This document shows positions 1 through 64,000 of a stretch of DNA of 64,000 nucleotides, one piece after another. Location of the stretch: assembly GCA_021292105.1 (NCBI GenBank), contig CM037875.1, positions 57,771,908-57,835,907 on the forward strand, in the 5' to 3' direction. Positions within the stretch are counted from its first letter, which is position 1, and each line of letters begins with the position of its first letter. The DNA comes from Anadara kagoshimensis. Its lineage: Eukaryota; Mollusca; Bivalvia; Arcoida; Arcidae. The position numbers and the translations under genes are program-made. The notes beneath the pieces were generated by a model. It worked only from the letters and a program-made list of their open reading frames with translations. It made no database searches and was not told the origin of the DNA.

Positions 1-379
1 GCATTGAAATGCCTATTATTTGCTGGAAAATTATATTATCAATCACAATGAATGTGTTATTTATCAAAAACTCCAACATTTTGTTAATATTTCTTCAGTA
101 TATTTTGATTCGAATCCTTATGATGCTTGACAAAATAACCAAAATCCCTGTTCAGCACTAGATATTTGTATTTTGGCTTACCTTTTTTAAGAATGAAAAG
201 TGAATAATTTGTGTAAGACGTTCTTTTAATTTAGAATGATTAGAATGAGGGATAGTGGTGTAAAGTGTAAAAAAAAACAATTTTATTTTACACATTTTAC
301 ATGAGATAAAGTCTTTGAAGCAAGATGTTCAAGTAATTCTTTAGAATATTTAAGAATCAACATTTGGTTGATGCCTGAT

Positions 380-900
380 GTAGAATATACTTATTTTTAA
401 TACGACTGAAGACCATCATTGACGACTGCAAAAAATTGTGTCAGAGTTACCGATAATGATTTAGTAGTACATTAAGATGATTTCCTTATATGAATTTTTA
501 TGGAGTTTAGGAATCCAATACAAGTAAGGAGGGTCAGGTTCTTCTCTGTGATTGGAAAGAACTTAATCTTTGGTAAAAATATTTCTAGTATATGCAAGGT
601 TATCTGATAAACCATCTAAACCGAGCTCCCTGATTAGACATTCAAGTTAACAAGCGGGAATAATGTTGTTGGAAGCCTTATCAACTGGGACAACAACATA
701 TGTATTGTGTATGTCTGTTAGCGTTGCCGAAATTTCTGGATCCTTAAAAACTGAAGACGGTTTAGTACTCATAGACCCTTTAAGTTTGGCAATTCCCGTT
801 TTAACGACAGATCTCACAACCTCTATCCAGTCGGATAAGGTATCAAGCTTCACATCTTCTAATTTAGCCCAATGTCTTAGCGTATTCTTCAACAGAATTC
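380..900 (-). pseudogene. Decayed reverse transcriptase fragment, Penelope-like type
   Basis: Minus-strand translation gives an open stretch ending in VVVPVDKASNNII. After one or more frame breaks it continues as LIRELGLDGLSDN and YLYWIPKLHK, then a CxTK-S-L-S-like segment. The order ADK..NNIV / YWxPKLHK / TKxLS is that of the N-terminal half of Penelope-like reverse transcriptases that are common in molluscs (known family pattern, recalled). In-frame stops interrupt it, so it cannot encode a working enzyme. It runs in the same direction as many 3'-end fragments elsewhere in the window and may be the 5' half of that family. The assignment to Penelope-like rather than another RT class rests on motif recognition only. 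Confidence 0.55.
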
Positions 901-1038
901 ATGACAATTCTAAAATGATATTAAACGTTATATCAATTTGATTGGTGTTTTATCAAACCTCATTTATTTGTACAAGTATTTGTTTGGTGTAATAGTTATA
1001 CATGTTTTCAAAAGCAATATTTACATAATTTATTTACT

Positions 1039-1233
1039 TTATCTATTTAAAATACTGTTTACAAATGATGTATCAGTTGTAATTGGTTTATCATACAATT
1101 TTCGAAAGGTAGACTCCTTTGTCCATCCGGCTGTTCGTGTAATAGTAAACAGTGGTACATTAAGTCTAGACTTAGCTTTGAACACTGATGCACTCCGAAC
1201 ACTGTGTGGTGTAAATATACTAAGATCAGTCAT
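1039..1233 (-). pseudogene. Tyrosine recombinase C-terminal fragment
   Basis: The minus-strand reading contains TPHSVRSAS followed, about 25 residues later, by AGWTKESTFRKLYDKPI. This spacing matches the HxxR box and the catalytic tyrosine region (AGW...TF..FY.KP) of the tyrosine recombinases of DIRS, Ngaro and Crypton elements. H, R and Y are all visible. Only the last 60 or so residues of the domain are present, and no upstream RT of the DIRS type lies next to it. The neighbouring RT fragment at 380-900 is of a different type, so I treat the two as independent remnants. A fragment of a host or phage-like integrase is possible but less likely. Confidence 0.45.
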
Positions 1234-1379
1234 CTCATGTGACTACTTCAGTACCATATTTGATAAAATGAAATTGAAGGTTGTAAGTTAACTATATTTC
1301 AAAACTGATCAGCAAAAACTAACACTTCGCGTTTCCTGCTAGTTATATCTGTACAAAGTCTGATTAGTCTGTTCTTTTG

Positions 1380-1705
1380 ATTATTGACAAGCATATGATA
1401 TTCAAGAAATTCAAATGAACATTTGTATATTTCATTGTACAAAATATTGAGATGTGCTGGTTAGTGGGCAAGTATATGGTATTCAACTGAACATTTGCAT
1501 ATGTTATTGTACAAAACATTGAAATGTTAACCAGTTTTGGTAATTGTCAAGCACATGTTGTTCAACTAAATATTTTTATACTTCACTGTACAAAATTTTA
1601 GGATGTTTAAAAATCAGGTTTGACTATTGTCAAGTACATGGTATTTAACTGGATATCTGTATGTTGCACTGTATAAAGCATTAATGTGTTAGTCAGTTCA
1701 AATCG
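1380..1705. repeat. Degenerate tandem repeat, period about 81 bp, four units
   Basis: Four diverged units share the order CAAGxAxATGxTATTCAA, then AACATTTGTAT, then a TGTACAAAA block. The CAAG blocks recur near 1387, 1467, 1548 and 1627. Divergence between units is high, so the array is old. No coding potential is seen. Confidence 0.6.
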
Positions 1706-2640
1706 ATTTAATATATATACTTCAGTTTCTATTTCAGTATGTTAAACAATTAAATGTAAAACTACTTCCCTGAGATTATCTGTCGGGAAAACAATCAGAA
1801 TATCATAATTAAAAAAACCATAAAGGACAGAATTCAAATCTAATGTTTTTCACTTTCTAAAGCGTATTGAAGTACTTAAATATTTATAATAACGGCTTAA
1901 AAAACAAAAATAAACATTGTTTTTAAATACACTGTTTGTATCCCCTACGCTGAACACAATACAAATATTTACCAGAGTTTCCGTATATTATAAATGCTGT
2001 TTGACTATATATTTTAAATCCGGTATTCTAAGCAATAGTTAACATTATGTTATGTATCATTTATCAACGTACTTTTATACATACATGTTGGACGTGAATA
2101 CTGTAAAATGAACTTCAGTTTTTAGCTATGAAGCGTTTTGTAACTAAAGCGTGTACTTGACAACTTAAAACGTCAGACAAGAAACGAATGGAATAAGATA
2201 CGACATAATAGTAAATGTATAAACTAATGAAAAAACTCCAAACAATCGTAATGATGTGACTCTCTTACACACCAGTAGTGTGGTTAAAGCATTTTATAGA
2301 AAGACTACATCTTTCCACTCAATTACGACCAATGACCCATGACCAAAACTTGCACGTTTTATTTTTTTTAATAAGCCTATTGAGTATCTTTATCCATCCC
2401 AAGGCGTGTCCTCTCTGACGGCATGATAAACACAATGTTAAGGAGAGCCATTTCATGCTATGTATGGCACTGAAATCATAGAAAGGTGGTAAAAGTAAAG
2501 ATATTCGGAAATATTACTACATAATTCAGATTGTTCATTGTTAGATTCGATGTTTGACCAGAATCAAACATATAACCTCCGCTATATATTTTCAATTTTG
2601 TTGTATCCAATTATTAAATCCCTATCATTCCATGTAATAA
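1706..2640. other. Unassigned AT-rich stretch
   Basis: I see no convincing coding exon, RNA gene or repeat here. A short GC-richer patch near 2390-2480 has weak splice-like borders on the minus strand but no convincing reading frame. Confidence 0.4.
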
Positions 2641-2681
2641 TCAATACATGTTAATTTAAAAAATATTAAACTTAAAATATA

Positions 2682-2754
2682 TGCCCCCAGTGAGAGTCGA
2701 ACTCACGACCCCTGGTTTACGAGACCAGTGCTCTAACCACTGAGCTATAAGGGC
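2682..2754 (-). tRNA. tRNA-Thr (anticodon CGT)
   Basis: The reverse complement folds as a complete cloverleaf. The acceptor arm is GCCCTTA paired with TGGGGGC (two G-T pairs). The D arm is GCTC/GAGC around AGTGGTTA. The anticodon stem is CTGGT/ACCAG with loop CTCGTAA, giving CGT, and the T arm is GTGAG/CTCAC with loop TTCGACT. The discriminator base is A. The A-box and B-box promoter elements are therefore intact, there is no intron, and the length is 73 nt. The 3' side is not followed by a SINE body, so I read it as a real tRNA gene rather than a SINE head. Confidence 0.93.
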
Positions 2755-2897
2755 AGTTATGCTTTTAAGGTCGATCACTTATCTCGTCGTTACTTTTGTC
2801 GATATAAAACGACTAGTGTCTTGGGGTGGCGTCTTTTGCATCTATAGACCTCATTTTTACCCACTCTCAATATAATTCCACATAATTTTAACTAGTC

Positions 2898-3237
2898 AAG
2901 GACCTGTCACACAGGTTGGCGAAACGTTACAGGAACGTTACAGGAACGATCGAAACGTCACTCGAACGTTATAAGAACGCTAGGCAGACGCTGTGAAAAC
3001 GTAGAGAACATCAGCTAGACGCTGTATTAAACAAGAAAATGCTACCTAGATGTTATACATACGCTTTCCAAACGCTATCAAAACGATGAGATCGGAATGG
3101 AACGCTAGGTGTTGCTATTTACGACCACAAACATCGCCTGACACTGAGCGAAACTCAATTTGAAGAACGTCGACGTAACCTGACCTTTCAAAATGCAACA
3201 AAACGTCAAACAAAACGCTATAGTGTGACAGGTCCTT
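2898..3237. mobile_element. 340-bp MITE with 15-bp terminal inverted repeats
   Basis: AAGGACCTGTCACAC at 2898-2912 is exactly inverted at 3223-3237. TCA flanks both ends if the element is trimmed by one base, a possible 3-bp target duplication. There is no ORF. The interior is packed with the motif (A/G)AACGNTA or close variants, more than a dozen times and mostly in one orientation. A non-autonomous DNA transposon is the simplest reading; the superfamily is not assigned. Confidence 0.7.
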
Positions 3238-3454
3238 CATTGATACCCTTTACGTTTTCTATAGGCTTTCTGACGTCCTTTTCTATCTCTGCTTATAGAT
3301 GTTATATAGTTTGAATGAAATTGTTTTTGCATAATCTGATGATATAGTTCCTGTATGTTAGTGTCGGAGGGTGAGAGAGTGCAGATACTACAAATACTCA
3401 ATGAAGGCTATACTTATATATAAGTGGTAATACTTCTTTTCCATTGTCTTCCAG

Positions 3455-3618
3455 ATTTTTGGTTATTTAGAGATGCTGATATCCAATGCCTTCCACAGAG
3501 CTTGTGTTTAGGTAAACCGACGTCAATACCATGTTTCCAGGATATGATGCCGGGTACTTGGTGTCTAAACTTTCCAGGGTTTGATCGACCAGACATACCA
3601 TTCTTCATTGATTAAATC
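3455..3618 (+). CDS. Candidate terminal coding exon, unknown cysteine-containing protein
   Basis: A good acceptor (TTTTCCATTGTCTTCCAG) precedes 3455. Of the three phases only one is open. It reads (x)FWLFRDAD then DIQCLPQSLCLGKP, a further TSIPC, a GTWC and ends PFFID at the stop codon 3613-3615. A GTAAGT donor follows at 3619, three bases after the stop. The exon is visibly richer in G and C than its surroundings, and its four cysteines suggest an extracellular or secreted piece. I do not recognise the family. The opposite strand is also open here, so the coding assignment is tentative; upstream exons would lie to the left or outside the window. Confidence 0.33.
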
Positions 3619-3949
3619 GTAAGTCAATATATCAAAATATACAATGGTATTATAATCTCTGAGTAATGAAAATGCTGCAACGCAAATGACTTCTGTTTAC
3701 TTGTAGTAAAACAACACAGATGCCCACTAAGTATATTAATGTGATTCACTAGCATACTACGTGGTACATCGTGAAACAACGTTATTCGAGGAATTTGTGA
3801 CGTAATGTTGTTTTTGCAGAAAATGTCAAATTAATTCTATTATGTACTCAAAGGGAATAATTCCACAAAAACATTATTTGATATCTATTAGACGGTTAAT
3901 CCATTTACATGAAAGTTGGCATTAAAATGCTTTGATTTTAAAAAATGTA

Positions 3950-4120
3950 GCAGGTTTTGTTGTAGCTAGCCAAACAGGAGGTACTTATCCTTCCGGAGCA
4001 AACCGACTCGTTTTTCTGTCGGGATTCGCGAGTTAAACTAAATTTGTCAGTTTTCCAAGTTTTTACTTAGTTTTTTTTACTATTGTGATTTGAACTGTTA
4101 TGTTTGTTTTTATTTTATGA
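3950..4120 (+). mobile_element. Penelope-like 3' UTR fragment
   Basis: It carries the family signature: GTAGCTAGC, CAGGAGGTACTTA, CCTTCCGGAGCA, then the closing ATGTTTGTTTTT. It forms an inverted pair with the copy at 4362-4545. No coding part remains. Confidence 0.6.
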
Positions 4121-4361
4121 CACTTTTTAAGGTTTTGTTAACTCTCAATACGTATTTATTATTTTGTCTTATTGTATTGTTTGTTCTGTTTGTTGTTGGG
4201 TGTTCTTGGTTAAATTAGTTATAAGTCATATTGGTATGTAATTTTGTTTAATTGTTTTAAATTTGATGGAATACAGCAGAGTATTGCAGGAATTAAAATT
4301 TAATACAAATCTTTATAAAAATAAATATTATGTTATGATAAATAACTTACGATAATCAAAA

Positions 4362-4545
4362 ACAAACATACTAATCCATGTCCGAATCACAATACAGAAG
4401 CAATGTATAAAACTTTGGAACTGATCAGGTTAGACACGTGAACTCCCCCCCCCCCCCCCAGGAAAGTGACGCCGGATGCTCCGGAAGAGTAAGCACCTCC
4501 TGTTTAGCTAGATACACCCGTCACGTGTGACAGTTGATTCTTCTG
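4362..4545 (-). mobile_element. Penelope-like 3' UTR fragment
   Basis: The plus strand shows the 3' end first (AAACAAACATACTAATCCAT), then a 16-base C run, then GCTCCGGAAGAGTAAGCACC and the CACGTG-rich segment. The homopolymer C run at about 4443-4459 replaces the usual ACTTCCACC and may be an expansion or a sequencing artefact. Confidence 0.65.
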
Positions 4546-4587
4546 TGTTGTAAATATACTGATAATTTATCTATCTTTGTCTTTCAG

Positions 4588-4680
4588 ATCAAAAAGTGAA
4601 AATCAACATTGAGTAGAGGAGAACTGGCCAATAAAATGTGTATATTCTTGTGATTTTATAATAAATTATTTATTACGAAT
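4588..4680 (+). other. Candidate 3' terminal exon with poly(A) signals
   Basis: An acceptor with a strong pyrimidine tract (CTATCTTTGTCTTTCAG) ends at 4587. AATAAA occurs at 4630-4635 and again at 4660-4665. If joined to the exon ending at 3618, this would be an untranslated last exon and the intron 3619-4587 would contain two retroelement fragments in opposite orientation. No reading frame of note. The link is inferred from splice signals only. Confidence 0.3.
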
Positions 4681-4844
4681 TTTCTCATTTTTGTTGTCAT
4701 TTTATCTTCATTAAAAATATATAAAGTGCCGTTTTTTTTTAACTTTTAAGATAGCCGACTTTAAAAATTATAGCAAATACCGTATTGTATAATCACGTAT
4801 ATAGATCAATCCCTAACCGCAATAATAGTTGACATTAGCATATG

Positions 4845-5062
4845 TAACACCAAGAGCACACTACAACCGTTGTCGTGTGTTCGAACACCGGTCGGGGTCT
4901 GACCAAGACTTGAAAATAGGTAGTGGCTGTTCTTTCGCCGAGCACTGCGCATTTAGAAATGAAAGTCGCGAGATCCCTCGGAAGAGACCTTAAAAGCCGA
5001 TGCCCCATGTCACGACAGAGAACCCTCCCTGCACCTTGCTATAAGCGCACGGCAAAGGATTA
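4845..5062 (+). mobile_element. tRNA-derived SINE
   Basis: A tRNA-like B box (GTGTTCGAACAC, about 4875) is followed by a body with CAAGACTTGAAAATAGGTAG, GTTCTTTCGCCGAGCACT, GAAATGAAAGTCGCG and GAACCCTCCCTGCACC. The same order occurs in the minus-strand copies at 58962, 60755 and 62020. The central part resembles the conserved core of metazoan tRNA-SINEs (Deu/Meta type, recalled). No coding capacity. Confidence 0.65.
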
Positions 5063-5071
5063 ATAGAATCT

Positions 5072-5212
5072 TACACCGGTAACAGGGTAAGACAGAGATA
5101 TCTCAAACGAGAATGAATATTTTCCTGTCCAGAACGAGCTTTAGCGAGTTCTGGACATTGAAAATATTCAACCGAGTTTGAGATATCTCTGCCTTACCCT
5201 GTTACTGGTGTA
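5072..5212. repeat. Near-perfect hairpin, about 141 bp
   Basis: The left arm TACACCGGTAACAGGGTAAG... is mirrored by ...CTTACCCTGTTACTGGTGTA, with nested arms through GAGATATCTC and CAGAACGAGCTTTAGCGAGTTCTG in the centre. It looks like a foldback or MITE-type element. Confidence 0.8.
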
Positions 5213-5560
5213 GGATTCTTTTTCTCATACATTTGCAACAAAAAACATGATTTATAAACAAAAATATACATCAGATGTTCATTTTTCATGTCACCATCCG
5301 TGCCTGCTAAAAATGACGTAATCATTTTTTGTTGACGTTCTCACGTAAAATGATTATGACGTCATCAATTAAGCGTGTGTAAGTGATTGTGCGTTGAGAA
5401 ATTGTTAGTTGACTTCGGAACTTTTCCCTTCTTATTAAGTCCCCCCAACGATAAATCCAGAGCAGGTATAACTACGCGGGAAATTTAGCGTGTAGCTTGT
5501 CTCAACCCTAGGGTGAGACAAGGAAATCCCACATGGGTAAAACGCGAGATTTCCATGTCA

Positions 5561-5616
5561 TACACCGGTAACAGGGTAAGACAGAGATATCTCTGTCTTA
5601 CCCTGTCACTGGTGTA
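5561..5616. repeat. Collapsed hairpin remnant
   Basis: Only the outer arms remain (TACACCGGTAACAGGG and its partner), joined at one GAGATATCTC. Unit 2 has the full 141-bp hairpin at the matching place (7410-7550). The missing 86 bp lie exactly between two GAGATATCTC copies, as expected of slippage across a hairpin. Confidence 0.85.
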
Positions 5617-5983
5617 GGATTCTTTTTCTCACACATTTGCAACATAAAACATGATTTGTAAACAAAAATTGCATCAAATGTTCAGTTTTCATATCACCAT
5701 CCATGCCTGCTGAAAATGACGTAATCAACTTTTGTTGACGTTCTCGCGTAAAATGATTATGACGTCATCAATTAAGCGTGTGTAAGTGATTGTGACGTTG
5801 AAAATATTGTTGGTTGACTTCGGAACTTTTCTCATGTTATTTAGTCCTCCAAACGATACATCCAGAGCATGTATAACTACGCGGGAAATTCAGCGTGTAG
5901 CTCGTCTCAACCCTAGGGTGAGACAAGGAAATCCCACATGGCTAAAAACGCGGGATTTCCATGTCACAGGTGTGAGAATAATA

Positions 5984-6137
5984 GAATCTATCATGAGTAT
6001 CCATGTAGGATAGGAAAATCTCACCCGAGGGGTTGAATATTTCAGTCAGAGACAAGGCTTGCCGAGTCTCTGACAGAAATATTCAACCCCGAGGGTGAGA
6101 TTTCCCTATCCTACATGGATAAACTCATGATTGATTC
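5984..6137. repeat. Hairpin, about 154 bp
   Basis: GAATCTATCATGAGT...ATCCATGTAGGATAGG on the left pairs with CCTATCCTACATGGAT...ACTCATGATTGATTC on the right. The inner arms are GGGTTGAATATTTC/GAAATATTCAACCC and AGAGAC/GTCTCT. The copy in unit 2 is at 7919-8072. Confidence 0.8.
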
Positions 6138-6693
6138 TTTTTCTTCCATTTTGATGACAATTTTTGGCTTGACGTATCAGTCACATCGACATCGATGCCA
6201 TCTTTGTAAATCTAACTTTGTTATTTAACGTTGTACATAAAAATAAATATTACCATCGGACAGAATGTATCTGATTTTGGTTTATACAAAAGGTATAAAC
6301 TAGAAAACAAAGTCATTTATTCTAATCTCCCAAAATAAACATTTGAAACGCAGTGAAAATATCTAAATTTTTGAGACTCGGGCGTCATTTTCCCGCAAGA
6401 CGACGTCATATCTCCACGATATCACGTCATTCAATTGTCCTTTGATTGTGATGTCACTGAAAGCCGCACGAGGAGGTGAAGTTAGGCACGTGGAGGTGAA
6501 GATAGAAATTTCTACCATCGTTTATTCAAGCGGAAATCTCTATCTCCAACATAGGAAGATATAAAAATATATAAAGTGCCGTTTTTTTTAACTTTTAAGA
6601 TAGCCGACTTTAAAAATTATAGCAAATACCGTATTGTATAATCACGTATATAGATCAATCCCTAAACGCAATAATAGTTGACATTAGCATATG

Positions 6694-6911
6694 TAACACC
6701 AAGAGCACACTACAACCGTTGTCGTGTGTTCGAACACAGGTCGGGGTCTGACCAAGACTTGAAAATAGGTAGTGGCTGTTCTTTCGCCGAGCACTGCGCA
6801 TTTAGAAATAAAAGTCGCGAGATCCTTTGGAAGAGACCTTAAAAGCCGATGCCCCATGTCACGATAAAGAACCCTCCCTGCACCTTGCTATGAGCGCACG
6901 GCAAAGGATTA
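6694..6911 (+). mobile_element. tRNA-derived SINE (duplicate copy)
   Basis: Second copy of the SINE at 4845-5062, carried by the tandem duplication. It differs by a few substitutions such as GAAATAAAAGTC for GAAATGAAAGTC. Confidence 0.65.
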
Positions 6912-6920
6912 ATAGAATCT

Positions 6921-7061
6921 TACACCGGTAACAGGGTAAGACAGAGATATCTCAAACGAGAATGAATATTTTCCTGTCCAGAACGAGCTTTAGCGAGTTC
7001 TGGACATTGAAAATATTCAACCGAGTTTGAGATATCTCTGCCTTACCCTGTTACTGGTGTA
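6921..7061. repeat. Hairpin, copy of 5072-5212
   Basis: Same palindromic structure, carried by unit 2. Confidence 0.8.
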
Positions 7062-7409
7062 GGATTCTTTTTCTCATACATTTGCAACAAAAAACATGAT
7101 TTATAAACAAAAATATACATCAGATGTTCATTTTTCATGTCACCATCCGTGCCTGCTAAAAATGACGTAATCATTTTTTGTTGACGTTCTCACGTAAAAT
7201 GATTATGACGTCATCAATTAAGCGTGTGTAAGTGATTGTGCGTTGAGAAATTGTTAGTTGACTTCGGAACTTTTCCCTTCTTATTAAGTCCCCCCAACGA
7301 TAAATCCAGAGCAGGTATAACTACGCGGGAAATTTAGCGTGTAGCTTGTCTCAACCCTAGGGTGAGACAAGGAAATCCCACATGGGTAAAACGCGAGATT
7401 TCCATGTCA

Positions 7410-7550
7410 TACACCGGTAACAGGGTAAGACAGAGATATCTCAAACGAGGATGAATATTTTCCTGTCCAGGACGAGCTTTAGCGAGTTCTGGACATTGAA
7501 AATATTCATCCGAGTTTGAGATATCTCTGTCTTACCCTGTCACTGGTGTA
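7410..7550. repeat. Complete second hairpin of unit 2
   Basis: Full 141-bp palindrome, the intact counterpart of the collapsed 5561-5616 sequence. Its arms differ slightly from those of 6921-7061 (GAGGATG for GAGAATG), so it is a separate family member. Confidence 0.85.
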
Positions 7551-8495
7551 GGATTCTTTTTCTCACACATTTGCAACATAAAACATGATTTGTAAACAAA
7601 AAATTGCATCAAATGTTCAGTTTTCATATCACCATCCATGCCTGCTGAAAATGACGTAATCAACTTTTGTTGACGTTCTCGCGTAAAATGATTATGACGT
7701 CATCAATTAAGCGTGTGTAAGTGATTGTGACGTTGAAAATATTGTTGGTTGACTTCGGAACTTTTCTCATGTTATTTAGTCCTCCAAACGATACATCCAG
7801 AGCATGTATAACTATGCGGGAAATTCAGCGTGTAGCTCGTCTCAACCCTAGGGTGAGACAAGGAAATCCCACATGGCTAAAAACGCGGGATTTCCATGTC
7901 ACAGGTGTGAGAATAATAGAATCTATCATGAGTATCCATGTAGGATAGGAAAATCTCACCCGAGGGGTTGAATATTTCAGTCAGAGACAAGGCTTGCCGA
8001 GTCTCTGACAGAAATATTCAACCCCGAGGGTGAGATTTCCCTATCCTACATGGATAAACTCATGATTGATTCTTTTTCTTCCATTTTGATGACAATTTTT
8101 GGCTTGACGTATCAGTCACATCGACATCGATGCCATCTTTGTAAATCTAACTTTGTTATTTAACGTTGTACATAAAAATAAATATTACCATCGGACAGAA
8201 TGTATCTGATTTTGGTTTATACAAAAGGTATAAACTAGAAAACAAAGTCATTTATTCTAATCTCCCAAAATAAACATTTGAAACGCAGTGAAAATATCTA
8301 AATTTTTGAGACTCGGGCGTCATTTTCCCGCAAGACGGCGTCATATCTCCACGATATCACGTCATTCAATTGTCCTTTGATTGTGATGTCACTGAAAGCC
8401 GCACGAGGAGGTGAAGTTAGGCACGTGGAGGTGAAGATAGAAATTTCTACCATCGTTTATTCAAGCGGAAATCTCTATCTCCAACATAGGAAGAT

Positions 8496-9430
8496 GGAAG
8501 AAAAAAATTTCTGCCTCTTCACCTATAGCTGGTGACGTCTAAATATAAGTAAAATATTTTTGACTTGGACGTCAAACCCCATTTAATCAACCAATGATTA
8601 CAAACTAATGAGGACATCAAGATTAAACTGATAACATAGAAACATTAAACAGGTTAATGTGTTTTAGCTCTATGTCAGCTTCACTAGGTTGGAACAGAAA
8701 CCATAAACGGTTGACACATTAAAATCACCATCCGTTATTAAACTGAGATAAGGGGGTGTTGAAATTGTTCCAATAGGTTACCTACAACTATTATTATTAT
8801 GTTTAAAACTCCAAGCTTTTTATTTATTTTCAATAGATAAAAATCAAATAGATAAAAACATGCGATAACAGGAAAGAGGCTGGTGCACTTGAATGCATTT
8901 GGATTTGATTAAAAGCATGTATCAAATGGTCGTATGGTTTTTATGAATTCTAAAAAGGGATTTTACACCTACTGTTATTATGGTATCCATAATTCTAATA
9001 CCAAAATCACGATATATTACAGTGCAGTAATCTCAGCACAATTAATTCCAAAATTATAATCATATTGGTTAAACATGATTTCCATATTAATGCCATTAAT
9101 TCTCAATTGAGTAGTGTAATATGATTATAGATAACATTTACAACCTCAACTGACGTAAACACTTTTCGTATTATTTGATTGTTATGCAAATTCGGTTTGA
9201 AGCATATTTTTTTAAAACCACAAACTTATACATCATTGTTATACAGCGTTTCATAAAATATTCAAGTAGCCATTTCCACGACATTTTTATCTTAAAGAAC
9301 AAACGAAGCTCCAAATCAAATTAGTGCAAAAAAGGTAACGGGTTTTAATATATCAATTAGCAGAAATTTAAAAATCTTTTAATTCATGGAGACAATTGAC
9401 ACTTAGTCGTGTTTTAAAAGTACTTAATCT
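8496..9430. other. Unassigned AT-rich stretch
   Basis: No exon, RNA gene or clear repeat is seen. The first bases (GGAAGAAAAAAATTTCTGCC, then TCTTCACC) look like the far arm of an inverted repeat with the GGTGAAG at the end of unit 2, so the duplicated block may have ended inside a further foldback element. Confidence 0.35.
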
Positions 9431-9433
9431 GTA

Positions 9434-9700
9434 CAAACATACCAAATCCATGTCCAAACCAAAAACAAAAAGCAAAGCAAAAACTGGCAAATTAGGTTAA
9501 GCATGTGAACTTCCACCAGGATAGTGGGGCCGGGTGCTCCGGATGGGTAAGCACCATCCTGTGTAACTAGTTAAACCCGCCACGTGCGAAATCAAAATGG
9601 TGTGAAAGGAACATGGAACTGTGGGATGTCAAATATATCCAGGGCAATCCTGGATACAGAGACATCATACTTATAAACTATATGCGCCAACGACAGAGGA
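9434..9700 (-). mobile_element. Penelope-like 3' fragment
   Basis: 3' UTR signature (GCCGGGTGCTCCGGATGGGT, GCCACGTG) plus the end of the coding part, seen on the plus strand as GACGTC-like GGGATGTCAAATATATCCAG. Truncated upstream. Confidence 0.65.
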
Positions 9701-10401
9701 TATGTATTGCATGCAATACTGACTGTAAGCGTGTTGTATTTATGCTAATATGTACATTTATAAATATAAAAACAGTCTAAAACTTAAACTGTTAAAACTT
9801 TAGTAAATATAATTGAATAATTGGCTGTGATCACTACTGATGTGATAATTGAAGAAGAAAATTCGCATAAAAATACAGTATGATATCAGGCTTCACTGCA
9901 CGTTACAAGGACACATGAAACTAACCATAAAAAATAGACCAAACTTTACATAATTTTTATGTTCATGGACGAAATAAGAACTGTTTTAAATACTTAATTA
10001 TGTTATATGCAAATACTGACTTTAATCGGATTATTTGAGCCAAACTCCGAACAACGACACACTTAACTTTACTAACGCACATACAGTATTGTGTATTTAA
10101 AGTCATTTTCTATCTTTGTCATATTACACATTTATTAATATTTAATTAAGAAAATTTATTATGACACTTCAACTAAATTCGGTTATTTAGATCAGTAGTA
10201 AAGAAATGGTATTCTGCGAAACTTATCATGAGCCAGTACAATAGGTAATAATGTAAACGGAATAGTTAACCATCTCTAGTTTTGATTGGAAATCTTCATC
10301 TAGTCAGTCACTATGATTTATTCTATACACAAAGTGCGTTCCAAAATAAGCCACTAGACGTCATCGATATCATAGCCTTGCAAGTTGTGCATTATACATA
10401 T
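9701..10401. other. Unassigned AT-rich stretch before the minisatellite
   Basis: No supported feature. Confidence 0.4.
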
Positions 10402-13400
10402 TGACAGCCAAAACACAAATACTATACCGCTGACGTACCGTGACAGCCAAAACACAAATACTATACCGCTGACGTACCGTGACAGCCAAAACACAAATAT
10501 CATACCGCTGACGTACCGTGACAGCGACAACACAAATACTATACCGCTGACGTACCGTGACAGCCAAAACACAAATACTATACCGCTGACGTACCGTGAC
10601 AGCGACAACACAAATACTATACCGCTGACGTACCGTGACAGCGACAACACAAATACTATACCGCTGACGTACCGTGACAGCCAAAACACAAATACTATAC
10701 CGCTGACGTACCATGACAGCCAAAACACAAATACTATACCGCTGACGTACCGTGACAGCCAAAACACAAATATCATACCGCTGACGTACCACTGACAGCC
10801 AAAACACAAATACTATACGCTGACGTACCATGACAGCCAAAACACAAATACTATACCGCTGAGTACGTGACAGCCAAAACACAAATATCATACCGCTGAC
10901 GTACCGTGAAAGCCAAACCACAATTACTATACCGCTGACGTACCGTGGCCAAAACACAAATACTATACCGCTGACGTACCGTGACAGCCAAAACACAATA
11001 CTATCCCGCTGACGTACCGCGACAGCCAAAACACAAATACTATACCGCTGACGTACCGTGACAGCCAAAACACAAATATCATACCGCTGACGTACCGTGA
11101 CAGCCAAAACACAAATACTATACCGCTGACGTACCGTGACAGCCAAAACACATATCATACCGCTGACGTACCGTGACAGCCAAAACACAAATACTATACC
11201 GCTGACGTACCGTGACAGCCAAAACACAAATACTATACCGCTGACGTACCGTGACAGCGAAACACAATTACTATACCGCTGACGTACCGTGACAGCGACA
11301 ACACAAATATCATACCGCTGACGTACCGTGACAGCCAAAACACAAATACTATACCACTGACGTACCGTGACAGCCAAAACACAAAAATCATACCGCTGAC
11401 GTACCGTGACAGCCAAAACACAAATACTATACCGCTGACGTACGTGACAGCCAAAACACAAAAATCATACCGCTGACGTACCGTGACAGCGAAACACAAT
11501 TACTATACCGCTGACGTACCGTGACAGCGAAACACAAATATCATACCGCTGACGTACCGTGACAGCCAAAACACAAATACTATACCACTGACGTACCGTG
11601 ACAGCCAAAACACAAAAATCATACCGCTGACGTACCGTGACAGCCAAAACACAAATACTATACCACTGACGTACCGTGACAGCCAAAACACAAATATCAT
11701 ACCGCTGACGTACCGTGACAGCCAAAACACAAATACTATACCGCTGACGTACCGTGACAGCCAAAACACAAATACTATACCGTTGACGTACCGTGACAGC
11801 GACAACACAAATATCATACCGCTGACGTACTGTGACAGCCAAAACACAAATATCATACCGCTGACGTACCGTGATAGCCAAAACACAAATATCATACCGC
11901 TGACGTACCGTGACAGCCAAAACACAAATATCATACCGCTGACGTACGTGACAGCCAAAACACAAAAATCATACCGCTGACGTACCGTGACAGCCAAAAC
12001 ACAAATACTATACCGTTGACGTACCGTGACAGCCAAAACACAAATATCATAACTCTGACGTACCGTGACAGCCAAAACACAAATATCATACCGCTGACGT
12101 ACCGTGACAGCCAAAACACAAATACTATACCGCTGAGGTACCGTGACAGGCAAAACACAAATACTATACCGCTGACGTACGTGACAGCCAAAACACAAAT
12201 ATACCGCTGACGTACGTGACAGCCAAAACACAAATATCATACCGCTGACGTACGTGACAGCCAAAACACAAATACTATACCGCTGACGTACCGTGACAGC
12301 CAACCACAAATATCATACCGCTGACGTACCGTGACAGCCAAAACACAAATATCATACCGCTGACGTACCGTGACAGCCAAAACACAAACATCATACCGCT
12401 GACGTACCGTGACAGCCAAAACACAAATATCATACCGCTGACGTACGTGACAGCCAAAACACAAATATCATACCGCTGACGTACGTGACAGCCAAAACAC
12501 AAATATCATACCGCTGACGTACGTGACAGCCAAAACACAATAATCATACCGCTGACGTACCGTGACAGCCAAAACACAAATACTATACCACTGACGTACC
12601 GTGACAGCCAAAACACAAATATCATACCGCTGACGTACCGTGACAGCCAAAACACAAATACTATACCGCTGACGTACGTGACAGCCAAAACACAAAAATC
12701 ATACCGCTGACGTACCGTGACAGCCAAAACACAAATACTATACCGTTGACGTACCGTGACAGCCAAAACACAAATATCATACCTCTGACGTACCGTGACA
12801 GCCAAAACACAAATACTATACCGCTGACGTACCGTGACAGCCAAAACACAAATACTATACCGCTGACGTACCGTTACAGCCAAAACACACATACTATACC
12901 GCTGACGTACCGTGACAGCCAAAACACAAATACTATACCGCTGACGTACCGTGACAGCCAAAATACAAATATCATACCGCTGACGTACCGTGACAGCCAA
13001 AACACAAAATACTATACCGCTGACGTACCGTGACAGCCAAAACACAAATACTATACCGCTGAGGTACCGTGACAGTCAAAACACAAATACTATACCGCTG
13101 ACGTACCGTGACAGCCAAATCACAAATACTATGCCGCTGACGTACCGTGACAGCCATAACACAAATACTATACCGCTGACGTACCGTGACAGCCAAATCA
13201 CAAATACTATACCGCTGACGTACCATGACAGCCAAAACACAAATACTATACCGCTGACGTATAGTGACAGCCAAAACACAAATACTATACCGCTGACGTA
13301 GCGTGACAGCCAAATCACAAATACTATACCGCTGACGTACCATGACAGCCAAAACACAAATACTATACCGCTGACGTATAGTGACAGCCAAAACACAAAT

Positions 13401-13693
13401 ATCATACCGCTGACGTACCGTGACAGCGAAAACACAAATACTATACCGCTGACGTACCGTGACAGCGAAACACAATTACTATACCGCTGACGTACGTGAC
13501 AGCAAAAACACAAATATTATACCGCTGACGTACCGTGACAGCCAAAACACAAATATCATACCGCTGACGTACCGTGACAGCCAAAACACAAATACTATAC
13601 CGCTGACGTACCGTGACAGCCAAAACACAAAAATCATACCGCTGACGTACCATGACAGCCAAAACACAAAAATCATACCGCTGACGTACCGTG
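10402..13693. repeat. 39-bp minisatellite, about 84 units
   Basis: Unit begins TGACAGCCAAAACACAAATA and ends GCTGACGTACCG. The main variants are AATACTATACC versus AATATCATACC, GACAGCGACAACAC versus GACAGCCAAAACAC, and 1-3-base deletions such as GACGTACGTG. Because 39 is thirteen codons, long open frames appear on both strands (for example a 363-residue one), reading repeats such as YVSGIVFVFWLSR or DSQNTNTIPLTYR. Frame-breaking indels between units and the lack of any start context or splice sites argue against coding. A higher-order three-unit (117-bp) repeat is visible at about 13184-13417. Confidence 0.97.
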
Positions 13694-15235
13694 GTTGAAC
13701 ACGGAAACTTTGTGTCCTCACCCAAAGATGCTATTGGTCACGCTAAAATGCTTCCTTGAATACTACACGAGTTACAAAATGATTCAATATAAAGCTAGTA
13801 TGTGTGAATATCCATGTATAATAAACACGTGTATTAAAAACATTAAAATATGTATGTGTCTTCTGTAACAGTATGTAATCTGGTGAATATATCCACCTGA
13901 GCTGTGTTGACCAAAATAGGAAAACTATAGAGGAGTCTATAGGTTATTCAAACTGTCATATACCATTTCTTTAATGTATTTTATGATTAAATTTTAAAAA
14001 AATGGCATATGATAAACTATCTTGGTTCATATCTCTGTGGTGAGCATGAAATATCTTGAACATATATATTTTCGGTGTAGCAGTAGAGTTATTCATCGTC
14101 CATCATTTCCTAAAAATGAGAGCCGTAACATACAAAAGATTCAAAAGTTTATTTCATTTTAAAATGAAGTAATTTGCAGTTCCTTAAAAATGAACGACAA
14201 TAGTCAGTTCAAGTAACACATGAAACAAGCGAATTAATCAAGAAAACAAGAAGAAAAAAAGACAATAGATATAAAACTGTCAAAAATCTTAATAACTTCA
14301 TAACAATTAGCAACATTTTACCAACAATGATATAACACATTTTCTATCCCCCTCTACAAACTGAGTTTGAGGTGTAACTACCATTACGTGTCCATGTCCG
14401 TGTACATTTCTGTCCGGACCATAACACGTTTCTGTTTTGGTGGATTTTCATGTTATTCCACAGAAATGATATCCATGGTCCAAGGGAGCGTCTTGTTCTT
14501 GAACAAACACAATATGTGTAAGATCAATATCGCGAAAGGCGTATTTATGTCTGAAAGCTGTGCTCTGGCTATAGATCAACTTCTTTGGAAGGATTTTAAG
14601 AAACGTCACACAAATTATCTCCATGCATGGTCTTGATATTTGTTGCATTTTAAGAAAATCTGTACACAAATAACGATAAAGAAATGATAGAGTAATAAAA
14701 TAATATCAAATTCACAGATCACAGTAGTATAAAAACATGTCAGTTCCTATATTGAGCATTTTATCATATAAATCACTTTCAAGAAATTAAGAGTTAAGAC
14801 ATTGTGTTAGTCATACCGACTGCGAGTTTATATGCATGGTTTGATGTGGCCTAAATTATTGGGTTCCAGTTTCAAATTTAAGAAAAAAATTAAAAATGAA
14901 ACTTAATATGTCATTTTGATGATCACCTCAAGCTTACAACTTTTGTATTTAGTATTTTAATAAATAATTTTTACCAACTGTTCCAAAAATGATAACATTG
15001 TATAAAATTCACTAAATTTTAGTTAAAGTTAAGAAATGATCGGAAACCGGGGCCTGGTGTCAAAGTATAGGATTTGTTTTCAGTTTGCCAGTTTTCTTTA
15101 ATAAGACGCAATTCAATAGTCAGATAATACTGGGTACTTATTCAAATACACTTTTTCTGTTTCGTCATTTAATACTGATAATTGTATTTGAGTACCCAAT
15201 AAGAATTATCGCACATGTTTGTATTTACTGCCAGA
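13694..15235. other. Region downstream of the receptor gene
   Basis: No supported gene. The first part may hold the receptor gene's 3' UTR on the minus strand; I could not fix a poly(A) site. 14360-14640 is richer in G and C, open on both strands, and contains GGTCCGGACA and ACGGACATGG (14390-14425). These resemble a dispersed repeat that also occurs at 62640-62730, so I read it as repeat rather than gene. Confidence 0.4.
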
Positions 15236-15598
15236 TCAGATTTCAACATCTTCAAATGTAATAGGGTGTACTTTTCTACTTTCAAATAAACGTTTTGGTG
15301 ACTTGCTTCCTGAAATAAATTTCGCTTCACGTGGTTGTGATGACGACGTATCTGTTGTATTCACGTTTTGTTCGTTTTCTGTGATTTGAACACGTTCAGT
15401 CGTTTCAGTTCTTTCTGGTTGATCGAGATCTTGAATTTCGACGGAAGAACTCTCCGTGATGGTTTGACATGCTACTGATTTTATGCCATCTTTTGTCTTG
15501 TCCACTGCAATACCAGAATCATTGGACATTTCAGATGAAGCTACTTCAAACATGACAGAGCTACGACCAGTCAACCATAACGTTTCCATTGTTTTTCC
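15236..15598 (-). CDS. PstS-ectodomain receptor, last coding exon (cyclase end and tail)
   Basis: The acceptor TTTATTTCAG is followed by GKTMETLWLTGRSS, which continues the cyclase domain. GKGxMxTYWLxG is the conserved end of receptor guanylate cyclases, and the join to exon 2 (ILSFQ in phase 0) restores it exactly. The remaining 105 or so residues form a hydrophilic cytoplasmic tail rich in Ser, Thr, Glu and Asp, with SSSVEIQDL and KSPKRLFESRK, and end FEDVEI before a stop. The tail has no recognisable domain and is probably disordered. An internal ATG four codons in should not be taken as a start, because the exon is spliced. Coding length is 363 nt (120 residues). Confidence 0.85.
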   Translation of the reverse strand, partial: GKTMETLWLTGRSSVMFEVASSEMSNDSGIAVDKTKDGIKSVACQTITESSSVEIQDLDQPERTETTERVQITENEQNVNTTDTSSSQPREAKFISGSKSPKRLFESRKVHPITFEDVEI

Positions 15599-18376
15599 CT
15601 GAAATAAAACAACACAATACAGATATTTTATTATGCAACCCAGTACTTCTCAGTAGTGTATTAGTCATCTTAGTAATAATAATGTAAACATAATTATGAA
15701 ATTATACATGTCTTCTTAAATTTTCATGGATGGCATATATACATGTACATATAAGGGCTGTTGGTTTACTGGTTACTATTTGTTGAAATAGTCTCGTCTT
15801 TTGTTTTTTAATGTGTGTATTTATGAACCACCGGATACAAAATGAGTATGATGGTTGGGGGCGCTCTTATAGTACAATGGTCACAGCAATGTCCATTTAA
15901 TCGAGTGCCCGTCCAAAGTATAGAATTATAGGTTTATCAAGTTTTTTTATTTGAGTGTTTTTTATTTAGGTTTGTTTGTGTTTTTGATGGGGTTGGGGGT
16001 GACCAAGTAAATAGTTTTCAGTTACATATTTTTAGCTCACCTGAGCCAAAGGCTCAGATGAGCTATTGCAATCTATCACCGTCCGTCGTGCGTCGTCCGT
16101 CGTCCGTCGTGCGTCGTGCGTCGTCCGTCGTGTGTAAACTTTACATTTTAATCTTCTCCTCCAAAACTACTGGGCCATATTTGATGAAACTTAGTGATTA
16201 TCATGCCTGGGTAGCAGCCTTTCAAAATTGTGTTCGGGGCTTGGCCACGCCCAACAAGATGGCCGCTGTTACTAAAAATAGCAAAAAGACAAAAAAATCT
16301 TCTTCTCTGAATCCAAAAGGTGCAGGCAAATTTTGATTGGGTATTTGGATTCAGCATACCTGGGAACATTAAAATTGTGTTTTTCATGAAAATTAGACGA
16401 AAAATAGGTTACGCGTTTTTTGCGTAAAATTACGTAATTTTTAAAATGAGACATTTATTGTTATAACTTCATAACGGCTGAAGATAATTGTATGGAGTTT
16501 TCACTGTTGATCTTGTCTTGCAATTTTCTTCCAATTGATGTCAAGGTCGAAGGTCAAGGTCATGTCCCAGTTTTTGGACCTTTGATAAAAAATGCTATTT
16601 TTATAACATTTCTCGTGAAAATGGCGTAGGATTTTCAGTTATTTGTAGGTATTAACATGACGATCATTTTGATACATAGATCAGGGTCATGGGTTCAAAG
16701 GTCAAGGTCACAGATGTCCAAGAATACCAAAATAGTTAATTATCTCAAAAACTATAAACTTTTTGTATAGGCATGTATATTGGAATATTGTAGGTATTGG
16801 CCTAACGATAATTTTGATATATAGATAAAGGTCATAGGTTCAAAGGTCAAGGTCATAGACGCGAACGAATACTTAAATGGTTAATTATCTCAAAAACTAT
16901 AAACTTTTTGTATAGGCATGTATATTGGAATATTGTAGGTATTGGTCTAACGATCATTTTGATATATGAATGAAGGTCATAGGTTCAAAGGTCAAGGTCA
17001 TAGCTGCGAACGAATATTTAAATGGTTAATTATCTCAAAAACTATAAACTTTTTGTATAGGCATGTATATTAGAATATTGTAGGCATTTGCACAACAATC
17101 ATTTTGATATATAAATGAAGTTCATAGGTTCAAAGGTCAAGGTCATAGATGCAAACTAATCCTTAAATGGTTAATTATCTCAGAAACTATAAACTTTTTG
17201 TATAGGCATGTATATTAGAATATTGTAGGTATTGGCCTATCGATCATTTTGATATATGATTGAAGGTCATAGGTTCAAAGGTCAAGGTCATAGGTGCAAA
17301 TGAATACTTAAAAGGTTAATTATCTCAAAAACTATATAAACTTTTTGTATAGGCATGTATATTGGAATAAGGTATGTATTGGCCTAACGATCATTTTGAT
17401 ATATGAATGAAGGTCATAGGTTCAAAGTTCAAGGTTATAGATGCAAATGAAAACTTAAATGGTTAATTATCTCAAAAACTATAAACTTTTTGTATAGGCA
17501 TGTATATTGGAATAAGGTACGTATTGGCCTAACGATCATTTTGATATATGAATGAAGGTCATAGGTTTAAAGGTCAAGGTCATAGATGCAAACGAATACT
17601 TAAATGGTTAATTATCTCAAAAACTATAAACTTTTTGTATAGGCATGTACATTGGAATATTGTAGGCATTTGCACAACAATCATTTTGATATATGAATGA
17701 AGGTCATAGGTTTAAAGGTCAAGGTCATAGATGCAAACGAATACTTAAATGGTTAATAATCTCAAAAACTATAAACTCTTTGTATAGGCATGTATATTGG
17801 AATACTGTAGGTATTGGCCTAATGCACATTTTAATATACAGATGTTTTAGCTGTTTATAAATAATTATTGTAGCTAGACTTTAAATATGTTATATATAGC
17901 ATACTTATATAATAATTATTAATAATTAATTTGCAAAAATACTTGCATATTATTGGCCCTTACTGCTGAAAATTTTGATATTCTCTTTTATTAATGTCAT
18001 TGACCATTGAACCTCTGCATAAGATATGTACTCTTCTCCAGGTGAGCGTTAAGGCCCATGGGCCTCTTGTTTCAGTTTCCAATCGATTCATCTATTATTA
18101 ACGTGTTTCAGATAGGGATAACAATTGCAATTCAAGGATATGCTTAAATTGATTTCCATTTCCTTATTAACACACTCAAAAATGTTTCTAATTTCAATCT
18201 GAAGAAAAATGCAAAATGACTATGTTTTGCTAATTCCATGCTTAAATAGAGTAATAGAGAAAAATTACAAGTGGGTCCCGATGATGTTGGCTATAGAATA
18301 ACCTCAGTTGCATGTTATTTATATAAAAGGCTTTGTACTTTAATCGCACACTTTTCCTGTGAGTTAATTAAATTAC
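15599..18376 (-). other. Intron 2 of the receptor gene
   Basis: The donor CAG|GTAATT ends exon 2 at 18377 and the acceptor TTTCAG|GG starts exon 3 at 15598. Phase 0. It contains the 2-kb repeat element at 16034-18070. Confidence 0.85.
16034..18070 (+). mobile_element. 2-kb non-coding repeat element with 145-bp internal tandem repeats
   Basis: The left end is a short hairpin, AGCTCACCTGAGCC/GGCTCAGATGAGCT. The right end reads CCAGGTGAGCGTTAAGGCCC then ATGGGCCTCTTGTTT. GCTCACCTG at the left and CAGGTGAGC at the right are inverted to each other. A GTCCGTCGTGC microsatellite lies at 16079-16135. From about 16680 to 17860 there are about eight tandem units of about 145 bp, each with AAAGGTCAAGGTCATAG and ATAAACTTTTTGTATAGGCA. 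GTCAT blocks recur at 16831, 16976, 17121, 17266, 17413, 17558 and 17703. No ORF. A relative in the opposite orientation is at 56610-57125. I have seen such ends as common repeats in bivalves; the class is uncertain. Confidence 0.75.
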
Positions 18377-20962
18377 CTGGAAAGATAAAATTCCTGCTTC
18401 TTCAAGTTTAAATTCTTCGTTCATTCTTAATTTCTTCCCTAATCCACCCGACACGTGGATTTTTGAAGCTAAAGAAGCACGTGCTAAAGCATGTGCATTG
18501 TCAAACACAGACCCTAAAACTTCAAACTTCGGTACCGTTGAGCCTATAATTCCACTTATCCCATGTCCTATATCTACACCAAGTTTGACCTTCAAGTTAA
18601 TTTCAGATGAGCCCGGTATTTTTACACTTGTTGTTTTGGAGATTATGTCCAGACACAGATGCGCCATTGCAACACAAACTTCATTCTCATTTTCGCTTTT
18701 TTCGCCCAAACCTTTAATAAGAATAAATGAACCAGAAGTACTTTCCAGATATGCAGAATATTGTTTTGACAATAACCCAATTTCCGTGTTTAAATAGTTA
18801 AGGTAAGCAAATGCCTCTGCAGGTGAGAAATCAGTGACTAGTTTATCCAAATCCACTATGTCTACTACTATTATACCTAAAGCTTTGTGAATTTTAGCTT
18901 CTATTGCCTCGCCACTGCACACCATTGAAGCCAGTGATGTAGGTATCAACGAGGACATTAAACCCTCCATATTCTCCTTTGATATAAGCAGTTCCTGTGT
19001 CTGATCACTGATTCTCTGTTCTAGATGTTGTGTATATTCCTCCATAGATTCCATCATGGCGTCTAATACTGATTTACCCTTTGATCTGGTTCTGCGGAAC
19101 ATCTTCAATATTTGATCAAAGTTCGGTCTACATAGAGGGTCGTCTGACCAAGCAATTTCCATGACTTGGCGAACAGTAACAGGAATATCACTACTAACTT
19201 CCGGTCTTAGATTGTTATTGACAACAGCGTTTATCACTTCCTTTGGAGACATGTAGTCCGCATGCTCATAGTAGGGATCTTCCCGCGTAAAAATCTCTTG
19301 TAATATTATTGCAAAGCTGTATACGTCAGTATAACTTGACGGCGACAAGGTGAACTCTGATTTAATTATTTCTGGTGCCACCCAAAAATCTTCAAATGAA
19401 GCCATATGATGACCGTAGCTATTCAGAGTCATGTTACGTAGATAAGATGTATAATTTTCTTTTGAAGTCGATACTGTTAGCAATTTCAGATATTCCCAGT
19501 CACTGACTTTGACTATCCACCGGTTATCAATGAGACAGCATGACGACTTCAAACTACCATGCGTGATTCCTTGATTATGAAGAAACTGCATTCCATGGGC
19601 TATATCATTAGCTAAACAGTACTTAAAATCATCCGACAAGTTAAACTTGTTGTCCTGTAAAATATCTGTCATAGGTCCTTTAATACAATATTCACCAATC
19701 ACGTATCGTTGTTTGTCTAATTCCGTCAGACCATAAAACCTCACCACATTTGTATGCACAACAGATTCACGCATCCAAATTAAACACCTTTTCATTTCTA
19801 AAGTAAAATGACCAATTTTATTCATTTCCATTAATCTTAAACCAACATTATACCCTTTCCATTTTCCAGGCCACTGTAAAATTTTACCTAAGATATTATC
19901 ACCTTCTGGAATATCCTGGAATGAAGAGCTGGACCTGAATGATTTCAGACCGGATATTTTAGATTTTTGTGATGTTTCCCTCGGCCATCATACACAAACA
20001 GTATATCCTCGATGGGAATATTCCAGTCATTTCTGTTGATCATTTTCATTAGTTTCATTTTCTGATACACTATATAGGTACACAAAGTAAATATGGCTAT
20101 AAAAAGTACAACTAAAGAAACCACAACTGGTATAACCCATTCATCATTTGTTTCTTGTGGCTTTTGCATGTCTTGTTGAACCATATCCCATACATTACTA
20201 CCTTTACAAGTCATTACTTTAAGGACATTATCTGTAATACGTGTTACCATAAGTTTACTTAGCGGAGCAAACCCCTTTTCCTCGCACACTTTGATCTGGT
20301 CAACATTTGTCATAAACCAGTAGATATATCGTACAAGTTCTTTAGCGGAATCACAATTGGTCATTTCCGATTTATACAGTATTAAGTGTGTGAACCCGGC
20401 TATTGGATATGCTAATTCGCTCTGACTGTCCAGGAAATCAAATGTTAAATCATTAGTAAATCTAGAAGCATAATCCATTGCACTTTGTATAGACTCGCTA
20501 GACACGTGTGCGTAAAGCCCGACTTTATTCTCAATTTTAGCGTGTAACAGATCAGACTCCAATGCGTCAGCCACTGATAAATACGCAATGGAATATCTAA
20601 ATGATATAAGTAACCCTGATACGCCTCTGTTACGCTCTCCGTAGTACCTTATAACATTCTGTCCCCAGTTGTAAGGCTGGTTCGTGTCCGTATTAAGACC
20701 TGTTGAGAACGTCCCATATGTAGATGCCCATGCCTCACTGAAAGTACTAAGAGCTCCAGTAAATATATTTGTTGTTCCAGATTTATCGGCCCTGGCGATG
20801 ACTATAATTTCCTTGTTGGGCATTGTTGAGTTCGGGTTATTCATTTGAAAGGTCGATTCGTTCCAGTACCTGTGAGTACCGTTGTATATACCGACAATTT
20901 GTTCCCTTGTCAGATGAAGCTGATGACTCAAATCTGGTAAATTGTATGCTAAAACCACTCCT
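18377..20962 (-). CDS. PstS-ectodomain receptor, large middle exon
   Basis: This exon holds most of a single-pass receptor. After the acceptor TTTCAG|AGGAG it completes the PstS-like ectodomain (GGVVLAYN; ARADKSGTT, residues about 166-174 of the predicted protein; RGVSG..SIAYLS). One membrane helix follows (VIPVVVSLVVLFIAIF, about 388-410), then a WNIPIEDI juxtamembrane motif. The kinase-homology domain has HTNVVRFYGL, GEYCIKG, HGSLKSS in place of the HRD loop, SDWE in place of DFG, APE intact, and VGLR in place of VAIK. A signalling helix (LDAMMESMEEYTQHLE) leads to the cyclase-like domain: VVDIVDL keeps the first metal Asp, but SGSF, KFEVLG and DNAHALAR replace the second Asp, the guanine Cys and the catalytic Asn/Arg. 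The reading frame breaks once, within 19947-19987, equivalent to one missing base. With that base the three exons give 1,092 residues. Confidence 0.88.
19947..19987 (-). other. Frame break inside the receptor exon
   Basis: The ectodomain and membrane frame runs to a TGA at 19945-19947. The kinase and cyclase frame is open from just after a TGA at 19988-19990. The switch must lie in this 41-nt overlap. One missing base (or two extra) explains it. There is no room for an intron, and the only heptamer resembling a slippery site (GGGAAAC) is not in the phase needed for -1 slippage. An assembly indel or a null allele are the main options. Confidence 0.85.
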
Positions 20963-23900
20963 CTGAAATGTAAAAAAAATGTTACTGAAGCGCACAAACT
21001 ATTAAGTGATCAAATATCCCCATTTCAAGGGATTACTAACAGTAACTTTCTAATTATTGTCAGTCTAGTGTGCTCGTAAAAAAACTAATTAATCGGACTA
21101 AAAGATGAATAAAAATACAAAACATCAACAGCTTTTGTATATTGAAGCCTATGAAAATTGTAACCGTTTTCGATTTAAAATTATATTATGGAGGTTTAAA
21201 ACTAAATAGCAATGATAAATAACGAACCCCAACGTTTTCATATGGATATGAAATCGCTTTGCTATCGCCTTCAGATCAAACATTTTTTGTTGGTGAAATG
21301 TCTGGTAAATCTTACTCCTTAATGAACATACAACTGAACTGTGATGATTTTATCTGGATCTTATTGTAAACGATTGATTATGGTTGTGCCAATATGACTT
21401 GGTAAGCCTAATTGGAAGATTAAATCGCATGGAATTGAATAGTTGAACTTTGTGTTCTAAACTGCTATTTTAATTGTTGAAATAAAATGTCAATTACATT
21501 CTGAACGCCATATATAGATAATGTTGCATGAAAAAACTACTTATCCGTCATTTTAGTTACAATTTTACATGCCGAAGAAGATGTGTTTCGAGGAAATTAA
21601 AACAGATAAAGCACACAATAAAATGGGGTTTTCAGTATAAATATCTAGGCTATCAATGAGTTGACATATCATTATTTTATCTGAACAATTCCTAACAAGA
21701 GACCACAAATAAAAACTATTAACACAATTTGATAAACATGTCAAACAGAATATATTTTCATAGTTCCGGTAATTCTTGTAAGAGTTTGTTTGAAGGGATT
21801 AAAAATAAACCAACGAAGATCAATTGTTTTTATCCGTCTTTTCATATTTATTGTTGGGATTAACATTCTCAAATTTTCCCTAATTATGTTCTATTACTGA
21901 TTGACTCTCCCAAGAAAATGGTGTCTAGAATGCAAAAGAAAATTATATGAAAAAGTAAAAGGTTTAGATTTGTAAAGAACGAACAAACTGAAACTGAAAT
22001 ATTTTGCAAGGCGTATCGTATCCCCATCATATTCAATTAAACTTAAACTGAAATATAAATATGTAAGGCATATCCCCAACATCTTCAATTAAACTGACGG
22101 TAATACATGCAATAAGGATTTTTGTTAATAAATTTTTGTTGAACTGTGGTAATGGTCCATCAAACATCTTTCACAATCTTTTTTTGTATTTACAAAATAT
22201 TGGATTTCAAAAAGTTTTGTATGAACCATGGCCATACTTTTTCTTGAAAAACCATGGAAATATTCATGTAGTCGGTCACTAATTTTTAACTAGACGTCCT
22301 TATACCTGCAAGTGAAACAATCTTAAAATCAGTCTATGGGACTTAAAATCTTAAAATCTTGTATGGTATAAAGGAATCTGTAACTGAGAAATATGTACTT
22401 TTTAATAACCATAGCAACAAAGAACACAAAAAGAATGAACGAAATTAAGAAAACAAGACAAGTCACAATGCTCAAAACAGGACTGGAAATCTATGGTCTG
22501 GAATAAATCAATAACATTACACTCTACGTGCCTACATAGATGATAAAACGTGAATCTTAGCATGTCAGAAGATTTCAAAACAATACAGTATCGATTATAA
22601 AAAGTAATTAGTATGATAGTAAGTCGAAGTTGTAAATGAATCGCAAACATTCTCCTGCGAATGAAACAGTCAAACCGGAAAAATATCACACATGAATGCC
22701 AAAAAAGTTTGCAATAATCTATATCCTTATTAAACAGGTTTGATTGTTACTAGACAAAATTTTGTTTTTATTGTGTTTATATTTGTGGCTTATTAAGTTT
22801 ACGATAATTGATTTCGATAAAAAATTCAAATTAAAATGAAAGTTTGTCAAAAGAGTATTGTTGTGAAAGGCGTCGAGTAGGAAAATGATTATACATTTAA
22901 CGCTTTTGAAGATGCTGACAATTTAATATTTGATCAAGCATCATTTTAGAATGAAATTTGATATATATATAACGTGTGTGTGGGGGGGTGCATTATCTTA
23001 ATTACATAAAGATGATTCTGGGCCCGGTTGTTCTAAGCTCCGTTACCTTAATCAGCTGGTTAGCCAAAATGTGATTTGTTTTGTAGGTAAGGTCACTGAT
23101 TTCTGTTCAATAGATAATGCATATAATTTTTTATGATATAAAATCAGTTAAAATGTTAAAGCTATAGTTTTATTTCAATATTTTTTATTATGATAACATT
23201 TTGAATTTCCACTTATCATTTAGTTTAGTAAACTGTGCATTAAACAACTGGAAGAGATGTAATTAAAAAAACTCGGACGTTTCAGAATCGGCGATCCAGA
23301 ATTCTTGTCATTTTCATTTATTCGTGTCCTTGTTTTTTTTGTCAAGTAATGACTTTGAGTTATAAAAAAAGAGGTATAAATAAGCTACGTCTGATACCTT
23401 CAAATAGCTAATTAGTATATTAGATTTTTAATTCAGTTTTTTCAGTAAAATATTATAGATACAAAATATGTTTTAAAAACTACCACGGTTTTCAACCATT
23501 TATGACGTTATGATGACGTCAATATAAAGGTCGTTATCTATTTGTATGCTGCATTCTAACAATGCACAATGTTTCGATGTGATAATTCCGGCTAAATTTT
23601 GGAAAAAAAATTAATATAGGAATTGAAGTGAAAACGTCAAAATGAGGTTTTGGTTTTTAGAAGAGGCCCTTAATCTATCATGTCGGTAAATAATTCAATA
23701 TATTTATATTGAAGGAAACATTAGTTATTGTATATGAATTAAGAAATATTTCTTTTCAATGATATGAGAAATAAAAAATTTTATAAACGTTTCTGAGAGT
23801 TTGATGCACAATAACTAAATGATTGCTGAACACATTTACTTGAGAGCGACACCAAGTAACGTTATAACATATTTCTCAATTTTAGCCATTTTGTGAAAAT

Positions 23901-24800
23901 TGTAATCAGTCATAAAAATAATCATAAAACAGACTTTTTATATAGATGTTTTCTGTTTTTACATTGTGACCTAACCAATCTAGCTGAAATGAAAAGTTAT
24001 TAAGTTTTGTATTATCCACAATAGAAATTATATGTTTCATTCAATGCTTTGACCTATGATAACAATATATGATACAGTTTTGACAGAGAAATAAAAAAAT
24101 AATATGTATATGTTCTTTATTGTCTGTGCATTGTAATCCATTAACTTTGTATGGTATTGTAATCCGTAAAATAGGAGCGACAAAACCGAATTAATGTTAA
24201 CAGATATTGCTAGTAAAAGTCTACATTTTGATGTTTTAGGATAATGACCACTCAGAAAAAGGAATTAAGATTTATTGTTGTTCATATTCAGTTCATATTT
24301 CAGTTTTTATGCTGTTTGATGTTTATCTATAGTAGTTACGTGATTCCAATCATGTTTTGTCCGTAATTTGGTTTATTTTTTATTTTCTGTTTTCTAACTT
24401 TTATCCGCTTAAACGATTCAAGATATCGGGGAAAGGGTAGAAAAAGAAATCAGAAAATGTAATAATTTTTCGTTTCACAAACGCAACACACAAATCCATG
24501 ACGTCAACAACTTAGCACTATTTTGATGTCAATTTCCGTTATGTTTTATTTAAGTATCTGCTCTGTAGGAGAACCTTCTTTCGAAGTACATCCGGTAACC
24601 ACTACCATGTAGTGCTATATTTTTTTCATAATCGGATGTACGTATAGGAGTTTAGAGAGCTAACAACTAACGCAAACGAAAATAAAACGAACAGCTGTAC
24701 ATTGACGTTTAATCATACAGGTTTGATTTCTTCTTAAAATTTTATGATTGAGAATATTATTAGTGACCTTTTGCGGAAAATATAATTTTCAACTACTTAC
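20963..24800 (-). other. Intron 1 of the receptor gene
   Basis: Donor GG|GTAAGT at 24800 and acceptor TTTCAG at 20963-20965; the phase-2 codon GG|A restores the glycine in MAGGVV. AT-rich; I see no exon, RNA gene or strong repeat inside its 3.8 kb. Confidence 0.85.
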
Positions 24801-25129
24801 CCGGCCATTGTTGGTATAGTAATGAGATCCGGGTAATTCTTTTGTTCGTCTGCTGAGAGCAATGTGTCCGAACCAGCATATTCCACAGTCTTGTCTTTGA
24901 TGGCGGTTTTTCCATTACTACTTCCGACAGCTTCATAGCTCATCTCCAAAGAAACCTGGTTTTGTCTGTGAGCTTTGTAAGCCGGTATCCAGGATTTATA
25001 CACCTCGTTTGGAAAACTAGCCCCCTTTCCGTGAAGAGGTACTGTTTCAGTTTCATTTACAATGCTTACAATGAACGCAAAACAAAAACAGATATTAATT
25101 TTAATCTTGTTTTGCATTATATATTGCAT
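24801..25129 (-). CDS. PstS-ectodomain receptor, first coding exon
   Basis: The exon starts at an ATG and encodes a signal peptide (KIKINICFCFAFIVSIVN, residues 8-25), then the start of a PstS-type phosphate-binding fold: GKGASFPNEVYKSW (34-47), AVGSSNGK (67-74), AGSDTLLS (85-92) and IPTMAG. In E. coli PstS the matching motifs ASF/ATF, GSSGG and GASD contribute backbone and side-chain contacts to phosphate (known for the family). The donor GG|GTAAGT is in phase 2. No prokaryotic-style neighbours are present; the ectodomain is spliced into a typical animal receptor. A strong acceptor at 25488 could start this exon with a 5' UTR of about 360 nt. The second Met at residue 5 is an alternative start and does not change the signal peptide. 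Confidence 0.87.
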
Positions 25130-25740
25130 TATAACTAATCAGTAAATCCCGTCCACCTTCTATGAAAAACACATTTTATTATCTTTTTATCAAGCGCGTT
25201 CAATATCATTCTGGTTTTTATTTCTCAGTTTTCAATACCAGAAATAATATGTGCGTCTTTTGTTCTCCTTTCCATTGTAATGTGAAAGATACATGATTTC
25301 TCCTACATCACAGAAAATTCCGGAGCGTTGTTTCTTGCAATTGGACAATCGAATAACATTTCTAAATAAAACACTTTTCTGTCATTTTGTGTACGGACAT
25401 CATGGATAATAAGATAATTATATTTGTTTATCTGTTAGTGTTGTTATTAATTTGTCTTCAGCTATTCATGTTCTTCCTTTTTAGATCTGCAAAAAAAAAA
25501 CATTGTATAAATAGGTTATTTTGATGATCGAAAACAAGAAATGTGCATTAATGAAGACTGAACCCTAATTGGTGTTCAATATATATATATATATAACGTC
25601 ATATCTTCGGAATTATTGATTTTAATTTAACAGTGAACTTACTTCATTATTGTTTAATTGTGTTACATATCAACAATTTGTTATAAACCTGATTTAAAAT
25701 ACAATATCGAAATATATAGTTGAAAAACATTTTGCAACCA
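25130..25740. other. Upstream of the receptor gene
   Basis: A minus-strand acceptor with a long pyrimidine run (TTTTTTTTTTGCAG) lies at 25488. It could open a 5' UTR exon of the receptor, or the last exon of the upstream minus-strand gene (phase 0 gives Ile then stop). A (TA)n run is at 25580-25595. No promoter assigned. Confidence 0.35.
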
Positions 25741-25744
25741 AGAC

Positions 25745-26200
25745 AATAAAAACAAACATACCAGTCCATGTACAAACCACAATCCAAAACCAAAGTAGTA
25801 GGTGGCAGATTAAGTTCAACGCATGAGAAAGAGAGGGAATTGAGGCCGGGAATTCCGGAAGGGTAAGTATCTCCTGTACACTAGATAACCCGTCACGTAT
25901 GTGATAAAAATTGGTATGGGACGTCAAATATATTGAAGGGCAATCCTGGACACAGAGACATCATACAATAGTGTAATGACGGCACTAAAACTTTTTGAGG
26001 GCATTGATAAGTCAAGGCTTGCAATATCCTTGCTTCAACAATGCATTTGTATACATTTCCCGGAATAGGAGCAAACTCTACCATTAATTCAAATACACCG
26101 TTATTATGAAAAGCTTGCATATTGCTGCATAGAAATGAAAATTGAAAATAGATTAAATTGAAGTCATCACTTGTGTCATACAACTTAAAATGTAGCCTTT
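25745..26200 (-). mobile_element. Penelope-like 3' fragment with coding remnant
   Basis: The minus translation, allowing frame breaks, reads ALLKQGYC then LINALKKF and YDVSVSRIALDIFDVP-like sequence, the C-terminal end of the RT family. The 3' UTR signature lies below 25900. Several in-frame stops. Confidence 0.65.
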
Positions 26201-26955
26201 CAATGGCGTCATAATTGAGGTAAAAGTCTAAATATGAAGCAGAGCCTGGTCAGTAAGTCGTAATTTTTATCTCAAGCTCACTGAGACGGATGACATTTAT
26301 ATAGTCTCCATATTTAGATTTAACAACTACGACAACTGTAAGGGATGACAGGATTGGCTCAATCTCCATCCTAGGTTCTCACACAGACACATACATCCAC
26401 GCTCATTTAACATCATAGCTTTTAAAGTCCCTAAAAAGATAAAAAGATTATCAAATACTCCATCCCAAGATCTTTTATATCATATGAATATATATTGTAT
26501 ATATTTTACCATGTGTAAGACGTTTGTTTGAAATTTTCCATAAACAATTATATATGTATCGTCGTAGCCATGCTGCGTAATTGAATTTGTTTTATCTTGT
26601 GTTCAAATTATCCTTTTCTGTGATGGTAAGTTGGATGATTTAGATTGAGATGATTTAGATGATTTCCATTTTTGTCATATAATTTACATATAGTGTTCAA
26701 TGTAGCATAAAACAAGACACTTGAAAAGATATCTAGCAAGCTGTGTTATATCCGAAATAATAACCTTAATTCATGTATTTACGAACATTTCCTTCATAAG
26801 GCGTTAGTAATTATGAGAATTCAGCGTGTGATCAATATGTCAATTAACTGGGACAAGGACAAAAATATAAACAAGTATAGTAATTCAATTGAATATTTGA
26901 ACTCAATACACTTATATAGAAGTTGATGGCATCTAATAAAGTTCCAAAATAAGTT
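26200..26955. other. Unassigned stretch with one candidate acceptor
   Basis: A good minus-strand acceptor (CTTTTTATCTTTTTAG) ends at 26431 and is followed in phase 0 by Gly-Leu-stop. It is an alternative last exon for the 30.9-63.7 kb gene. Nothing else is supported. Confidence 0.25.
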
Positions 26956-27500
26956 CCGTATCTGTTTAAAATCTATCTCTGAATCACAATCCTGAGGCAA
27001 AATAAACCCTTTCAAACTGACAAATAATTAGGGTTAAACACGTGGCGTGAACTTCCACCAGGGAAGTGAGGCAGGGTGCTACGGAAGGGTAAGTACCTCC
27101 TGTTTAGCTAGCTACACCTATCACGTGTTTAATCAAAATTGAGTTAAAGGGCCATGGAACTATGGAAAATCAAATAAAACTAGGGATATCCTGGACATCA
27201 TACTTATCAACAATACTGTGATAGCGGTGATAAAACTTTTTGAGAGCACTTATAAGCCTAGGCTTGTAATATCCATAGGTCAACAATTTATCTGTAAGCA
27301 ATTAGCTTTGTTGTATAAAGTTTCCGTACTGGGGACAAATTCTACCATAACGTATTAATTCTGCAACAAATACACCTTTAGGTATATTGCTGCAAAGAAA
27401 AGGATAGTTACAACAACAACATTGAAGTCATCACGTTTGTCATACATGTTCAATTTTAGCCTTTCGTGGGCATCATTGTTGATGTATAAGTCTTAATATG
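26956..27500 (-). mobile_element. Penelope-like 3' fragment
   Basis: Carries TTCCACCAGGGAAGTGAGGC, GGAAGGGTAAGTACCTCCTG and GCTAGCTACACC, then a decayed coding part up to TATATTGCTGCA near 27390. Confidence 0.65.
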
Positions 27501-27899
27501 GAGCAGAACTTTAAGAATCAGTAGTATCTTTTACTCAAGCTCACTAGGATAGATGACATAGTCTCCAAATTAAGAATTGTTTAGAACAGAATGTCATCTA
27601 TATATCTGTATGTTCAGTTGAATTATTTGGCGACAGTCGTCTCTATAGATTGAACAATGTTACATTTTGTTCTTTTTGGATTCGACTAAAACAAAGTTGA
27701 AATTATTCAAATGAAATCTCTATCCATTGTGAATAAATCTGCCAAAAAGTAGCTCAAGATTTATACAGACGAGTAAGAAAATGATGAAATGACCCTGATA
27801 CGACCAACGAAATTAAAAATTTTGAACTGCATTATGGATTAAAATGGTAGTGTTAATGATATGGCGTATGCGATATTGAGCTTTATAAAACATACTCGA

Positions 27900-28155
27900 T
27901 ATGGATTTTGACAAATGTCGTCATCACAATATTGTTTATAAGTATGATGTCTCTGTATCCAAAGTTGTTTTAGACATATTTGACGTCACAGGTTCCATAT
28001 TCCTGTCATTCCGAATTTGAATTCGCACGTGGCATGTGTAGCTAACTAAACAAGAGGTAATTATCATTCAGGAAAACTGTGTTTCACTTAATTTGAGAGT
28101 ATCACTTTAGATTGTTATAAAACCATGAAGTGGTATGTTTGTTTTTGTTTCAAGG
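27900..28155 (+). mobile_element. Penelope-like 3' fragment
   Basis: Reads GTCGTCATCACAATATTG, TATGATGTCTCTGTATCC, GACATATTTGACGTC and the closing GGTATGTTTGTTTTTG. Head-to-head with the preceding minus-strand copy. Confidence 0.6.
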
Positions 28156-28562
28156 ACATCTAATTACTATTTCCAGATAAGCTGATTTACAGTTTATTAA
28201 TTTCTCTTTAGTTAATTATCTTTCTATGTTATTATCAAATTTAAATCAGTATAGTTTTGTCATTTTTTTCAATACAAAATAAAGTATATATTTATGACAT
28301 ATAGACACTACAGTACATGTATATATAAATACAAGATTAAAAACAATTTATAAAGATGTGACATTGAACATAGAGCATTGAGGGCAATATTTGTGGATTT
28401 TGTCATAGTTATTCAATGACACTGCTCGATGCAAAACGTATCTTTAAGACGGTGTTTTTATTCCAACTACAGGACGTTATACAATGAAGGAAGGTGCTTT
28501 TTAGCATAAACTCTTTTATACACCATTTCTCTTTGCAACATACTAAGAGTGTTATAGTGTGT

Positions 28563-29905
28563 TCTAAATCACAATCTAAAAGGCAAAGTAAAAACAAACA
28601 TACTAGTCCATGTCTAAATCACACTTTAAAAGGCAAAGTAAAAACAAACATACTAGTCCATGTCTAAATCACACTCTAAAAGGCAAAGTAAAAACAAACA
28701 TACCAGTCCATGTCTAAATCACAGTCTAAAAGGCAAAGTAAAAACAAACATACTAGTCCATGTCTAAATCACAATCTAAAAGGCAAAGTAAAAACAAACA
28801 TACTAGTCCATGTCTAAATCATAATCTAAAAGGCAAAGAAAAAACAAATATACCAGTCCATGTCTAAATCACAAACTAAAAGGCAAAGTAAAAACAAACA
28901 TACTAGTCCATGTCTAAATCACACTTTAAAAGGCAAAGTAAAAACAAACATACTAGTCCATGTCTAAATCACACTCTAAAAGGCAAAGTAAAAACAAACA
29001 TACCAGTCCATGTCTAAATCACAGTCTAAAAGGCAAAGTAAAAACAAACATACTAGTCCATGTCTAAATCACAATCTAAAAGGCAAAGTAAAAACAAACA
29101 TACTAGTCCATGTCTAAATCACAATCTAAAAGGCAAAGTAAAAACAAAAATACTAGTCCATGTCTAAATCATAATCTAAAAGGCAAAGAAAAAACAAATA
29201 TACCAGTCCATGTCTAAATCACAATCTAAAAGGCAAAGTAAAAACAAACATACTAGTCCATGTCTAAATCACACTTTAAAAGGCAAAGTAAAAACAAAAA
29301 TACTAGTCCATGTCTAAATCATAATCTAAAAGGCAAAGAAAAAACAAATATACCAGTCCATGTCTAAATCACAATCTAAAAGGCAAAGTAAAAACAAACA
29401 TACTAGTCCATGTCTAAATCACAATCTAAAAGGCAAAGTAAAAACAAAAATACTAGTCCATGTCTAAATCATAATCTAAAAGGCAAAGAAAAAACAAATA
29501 TACCAGTCCATGTCTAAATCACAATCTAAAAGGCAAAGTAAAAACAAACATACTAGTCCATGTCTAAATCACAATCTAAAAGGCAAAGTAAAAACAAAAA
29601 TACTAGTCCATGTCTAAATCATAATCTAAAAGGCAAAGAAAAAACAAATATACCAGTCCATGTCTAAATCACAATCTAAAAGGCAAAGTAAAAACAAACA
29701 TACCAGTCCATGTCTTAATCACAATCTGAAGGGCAGAGTAAAAACAAACATACCAATCCATGTCCAAATCACAATCTGAACAGCAAAGTAAAAACAAACA
29801 TACCAGTCCATGTCTAAATCACAATCTAAAAGACAAAGTAAAAACAAACATACTTGTCAATGTCTAAATCACAATCTATAAGGCAAAGTAAAAACTTTGA
29901 AAACT
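28563..29905. repeat. 50-bp minisatellite built from a Penelope-like 3' end
   Basis: About 27 units of 50 bp; each contains AGGCAAAGTAAAAACAAACA and TACTAGTCCATGTCTAAATC. This is the terminal segment of the dispersed Penelope-like copies (minus orientation), and the array exits into AAAACTTTGAAAACTG, the next part of that element. A three-unit higher-order repeat of 150 bp is visible: the variant ATAATCTAAAAGGCAAAGAA recurs near 29171, 29321, 29471 and 29621. Confidence 0.95.
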
Positions 29906-30077
29906 GTCTAAAAATCCATTGGCTCTTTCATATAGGAGAAATTCTGTATGTTTTGTATTTTCTGTCAATGCATAAATGAATTATATTTAAAATACATGTA
30001 TTGAAAGGAATCATATCCTTTCACTGCCTGGTTAAGGTTAGGACAAAAAACCATTTATTGTTAACATATTAAGTTGG

Positions 30078-30295
30078 TAATGGTCGTCATCACAGAATGA
30101 TGTTTTTGAATTCAAACTTGTCCTGGTCATATTCCACGTCGAATAGTTGCATTTTCCTCTCATTCTTAATTTTGATTTCACAAACAAAGATTGCTTATCC
30201 TTTCGGAGCACCGGGGAAATTTTACCTAATTTGCCAGTTTTTGTTTTATTTTTTGTTTTTCGGATTGTGATTTAAACATGGACTAGATTTTTTAT
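30078..30295 (+). mobile_element. Penelope-like 3' fragment
   Basis: Diverged copy: GGTCGTCATCACAGAATGAT, TATCCTTTCGGAGCACCGGG, then CGGATTGTGATTTAAACATG. Confidence 0.5.
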
Positions 30296-30730
30296 TGATA
30301 TATAGTTAAAAATTAATATAAGGAATTAGCATATCAGTTGTGTTGTATTGAAGAAAATTCTTAAAATATTGTTGGAAATAAATCGAGTTTTCTATTTAAA
30401 CAGAACATTTGCGTCATGGAAATTCTTAATATTGCAAATCATAAATTCATTATGCATACCACTAAATCTTACTGTAGGAATAACCATAATAATGCATTGT
30501 TCAAAACAGAACTAATTGGTGTAATTGTATTAAATATCTAGGTAAAAACTTACTTAGTAAAGTAACTACAATAAAAACATGTATTAATTGATCATTAAGA
30601 GAGTTGAAGTGTTTCATTTTTGCTTAAAAAGTTATTTATGCACAAGTAACTTAATACACACATACACAAACGTAAAATACACTGGTAAAACATTTATTTA
30701 CGTAACTACAATGAATCCTGTATAATAAGG

Positions 30731-30764
<34 letters not shown>

Positions 30765-30782
30765 CAACAACAACAACAACAC
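30731..30782. repeat. (CA)n followed by (CAA)n microsatellite
   Basis: An uninterrupted CA run at 30731-30763 passes directly into six CAA units. Confidence 0.95.
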
Positions 30783-30945
30783 ATAAGTACTTAATCTGTT
30801 GTTAAATATTTGCAGCAATAGACAGCCGTTTCGGAATAAAATTTCTCATTAGCGAAGCTTGGCCCTATATTGTCAAAATCTGAACATTTTAAAGATGTTA
30901 AAATGAGAAAAATAGAAAACCAAAAAAAGCCAATGTATTGCTTAC

Positions 30946-31002
30946 TGGATTATCGGTATCTTCGGTGACGCTTAGCCCATCAGAAGAGATATCAGTCTTG
31001 TG
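30946..31002 (-). CDS. Candidate exon, minus-strand gene, acidic cytoplasmic segment
   Basis: The acceptor ATCACTTTATCAACAG precedes 31002 and the donor GTAAGC follows 30946. The 57-nt exon is open in phase 0 as HKTDISSDGLSVTEDTDNP, a Ser/Thr/Asp-rich peptide. It follows in phase from the exon ending at 39147, whose last residues are similarly polar. It is GC-richer than its surroundings. Next exon downstream not settled; possible acceptors at 26431 and 25488 both give a stop almost at once in this phase. Confidence 0.5.
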
Positions 31003-34000
31003 CTGTTGATAAAGTGATACACTGCATGCATTGAGCCATCGTCATGAAAGGTTATAAGCAAATTTTTAACAAACAATGAGTGGGTGAATGTGCTTATATA
31101 CGTTTTTAATTAGATGATAAACAAATTTTTAAAAAAAGAATAAGTGGCTGAATATGCTTGTGTATGTTTTTGAAATCAAAAATTAACACATAATATTTGT
31201 ATTAGACACATTTCAGTAGCCTCACGGTCAAATTAGCTGAACACAATTTGTTCTAATTTTTTACCATATAATTATTCACCCTATTTATTAAATTACTTTT
31301 GTTTGTACGTCCTGCAAGATTACAAAAATCTAATTATTGTTCTTTTCACATAAAAATGTGTTACATATTTTTCAATGAATTAATCAATTGTTTTTATACT
31401 AGAATTATCAGTAATAGTGCTTATGTCCTTAAACACCCAAGTAATGAAGCACTAAGCATCATTTATAGTTCAATCACTCGCCAGAAGTTTAATTGATCTT
31501 TATAGGAGTACAATTAGCCAAGGGCATGTTAATTGTTTACAGAAGTACAACTGTTCATTTAATCAATTCTGATTGTCTTTGTGATTTGTAAACACGGGGG
31601 ATTGTATGTGTGCGTATGGTGTTTATCGATGACATCATGCTCTTAGGATCTAACGTTCATATGTAAAATACTAATTAGGTTCATAGGTTGACATGTGTAT
31701 GTTAACAAAAAATAATAGTCTTATCGTATTACGTTGATTACGGTTGTAGGTAATGGATAGCGATTGCTTCTCAATGCTTTTGTTGTTCCTTATATTCATC
31801 GACATTTTTATACGCTTGCAACTTTTGTCAAATTAAATATGTAAGCAGGAATATATTAATTAAAGAAATAAATTCCTCTATCCACATTTCAGATAACACC
31901 TGTAATTATCTCTTGCTGGTTTGTAGACGTTCAACTTGCCAGTGATAAAGGAGTCTTCAATATAACACAAATTGTTCTTTACCACAAGTGAATAGACGCC
32001 CCTAGCGATGCAGGTTACGCAGTGTAATAAAGAATTAAAATGTTTTTGTGCCGTATGTAAATAGCGGGATTCTAATCTAATTTAGTTTTTTTTCCCAAAG
32101 ATTGTTATATGTGCTCTTAGAATGAATGCTTTAACAGACTAAGCACATTGTATAGCTATATATTGTTCTATTACAATTATAACTAAAGTAATATGTTATT
32201 TAAGATAACAATAGCAATATGTTGTAAAGTTAAATCACATCTCTGTTGTTCGCACTTGTATAGGTATAATGTTCCCTACAGGCATCCTAATTTTTCATTT
32301 TGTGTTCAATCAGATATAGTCCGTTATTAAATAAGTATCAGTAATTTGACGTTATCGTGTAGTGCAAGTCACAATTATTCGTAATTAAAACATACAAATG
32401 CGGGTGCTATTATTGCAATATGATACATTAGCAACTCTCTTATGATTATGACCCATTATAAACCTAGTATATCAATACTGGAAAATGTTTGGCGGATCAG
32501 AACCAAAAAGCTTTTGTATAACAATTTTTATCTTACAAGTAATATATGTATTTTGTTTAAATTTGTTCATTCTTGAACTGATACAAGTGTGTCTGATACA
32601 AGATTCTGTATCAGGCATATGCCTGATACAAAGTCGCGTACGTTTGTTCGCGAACTACTTCAGACTCGTAGAAATGACGTCATCAGATTGGAATGTAAAG
32701 TAAAAAAAGATCGGGGGTTTCCCCTTGATTCTATCGAATGGAGTTACAAACTACTAAAAATCGTCAAAATGTCTATTTTAATATGAAAATAAAACGGTAA
32801 AATGTAATTCTCGGCAATGGCGATAAGTTGATTTGTATCAGTACATAATCAGAAAATCAATTATCTCCACGATTCATCTGTCAAAAAATGTTCCATTCAT
32901 GTTAATTTCAACTGCACAAAGAACTTAAACACTGTCATAATTATTAGCACTACTAAAAAAATAATCGCTATTTCCATTTTCCAAATATTCCATTGTCTGA
33001 AAGCTTGTTGATCACACGCTCAGTTTTTATAATGACGTCCAATGAACTGGCGTCAGTCAACCATGATACGTGTTTTATACTGTGACGTTACACACCTGAT
33101 ATTTATCCGAAAAAATAGTACATACTATGTTTAACTTTATTTTAATAAACTTACTAGGTTTTTGCTAAATTTTTAAACATTGTAAGAGCACAGCGGCTCG
33201 TTGTGATATCGTCATGGAAACAAGACTCGAATCTGATGCAAATCCTGTACATAAGATTTAAATAATATGTATGTATTTGCATCATCTGGTTGAAACGTTT
33301 TCATCGAAGATTTTTAACATAATTACTTATTACATGAATAATCTGTAAATTAAATACGGTTTTCTACTTGAATTGTCTGAATAATGACCATTCTTTAAAA
33401 ATCAATACCAGTATGTGTTGTCCTATATCTTGCCTTGTTTTGTTTGAATATTTACATCATTTACTTGTATTGTGTCGTGTTCTTGATTGTGTTGGATGTT
33501 ACTAAGTAACTGTTTTCAGTAACAATTTTTTATCTTTAATTTCAATTTATAACCAAGATTCGATTCAACATCTGAGAAACTAGTGTTTTCAATTATTTTG
33601 TTTGTGCTTCGTTGGAAATGCAATATTTAATGTCAATATCTCTTGTCTAAGAACGAATGTTAAATAGTACAAACTTTAGGAAATCTTTTTATTTTTGAAT
33701 AAAGAATTCGCTCATCAATCCTAAACTCATCGATTTGTAACACAATATTGTAATTAATGTTAAAATTGAATAGAAGAAACATGTTGTTTTTATCATGTTT
33801 GTATTATTTAAATAATTCTTACTGTGAATTTGTTTATTTCGAAACATTTGTGTGTAACTAATGCTAATTTGGCTATAGCCCATGCATATTTATTGATTTA
33901 TAATTTACATTTTCAAAATGATAAAAACTTCAATTATTCCATTTATTATTGAAGAAAGACGAAAATAATGATTTAAAAAATCAACATTAAGAACTCGCTA

Positions 34001-34760
34001 TGTAGTTAAATTAAAGAGTACCTATAACGAACATTTAACTCATATTTGTGAAATGTATTTATTGTGAAATATAAAAAGATTTTTAGCTAGTCCATTATGT
34101 AAGTAATGTAGATAAATAGTATTCTGTGGGGTCTGCTTACTTAAATGACGTCACTGCACAGGGTCCCGAAAACCGAGCTTTTGATTTGGATTAACGGGAG
34201 ATGTATTACAAACTCGCCGATATCTCCCTTATTTCGGCATAGTTTTTTATAAAATTTTGGCATTAAGTCATATTTCAGTATGGAGAATAACATATGTAAA
34301 AATCAAAAATCGTTACAGGTACTCTTTAAATTAAATCGCGTTGACTCTAATGATAGTAATAAGCGACGCTGAGTTATGCTGTGTGTGACAGGTAAAGTGA
34401 TTATCGTGTAAAATATTTTATAGGTTATTATTTATTCTTCTAAAAATGTTTTAGCTTTAGCTGTACATCTTTTGTTAAATAAGTTTGAATTCAACGTTTA
34501 TACAAATTATTGTTAATTTTACTTGGCCCTATACAACCAGTGTTAACATATTTTTTTTTATTTTTGAATAGTTTTTAACTTGCATGTTGTTTATTATAAA
34601 TTATAAAAGTATTCAGAAAATGTTAAAGACATATAACATCATTATTTGTTTTTTGGCTAATATTGATGCTAAACTTTTTAATTTGCAAGAAATCTGAGTC
34701 AACGAGCTCGATTGATATAATTTGTGATAAATTGTTTTAAACTGTTTAAGAATAAACTTT
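31003..34760. other. Intronic or intergenic AT-rich DNA
   Basis: Lies between candidate exons of the minus-strand gene. It holds a 24-nt perfect palindrome at 32607-32630. Two overlapping short reading frames at 32485-32786 have no recognisable motif. No other supported feature. Confidence 0.4.
32607..32630. repeat. 24-nt perfect palindrome
   Basis: TGTATCAGGCAT is followed immediately by its reverse complement, with no spacer. A further TGATACA at 32584-32590 repeats the arm. It could be a dimeric protein-binding site or a foldback remnant. Confidence 0.8.
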
Positions 34761-34817
34761 ATATTGTACTTACAAGTCTAGAGGGCGTCGAGTCACTGGT
34801 TATGAATTGCACTTAGG

Positions 34818-35065
34818 TATATCAAAAATAAACATATTAATTCATGTCCAAATTAAAATCCAGAAGAAAGTAAAAACTTTAAAACTCACAAATTTGGTTA
34901 AATTTCTACCAGGGAAGTGAAGCCGAGTGCTCCAGGGGGTTACAAGCTCTTGTTTAGCTTGCAACACCCGCCACGTGTGTATTCAAAATTAAAAAAGAAC
35001 ATTGAACTATATGAAGTTACATATATCAAGAGCAATCTTTTATACATCATACTTATCAACAATGC
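34818..35065 (-). mobile_element. Penelope-like 3' fragment
   Basis: AATAAACATATTAATTCATG, AAGTGAAGCCGAGTGCTCCA, CGCCACGTGTG and the coding end ATATATCAAGAGCAATC are recognisable. Confidence 0.6.
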
Positions 35066-35695
35066 TGTATATTTGTGATTCCATAGTGATCGATTAGATG
35101 AACATCTCAAATGGAATATGAGATGGTAAGATATTAGCTTTACGCGATTAATCTATGATGTAGAGTCCTCTTTCTGAAACACTTAAATTTTAATCCCGTA
35201 TCCTCTGGGACCAAATCTGTGCTACGTGAGCACTTAAAAAGCTTGCTTCAGTAACATCAATCTAGCTACATGTATTACCACAAATATGGTTGACCACTAA
35301 ATAACAAACACAAATAATGTACTGAAATTGAACAAATTCTGCTGCAAATTGAAATTCCGCCTTTTTTCCAATTGTTCACTTAATCAACAAAATATTTTTA
35401 GTGAATAGGCTCTCATAAATTCTTCCACTAAACTAACGTCTGTGGGTTTAATGTTATCGGAAATATTGCAATTCAAATTGTGTTGTGAATGTTTTATTAA
35501 GACATTTATTAGAACTTTACATTTTTTGGACTACTGTTCTTTGGCATTAAAGGAATAAAAGGTCTTTTCTATGTAATTTCGTCATAATTATGTTTCTTGA
35601 AAAAATATGCCAAAAGATGATAAAGCCCATTGGTATAATATTTTAAAACTTTAAAGTAGAGGTCTTTAACTGGGCTGAAATCATCAATATTGCAA
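35066..35695. other. Unassigned stretch
   Basis: No supported gene or repeat. Confidence 0.35.
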
Positions 35696-35835
35696 AAGAT
35701 CAAATCGTACTTGTATCCGACCTCACGTCCATGGCGGAAGTTAACGTGTTCAACCTAACTTGTCGGTTTCAATTTGTTTTACTTTGCTGCTGAATTGTGA
35801 TTCGGACATGGAATAGTATGTTTGTTTTTTAATAA
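35696..35835 (+). mobile_element. Penelope-like 3' tail
   Basis: Only the end is present: GGCGGAAGTTAACGTG, CAACCTAACTTGTCGG, GATTCGGACATGGAATAGTA. Confidence 0.6.
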
Positions 35836-36839
35836 TAAATGTAGTTACCGTAACCTGAATCCCTAGGAAACACAGTATAATGTTCAAGATTAGTAGTCCA
35901 AATAATCGCTTTCGTAAATGATACTGTCAACACATTTGCGCTTTTTATGCATTTGTTTCTGGATTAAAGAATCTAGATCTAATCGGTATCTAGACCTCGA
36001 ACGAAAAAAAAGGATCACTAACGACATTTATGATGTTTTATGTAGAAATCATGGTTACATGTAATAAGAGAAACTCTGTGTTTGTTCTTAAGAATTAAGT
36101 ATTGCAGTCTTAGTATTCTTGTGGAGGCGGAAAAATGTAAGAACGATATTTGAAGCCACTAACCACTGACTTGTTTTTTCAGGTTTTGTTGCACCCTGTA
36201 CAATAAACAAGTAATAATTTTTAAGCTACATTATAGTCAGTAAAACGTAAGAGTTATTAATTGACATACAAGAATATCCAACAAAAAATTATAGGAAGCA
36301 ATGATTTTAAGATCATTTCGTTTGACGACAATTATTTTGAATCTATGATTTGGGTGTCGTGCGTTTTATATAAATATTTTGAAAATTGATTTAAGATTAC
36401 CATTTACTCGTGTTTTTATACTTTAACTCGTTACAAAGCCTGTAAATGTAATTAAAATGTACAAGAGACTGCAACTGAATTTTCTTTATGCTACTTGGTA
36501 CTGTGGTCAATGCCAAAATGGTATTCGGTAGTGTTATTCAAGTCATTGTATAACGAGCCTTTATTAAAAGACATCTCTTTATAAGAACAAACTGTTTATA
36601 AAGGTGACTTCTAATTCTCCCCCAAGGAATTTCATATTAAAATGTTTAACCGAGTTGACAAAAATAGTTCATGGATTTGGCTTTAAAGATGACTCTGATT
36701 GTCATCTTTTTGACACATTTTGTAGGTTTAGAAAATTGTATGAAATCATATAATTCATATTGATGCAAGTCAGGTTGACAAAATACAACTATAGATATAT
36801 ACCATTGATCAATCAACCAAAACCACCGATCAACGGTCA
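35836..36839. other. Unassigned stretch
   Basis: AT-rich; no supported gene. Short open frames lack motifs or splice borders. Confidence 0.35.
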
Positions 36840-37060
36840 AAAACAATCTCAAGAAAGCAAAGTAAAGTCTTTGAAAACTGGCAAATTAGGTGAACATGCG
36901 AAAAAATGAGACCGGATGCTACAGAAGGGTAAGAACCTCCTGCCTAGATAACTACAATTGTCATGTGTAAAAACATGATTGAGAATGGAAGGTACATAGC
37001 ACTATGAGATGTCAAAAATATCCCAGCTAATTCGTAATACACAGATATCATACTTATCAT
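36840..37060 (-). mobile_element. Penelope-like 3' fragment
   Basis: AAGCAAAGTAAAGTCTTTGA, GGATGCTACAGAAGGGTAAG and the TATCCCAGCTAATTCGTAAT segment. Abuts the plus-strand copy at 37066. Confidence 0.6.
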
Positions 37061-37065
37061 ATTTA

Positions 37066-37235
37066 ACACGTGGCGGGTGTAGCTAGCTAAACAGGAGGTG
37101 CTTACCCTTCCGGAGCACCCGGCCTCACTTTCCTGGTTGAAGTTCACGTATCTAACCTAACTTGTCAGTTCCAAAGTGTTAGCTTTGCTTCTGGATTGTG
37201 ATTCGGACATGGATTACTATGTTTGTTTTTGATTA
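37066..37235 (+). mobile_element. Penelope-like 3' fragment, well preserved
   Basis: Reads CACGTGGCGGGTGTAGCTAG, CTAAACAGGAGGTGCTTACC, CTTCCGGAGCACCCGGCCTC and ends GGATTACTATGTTTGTTTTT. Best consensus-like 3' UTR in the window. Confidence 0.7.
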
Positions 37236-37289
37236 TCAGCAAGATTGTAATCATTTTTTTATATAGTTACGTGGACTGTGATGATTTTT

Positions 37290-37550
37290 TAATTCGGTTT
37301 AAATATTTCCGAGGCAAACAAAGATGGTATGTAAGCAGGTTGTATAGCTGTTTCGTAATGGAAACAATTCCTTTCATACCGCATTAACTGTGAAACAAAT
37401 ACATCATAACCAGAAAAAACAGGTACTACTATATTGCTGCATAGACAAGAAATGACAATAGAAAAAGTATTCATTTTTGTCATAAAACAAATGTAACTTT
37501 CCGTGGGTGTCTTAATTGAGATATAAAATTTATATTTCATCAATATGATA
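37290..37550 (-). mobile_element. Penelope-like coding fragment
   Basis: Minus translation includes SGYDVFVSQLMRYER, the counterpart of the SYGVYISQLIRFAR block that precedes the C-terminal region in this RT family. Its 3' part is missing. Confidence 0.6.
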
Positions 37551-37654
37551 AATTACATATTCTAAAATCTAAATTTATAAGATAGTTTTGAAGAGCACCA
37601 AAATTATAAAAATGCGAATAAAAAACTGAAACTGGCAAATTAGTCGTGTGTGAA

Positions 37655-38110
37655 GAATCTAAATCAAACATACCATTCCATGTCCAAATCACGACAAAAA
37701 GCAAAGTAAATACTTTGAAACTAGCAAATTAAATTAAACACACGAACTTCACAAGGTAATTGAGGTGGCGGGTGCTCCGGAAAGGTACACACCTCATATT
37801 TAGCTAGCTATATCCGCCACGTGTGAAATCAAAACTTAAAATTAAAGTAACAATAGAACGCTTAGTTATTGTTAAGCTCTACCACAGCATATTAACAATC
37901 AAATAAGTTCACAATAAGCAGAAGAAGAATGAATAGTGCTGCATAGAAAATGTAATTTTAGTCATCACATTTATCATACAGCTTCAAATATAGCATTTTG
38001 TTGTTGCCATGATTAAGTCCAAATATAAAAGAGAATTTAAAGAATCAGTCGTATCTTTTATTGCAAGCTCATTTACATAGATGACATTCAAATAGTCTCC
38101 AATTAGTAAC
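37655..38110 (-). mobile_element. Penelope-like 3' fragment
   Basis: CATACCATTCCATGTCCAAA, GGCGGGTGCTCCGGAAAGGT, GCTAGCTATATCCGCCACGT, then a decayed coding part. Confidence 0.65.
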
Positions 38111-39142
38111 AGAACGTCATCAATATATGTGACTGTTCATATTTGCTTGTGTCATAGCAATAAAATTAAAAATCATGTTTAGTGTTCAATTTTGAATTGT
38201 GTACATCAATTCGTACAATTTAATGTTTTTGGTCATTGTAATATTGAATGAGAAATGATACATTCAGAATGATATGAAAATAAAAGTGCAATTAATGTTA
38301 GCATGCCAAAATTATAGCAACGAAAATGTTCACTTGCGTGATGAAAACTTTCCATTAGTAAATTAGTAAAAACAGTATACAAATGTAGTTCTAAATCAAT
38401 TGAAGTTTATTTTCGCTTGGGTTTACCCTAATCTTAATCAGCTAGAGTTTGCTCATTTAATCCATCATTCCTATGTAATCCCTCTTACTCCCACTAAAAA
38501 TAACGTGTTTCTGACTCTGATATACAAAAATATCAGGAGTAGGAGGAATGCTACATTTTTCAATCCTTCGATAAAATATAACTATTTTTGATACTGGCGA
38601 TAGTTATTTCTCAAAATTATTATTTTGTTATTATTATTATTATTATTTATTTAATTAATTAATTAAAATGAATAAAAAAATAATACAATAAGTGCAATTT
38701 AGAGTTTTACATGTCGGAGTTTAAGGTCTATATGAAGCCTGTCAGTGAAAGTAGTGAAGATCGACAGAAATGACGAAAATTGTTCAATTCGGATGCAATT
38801 GTTATAGTTTTTATAATGCATCTAATAGATATTGTGATATGAGTTACATTAAAATGACCCAACGGTATAAACATCACACACACACACACACACATATACA
38901 CACGCGCGCGCGCGCGCGTATTCTGAAAAAATGAGCTAAAAATAATGTGCAACAATGGATCAAAATCATCACAAGTAACTAAATGTCCCTAGCACTGCGG
39001 ATTAAGCCGTATGATAAATGTTTCAAAGTTCTAAAATAAAATACATGGTTTCTTCGATATTTAGTAATGCTTTGTGGATATTAGTATAACATATTATATA
39101 ATAATAGTATTATACCTATAAGTACGAATAATAGCTTCTTAC
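38111..39142. other. Unassigned AT-rich stretch with a CA/CG tract
   Basis: Contains an (ATT)n run near 38630 and an alternating purine-pyrimidine tract at 38876-38920, (CA)n followed by (CG)n, a sequence type able to adopt Z-DNA. No supported gene. Confidence 0.45.
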
Positions 39143-39146
39143 ACAC

Positions 39147-39270
39147 CTCTTCGCGTGGAGTTGTTTTATCTTCGTCACCCTGTATAAAGACATAAAACTG
39201 GATATAAAATGAAAGTAAAGATTCTAAAAAAGTCAGAAAATGTGTCCAAGAAATGGAAAAAATCACGAAC
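39147..39270 (-). CDS. Candidate exon, minus-strand gene, transmembrane helix
   Basis: The acceptor TTCTTTTTTGTAG precedes 39270 and the donor GTGTGTAAG follows 39147. The first base completes a phase-2 codon from the exon at 39485; 41 full codons follow. They read a hydrophobic segment (FVIFSISWTHFLTF, then FLESLLSFYIQFYVFIQ) followed by charged GDEDKTTPREE. This looks like one or two membrane passes and a cytoplasmic loop. The FLES..Y.Q.YVF pattern faintly recalls XK-related proteins, but their Pro-Gln pair is absent, so no family is assigned. An alternative acceptor at 39180 would give a shorter exon. Confidence 0.5.
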
Positions 39271-39484
39271 CTACAAAAAAGAATATTATAATTCAGATAC
39301 TAATATTACAATATGTAATACTAACATTCACAAAGCATTACTCAATATCATGAAAACGGTGTATTTATTTTAAAACATTTCGAAAGAATGAAGCTGCGAT
39401 ACTATTTGTAAAACGTAATGAAAATGTAATAATAATTCTTAAATAATCTAATCGTATAAGAAATTAGAAAAGAAAAATACTCAC

Positions 39485-39551
39485 AAAATGTATCTGTCGA
39501 ACATGCTATATCCTTGGCAATACATATATGTTGTAGCAATCCTTAGCCAGT
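39485..39551 (-). CDS. Candidate exon, minus-strand gene
   Basis: The acceptor TCTATTACACACCAG precedes 39551 and the donor GTGAGT follows 39485. Only one frame is open. It reads WLRIATTYMYCQGYSMFDR and ends with a split codon (TT). The incoming phase (AC) matches the outgoing phase of the exon at 63612, and the outgoing phase matches the exon at 39270 across a 214-bp intron. Tyrosine-rich; unknown family. Confidence 0.5.
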
Positions 39552-40479
39552 CTGGTGTGTAATAGATAAAACATAAAACGATTTTTCTAATTGAATGACA
39601 AATCTAAATCCACAAGAACACGACAATCAAGACATACGACTTATATAGATCAAATCCAATACACTATACATGGCTGTTTTCATTTAAAACCGTTTCATTA
39701 TAAAGTTATAACCAGCAATCAATGTACTAATAATAGATCACATTACATAGTGGATTAACTCATAAATACAAACTTATTGCAGATACTGAAATTATACTGA
39801 TTATAATGTTGCTGTCGCTGACATAATGCTAAATCTGCAACCACTCTTTACCGATGACAAAATATAGTCGTTGATTAAAATGCGTGATGCCAAATAGAAT
39901 TGTAATGAAATGGTATTTGGATTTGTATGCCGTCAATCCATCAATGTTAATATAGTATGCTAGGATATGAGATTAGGCTCGGGATGGCGTTTGAATCTCA
40001 GTAACCGGAAAATAACCATAACGAAATATCTGACACTTTGAAGCAAATACAACTCGATCAACCAGTACCGTTATCTCCCGGAATTGTTTGGATTAATACA
40101 GAATTTTACCATAAAATGTAGATTTCTGTATTATCTAATTTGACTTAATCTGTGATCTAAGTTGTGTAATGTAATTTATCAGACATCAAAAAGGTGGCAG
40201 CTGTTTTTCTTCTATATTTATATATGAGATTGGTTTAATTAGATTTTCTTAATGACTATATATTGCTGTATAGCTCGAAGAATACAATTAAATAACATTT
40301 CAAATGAAACATAATTAATAAAAAATACTTCTAGAAATTAATTATTTCTATGTTGATTTGAACAATAGAATTTTAAATATGCCACCAGATTTTGCTACAT
40401 TCTGAATAAAGAGATTATTTTAAAATACGTTTCTATCACTTGGTATAAGCGTGTATTAAAATTTAAATAAAACAAGCAT
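39552..40479. other. Start of a proposed 24-kb intron
   Basis: No exon or repeat recognised in this stretch. If the proposed minus-strand gene is right, 39552-63611 is one intron filled with duplications and mobile elements. Confidence 0.35.
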
Positions 40480-40900
40480 AAACATACCGTTCCATGTTCA
40501 TAATTATTAATATACATAATTACAAAGGTAAAAGCACTTCATGTCCTACCGGCTCCACGGTCACGTATGGAATCAAAATTGAAAATGACAGGAACATAGA
40601 AGTAAAAGACGTAAAATGTATCCAGAATAATTTTAGATAAAGGGACATCAAACTTAACAACAATAAACAACAGCGATAAACGGATAAGTATAATCCATGA
40701 GTCAACGTCAGCAGCTTACCTCGTTTATAAGTTGTCTGTAGCTATACCATAGAATATTAATTGTGAAACAAACACAGGCAGGAGAAGGACGTATATTGTT
40801 TCATAGAAAAGGGAATTTGTCATATAACATCCAATGCAGCCGCACTAAGTGTGAGAATAAGTTAAATCATCGGATTAAAACATACTGTAGAATAAAAATG
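40480..40900 (-). mobile_element. Penelope-like 3' fragment, rearranged
   Basis: CATACCGTTCCATGTTCATA, CACGTATGGAATCAAAATTG and GTATCCAGAATAATTTTAGA. The central GGAGCACC block is largely replaced. Confidence 0.5.
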
Positions 40901-41379
40901 GATATATTCATGTGAAAAACATATTAGATGTATTTTGTTATATAATATCAAAGTTCAAACAGATAAGCTTTTAGACACTATGTAGGAGTGACAACTTTTA
41001 ATCCCTTTAATTGCCTCTGTTGCTTTTACGTTTTAATTTCAAATTGTCAATCACTTCTTAACATAAATTGCAGAACCTTTGTTTGTTAGCCGAGTAAGAA
41101 ATATTAATATAAAACGTTTATAAATCTTTATATTGTCCATCGTTAACTGAAAAATTACGGAACGTATCTATCCTAGCGGAAAAAATTCGAAAACCAATAC
41201 ACAGGATATGCTTAATTGTTCACTTCAACTAAAGCACAGTATTTTATACAGAACATCGTCATTTATACCATTTCTGAAAATGAAAAAAATGAAAATTAAG
41301 GAAAAAGTATATAGGAAAGGGCTAGGTTTTTATTTCAATAATCGCATACAATGATATAGAAAAATAGAGAATACATGTA

Positions 41380-41890
41380 ATCAAAAACAAACATACTAAT
41401 CCATGTCCATATCACAATCCATTAGCAAAATAAAAACTTTGAAACTGACAACTTAGGTTAAACACGTAAACTTCTATTAGGGAAGTTAGGCCTGGTGCTC
41501 CGGAAGGGTAGGCACCTCCTGTTTAGCTAGCTTAAACTCTTATGTGTGTAATCAAACTTGAGTGAAAGGAACATTGAACTATTGAACGCCAAATATACCC
41601 AGGGCAATCCTGGACATCAGACTAATCAACAATACTATGATGACAGCCATTAAACTTTTAAAGGCCCTAATAAGCCTATACTTGCAATATCCCTGGGTCA
41701 ACAATTTATTTGTAAGCTGCTTGTCTCGTTGTATAAAGTTCACATAGTGAGAACAAGCTGGACCATAGATTGATTGGAAAAAATACACCGTAAGCAGGAG
41801 AAGCAGGTATATTGCTACACCACATGTAAACTAAAAGCCGGAAAGGGGTGGCTAGGGTTCGACTATTACAATCAATTGCCAGAAATGTCA
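41380..41890 (-). mobile_element. Penelope-like 3' fragment with coding remnant
   Basis: 3' UTR (GTGCTCCGGAAGGGTAGGCA) plus a minus-strand frame reading RDKQLTNKLLTQGYC and RLIRAFKS, then SRIALGIFGV. This matches the LTAKLLRQGYRYHKLRKAF block known in the family. Upstream AYGVFF is also visible, with breaks. Confidence 0.7.
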
Positions 41891-42184
41891 AGAGGTTTTT
41901 TGAAGTGTCACTATCTTAATTACTTAACACTGATTGTTTACCAATCCTACTATCATATAAAGAAGCTTAATCGATTTGGTTTGATCAATAATACATTATG
42001 TAAACAACATATCTGCTATAATATTATATTTTTATATAAACTGAATATGGTCATTGCATATAAAAGTTTATTCACATTAAAACGTAAATAAATATAGACT
42101 ACATGTCATTGTGTCAGCATGTGAAAATTTAAAATATTGTTAACGTATTTAATTTCAAGGTATATGAAATTGAGACATTGTTTG

Positions 42185-42310
42185 CGCAGTTACGTTTTTG
42201 CGTTTTTAAGTATGCACGATAACGCATAATTTTCGTTCGGTATTAATTTTCGCAAAACAAAAGACCGCAAAATAATCGAAAACTAGCAAACCGCAAAAAT
42301 TAATACGTTG
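42185..42310. repeat. Inverted-repeat fragment around TTTTCGCAAAA
   Basis: ATTAATTTTCGCAAAA and CCGCAAAAATTAATACG are near-inverted. This looks like a degenerate foldback element end. Confidence 0.35.
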
Positions 42311-42506
42311 ACAGTATCCATTTAACTTACAAATGTAGATTGAAATATAACAGCTTAAATGTTAGCAAAAATTTTCGAAGTTACTTCAAACAAAACAAAA
42401 CTTTAATGTAAAAACTTACTGTTTATTAAGCCTATTTCGGAGAAAGCAAGATCGCAAAATATTCTATAAATTTCAACACGACGGGTACAAATCAATGATT
42501 CTTTTA

Positions 42507-43050
42507 CTTACACGGGCCGAGTCGTTACTAAATATTCCTGTTTTGGCCCCATCCTTGCTTAATATATAATTTTATGCGACAAAATATAACCTGGGTGGGT
42601 GTTTACAATAGTAATCTTTTTTACGAGATGGCGGGGTTCTTTATGTTACGTAGTCATGACGAAAGAGTCGCCTATTTACGTAGGTTAGTGCAGCTCAAGA
42701 ACGGATTGATTTTTGCGTAACTGGGATGACCAAAAGTGATTAAATAAAGTATTAAGTGAACTACCTTTCTGCATTTTTAAAACTTTTGAAAAAATTGACG
42801 TAAATTCAAACTTTTAAACTCAACCCGACCTCTGAGCGACCCTTCATTGAACCCCTCGCGAAACTACGTAAATAATAAATTCTTCCATCATCATTACGTC
42901 ACACGAAACACACCGCCATTTTGTCAAAATTTTAACCATTGTAAACACCCATCCAAAATACGTTTTGGTGTATTAAAGGAGTTATAATGCATGGATTAGA
43001 TCAAAATTAGGATTATTAGCAACGACTTGGCTTATGTAAGTAAATGATTA
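42507..43050. mobile_element. Foldback element with about 150-bp imperfect arms
   Basis: The left arm has ACTTACACGGGCCGAGTCGT, ATTCCTG and GGTGGGTGTTTACAATAG. The right arm has the matching complement (ACCATTGTAAACACCCATCC, AGGATTATTAGCAACGACTT, then GGCTTATGTAAGT). The centre is near 42700-42860. The segmental duplication starts in the middle of this element, so the second copy (from 47817) has only the right arm. Confidence 0.6.
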
Positions 43051-44214
43051 ATTAATTTTTAACCGTGCCATTCAAATCTTTGAAATATTAGCGTTGTTCC
43101 TTTCTCTACAGCAGAGTAAACAGATAGTAAGCATTAAGCATAGATATAAATACATAAATATCAAAAATGAATTAAAATAATTATTACTAAAACCGTTTTA
43201 ATTTGGCAGGACTAGACGACCGTTTCGGTTCGGAATATAATTCCTCAACAGCAGTGTTCGGACTACAATTTTGGAAATCCACATAATTTTGAGATGTTGA
43301 AATGAGAAACACCAAAATAGGTTTTTTTTCAAATTCACCTAAGGTAGTAATTTGAACGATTGGGAATAGCTCAGTCTTTTGGGATTTTGGAAATTAAGAG
43401 GTAGATAATGAACAATGTTTATCTGACAATACAATGTATTGCCTCTTGGGAATAACCGATTTATGTAATTCTCAATAAACCCATAGTGTAGTTTCTGTTA
43501 CGAAAATATGCACTTGGCTGGATAATAAGAGAAAACATTAAGTCCAAATTAATAAATTCCACATACAGAATTTATATCTCTTAATAATCTTAAATGTTCA
43601 GACTTTGTGAATTTCATCGATTCTAGTCAGCTTGAAAAGATATATACCACCGATTCTTTAAGTTCAGCTTCATATTTGGATTTATAGCTCAATGATATAA
43701 CCCCATGGAAGACATTTGAAGCAATATGACAAAGGACATAGTTTCAATTTTCTTTTTCTAGGCAACAATATAACTATTTCCCCTGCATATGACGCATTTC
43801 TTTCATCATTTATACGTTATGGCTATTTCCTCTTTGGGTTTTGGACATGAAAAAAGATAACGGAGTCGCAGCAGTAGCATTTTATAACATAGACTATATA
43901 ACTGTTGGCTCATTAATCATGTCTATTACCTGTGATAAATTGATTTGTGTATTCAACATAACACTCTTACTGTCGATACTAAAAAGAAATCCTAGCTACT
44001 GAACTAACATTAACATCACATCCGCTCTCTACCTAATGACAAGCATTGTCCGACCATAATAAATGGAACCCTTATATTATCGTGTTTGCATTTGTATTTG
44101 AATGGACACATTAAAGAAAGCACACTTTTTAAAACGATTTCTCATGACATTACAATAATACTGTCTGACAATTTGAAGCAAAGGACAAATAAATCTTGTT
44201 ATATAATATTACTA

Positions 44215-45164
44215 TAGTCCGATCACCTTTTCAGTGATGAAAAAACATGTTTTGAATGGGTGGTGTGATTCAAACTTAGATATCTTACTTAATATGACTT
44301 CAATATACTTGAAATTTCACATGTGTGATTAGAACATATTTTTACATATTTTCAATATTTTTTGCAAATATTCTCAGCTTTTTAACTCTTTTTCTTTTTA
44401 ATTAATATGAATAAATTTTAATAAACTTTTTCGATAAAAGTTTGTTGAGAAATAAATACTTGTTCGTTTGCAGTCTTGTTTAAGAGGTAAGTATTTAAAA
44501 ATACTATTTTTCTATCTACATAGTAAAAATTTAATATTCACTGTAGTTGTTGAGGTTTTGGAAGTTAAAATTTAGCAATTAATTGAAAGGTAGCTGTTGT
44601 CCCTCTGATATTTTAATATGGCATATCCGACAGCTTCATTCATATAAGCCATTCAGAATTGAGTTCTGATTGGCTAATACGTATTCACGCGATACGGGTT
44701 TATACAGGTGTTCCTATTTCTAACCAGTATACGTCACGGACTAGCCTATTGTACTTGTTTATGAATGAGCGACAAGTAAAACAGCACAAACATGAAAATA
44801 AAGAATAAAATTCATTTATTACACTTGTTTGGCCTAGAGCGACACATTTTTTTAATTTAGTGTTTTAAAACTATAAAACCTTTAAGCTCATCTAAGAAAA
44901 CTGAGATTTTTTTCTCAAAAGATGAAGTTATTGGCCATAAAGCATTTTACTACGTGTTACGCATCGTCTGAACTTAGATGTGCGCTTGGTAAAAACTGGT
45001 TTTATTTGATTTTTAGACTTAATATAAGAAATTTAACCAAATTGTTTCAACACATTTAAAAAAAATAACAGATCTACATATAACATTAATGAAATTTGAG
45101 GTAAGTAATGGAAGATCTTTTTAAGGCCACATAAGTATTCATCACTGAAAAAGTGATCGGACTA
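44215..45164. mobile_element. 950-bp non-autonomous TIR transposon, TA target site
   Basis: Termini TAGTCCGATCACCTTTTCAG and, inverted, TAGTCCGATCACTTTTTCAG; the inverted repeats run about 27 bp with one mismatch. It is flanked by TA on both sides. The duplicate locus in copy B (TA at 49339-49340) lacks it and keeps a single TA, a clean empty site. No ORF of note, so it must be mobilised in trans. TA duplication fits the Tc1/mariner group but does not prove it. Confidence 0.9.
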
Positions 45165-45756
45165 TAAACCTGTTTTAATTTTGCAAAACAAATACTTATT
45201 ATTATTATTCTGATTGGTATGTTTAAAAGAAGAACGGCACTTTTGATTTTTATATGTAACCAAAAGAAACATGATATTTGAGAAATAAATCGGTAAATTG
45301 GTAGTATTTGTTTCCTTTAAATTAGTTCATTAAAAACAAATATGAGGGTAAATTACATCTGGACTATGTTTTTCTATTTGCAATGATCTTGAAAAAAATC
45401 TCTAGTTTTTAGTTACCAATTTATTATCATCGTATTCAATCATGTTGTATTACCTTAGGAAGGTAGGTGGATTTGGTAATGGTTCTTTTTTTACTCATTT
45501 CAACATCGTATTTGGATTTCCACAATTTTTGTCCAATCACTACTGATAAGGAATTGTATTCCAAGGCGACGGTCTAGTTCTGCAAAATAAAAAGTGGTTT
45601 AGTAATACTTTCTACTTCTAAAGCTTTCAAAAGGTTCTAAAAACCGGGAAGACCAACTTTTAACTTGGGGACAGAATTACAGAACCACCCATGTTGTATT
45701 TACCAACATACAGTTTCTCAATACAATTCGGAACAGGCATTATTTGCAACAATACA

Positions 45757-45845
45757 CTTTATGATTAACGTACTACACACTTTATGATTAACGTACTACA
45801 CACTTTATGATTAACGTACTACACACTTTATGATTAACGTACTAC
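45757..45845. repeat. 23-bp tandem repeat, four units
   Basis: Unit CTTTATGATTAACGTACTAC plus ACA. Copy B has about eleven units at 49925-50177. Confidence 0.93.
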
Positions 45846-46619
45846 GTTGCTCTGCATGTGATTGGTACTATATAAGTACGTAAAAAACAAAAACATCACG
45901 AAGGCTTATCAATATCAAGTAACACGGTTATATTTAACTTCTAAGAAATTATTGTTTTAATCTGGCTGTTGACTATTCATTCTACGTTATTTTCGAATTA
46001 ATACACGTTAAGGACATCGACGCACAGAACCTATCCCCACATGTTAATTTGATATATGAAACGGACGATTCGGATTATTTAATGGATTAAACATATATAT
46101 GGTATAGCCTAAAACCTAAGGTTACACTCATCTGCAAACAATTACGTCAAAATTAAACGATGGACGGTAGTGTAAATAATTGATCCTTAATCAATGCTAT
46201 ATCACGGGTTCAATAAAGTACCTGTGTTAAGTAAATACGTTACAGTGCTGAAATTATGGAGACAGTAGCGGACATTTATTAAAACGCGATGGATTTACTG
46301 TGAATATTCTATGACGTGGATTTAGAAGAAGCTATATTCACAATTAAAACACCATGAAACTAGCAATTATCCAGTTTGTTAATGGTAATTGACCATCTTT
46401 GTAAGGTTTAACTAATTGAAAATAGACAATGGATTTGCTTTCTGCGTCATTGGTCGCAAAAATAATATTTACAAATAAAGACAGACGATGAAAGCAATGG
46501 TTATACCCTATTAATTAGAACATAATGTCGTTACCTTAATTATATTTTGACGTATGTACATGTCATTGTTATATAAATGTATAGATTAATTAATATAATA
46601 TCCTAGTGTGAGTTTGAAG

Positions 46620-47185
46620 TATGAAATACGACGGCTTTGTCAAGTTCTCCTTTATATTTAATTTGTACATACACCTCAGTTTTGACACCCACGGACGGTT
46701 TTATTTAACGCCCTATGAAAAACGTGTTAACTTCAATGTTTCTATTGTCTACTTTCATTTTTTCTACAGCAATATAGCTGCTTGCTTCTCCTGTTTTTGG
46801 TGTATTCATAATCTTACGCTATGGTAGAGCTTGTTCCCAATGCTTTATACAATGAAACATGATGTTTACAAATAAGTTGTTCGCACAGGGTTAATGCAAG
46901 TCTAGGGTTATCAATGCTCTCAACTTTTAATGGTCGTCATCACAATATTGCTGATACGCATGACGCTTCTGTATCCCAAATTATTCTGGATATATTTGAC
47001 GTCTCTTAACTCCATGTTTATTTTCACTGTAAATTTTGATTAAACGGGTGTAGCTAGCGATGTACTAACCCTTCCGGAGCACCAGGCTTTAGATCCCTTG
47101 TAAGTCCATGTTCAACTTAATATGCCAGTTTTCACTTTGCATGGTATTGTAATTTGGAAATAAATTGGTTTTTAAAATGTTTTGG
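46620..47185 (+). mobile_element. Penelope-like 3' fragment with coding remnant
   Basis: Open reading includes YEKRVNFNVSIVYFHFF, the counterpart of LYDKRDDF..DIVNFPF in the RT family, then frame breaks, then the usual end and 3' UTR (CCTTCCGGAGCACCAGG). It forms an inverted pair with 47218-47400. Confidence 0.65.
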
Positions 47186-47217
47186 ATGGAAAGAATTTTT
47201 CCGTTTATTATATGGAT

Positions 47218-47400
47218 CAAAAACAAACTAATCCACGTCCGAACCACAATCCGCAAAGTATACTGACAAGTTAGCTAGACACGTGAACTTCCACCAGGGA
47301 CGCGGGGCCGGGTGTTCCAGAAAGGTGAGCACCTCCTGTTTAGCTAGCTACATCCGCCACGTGTGTAATCAAAATTGTATAAAAGGAACATGGAGTTATA
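47218..47400 (-). mobile_element. Penelope-like 3' UTR fragment
   Basis: CAAACTAATCCACGTCCGAA, GGGGCCGGGTGTTCCAGAAA, GCTAGCTACATCCGCCACGT. Confidence 0.65.
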
Positions 47401-47553
47401 AAAAATGCAATACTACATGAGATCAATTGTTTTTATCAATTGAGTTATTATTATAGAAATGAAATTAATTTTTGATTTCGTTATGTAAGTATCAAAGAAT
47501 TGGACAGTTTACACACATAAAATAATTTGCGTGTCTTATAATTAAGAAAAAAA

Positions 47554-47663
47554 TCAACATTTACCCGTGGTATATCGTCGAATAGTACACGGGCCGGAGT
47601 TCACATGCGGAAGAATATATCACGAGGTGTATTATTCGACTATATACCACGGGTAAATGTTGA
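47554..47663. repeat. Hairpin with 35-bp arms in copy A
   Basis: TCAACATTTACCCGTGGTAT at 47554 is inverted at the 47644-47663 end. Copy B keeps only the right arm, so one arm was lost there. Confidence 0.8.
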
Positions 47664-49924
47664 TCACTTCAATTCTAACATGACTTAAATAAAACAAATT
47701 CAAATAAACATTGCGAACTCTTTCTTCGGAAGTACATTTTACTATCTATTTGCAAAAAAGTCCATTGAAACAATGCCGCTATTGAGATTACCTCCATTAA
47801 AATAATGATTTTATGATTTTTTGCGTAACTGGGATGACCAAAAGTGATTAAATAAAGTAATAAAGTGAACTACCATTCTGCATTTTTAAACTTTTGAAAA
47901 AATTGACGTAAATTCCAACTTTGAGCGCACTTTATTGAAACCCTCGCGAACCTACGTAAATAATAAATTCTTCCATCATCATAACGTCACACTAAACACA
48001 CCGCCATTTTGTCAAAATTTTAACCATTGTAAACACCCATCTAAAATACGTTTTGGTGTAGTAAAGGAGTTATAATGCATGGATTAGAGCGAAATTAGGA
48101 TTATTAGCAAAGACTCGGCTCATGTTAGTAAATGATTAATTGATTTTTAACCGTGCCATTCAAATCTTTGCAATACTAGCGTTGTTTCTTTCTCTACAGC
48201 AGAGTAAACAGATAGTAAGCATTAAGCATAGATATAAATACATAAATATCAAAAATGAATTATAATAATTATTACTAAAACCGTTTTAATTTGGCAGGAC
48301 TAGACGACCGTTTCGGAATATAATTCCTTAACAGTAGTGTTCGGACTACAATTTGGAAATCCACATAATTTTGAGATGTTGAAATGAGAAACAACAAAAT
48401 AGGTTTTTTTCAAATTCACCTAAGGCAGTAATTTGAACGATTGGGAATAGCTCAGTCTTTTGGGATTTTGAAAATTAAGAGGTAGATAATGAACAATGTT
48501 TATCTGACAATACAATGTTTTGCCTCTTGGGAATAACCGATTTATGTAATTCTCAATAAACCCATAGTGTAGTTTATATAACTGATAATTTTAAAGGAGA
48601 GATTTTGTTTTAAAAAAGTTCTGTTACGAAAATATAGACTTGGCTGGATAATAAGAGAAAACACTGTGTCCAAATTAATAAATTCCACATGCAGAATTTA
48701 TATCTCTTAATAATCTTAAATGTTCAGACTTTGTGAATTTCATCTATTCTAGTCAGCTTGAAAAGATATATACCGCCGATTTTTTAAGTTCAGCTTCATG
48801 TTTGGATTTATAGCTCAATGTTATAAATCCATGGAAAACATCTGAAGCAATATGACAAAGAACATGGTTTCAATTGTCTTTTTCTAGGCAACAATATAAC
48901 TATTTCTCCTGTATATGACGTATTTCTTTCATCATTAATACGCTATGACTATTTCCTCTTTGTGTTTTGGACATGAAAAAAGATAACGGAGTCGCAGCAG
49001 GAGCAGGTTATAACATAGACTACATAACTGTTGGCTCATTAATCATGTCTTTTACCTGTGATAAATTGATTTGTGTATTCAACATGACACTCTTACTGTC
49101 GATACTAAAAAGAAATCCTAGATACTGAACTAACATTAACATCACATTCGCTCTCTACCTAATGACAAGCATTGTCCGACCATAATAAATGGAACCCTTA
49201 TATTATAGTGTTTGCATTTGTATTTGAATGGGCACATTAAAGAAAGCACACTTTTTAAAACGATTTCTCATGACATTACAATAATACTGTCTGACAATTT
49301 GAAGCAAAGGACAAATAAATCTTGTTATATAATATTACTAAACCTGTTTTAATTTTGTAAAACAAATACTTATTATAATTATTCTGATTGGTATGTTTAA
49401 AAGAAGAACGGCACTTTTGATTTTCATATGTAACCAAAAGTAACATGATATTTGATAAATAAATCGGTAAATTGGTAGTATTTGTTTCCTTTAAATTATT
49501 TCATTAAAAAACAAATATGAGGGTAAATTACATCTGGACTATGTTTTTTTATTTGTAATGATCTTGAAAAAAATTTCTAGTTGTTGGTTACCAATTTATT
49601 ATCATCGTATTCAATCATGTTGTATTACCTTAGGAAGGTAGGTGGATTTGGTAATGGTTCTTTTTTTACTTATTTCAACATCGTATTTGAATTTCCACAA
49701 TTTTTGTCCAATCACTACTGATAAGGAATTTTATTCCAAGGCGACGGTCTAGTGCTGCAAAATTAAAAGTTGTTTAGTAATATTTTCTACTTCTAAAGCT
49801 TTCAAAAGGTTCTAAAAACCGGGAAGACCAACTTTTAACTTGGGGACAGAATTACAGAACCCATGTTGTGTTTACCAACATGCAGTTTCTCAATACAATT
49901 CGGAACAGGCATTATTTGCAACAA

Positions 49925-50177
49925 TACACTTTATGATTAACGTACTACACACTTTATGATTAACGTACTACACACTTTATGATTAACGTACTACACACTT
50001 TATGATTAACGTACTACACACTTATGATTAACGTACTACACACTTTATGATTAACGTACTACACACTTTATGATTAACGTACTACACACTTTATGATTAA
50101 CGTACTACACACTTTATGATTAACGTACTACACACTTTATGATTAACGTACTACACACTTTATGATTAACGTACTAC
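49925..50177. repeat. 23-bp tandem repeat, about eleven units
   Basis: Same unit as 45757-45845; one unit has lost a T (CACTTATG). Confidence 0.93.
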
Positions 50178-50966
50178 GTTGCTCTGCATGTGATTGGTAA
50201 CATTACTATCATGCTATATAAGTACGTAAAATACAAAAACATCACGAAGGCTTATCATTATCAAGTAACACGATTATATTGAACTTCTAAGAAATTATTG
50301 TTTTAATCTGGCTGTTGACTATTCATTTTACGTTATTTTCGGATTAATACACGTTAAGGACATCGACGCACAGAACCTATCCTCACATGTTAATTTGATA
50401 TATGAAACGGACGATTCGGATTATTTAATAGATTAAACATATATATGGTATAGCCTAAAACCTAAGGTTACACTCATCTGCAAACGATTACGTCAAAATT
50501 AAATGATGGACTGTAGTGTAAATAATTGATCCTTAATCAATGCTATATCACGGGTTCAATCAAGTACCTGTGTTAAGTAAATTCATTACAGTGCTGAAAT
50601 TATCAAGACAGTAGAGGACATTTATTAAAACGCGATGGATTTACTGTGAATATTGTATGACGTGGATTTAGAAGAAGCAATATTCACAACTAAAACAGCA
50701 TGAAACTAGCAATTATCCCGTTTGTAAATGGTAATTGAGCATCTTTGTAAGGTTTAATCAATTGAAAATAGACAACGGATTTTCTTTCTGCGTCATTGGT
50801 CGCAAAAATAATATTTACAAATTCAGACAGACGATGAAAGCAATGGTCATACCCGGCTTAATTAGAACATAATGTCGTTACCTTAATTATATTTTGACGT
50901 ATGTACATGTCATTGTTATATAAATGTATAGATTAATTAATATAATATCCTAGTGTGAGTTTGAAG

Positions 50967-51532
50967 TATGAAATACGACGGCTTTGTCAAGTTCTCCTTT
51001 ATATTTAATTTGTACATACACCTCAGTTTTGACACCCACGGACGGTTTTATTTAACGCCCTATGAAAAACGTGTTAACTTCAATGTTTCTATTGTCTACT
51101 TTCATTTTTTCTACAGCAATATAGCTGCTTGCTTCTCCTGTTTTTGGTGTATTCATAATCTTACGCTATGGTAGAGCTTGTTCCCAATGCTTTATACATT
51201 GAAACATGATGTTTACAAATAAGTTGTTCGCACAGGGTTAATGCAAGTCTAGGCTTATCAATGCTCTCAAAATGTTTTATGGTCGTCATCACAATATTGT
51301 TGATACGTATGACGCTTCTGTATCCAAAATTATTCTGGATATATTTGACGTCTCTTAACTCCATGTTTTTTTTCACTGTAAGTTTTGGTTACACGGATGT
51401 AGCTAGCAATGTACTAACCCTTCCGGAGCACCAGGCTTTAGATCCCTTGTAAGTCCATGTTCAACTCAATATGCCAGTTTTCACTTTGCATGGTATTATA
51501 ATTTGGAAATAAATTGGTTTTTAAAATGTTTT
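50967..51532 (+). mobile_element. Penelope-like 3' fragment (duplicate)
   Basis: Copy of 46620-47185 carried in copy B; the 68-residue frame is identical in both. Confidence 0.65.
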
Positions 51533-51566
51533 GGATGGAAAGAAATTTTCCGTTTATTATATAGAT

Positions 51567-51745
51567 CAAAAACTCATCCACGTCCGAACCACAATCCGCA
51601 AAGTATACTGACAAGTTAGCTTAGACACGTGAGCTTCCACCAGGGACGCGGGGCCGGGTGTTCCAGAAAGGTGAGCACCTCCTGTTTAGCTAGCTACATC
51701 CGCCACGTGTGTAATTAAAATTGTGTAAAAGGGACATGGAGTTAT
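51567..51745 (-). mobile_element. Penelope-like 3' UTR fragment (duplicate)
   Basis: Copy of 47218-47400 carried in copy B. Confidence 0.65.
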
Positions 51746-52098
51746 AAAAAAATGCAATACTACATGAGATCAATTGTTTTTATCAATTGAGTTATTATTA
51801 TAGAAATGAAATTAATTTTTGATTTCGTTATGTAAGTATCAAAGAATTGGACAGTTTACACACATAAAATAACGGGTCGGAGTTCACATGCGGAAGAATA
51901 TATCACGAGGTGTATTATTCGACTATATACCACGGGTAAATGTTGATCATTTCAATTCTAACATGACTTAAATAAAACAAATTCAAATAAACATTGCGAA
52001 CTCTTTCTTCGGAAGTACATTTTACTATCTATTTGCAAAAAGGTCCATTGAAACAATGCCGCTATTGAGATTACCTCCATTAAAATAATGATTTTATG

Positions 52099-53925
52099 AA
52101 TGAAAATCACGTCACAACCCTTGTTCGCGGAACATAACATGACGTCACTTGATAAGTAAGGGAGTACGTCATTAAAGCGGAACAGCGAATGGTATATCGT
52201 TTGTTTTACCACTGCTAGCTCTTTTCATGTTTCATATGAAGGAAAATGCAGTTCATGTTAGAATTCAATTTATAGAAATTTTCCAACAACAAATCAACAA
52301 TTTAAACAAAAATGTAGCCGTAGCAAGTACCAAATAGCAACGCTATGCCGAAGGAATTCAAAGGCCGCATCCATAATCAGATGAGCCAATCCATTCATGC
52401 ATACGTAACAGAAAAGATCTAACCAATCAATGGAAATTGAATTATTGTTAACTACGATAGACTTTTTGTATCTATTCACATATATTAAATCTTTTGTTAT
52501 GCCTTCATATTTACCCTCTTATCATGCATGACGTCATGACGTTTTTATCGCTGAAAACATCCTGCTACCCACGGCGCCAATTATATGTCTTAAAATGCGA
52601 AACATCATAAAATGGCAATTTCTGGTGAAATATATTTGAATATGGTGTAAAAACTGCATAAAATAGCACACTTTTCAGGTTTAAAAAGCAACAAAGTCAT
52701 ATTGCCGTCATAAATAATTAGGAAATTTGCTTTTTCACCTTATTATACATACTTCTTTAAACATGGGTTAGTTGTATAAAACACAGTGCTCCAACAAAAT
52801 TATAGCATACAACTGACGTATACCTTTCAATTATATTTCCGAGCTCACATTGGTGGTAATTATCCATATTGCCTGCCTCAAACCCGGAACTTGTTTAAAA
52901 TCATAACATTATTTATATAATGTACCCGACTTTGATTCACGCTGATTCTTATTTACACCATGCTTTTGGTAGCTATCTTAACTAATAATTGTGTAGAATT
53001 TTGTAAATGTTGAATGACAATAAATGTTGAATGTACAAACCATAAAAGATTAAGGACACGTTCATTTATCCATGTAAATAACGAATGTTGACACATAACA
53101 CTTGGTCCAAATTTGTCCTAAAAGGTTTTTTACCAATGAAACACGACATATAACAATTTATATTGATTTATCTAGAATGTGATTAAAGCAACTAAGTGCT
53201 TAAAGACCATTAATGAAGAGACAGTTGTCAATTATCAATCGCCAGAGAAATGGTTATATAAAGCAGCATCACAATTAGTCTTAATTGTGTTATACATTTC
53301 TCAAATACGTTTCCAAAGAGACATGGATTTTGTTGAAATAAAAAAACTGATGACAAAGTGATGATATCGACAAAGTAAAGTGACAATCAACCTTTATTTA
53401 CATAGTTTCATGTCATCAATTTTTCAGTTTAATATTTTCTACCTTGATATACAAAAATATACCAGAACAACGACAGTGTAAGACAGTGTACCACATAATA
53501 CTCTTCAACGTTTGCGTGGAACAATTGATTTTATATGAATTAATAGTTATTATTTTAGCTTTCTCACCAGAATGTTCATGTTTATGGGCACATGACAAAT
53601 ATTTCAGTCATATGATATATAGTAAAAGAATTGTATTTTATCAAACAAGTGTATTTCGTTTCCAAAAGAAGTATAATATTTGATGTCCACTGACGTTGCT
53701 AAAAAGTATCCCTTGTATTTGCAAGGTCAACATTTTCAACCAAAATGTGTTTGGCATATTGTTGACATTGACAAGACGCTTGTTTTCTATTTAAAATAGA
53801 GTGTGTAAAATAAATGCGGCCGATTCTTTAGCACCTAAGAATATTGGACGGAGACAAAGGTGTAAATCCCGTATACGACTGAACTGAGCATTACTTACAT
53901 ACAATGTACATGTTTCTGACCATTA
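52099..53925. other. Unassigned stretch after the duplication
   Basis: No supported gene or repeat. Several short frames exist on both strands without motifs or splice borders. Confidence 0.35.
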
Positions 53926-53929
53926 CTCT

Positions 53930-54190
53930 ATTAGAACATTGATCATGGATATAATGGTATGCCCTTGATATATTTGGCGTCCCATAGTTCCATGTTCCTT
54001 TCACACAATTTTGCTTACGCACGTGGCGGGTGTAGCTAGCTACACAAGAGGTGCTTACCCTTCCGGAGCACCCGGTCTCACTTCCCTGGGAGTTCACGTG
54101 TCTACTAATGACATGACTTGTCAGTTCCAAAGTATTAACTTTGCTACAGGATTGTGATTCGGACATGGATAACTATGCTCGTTTTTTATT
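53930..54190 (+). mobile_element. Penelope-like 3' fragment
   Basis: ATATTTGGCGTCCCATAGTT, GGCGGGTGTAGCTAGCTACA, CTTCCGGAGCACCCGGTCTC, GATTCGGACATGGATAACTA. Confidence 0.7.
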
Positions 54191-54689
54191 TTAAATTAGT
54201 ATGAGGAATTAAACAAGATGTTTAACTATCAACGTTTAACTATCAATTGTAGTCATTTATAATCACATCCAAAAGCAGAAAAAATTGGAAAACCTAATAA
54301 ACTTGTATGAGATCAATCTTAATAAAATTATCCAATGGATTAAGGCGTTTAGCTTTGTAGCTATCAATATGAGGAATAAAAAAACTAAGGCTGTTATTGA
54401 TTTACAGTTCAGGACCATGGTGCAGATTGCGTTTGTTGCAAATATGTATGTAGCAGGTTTTCATTTTAGAACTTTTTTAAGAAAAGCGCGTTTTTTCATC
54501 ACAATTTTTGTACGTTGTTTCTAGAAAAGCATCATTTCTTATTTTTGCAATAACGCGGTTTTTTTCCCAGAATTTAGTTCCATACATTGAATTGTTTCTC
54601 GTGGAAATCTCCATACAACGATCTCCTGGTTATCGGCATACACAGTCTTTTTATTCTTTCTGTTATCGATAAGGATTGAGACATATTAC

Positions 54690-55045
54690 TAATATAGCAT
54701 TATACAACGAAACAAGCTGCTTACAAATACACTGTTGACCTTAGGATATTGTAAAATTAGGCTTATCAGGGCCCTCGTAAAGTTTTATGGCCGTCATTGA
54801 AAAGTTAAAAAGATTTATGTCTCTGTGTCTAGGATTGTCCTGGATATATTTGACGTCCCCTGTTCCTTTCACACAATTTTGATTACACACATGACAGGTG
54901 TAGCTAGCTAAACAGGAGGTGCTTACTCTTCCAGAGCACCCAGGCTCACCTCCCTGGTGGAAGTTCACGTGTTTAACCTACCTTGTCAGTTTCCATTTTT
55001 TACTTTGCTTCTGAATTGTGACATGGATTAGTATGTTGCTTTTGA
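54690..55045 (+). mobile_element. Penelope-like 3' fragment, best coding remnant
   Basis: From 54697 the plus strand reads IQRNKL, then LTNTLLTLGYCKIRLIRAL, KFYGRH, a stop, and VSVSRIVLDIFDVP. This is the C-terminal block of the RT family (RNKxLTxKLLxQGYxxxxLRKxFxKFYxRH). The 3' UTR follows with AGCTAGCTAAACAGGAGGTG and closes at GGATTAGTATGTTGC. Confidence 0.75.
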
Positions 55046-56605
55046 TTGTGTTTTGTTATTTAAAACAATTGCAAGCATGCATTTTCCTCTCTCAGCACTT
55101 GTACTTTTCAATTCAATTCAATTCAATTTTCATGTACTATATCCATGGTCTGTTTCAAGTTCCTGGTTCCAGGTGTACAAAAACGTTCTATTCTCACTGC
55201 TGTCAATCACATTAAGACACATTAACAATAGATCTATCTGCTCAAAAACACACCTGTCAATACACGACAAATTCATACTGATATCAAAGACATAAAACAT
55301 TTTAACTTGGCCACAAAAATAATCAATACCTCAGAAAAATACTTTTCCAAACAGAAATTCGTCATATTTATTTGTCCAGTGTCAAATATTGCCATCTTAT
55401 GTTTTAGAAACGCCCGTAGGAATTGGCAGCAAACAAGTCAGATGATGCGTGGTTTATATTCTTACGCCCTGATCAACTGTTATATTCCCACTCCTACACG
55501 TAAGGAACAGAATTAGTATTATTCCATATTAAAAGTTGTTTGATTACAGCACATTTAATTGTTGTTAAACTAAGGTTCCGCTTATCTTATATTCACTTTA
55601 ACACAATATCATATACTTATTATAGTTTTTCTAAAACATTTTAACTACATGTACATGTAAACATGTAAAATCTGCTATTCTTTTTAGATCCTTCTAAAAT
55701 TGTATAGTATACTTCATAATTATTACAAATTTTGAAGAAAAAAAAACATGAATAATTTTAATTTTTTATAACAATTATATTACCATTAACATATGGGGTT
55801 TTTTTTAATTAACGAAATATCAAATTATTTATATTTTGCCAGCCCCTCAGTTTTAGAAAAAGAAGCCTGAATCCGAAAGGGGTCAGTGTCTTAAAATGTC
55901 CTTAGAATCAAGCAATATGCCATATATATAGAACAGATAAAGCACGACGGGTTTTATTTTTCTAACTTCTCCATAGGCTTAAGTTAACATCAACATAAAG
56001 CTATATTCAAGTATCTGGAGAAATATTGGCATTTTGTATGATTTTATCCATGTAGCTACAATTATTATTGCATACCAATTCAGTTTTTATTTCTTTGGAC
56101 TGTTATGTAGCTCTTTATTTCACTACACCTGTATTTATCATCACTGATTACTGCTCTTTGTATGTTCTCACCTGTATTGTATGAAATCATCGCTACATTT
56201 CATATACAAATCACTGACTTTGGTGTTCATTAAAGACTTCATATATATAATGAAGAAAATTCAATTCGTTAACTTGACTGATATAAGAAGCATGCATAAT
56301 TGATATTTTTAAATTAAAATATATTGATTTGTATAATATTAATATACTTTGATCTTAACATATCATACTTATCACGATCATTGACTCTTTTATAGTGCAT
56401 TTACACAAACTCACAGATTGTAGGCTAGAAAATACGAGTGTGGGTGGTACCCATTTTTTTAAGATTCTTGAATTGGTAGATTCTAAATGTCATGGGTTCA
56501 AATTCTGACTGGGTCTGGCTTCAAAGTAAGACGTGTTCCGTATTAATAGATGATTTTAAACATCGATTCACCTGACGTAGTTGGTTTATTACAAAGGCAA
56601 TTCAA
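55046..56605. other. Unassigned stretch
   Basis: AT-rich, with an ATTCA micro-run near 55110. No supported gene. Confidence 0.35.
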
Positions 56606-56609
56606 ACAA

Positions 56610-57125
56610 GAGGTCCATGGGCCTTAACGCTCACCCGGGGATATGTCCCATATCTCGTGCAAAAGTTCAATGGTCAATTACATTAAGTATAGAGAACATC
56701 AAAAAGTTTAGCATTTAGGTCGAAAATGCAAAAATATTTACAAACTAATAATTGTTCGTACTAAGAACGCTAGATCGTAAATATCTAAGGTCTAGCGACA
56801 GTAATTATATAAACATCTAAAATAGTAAAGTAAAAGAAGTGCAATTGTAGAAAAAAAAACTAAGTCATTTCTTCTGGTGCCTTGACCTGTGAACCCATGA
56901 CCTTCATCTATTATCTATCATATCAAAATGATTGTTTGGCAAATACCTATACAATACCTATACAAAAACAATTAGGTTTCCAGACAACTAATCATTTAAG
57001 TAGCGGTTTGCATGTGACCTTGACCTTTGAAACCATGACCTTCATCCATTATATCAAAATAATTGGTATCCTATTACCTCCAATATTCTAATAAACATGT
57101 CTTTACAAAAGGTTTATAGTTTCCA
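56610..57125 (-). mobile_element. Truncated relative of the 2-kb element at 16034-18070
   Basis: Starts AAACAAGAGGTCCATGGGCC then TTAACGCTCACCC, the inverted right end of that element, followed by two or three decayed internal units with GACCTTGACC and CCATGACCTTCATC. The left end is missing. Confidence 0.7.
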
Positions 57126-58819
57126 TTGGTTTAATTAGCGACAAACAAGAGTCACACAAATATCCACTCTGAGCAAATTGCAAACCCTGTAATTAAAATA
57201 AAGCTATAATTTACAAGCAATTTTATATTAAATCATATTGTAGCATGATCAATTTACATGATGCGGCCAGCATAACGACGGACTTAAGGATAATAAGACG
57301 CTGCATGCTGGTTGTTGAAAAGTATATGGTCACGTTTATCCGAAACTTGCATAAAAACATTACATAACACAGTGAAACGTTAATCAATAAACTTTAAACT
57401 AACACAATTGTATATTTTACTGGGTGTAATATATTTAATGTTATTGTAAAATACTCTAATGTTAAAAGCACAGGCGGTGAATGAAATAAATGGTCAAGAA
57501 AGACCATAATAATAATAATAATATTAATAATAATAATAACGAGAATTAATGTAATGATGGATTCCATTTTGTAAATTTGAAGTCTTAAAATAATTCTGTG
57601 AAATTTCATTCATTTAAAAGCACTTTTAATTGTTCCGCCTTTCTTTCCATTTCCAGGGCACCGACCGACATTTATGTAATTTCAAGCCTTAAAATAAGCT
57701 CTATGGTTCCTTTAAACATTTCTTTAAAACTTTACTGAATTTGGAGTCTTTTAATTTTCGCACTTTTTCCGTTTCCATGGAAACGGTTGCCATTTTGGAC
57801 ATTTTAAGCAGCAAACTAAATTGGATTCTCACTGATTGGAGATCCTCACAGGTGATGACATTTGCTTATTATAGTTAAAGTGTCAACACCGGCTTATATC
57901 CATTCAGGATTGATTTTCCCAGGTATTAAACCATGTAACTAGTATATAGCTCATCTGTTTATATACTTACAAGTTCATTTATCTATTTAATTTAACTTCA
58001 TTTTTTTACATTTATAAATATTACTATAATAACACAATTCAATGCAATTTATATTTGATTTACGTCTCACCTTTTAAACATATTTTAAAACATTGAGGAC
58101 ACGCCATAAAATTAATAATTAAAAGCCACTCTATACAGAGTTATAAGAGACGATAAGAACATATCTACATATCTCACTTTTCATACACATTTTTATCAAT
58201 ATATCAAATTTAAGTAACTGACAAATATAACCTTGGAAATCACAGGCGTCAACCAATTTCTATAAACTATTAAAATTGAGCACATCAGTTGTACATAGAC
58301 AATCTATGATATATTTTTACAAAATTGTTTAACACGTTCTGCCCTCCCCCTTTTCAAAGGAGTTAATATATAAACAGTACTAATGAAAATGTTATATATT
58401 TTAAACCATTTAATGCATTAATTTGTCAAATATGGACATTTGAATTTGGGAATGATGTTAGTCCTAAAGAAGAAGATTCAGTAAAAGTTATCTCTCTTTG
58501 TACATATTGGTAATATGTTTCATTCAAACAATTTGGAGTACTTTTGATTTTCCCACCTTTTGAGTTTCATTGGCAACAACCGCCATTCAAGTTGAAATGC
58601 ATGTCCCCTCTTGGGATGGGTATCAACCTTCATGTGCAGTTTGGACCAATGGTTTTCGAGTAATTGGTTGGATGAGTTCATGGCAGGAAGAGGAAGAAGA
58701 AGAGGAATAATAATAAGATTAGAAAAAGAACAGCAACAACAAGAAACGGTGCAAAAAATAAGTCGCCAAACTTTGTTTGGGCCTCTATATAATTATAATA
58801 ATTATGAATATTATTGATA

Positions 58820-58875
<56 letters not shown>

Positions 58876-58960
58876 GCATAACTGCTTTAAACCCTTAATC
58901 CTACACATTATTGTGACAAAGACATTAATGTATTAAGAATTATTTCAATAGATAGTTTCT
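57126..58960. other. Repeat-derived stretch with AAT microsatellites
   Basis: Contains (AAT)n at 57507-57540 and a long (ATT)n at 58817-58875. Blocks with CCGTTTCCATGGAAACGG (57770) and a GGAAGAAGAAGAGGAATAAT tail (58690) look like parts of a dispersed repeat with a microsatellite 3' tail, similar to that at 60400. No gene. Confidence 0.4.
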
Positions 58961-58961
58961 A

Positions 58962-59185
58962 GTGCGTGTAGGGCAATGTGCAATGAGTGTTTTAGCGTGT
59001 CTAGCCTACCGTGCTAAGGGCATCGGTTTTTTAAAGATCTCATTCAAAGGATCCGTGACTTTCATTTCTAATTTCTGAAGACTACCACTTTTCAAGTCTT
59101 TGGTCTGTCTGGACGGTATTCAAGCCACGACTTCGACATACGAAACGATCACTAAACCAACTGAGCAACCGCATTTACCATAGAT
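58962..59185 (-). mobile_element. tRNA-derived SINE, diverged
   Basis: TGTCTAGCCTACCGTGCTAA, CCGTGACTTTCATTTCTAAT, TTTTCAAGTCTTTGGTCTG and the tRNA-like end CACTAAACCAACTGAGCAAC follow the order of the 62020 copy. Confidence 0.55.
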
Positions 59186-60754
59186 AAGAGTTTTCAAAGA
59201 AACATCATGTAGACAGCAATCTACTGAAATAAAGTCAAATTTTCTTTTTCAATTAACGATTTCTGTATAAAGTTTTTACAGTATACAATGTGTAATATAG
59301 ACATTGAAACACTCCGAATTGCGTGTTTTTTTTTTCGATGAAATATTTCAAAATTTCCAGGGGAGGTCCTACGGAACCCCGCCCCCTCAAAACCCCTCCT
59401 ACACCCCTCTCCCATAGGCGCTTCGCGCATCATGCGTCTGTGCATATGATATCTCGGACCCAGCTACGCCCCTGATTATTATTATTATGTAAACATCTTT
59501 AAACATAGGCATTTAATAATAATAACAATAATAATAATAATAATAATAACAACTAGAGATTGTAACTGGGATACCAGTTACGTATGATTCCCCACCATCC
59601 ATAAATAATTTATGGCATATATATGGTGAAAAGAGCGCTGGGTTGTAAAAGTCTGTCGCCAAGGAAATCGCCAGTTGTAATTTTTTTACAATTTTTGCCT
59701 AAATTTTACGAGTATGTTTTCGGGAAAAATAAATAGTGGTGCCTCATAGATCGTGATCACGACTAAGGGAACACAATATTTTTTTAAAAATGTTCTAAAT
59801 TTCATTTCAAATTTTAATATAATTCTAATCTTATGCATCACCATAGCGTCAATTTTCCAATATATTTCAAGACACTATATAAAGTCCGGTTAAAGGAAAA
59901 AACGACATACCGGTCATTAGGAAAGTGTCAGTCAGTAAAAAATTTCATCGGTATAAACTTTAAAAGTGGACAGTCTTCTACTTCCACAGTCAGTGATTAA
60001 CAGAAAACCCCCAAGCCAATTCGACACGCTTAACCTTCTTCTATCTATCAAGGCAAAATGTATACACCATTCAGCTCATTGTGTAAGGTTTTAATTACAG
60101 GCGTGTGACAAGCTGTGGTTTTAAAAATCGCCAAGTTTTTGACGGTCACTAATCGGATTAACTCATAGGTGAAAGCATTTGCTTGGTATAATTAGTGTCG
60201 TAACCAGCTTATGTCCATTCAGAATTGGTTTCCCCGGGTATTTAACTACGTATTTAATTAAGCAAGTTACACCCACCCGCCTTCAAGATAACGAAAATGA
60301 ACGTCTTGATTATCAACACAGACAACAGATTATTGGTACCAAATTTCATCTAAATCCATCAAGCCGTTCCCGAGATATGCATTAGCATATGGTCGTGAGA
60401 GAAGAAGAAGAATAATAAGAATAATAATAAGAAGAAGAAACAGAACGAAACAATATGAATCCCCACCTTCGGTGGTGGGGAATCATAATAAAATGAACTA
60501 TGGATCAACAGCAGTATTAGATACAAAAGTGTAATTATAATTAATGCACCATTATATTTCAATTTGAAAAACTACCTGCAAGTAAAACTACAATCTTACA
60601 TGAACAAAATATCTAAGTGTGAAAAATATCAATCCAACCAGTTCTGCAGGTTAGTAAACCACTGGCCTATGACATAATAAACATATAAATCAAAGTTAAC
60701 GGGAAGGTACTTGTATAGCAGACGATCAACATTATTCGGATATCATCGACCAAT
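59186..60754. other. Repeat-derived stretch with simple repeats and a short hairpin
   Basis: Includes a GC-rich block at 59355-59475 (CCTCAAAACCCCTCCTACAC, GCTACGCCCCTG), an (AAT)n tract at 59515-59550, GATTCCCCACCATCC at 59588 and its relative CCCCACCTTCGGTGGTGGGG at 60461-60480, a perfect hairpin. 59588-60487 may be one mobile element bounded by these motifs. No gene. Confidence 0.4.
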
Positions 60755-61100
60755 CAGTTGAGTAATGGTGTTTAACGCCCCGGTCAAGAATATTACACTT
60801 ATATCGAGACGTCGCCAGTCATAGGCGAAATGCAGACAATTTGCCTCTGCGTTGCATGGCATTATACAGCAGGGTTCTTTAGTGTGTCAAGCCCACCGTG
60901 ACACGGGACCTCGTTTATTTTAAGTTCCCATCCGACAGAACCGTGACTTTATTTTAATTGTGTAATGCCGAGTGCTTAGCGAAAGAACAGTCACTACCCA
61001 CGTTCAAGTCTTTTGTCAGACCTAGCCGGGTTTCAAGCCCACGACCTCCCTTTTAACCGTGAGCGAGCACTCTACCAACTAAACTTTCGCAATGGTTCAT
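60755..61100 (-). mobile_element. tRNA-derived SINE, near full length
   Basis: The 3' end is GTTGAGTAATGGTGTTTAAC at low coordinates. The core has TATATCGAGACGTCGCCAGT and GCAGGGTTCTTTAGTGTGTC. The tRNA-like head is CCACGACCTCCC...GCACTCTACCAACT, with a B box near 61033. Confidence 0.8.
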
Positions 61101-62019
61101 CGACCAATCAGGCTGGAGTGCATTAGATATTGTAACTATATAAACATTGATTTTGTTTATAACGAAGCAAGAACGTTCTAAAACGGGGTTGATTAACCTT
61201 AATCGTAATTAATACTTTACGTCAAACAACGCACTTTTTCAGGGAAGTTCAGCAAGAAATACACTGATCAAGGACCGTCCAAATCGGATTATATTACAAT
61301 AATTATCACCTGGAAAATATTCTGGTCGACTACATTGTTCGACTGCTACATTGATGAAATCATGTTTACTAATTTGAAATATATTAAAACTGAATGTCAT
61401 GAACTGGGTTAAAATCAGAGCAACAAAGAAAATCTCACAACAACAACAAAGTATTCATTCGTTCATCTATGTATGCTATATGTGTAGTTGACGGCTTACA
61501 ATAGATTTTATTACCACCTGCCGTGTGAGAGAAATCTGTGTGAGAGAGTCACATTTTGATGACGTCACGTCATACAGCCCATGTGAAGTTTTATTAGATG
61601 TTTGAAATAAATTGCATCATAAACACTCTGAACGCTGTCACAGACAAACGTCGTGTATAACACATAAATACTTCATGTGAAGCAACACTTTTGATCTGTA
61701 TCAAACGGTTTTACGCAGATTGTCCGATAACTAACTTCTGAGAAATGAAAGAGAATCTGAAAAATGTCTGATGGACCAAAACCGATTACGTGATAAACAG
61801 CTTATAATCATGTCTTTGTCTGTTATATCATTGCCAAACAAAATAGAGTTATTAACTAAATTATTCATAATCTATTAGGGATTATTAACTACAGTACAGA
61901 CCTGTCGAAAGTTTAACACTGACCCAACAAAAAGGAGACAAACCTTAGTTGCCGGTGGTTAATCTGTGGATATCTAGTCACTGTCGAGAGAGATATATCA
62001 CAACTGCCGAGAAGCTGTC
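61101..62019. other. Unassigned stretch between SINEs
   Basis: No supported gene. Confidence 0.35.
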
Positions 62020-62370
62020 GAGTTGAGTAATGGTGTTTAACGTCCAGGTCAAAATTATTTCACTTATATCGAGACGTCGCCAGTCGTAGGCGGAGGTGCA
62101 GAAATTTTGCCTGTGTGTTGCGCTGGTGGCATTATACAGCAGGGTTCTTTATCGTGCCAAGCCTACCAAGACACGAGACCTCGTTTATTTTAAGTTCCCA
62201 TCCGAAAGAACCGTGACTTTCATTTCGTAATGCCGAGTGCTTGGCGAAAGAACTGTCACTACCTACTCTCAAGTCTTGGGTTAGACTCCGACGGGGATCG
62301 GGGATCGAACCCACGACCTCCCACTCACGTAGTAAGCACTCTACTAACTGAGCTACTACAGTGGTTGAAA
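62020..62370 (-). mobile_element. tRNA-derived SINE, near full length
   Basis: On the minus strand the head GTAGTAGCTCAGTTAGTAGA has an A box, and GGTCGTGGGTTCGATCCC a B box. Body AAGACTTGAGAGTAGGTAGT, core GGCACGATAAAGAACCCTGC, end GTTAAACACCATTACTCAAC. Same family as 60755-61100; core and end resemble widespread molluscan tRNA-SINEs. Confidence 0.85.
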
Positions 62371-63611
62371 AGCTGTCGAGATATAGTTAACGAGGTAATG
62401 GGATTAGAGGAGATGCTGATTCACCACAAATTCGTAAATCCAGTGTTAAACCTTCGACAAGCATGTACTGTATCTTTTGATCATACGTTGATAGAATTCT
62501 TATCACATTGGTTGGTATCAGGGGTTAAAAATGATGTTTTACGGACAGGCTACACAGTAAAGCATTATAAACTGCCTCTTGAGAGCCAAATTCCCCCGAC
62601 CCGCACTTCTACAAGGGGTTAATGTTTTCCCACAGATATGATCTTGGTGAAATTTTATTATAGCCGTCCAAAGCCATTATGAGATATGGTCCGGACACAA
62701 TTTTACACGGACAGACAGCCATGGTGGTTCCTATGTAAAAAAAAAACTAAATCTAGTTTGCGGGGGGATAAAAAAGGCTTTGGGTCATATGTTTGTAGTC
62801 GCTTTCACTATAACTGTATTACTTTATTTTGCATCCTGAACATATAGTTATATATGACGTAGCTTTCACTTGTTTGGTCGGTGAGATGACTGCAATTTGA
62901 TTTTCGTCACAGATGTTTACATAAACTTTATTTTATTCTGTTGGTCATAGTAACACTACACTTGCCAAGCCAACGACATGCTGAAGTAAACAGTTTAAAG
63001 TTCATTAATTGAAGATTTTACAGCGACAAAGCTGCGAGCTTTTATTTGCGTTATTTATGAATTTTGACTGCTTCTTTTAGAAACAATTTGTTATAAGAAC
63101 CTTACTGCTTCAACATTTGTGAAAATCTGAAAACCTAAACAGAAAAAAAAAACATTTCCCGTCATATGCTATAGCAATTTTATATCAGACTACCATAATG
63201 CAAAAGTTGAGAAACTGCATAGAGTCCGTGGGGCAGTACGGATATTGTAAAAAGGAAAATTGAGGCAGATAATTTAAACGTATTGCACCATGTAAACTCG
63301 TGAAAAAAAATGTGTGGAAAATTACACAAATGTACTTTCTGTTGAAAAATCATTTAAATTACATAATATTAACGCACTTGCTAGAATCTGTCAAAGAAAT
63401 AAGGTTCTATAATTTAAGATTGATTATTAGGTTACGGCGTACACATTTACTAATACATGTACGTGTAACTTGTTCTTAGTTACACAGATTTGTATATTTT
63501 CTTTATGATTTTCTAGGAAAATAGCCACCTTTTATTACTGTCGGATCACATGAATTTTTTATAGAAAATCCTATAAACTTCTATTAAATTAAAATTTTAT
63601 GTTTCACTTAC
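62371..63611. other. Unassigned stretch
   Basis: 62640-62730 contains GAGATATGGTCCGGACACAA and CACGGACAGACAG, a dispersed-repeat signature shared with 14390-14425. No supported gene. Confidence 0.4.
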
Positions 63612-63704
63612 TTGAGCCTGGTCGATATGCCGATTCACGATTAACATAGATGGGAATAGGAGAATTGAGAAAGTATGGCGGCAAGAGATAGTTGTGTGTT
63701 TCAC
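63612..63704 (-). CDS. Candidate exon, minus-strand gene, upstream part
   Basis: The acceptor CAATCTCTATTCTCAG precedes 63704 and the donor AA|GTAAGT follows 63612. In the phase that fits the next exon it reads ETHNYLLPPYFLNSP and then IYVNRESAYRPGS (30 codons). A second frame (VKHTTISCRH..., phase 0) is also open, so the frame is not certain. The G+C content is raised relative to the flanks. The next proposed exon is 24 kb away (39551); the link rests on phase compatibility (split codon A|AC). Upstream exons would be outside the window. Confidence 0.42.
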
Positions 63705-63707
63705 CTG

Positions 63708-64000
63708 AGAATAGAGATTGGGTATTTGAACAGTTTGAAGACCATCAAAGGTGTCCTTTTTCAGCAACGTCATAAATCATGCACCATAGATAACCGTGGT
63801 ATGAATTTATAACATTTTTGAAATTTGATAAACTTGATTTTTATCATTGAAATATGTAATAGACTATCATATAGTGAAAACAGCTCACCAACAAATCACA
63901 TAGCTATATACAGGTAAACAAAACCAGTATATATACAGTATATATAACAATAAGTAAAAGTGAACTTTGAACCGATTAAGACTATACATAATTTTTGTTA
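63708..64000. other. Unassigned window end
   Basis: AT-rich with a TATATA-rich patch near 63930. No supported feature. Confidence 0.4.

Follow-up and report, generated by a model that had tools for sequence, protein, structure and literature searches.

The minus-strand locus described here lies in a 64,000-nucleotide stretch of Anadara kagoshimensis DNA, the whole of which is called the window. It is read, as a leaning rather than with assurance, as one animal gene whose product is a type I membrane receptor belonging to the receptor guanylate cyclases. The predicted receptor would carry a PstS-type phosphate-binding Venus flytrap outside the cell and would have a phosphate-gated regulatory role with an active cyclase partner. 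Its parts follow one another as signal peptide, PstS-type domain, one membrane helix, kinase-homology domain, signalling helix, guanylate-cyclase-like domain and tail. These three minus-strand exons and this domain order, as set out in a preliminary description, are borne out by strong splice sites and by Pfam matches of the translated exons to PBP_like_2, PK_Tyr_Ser-Thr and Guanylate_cyc. The features are as follows.

24801-25129, minus strand: exon 1, with the ATG, the signal peptide and the first part of the PstS-like domain, ending GG/gtaagt (phase 2)
25049-25129, minus strand: predicted signal peptide of about 27 residues, with its hydrophobic core at residues 9-27 (hydropathy 1.59 over 19 residues) and a putative cleavage site
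24866-25018, minus strand: phosphate pocket residues of exon 1, S38 (25018-25016), S70 (24922-24920) and D88 (24868-24866)
18377-20962, minus strand: exon 2, coding for what remains of the PstS-like domain, for the membrane helix, the kinase-homology domain and the signalling helix, and for the larger part of the cyclase-like domain
20221-20962, minus strand: second part of the PstS-like domain, to about residue 357, from matches to TIGR00975 and PDB PstS
20629-20793, minus strand: phosphate pocket residues of exon 2, R167, G172, T173 and N221
20080-20136, minus strand: the one membrane helix, at residues 386-404 and with a hydropathy of 2.99; the juxtamembrane stretch after it can be aligned with NPR1
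19945-19987, minus strand: frame break zone, in which the ectodomain frame ends at 19945 (stop included) and the kinase frame opens at 19987, with an A5 run at 19968-19964
19100-19798, minus strand: kinase-homology domain, from Pfam PK_Tyr_Ser-Thr (6.7e-33) and the NPR1 alignment
18932-19090, minus strand: signalling helix or dimerisation coiled coil, from the NPR1 alignment, limits approximate
18389-18898, minus strand: exon 2 part of the guanylate-cyclase-like domain, catalytically degenerate, from Pfam (1.2e-14) and the NPR1 and sGC alpha-1 alignments
15236-15598, minus strand: exon 3, which supplies the final strand of the cyclase-like domain (GKTMETLWLTGR, 15598-15563) and a tail rich in Ser and Thr that precedes the stop

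Scored with a simple weight matrix, both donors (GG/gtaagt and CCAG/gtaatt) and both acceptors (tttcag/AGGAGTG and tttcag/GGAAAA) rank between the 98.8th and 99.9th percentiles of the GT or AG sites that the minus strand of the window contains. The first junction falls inside the PstS fold and restores the family sequence, as had been claimed: the spliced match to PstS is gapless across MA-G-GVV, and the spliced ectodomain matches PDB PstS at 3e-32 with 115 bits, where exon 2 by itself reaches 67 bits. With exon 3 the cyclase domain is complete: the end of the Pfam profile match moves from position 167 to 182 of 183 and the score rises from 57.9 to 66.1 bits. The description of the exons as in phase has to be withdrawn, since the frame changes within exon 2 and no single open frame leads from exon 1 to exon 3 in the assembly.

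The ectodomain is probably of genuine PstS type with its phosphate pocket kept, in agreement with the preliminary description. TIGR00975, the NCBI PstS model, matches residues 33-355 at 3.1e-59 over profile positions 2-310 of 315, its score of 200.6 bits falling 4.4 bits below the cut-off of 205. The Pfam scan of the ectodomain returned PBP_like_2 only (1.1e-23) and no ANF-receptor domain. Seven of the seven phosphate-coordinating residues published for a PstS paralogue, as listed in the available text of PMC5439949, are kept, the residues having been placed by motif and spacing and not by an alignment of PhoX itself. This retention is not exceptional alone, because 54 of the 78 columns with at least 90% conservation in bacteria are also kept and, by our own arithmetic, all seven would be kept in about 7% of draws by chance. 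The DING proteins (human phosphate-binding protein) are flytraps that bind phosphate and have been reported in eukaryotic tissue, and their eukaryotic genes are reported absent from genomic databases in the portion of PMC7922408 available. The ectodomain here is closer to PstS (3e-32) than to DING (6e-6); its predicted mature N-terminus lies near ETVPLHGKGASFP, with no DINGGG N-terminus.

The remainder of the protein follows the natriuretic-receptor plan. The helix, the juxtamembrane stretch, the kinase-homology domain, the signalling helix and the cyclase domain can each be aligned, in the same order, with NPR1 (NPR1/GC-A; PDB 9bcv), the kinase-cyclase part matching at 5.4e-55, and the stretch from membrane helix to signalling helix remains collinear with that receptor through the frame break (6.1e-43, an X standing at the break). 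Apart from that break, ectodomain, helix, kinase-homology domain, signalling helix and cyclase stand in the order general to animal receptor guanylate cyclases. Within the kinase-homology domain, HGSLKSS stands beside HGNLKSS of NPR1 and SDW beside TDY, and the former alignment leaves the domain without the catalytic Asp. NPR1 differs in its ectodomain, which is an ANF-receptor (class I flytrap), and in its cyclase domain, which here has lost most catalytic residues.

The frame break speaks against this reading. The ectodomain frame terminates in KYPV and a stop at 19945, such that the assembled sequence encodes a truncated receptor of 448 aa. The simplest cause is the loss of one nucleotide beside the run of five A residues, which would be an assembly error or a private allele more likely than the mark of an old pseudogene; the latter is less likely because no second disruption is seen in about 3.3 kb of coding sequence. 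A real disruption, leaving at most a truncated receptor (PstS ectodomain, helix and short tail, comparable to the clearance receptor NPR-C) or a young pseudogene, is unlikely but must be taken seriously. The frame does switch within exon 2, the ectodomain pocket is retained although cyclase catalytic residues are lost, and a decaying gene would also show such losses together with a frame break, which counts against the preferred explanation. However, the 539 codons downstream of the break remain open, which from one given start would happen by chance with a probability of about 7e-19 (67% AT, independent bases), and include the match to NPR1, the sole disruption seen adjoins the five-A run and exon 3 is still joined in frame.

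A further short intron in exon 2 that restores the frame is improbable. As many as 54 GT-AG pairs of at least 35 nt could link both frames without a stop, and the acceptor at 19916 reaches the 99th percentile. However, the donors of the two best pairs stand at the 91st and 89th percentiles, and one of these pairs, of 278 nt, would delete the membrane helix while the other is just 35 nt long; an 80-nt pair (19995-19916) has a poor donor. The break region is moreover collinear with NPR1 without any intron, conservation exactly at the break being weak. Having been enumerated, the short-intron models were judged weaker than the loss of one nucleotide.

The overall architecture and the domain matches would also fit a canonical, active phosphate-stimulated guanylate cyclase, as the preliminary description implied, a reading that the catalytic residues make very unlikely. 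In the NPR1 and sGC alpha-1 alignments, at positions that we take to be those of the metal-binding residues, the first metal Asp is kept and the second is not. Neither the guanine-specifying Glu and Cys nor the catalytic Arg is retained, and the catalytic Asn is kept only with a one-residue shift of the alignment and is probably missing (roles of these residues as given in the available part of PMC7384201). Because of these losses the domain is probably a pseudo-cyclase, and direct production of cGMP upon phosphate binding is therefore unlikely. The receptor-cyclase architecture that was first claimed stands for the intracellular part.

Programmed -1 frameshifting, which would link both frames of exon 2, is highly improbable: the required shift is indeed -1 and CAAAAAT is present in the break zone, but this is not a canonical X XXY YYZ site. 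Bacterial contamination or chimeric assembly is scarcely credible even though the PstS domain is otherwise bacterial, as an intron with strong splice sites splits the domain, which is rejoined gaplessly, the domain shares exon 2 and one frame with the membrane helix, codon-position composition is similar in the PstS and kinase parts, and no bacterial relative found exceeds 34% identity, a strong argument against it. The claim of one animal gene is upheld by the same split, join and divergence.

The best 80 of 243 bacterial relatives, from a scan that covered only stretches matching one of two peptide patterns, show 27-34% identity. Bacterial PstS and PhoX share with the ectodomain the whole domain and its seven phosphate-coordinating residues; they differ in that the present protein, at about 30% identity, is an intron-containing membrane receptor and not part of an ABC transporter. 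A quick tree of 86 rows places the ectodomain on an end branch of 3.42, its exact placement being unsure, and the matches in 64 plasmid and 19 phage records stay under 60%. No recent donor was found among these best 80 relatives, in the plasmid and phage records or in the quick tree. Viral-contig scans with the PstS part and with the kinase-cyclase part yielded no relatives, such single-protein scans reaching close relatives only, and tblastn found no paralogues in the window. Nine other ORFs of the window (83-142 aa) had no Pfam match that reached the cut-off and none to a transporter family; they are nine of the 31 ORFs of at least 75 aa on a list that left out three tandem arrays, 4600-8500 and the whole gene span, and short exons would escape it. 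One of the nine shows a weak Rtf2 match (E 0.075, below the cut-off). The PstS-type domain is thus joined to a receptor chassis, with no link to a PstCAB transporter among the nine ORFs scanned.

Phosphate would close the PstS flytrap, and closure would be relayed through the membrane helix and kinase-homology domain of a dimer. The pseudo-cyclase half may then pair with and gate a competent receptor cyclase, a hypothetical partner, rather than make cGMP alone; such pairing is proposed because its own cyclase half appears to be a pseudo-enzyme. Alternatively, the protein could serve as a non-catalytic or clearance-type receptor. It is tentatively suggested that the protein might be an animal plasma-membrane sensor of extracellular inorganic phosphate, in which a domesticated PstS flytrap on a natriuretic-receptor chassis forms the phosphate-gated regulatory half of a receptor-cyclase heterodimer. 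Precedents are found among the sensory receptor cyclases of C. elegans (GCY-14, GCY-8 and ODR-1/DAF-11): inorganic ions are sensed by such cyclases, heterodimers with shared catalytic sites occur, and ODR-1/DAF-11 is an obligate heterodimer; no PstS ectodomain is described for these sensory cyclases in the available text (PMC5225109).

Animal receptor cyclases that bear a bacterial oxyanion-sensing domain are already known. The nearest precedent, the NIT-domain guanylate cyclase (NIT-GC), places such a domain on a natriuretic-receptor-type cyclase and is known from placozoans, molluscs, annelids and others across many phyla, according to the parts available of PMC7400543 and PMC10584369. The statement that animal receptor cyclases instead carry an ANF-receptor ectodomain was therefore too broad; that ectodomain, absent here, is typical and not universal. 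The NIT-GC domain is helical, binds nitrate/nitrite and is flanked by two membrane helices (same excerpts), whereas the present receptor combines a class II flytrap (PstS) with a degenerate cyclase and has, apart from the signal peptide, one strong helix. Venus kinase receptors are also single-pass invertebrate receptors, with a flytrap outside the cell and a kinase-type domain within it; theirs are a class C GPCR-like flytrap and a tyrosine kinase domain, with no cyclase domain named in the abstract openings of PMC2680970 and PMC4026697.

No PstS-type receptor cyclase was found in the titles and abstract openings of the literature matches listed. This agrees with the earlier claim of no described example, within that scope; a receptor of this architecture may have been catalogued before. 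To our knowledge, the way in which animals sense extracellular phosphate is still an open question. If the proposal is true, a receptor that rests on a proven phosphate-binding fold and keeps its pocket would offer a concrete, testable phosphate sensor. It would be the second case, after NIT-GC, of animals mounting a bacterial small-anion sensor on a receptor cyclase, and the two together suggest a general evolutionary route. The Pacific oyster has an expanded set of receptor cyclases, with 23 members of which eight are oyster-specific (PMC4883820, from the portion available), and similar ectodomain swaps could therefore be sought there.

A single clear protein-coding gene was found within the 64-kb window, on the minus strand; its three exons are listed here together with a tRNA gene.

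Exons of the receptor gene and the tRNA gene
25129-24801, minus strand: exon 1, start MQYIMQNKIKINICFCFAFIVS, end GG/gtaagt
20962-18377, minus strand: exon 2, preceded by tttcag, end CCAG/gtaatt
15598-15236, minus strand: exon 3, preceded by tttcag, closing with a stop
2681-2755, minus strand: tRNA-Thr (CGT) gene, Rfam tRNA match of 71 bits

All four splice sites fall at or above the 98.7th percentile when ranked against minus-strand GT or AG sites with a simple weight matrix, and exon 3 fills out the cyclase domain, moving the end of the profile match from 167 to 182 of 183. The gene is real and unusual, a variant within the receptor-cyclase class.

Judged by sequence comparison, the receptor ectodomain is of PstS type. 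It matches Pfam PBP_like_2 (1.1e-23) and, over positions 2-310 of 315, the NCBI PstS model TIGR00975 (3.1e-59; 200.6 bits, the cut-off being 205), while the match to DING proteins is far weaker (E 6e-6). The preliminary description had an exon junction splitting this domain, and this is borne out: against solved PstS structures, exon 2 alone scores 67 bits, and splicing exon 1 to it raises the score to 115 bits (E 3e-32) in an alignment that is gapless across the junction. Contamination, which that description had dismissed, or recent transfer is strongly argued against by the bacterial relatives. Either of two peptide patterns matched 392 stretches, 243 of which encode relatives; the best 80 of the 243 show 27-34% identity, and in the proposed tree against bacterial relatives, built as a quick tree of 86 rows, the query's end branch measures 3.42. 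The smallest set with good support that contains the query holds 22 rows from many phyla. This divergence and tree fit an old acquisition of the domain, with no donor named. The record MT837013.1, labelled as a human-faeces bacteriophage, contains a PstS relative (33% identity); it bears the mark UNVERIFIED and could be bacterial DNA.

Seven phosphate-coordinating residues are named for PhoX, a PstS paralogue of X. citri (PMC5439949), and counterparts assigned by motif and spacing are all present (S38, S70, D88, R167, G172, T173, N221). Among 85 bacterial relatives (87 loci with ORFs, less two without a blastp hit at 1e-5), 78 columns are at least 90% conserved and 54 of these are also kept in the ectodomain; by our own arithmetic from this proportion, all seven would be kept by chance about 7% of the time. 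Thus, the pocket supports the predicted phosphate binding, short of proof.

The exons had been described as in phase, which does not hold for exon 2: its ectodomain frame runs into a stop at 19945, while 19987 is where its kinase frame opens. The shift corresponds to the loss of one base or the gain of two, and positions 19968-19964 form an A5 run. Splicing could in principle join the frames through 54 GT-AG pairs of at least 35 nt; the two top-scoring pairs remove the membrane helix or require a 35-nt intron. Because the open stretches left on either side are still 354 and 539 codons long (chance, for one given start, ~1e-12 and 7e-19) and no further disruption was seen in the receptor gene, an assembly error or an allele is favoured over a fixed disruption.

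The intracellular part is, by homology, a receptor guanylate cyclase. For its kinase-cyclase piece, the match to natriuretic peptide receptor 1 (NPR1) reaches 5.4e-55. When the frame break is bridged by an X, the translation and NPR1 align all the way from the membrane helix, KMKLMKMINRNDWNIPIEDI, opposite a 20-residue NPR1 segment, through the signalling helix. The domain swap is therefore extracellular, and the stretch that contains the frame break is homologous on both sides, conservation being weak right at the break. In the NPR1 alignment of the kinase-cyclase piece, neither kinase-homology domain has the catalytic Asp.

The cyclase domain, implied earlier to be canonical, looks catalytically dead in alignments with NPR1 and sGC alpha-1. 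The first of the two metal Asp residues is retained (VVDIVDL opposite FSDIVGF). KVETIGDA is replaced by LESTSGSF: the guanine-specifying Glu is gone, and so is the second metal Asp, whose position faces a gap when aligned with NPR1 and Ser when aligned with sGC alpha-1. CLFGDTVNTASRM has become EVLGSVFDNAHAL, losing Cys, Asn and Arg, the Asn loss being alignment-dependent since an Asn occurs one residue further along. What Glu, Cys, Asn and Arg do in the cyclase is described in PMC7384201.

Bacterial NIT nitrate/nitrite domains on natriuretic-receptor-type cyclases are described from placozoans, molluscs, annelids and others (PMC7400543), with a signalling role in an annelid reported for the NIT-domain cyclase NIT-GC1 (PMC10584369). 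Worm receptor cyclases reportedly sense inorganic ions and can function as obligate heterodimers (PMC5225109), and of the 23 receptor cyclases in the Pacific oyster, eight are oyster-specific (PMC4883820). The weight of the receptor finding is lowered by the frame break, the pseudo-cyclase and the NIT-GC precedent. Going by its pocket, the flytrap would bind phosphate, and closure, as NPR1 homology suggests, may pass in a dimer through the single helix to the kinase-homology domain and signalling helix. Because the receptor's own cyclase is degenerate, output might come through an active partner cyclase, or through competition or clearance; the partner-cyclase mechanism is a real possibility that falls somewhat short of probable.

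Tandem arrays lie in the intron between exons 2 and 3 (145 bp, 8 copies, 16643-17838) and upstream of the receptor gene (50 bp, 27 copies, 93% matches, 28563-29895). A large 39-bp satellite array with strong strand skew occupies 10402-13693 (85 copies, 92% matches). At 4733-7898, segments of a ~1.85-1.94 kb unit occur as direct duplicates; 300-nt samples are 98-100% identical between copies, and one sample has an extra 93% copy at 7407. The 23-bp unit ACACTTTATGATTAACGTACTAC forms two near-perfect arrays ~4 kb apart, at 45754-45845 (4 copies) and 49926-50177 (11 copies).
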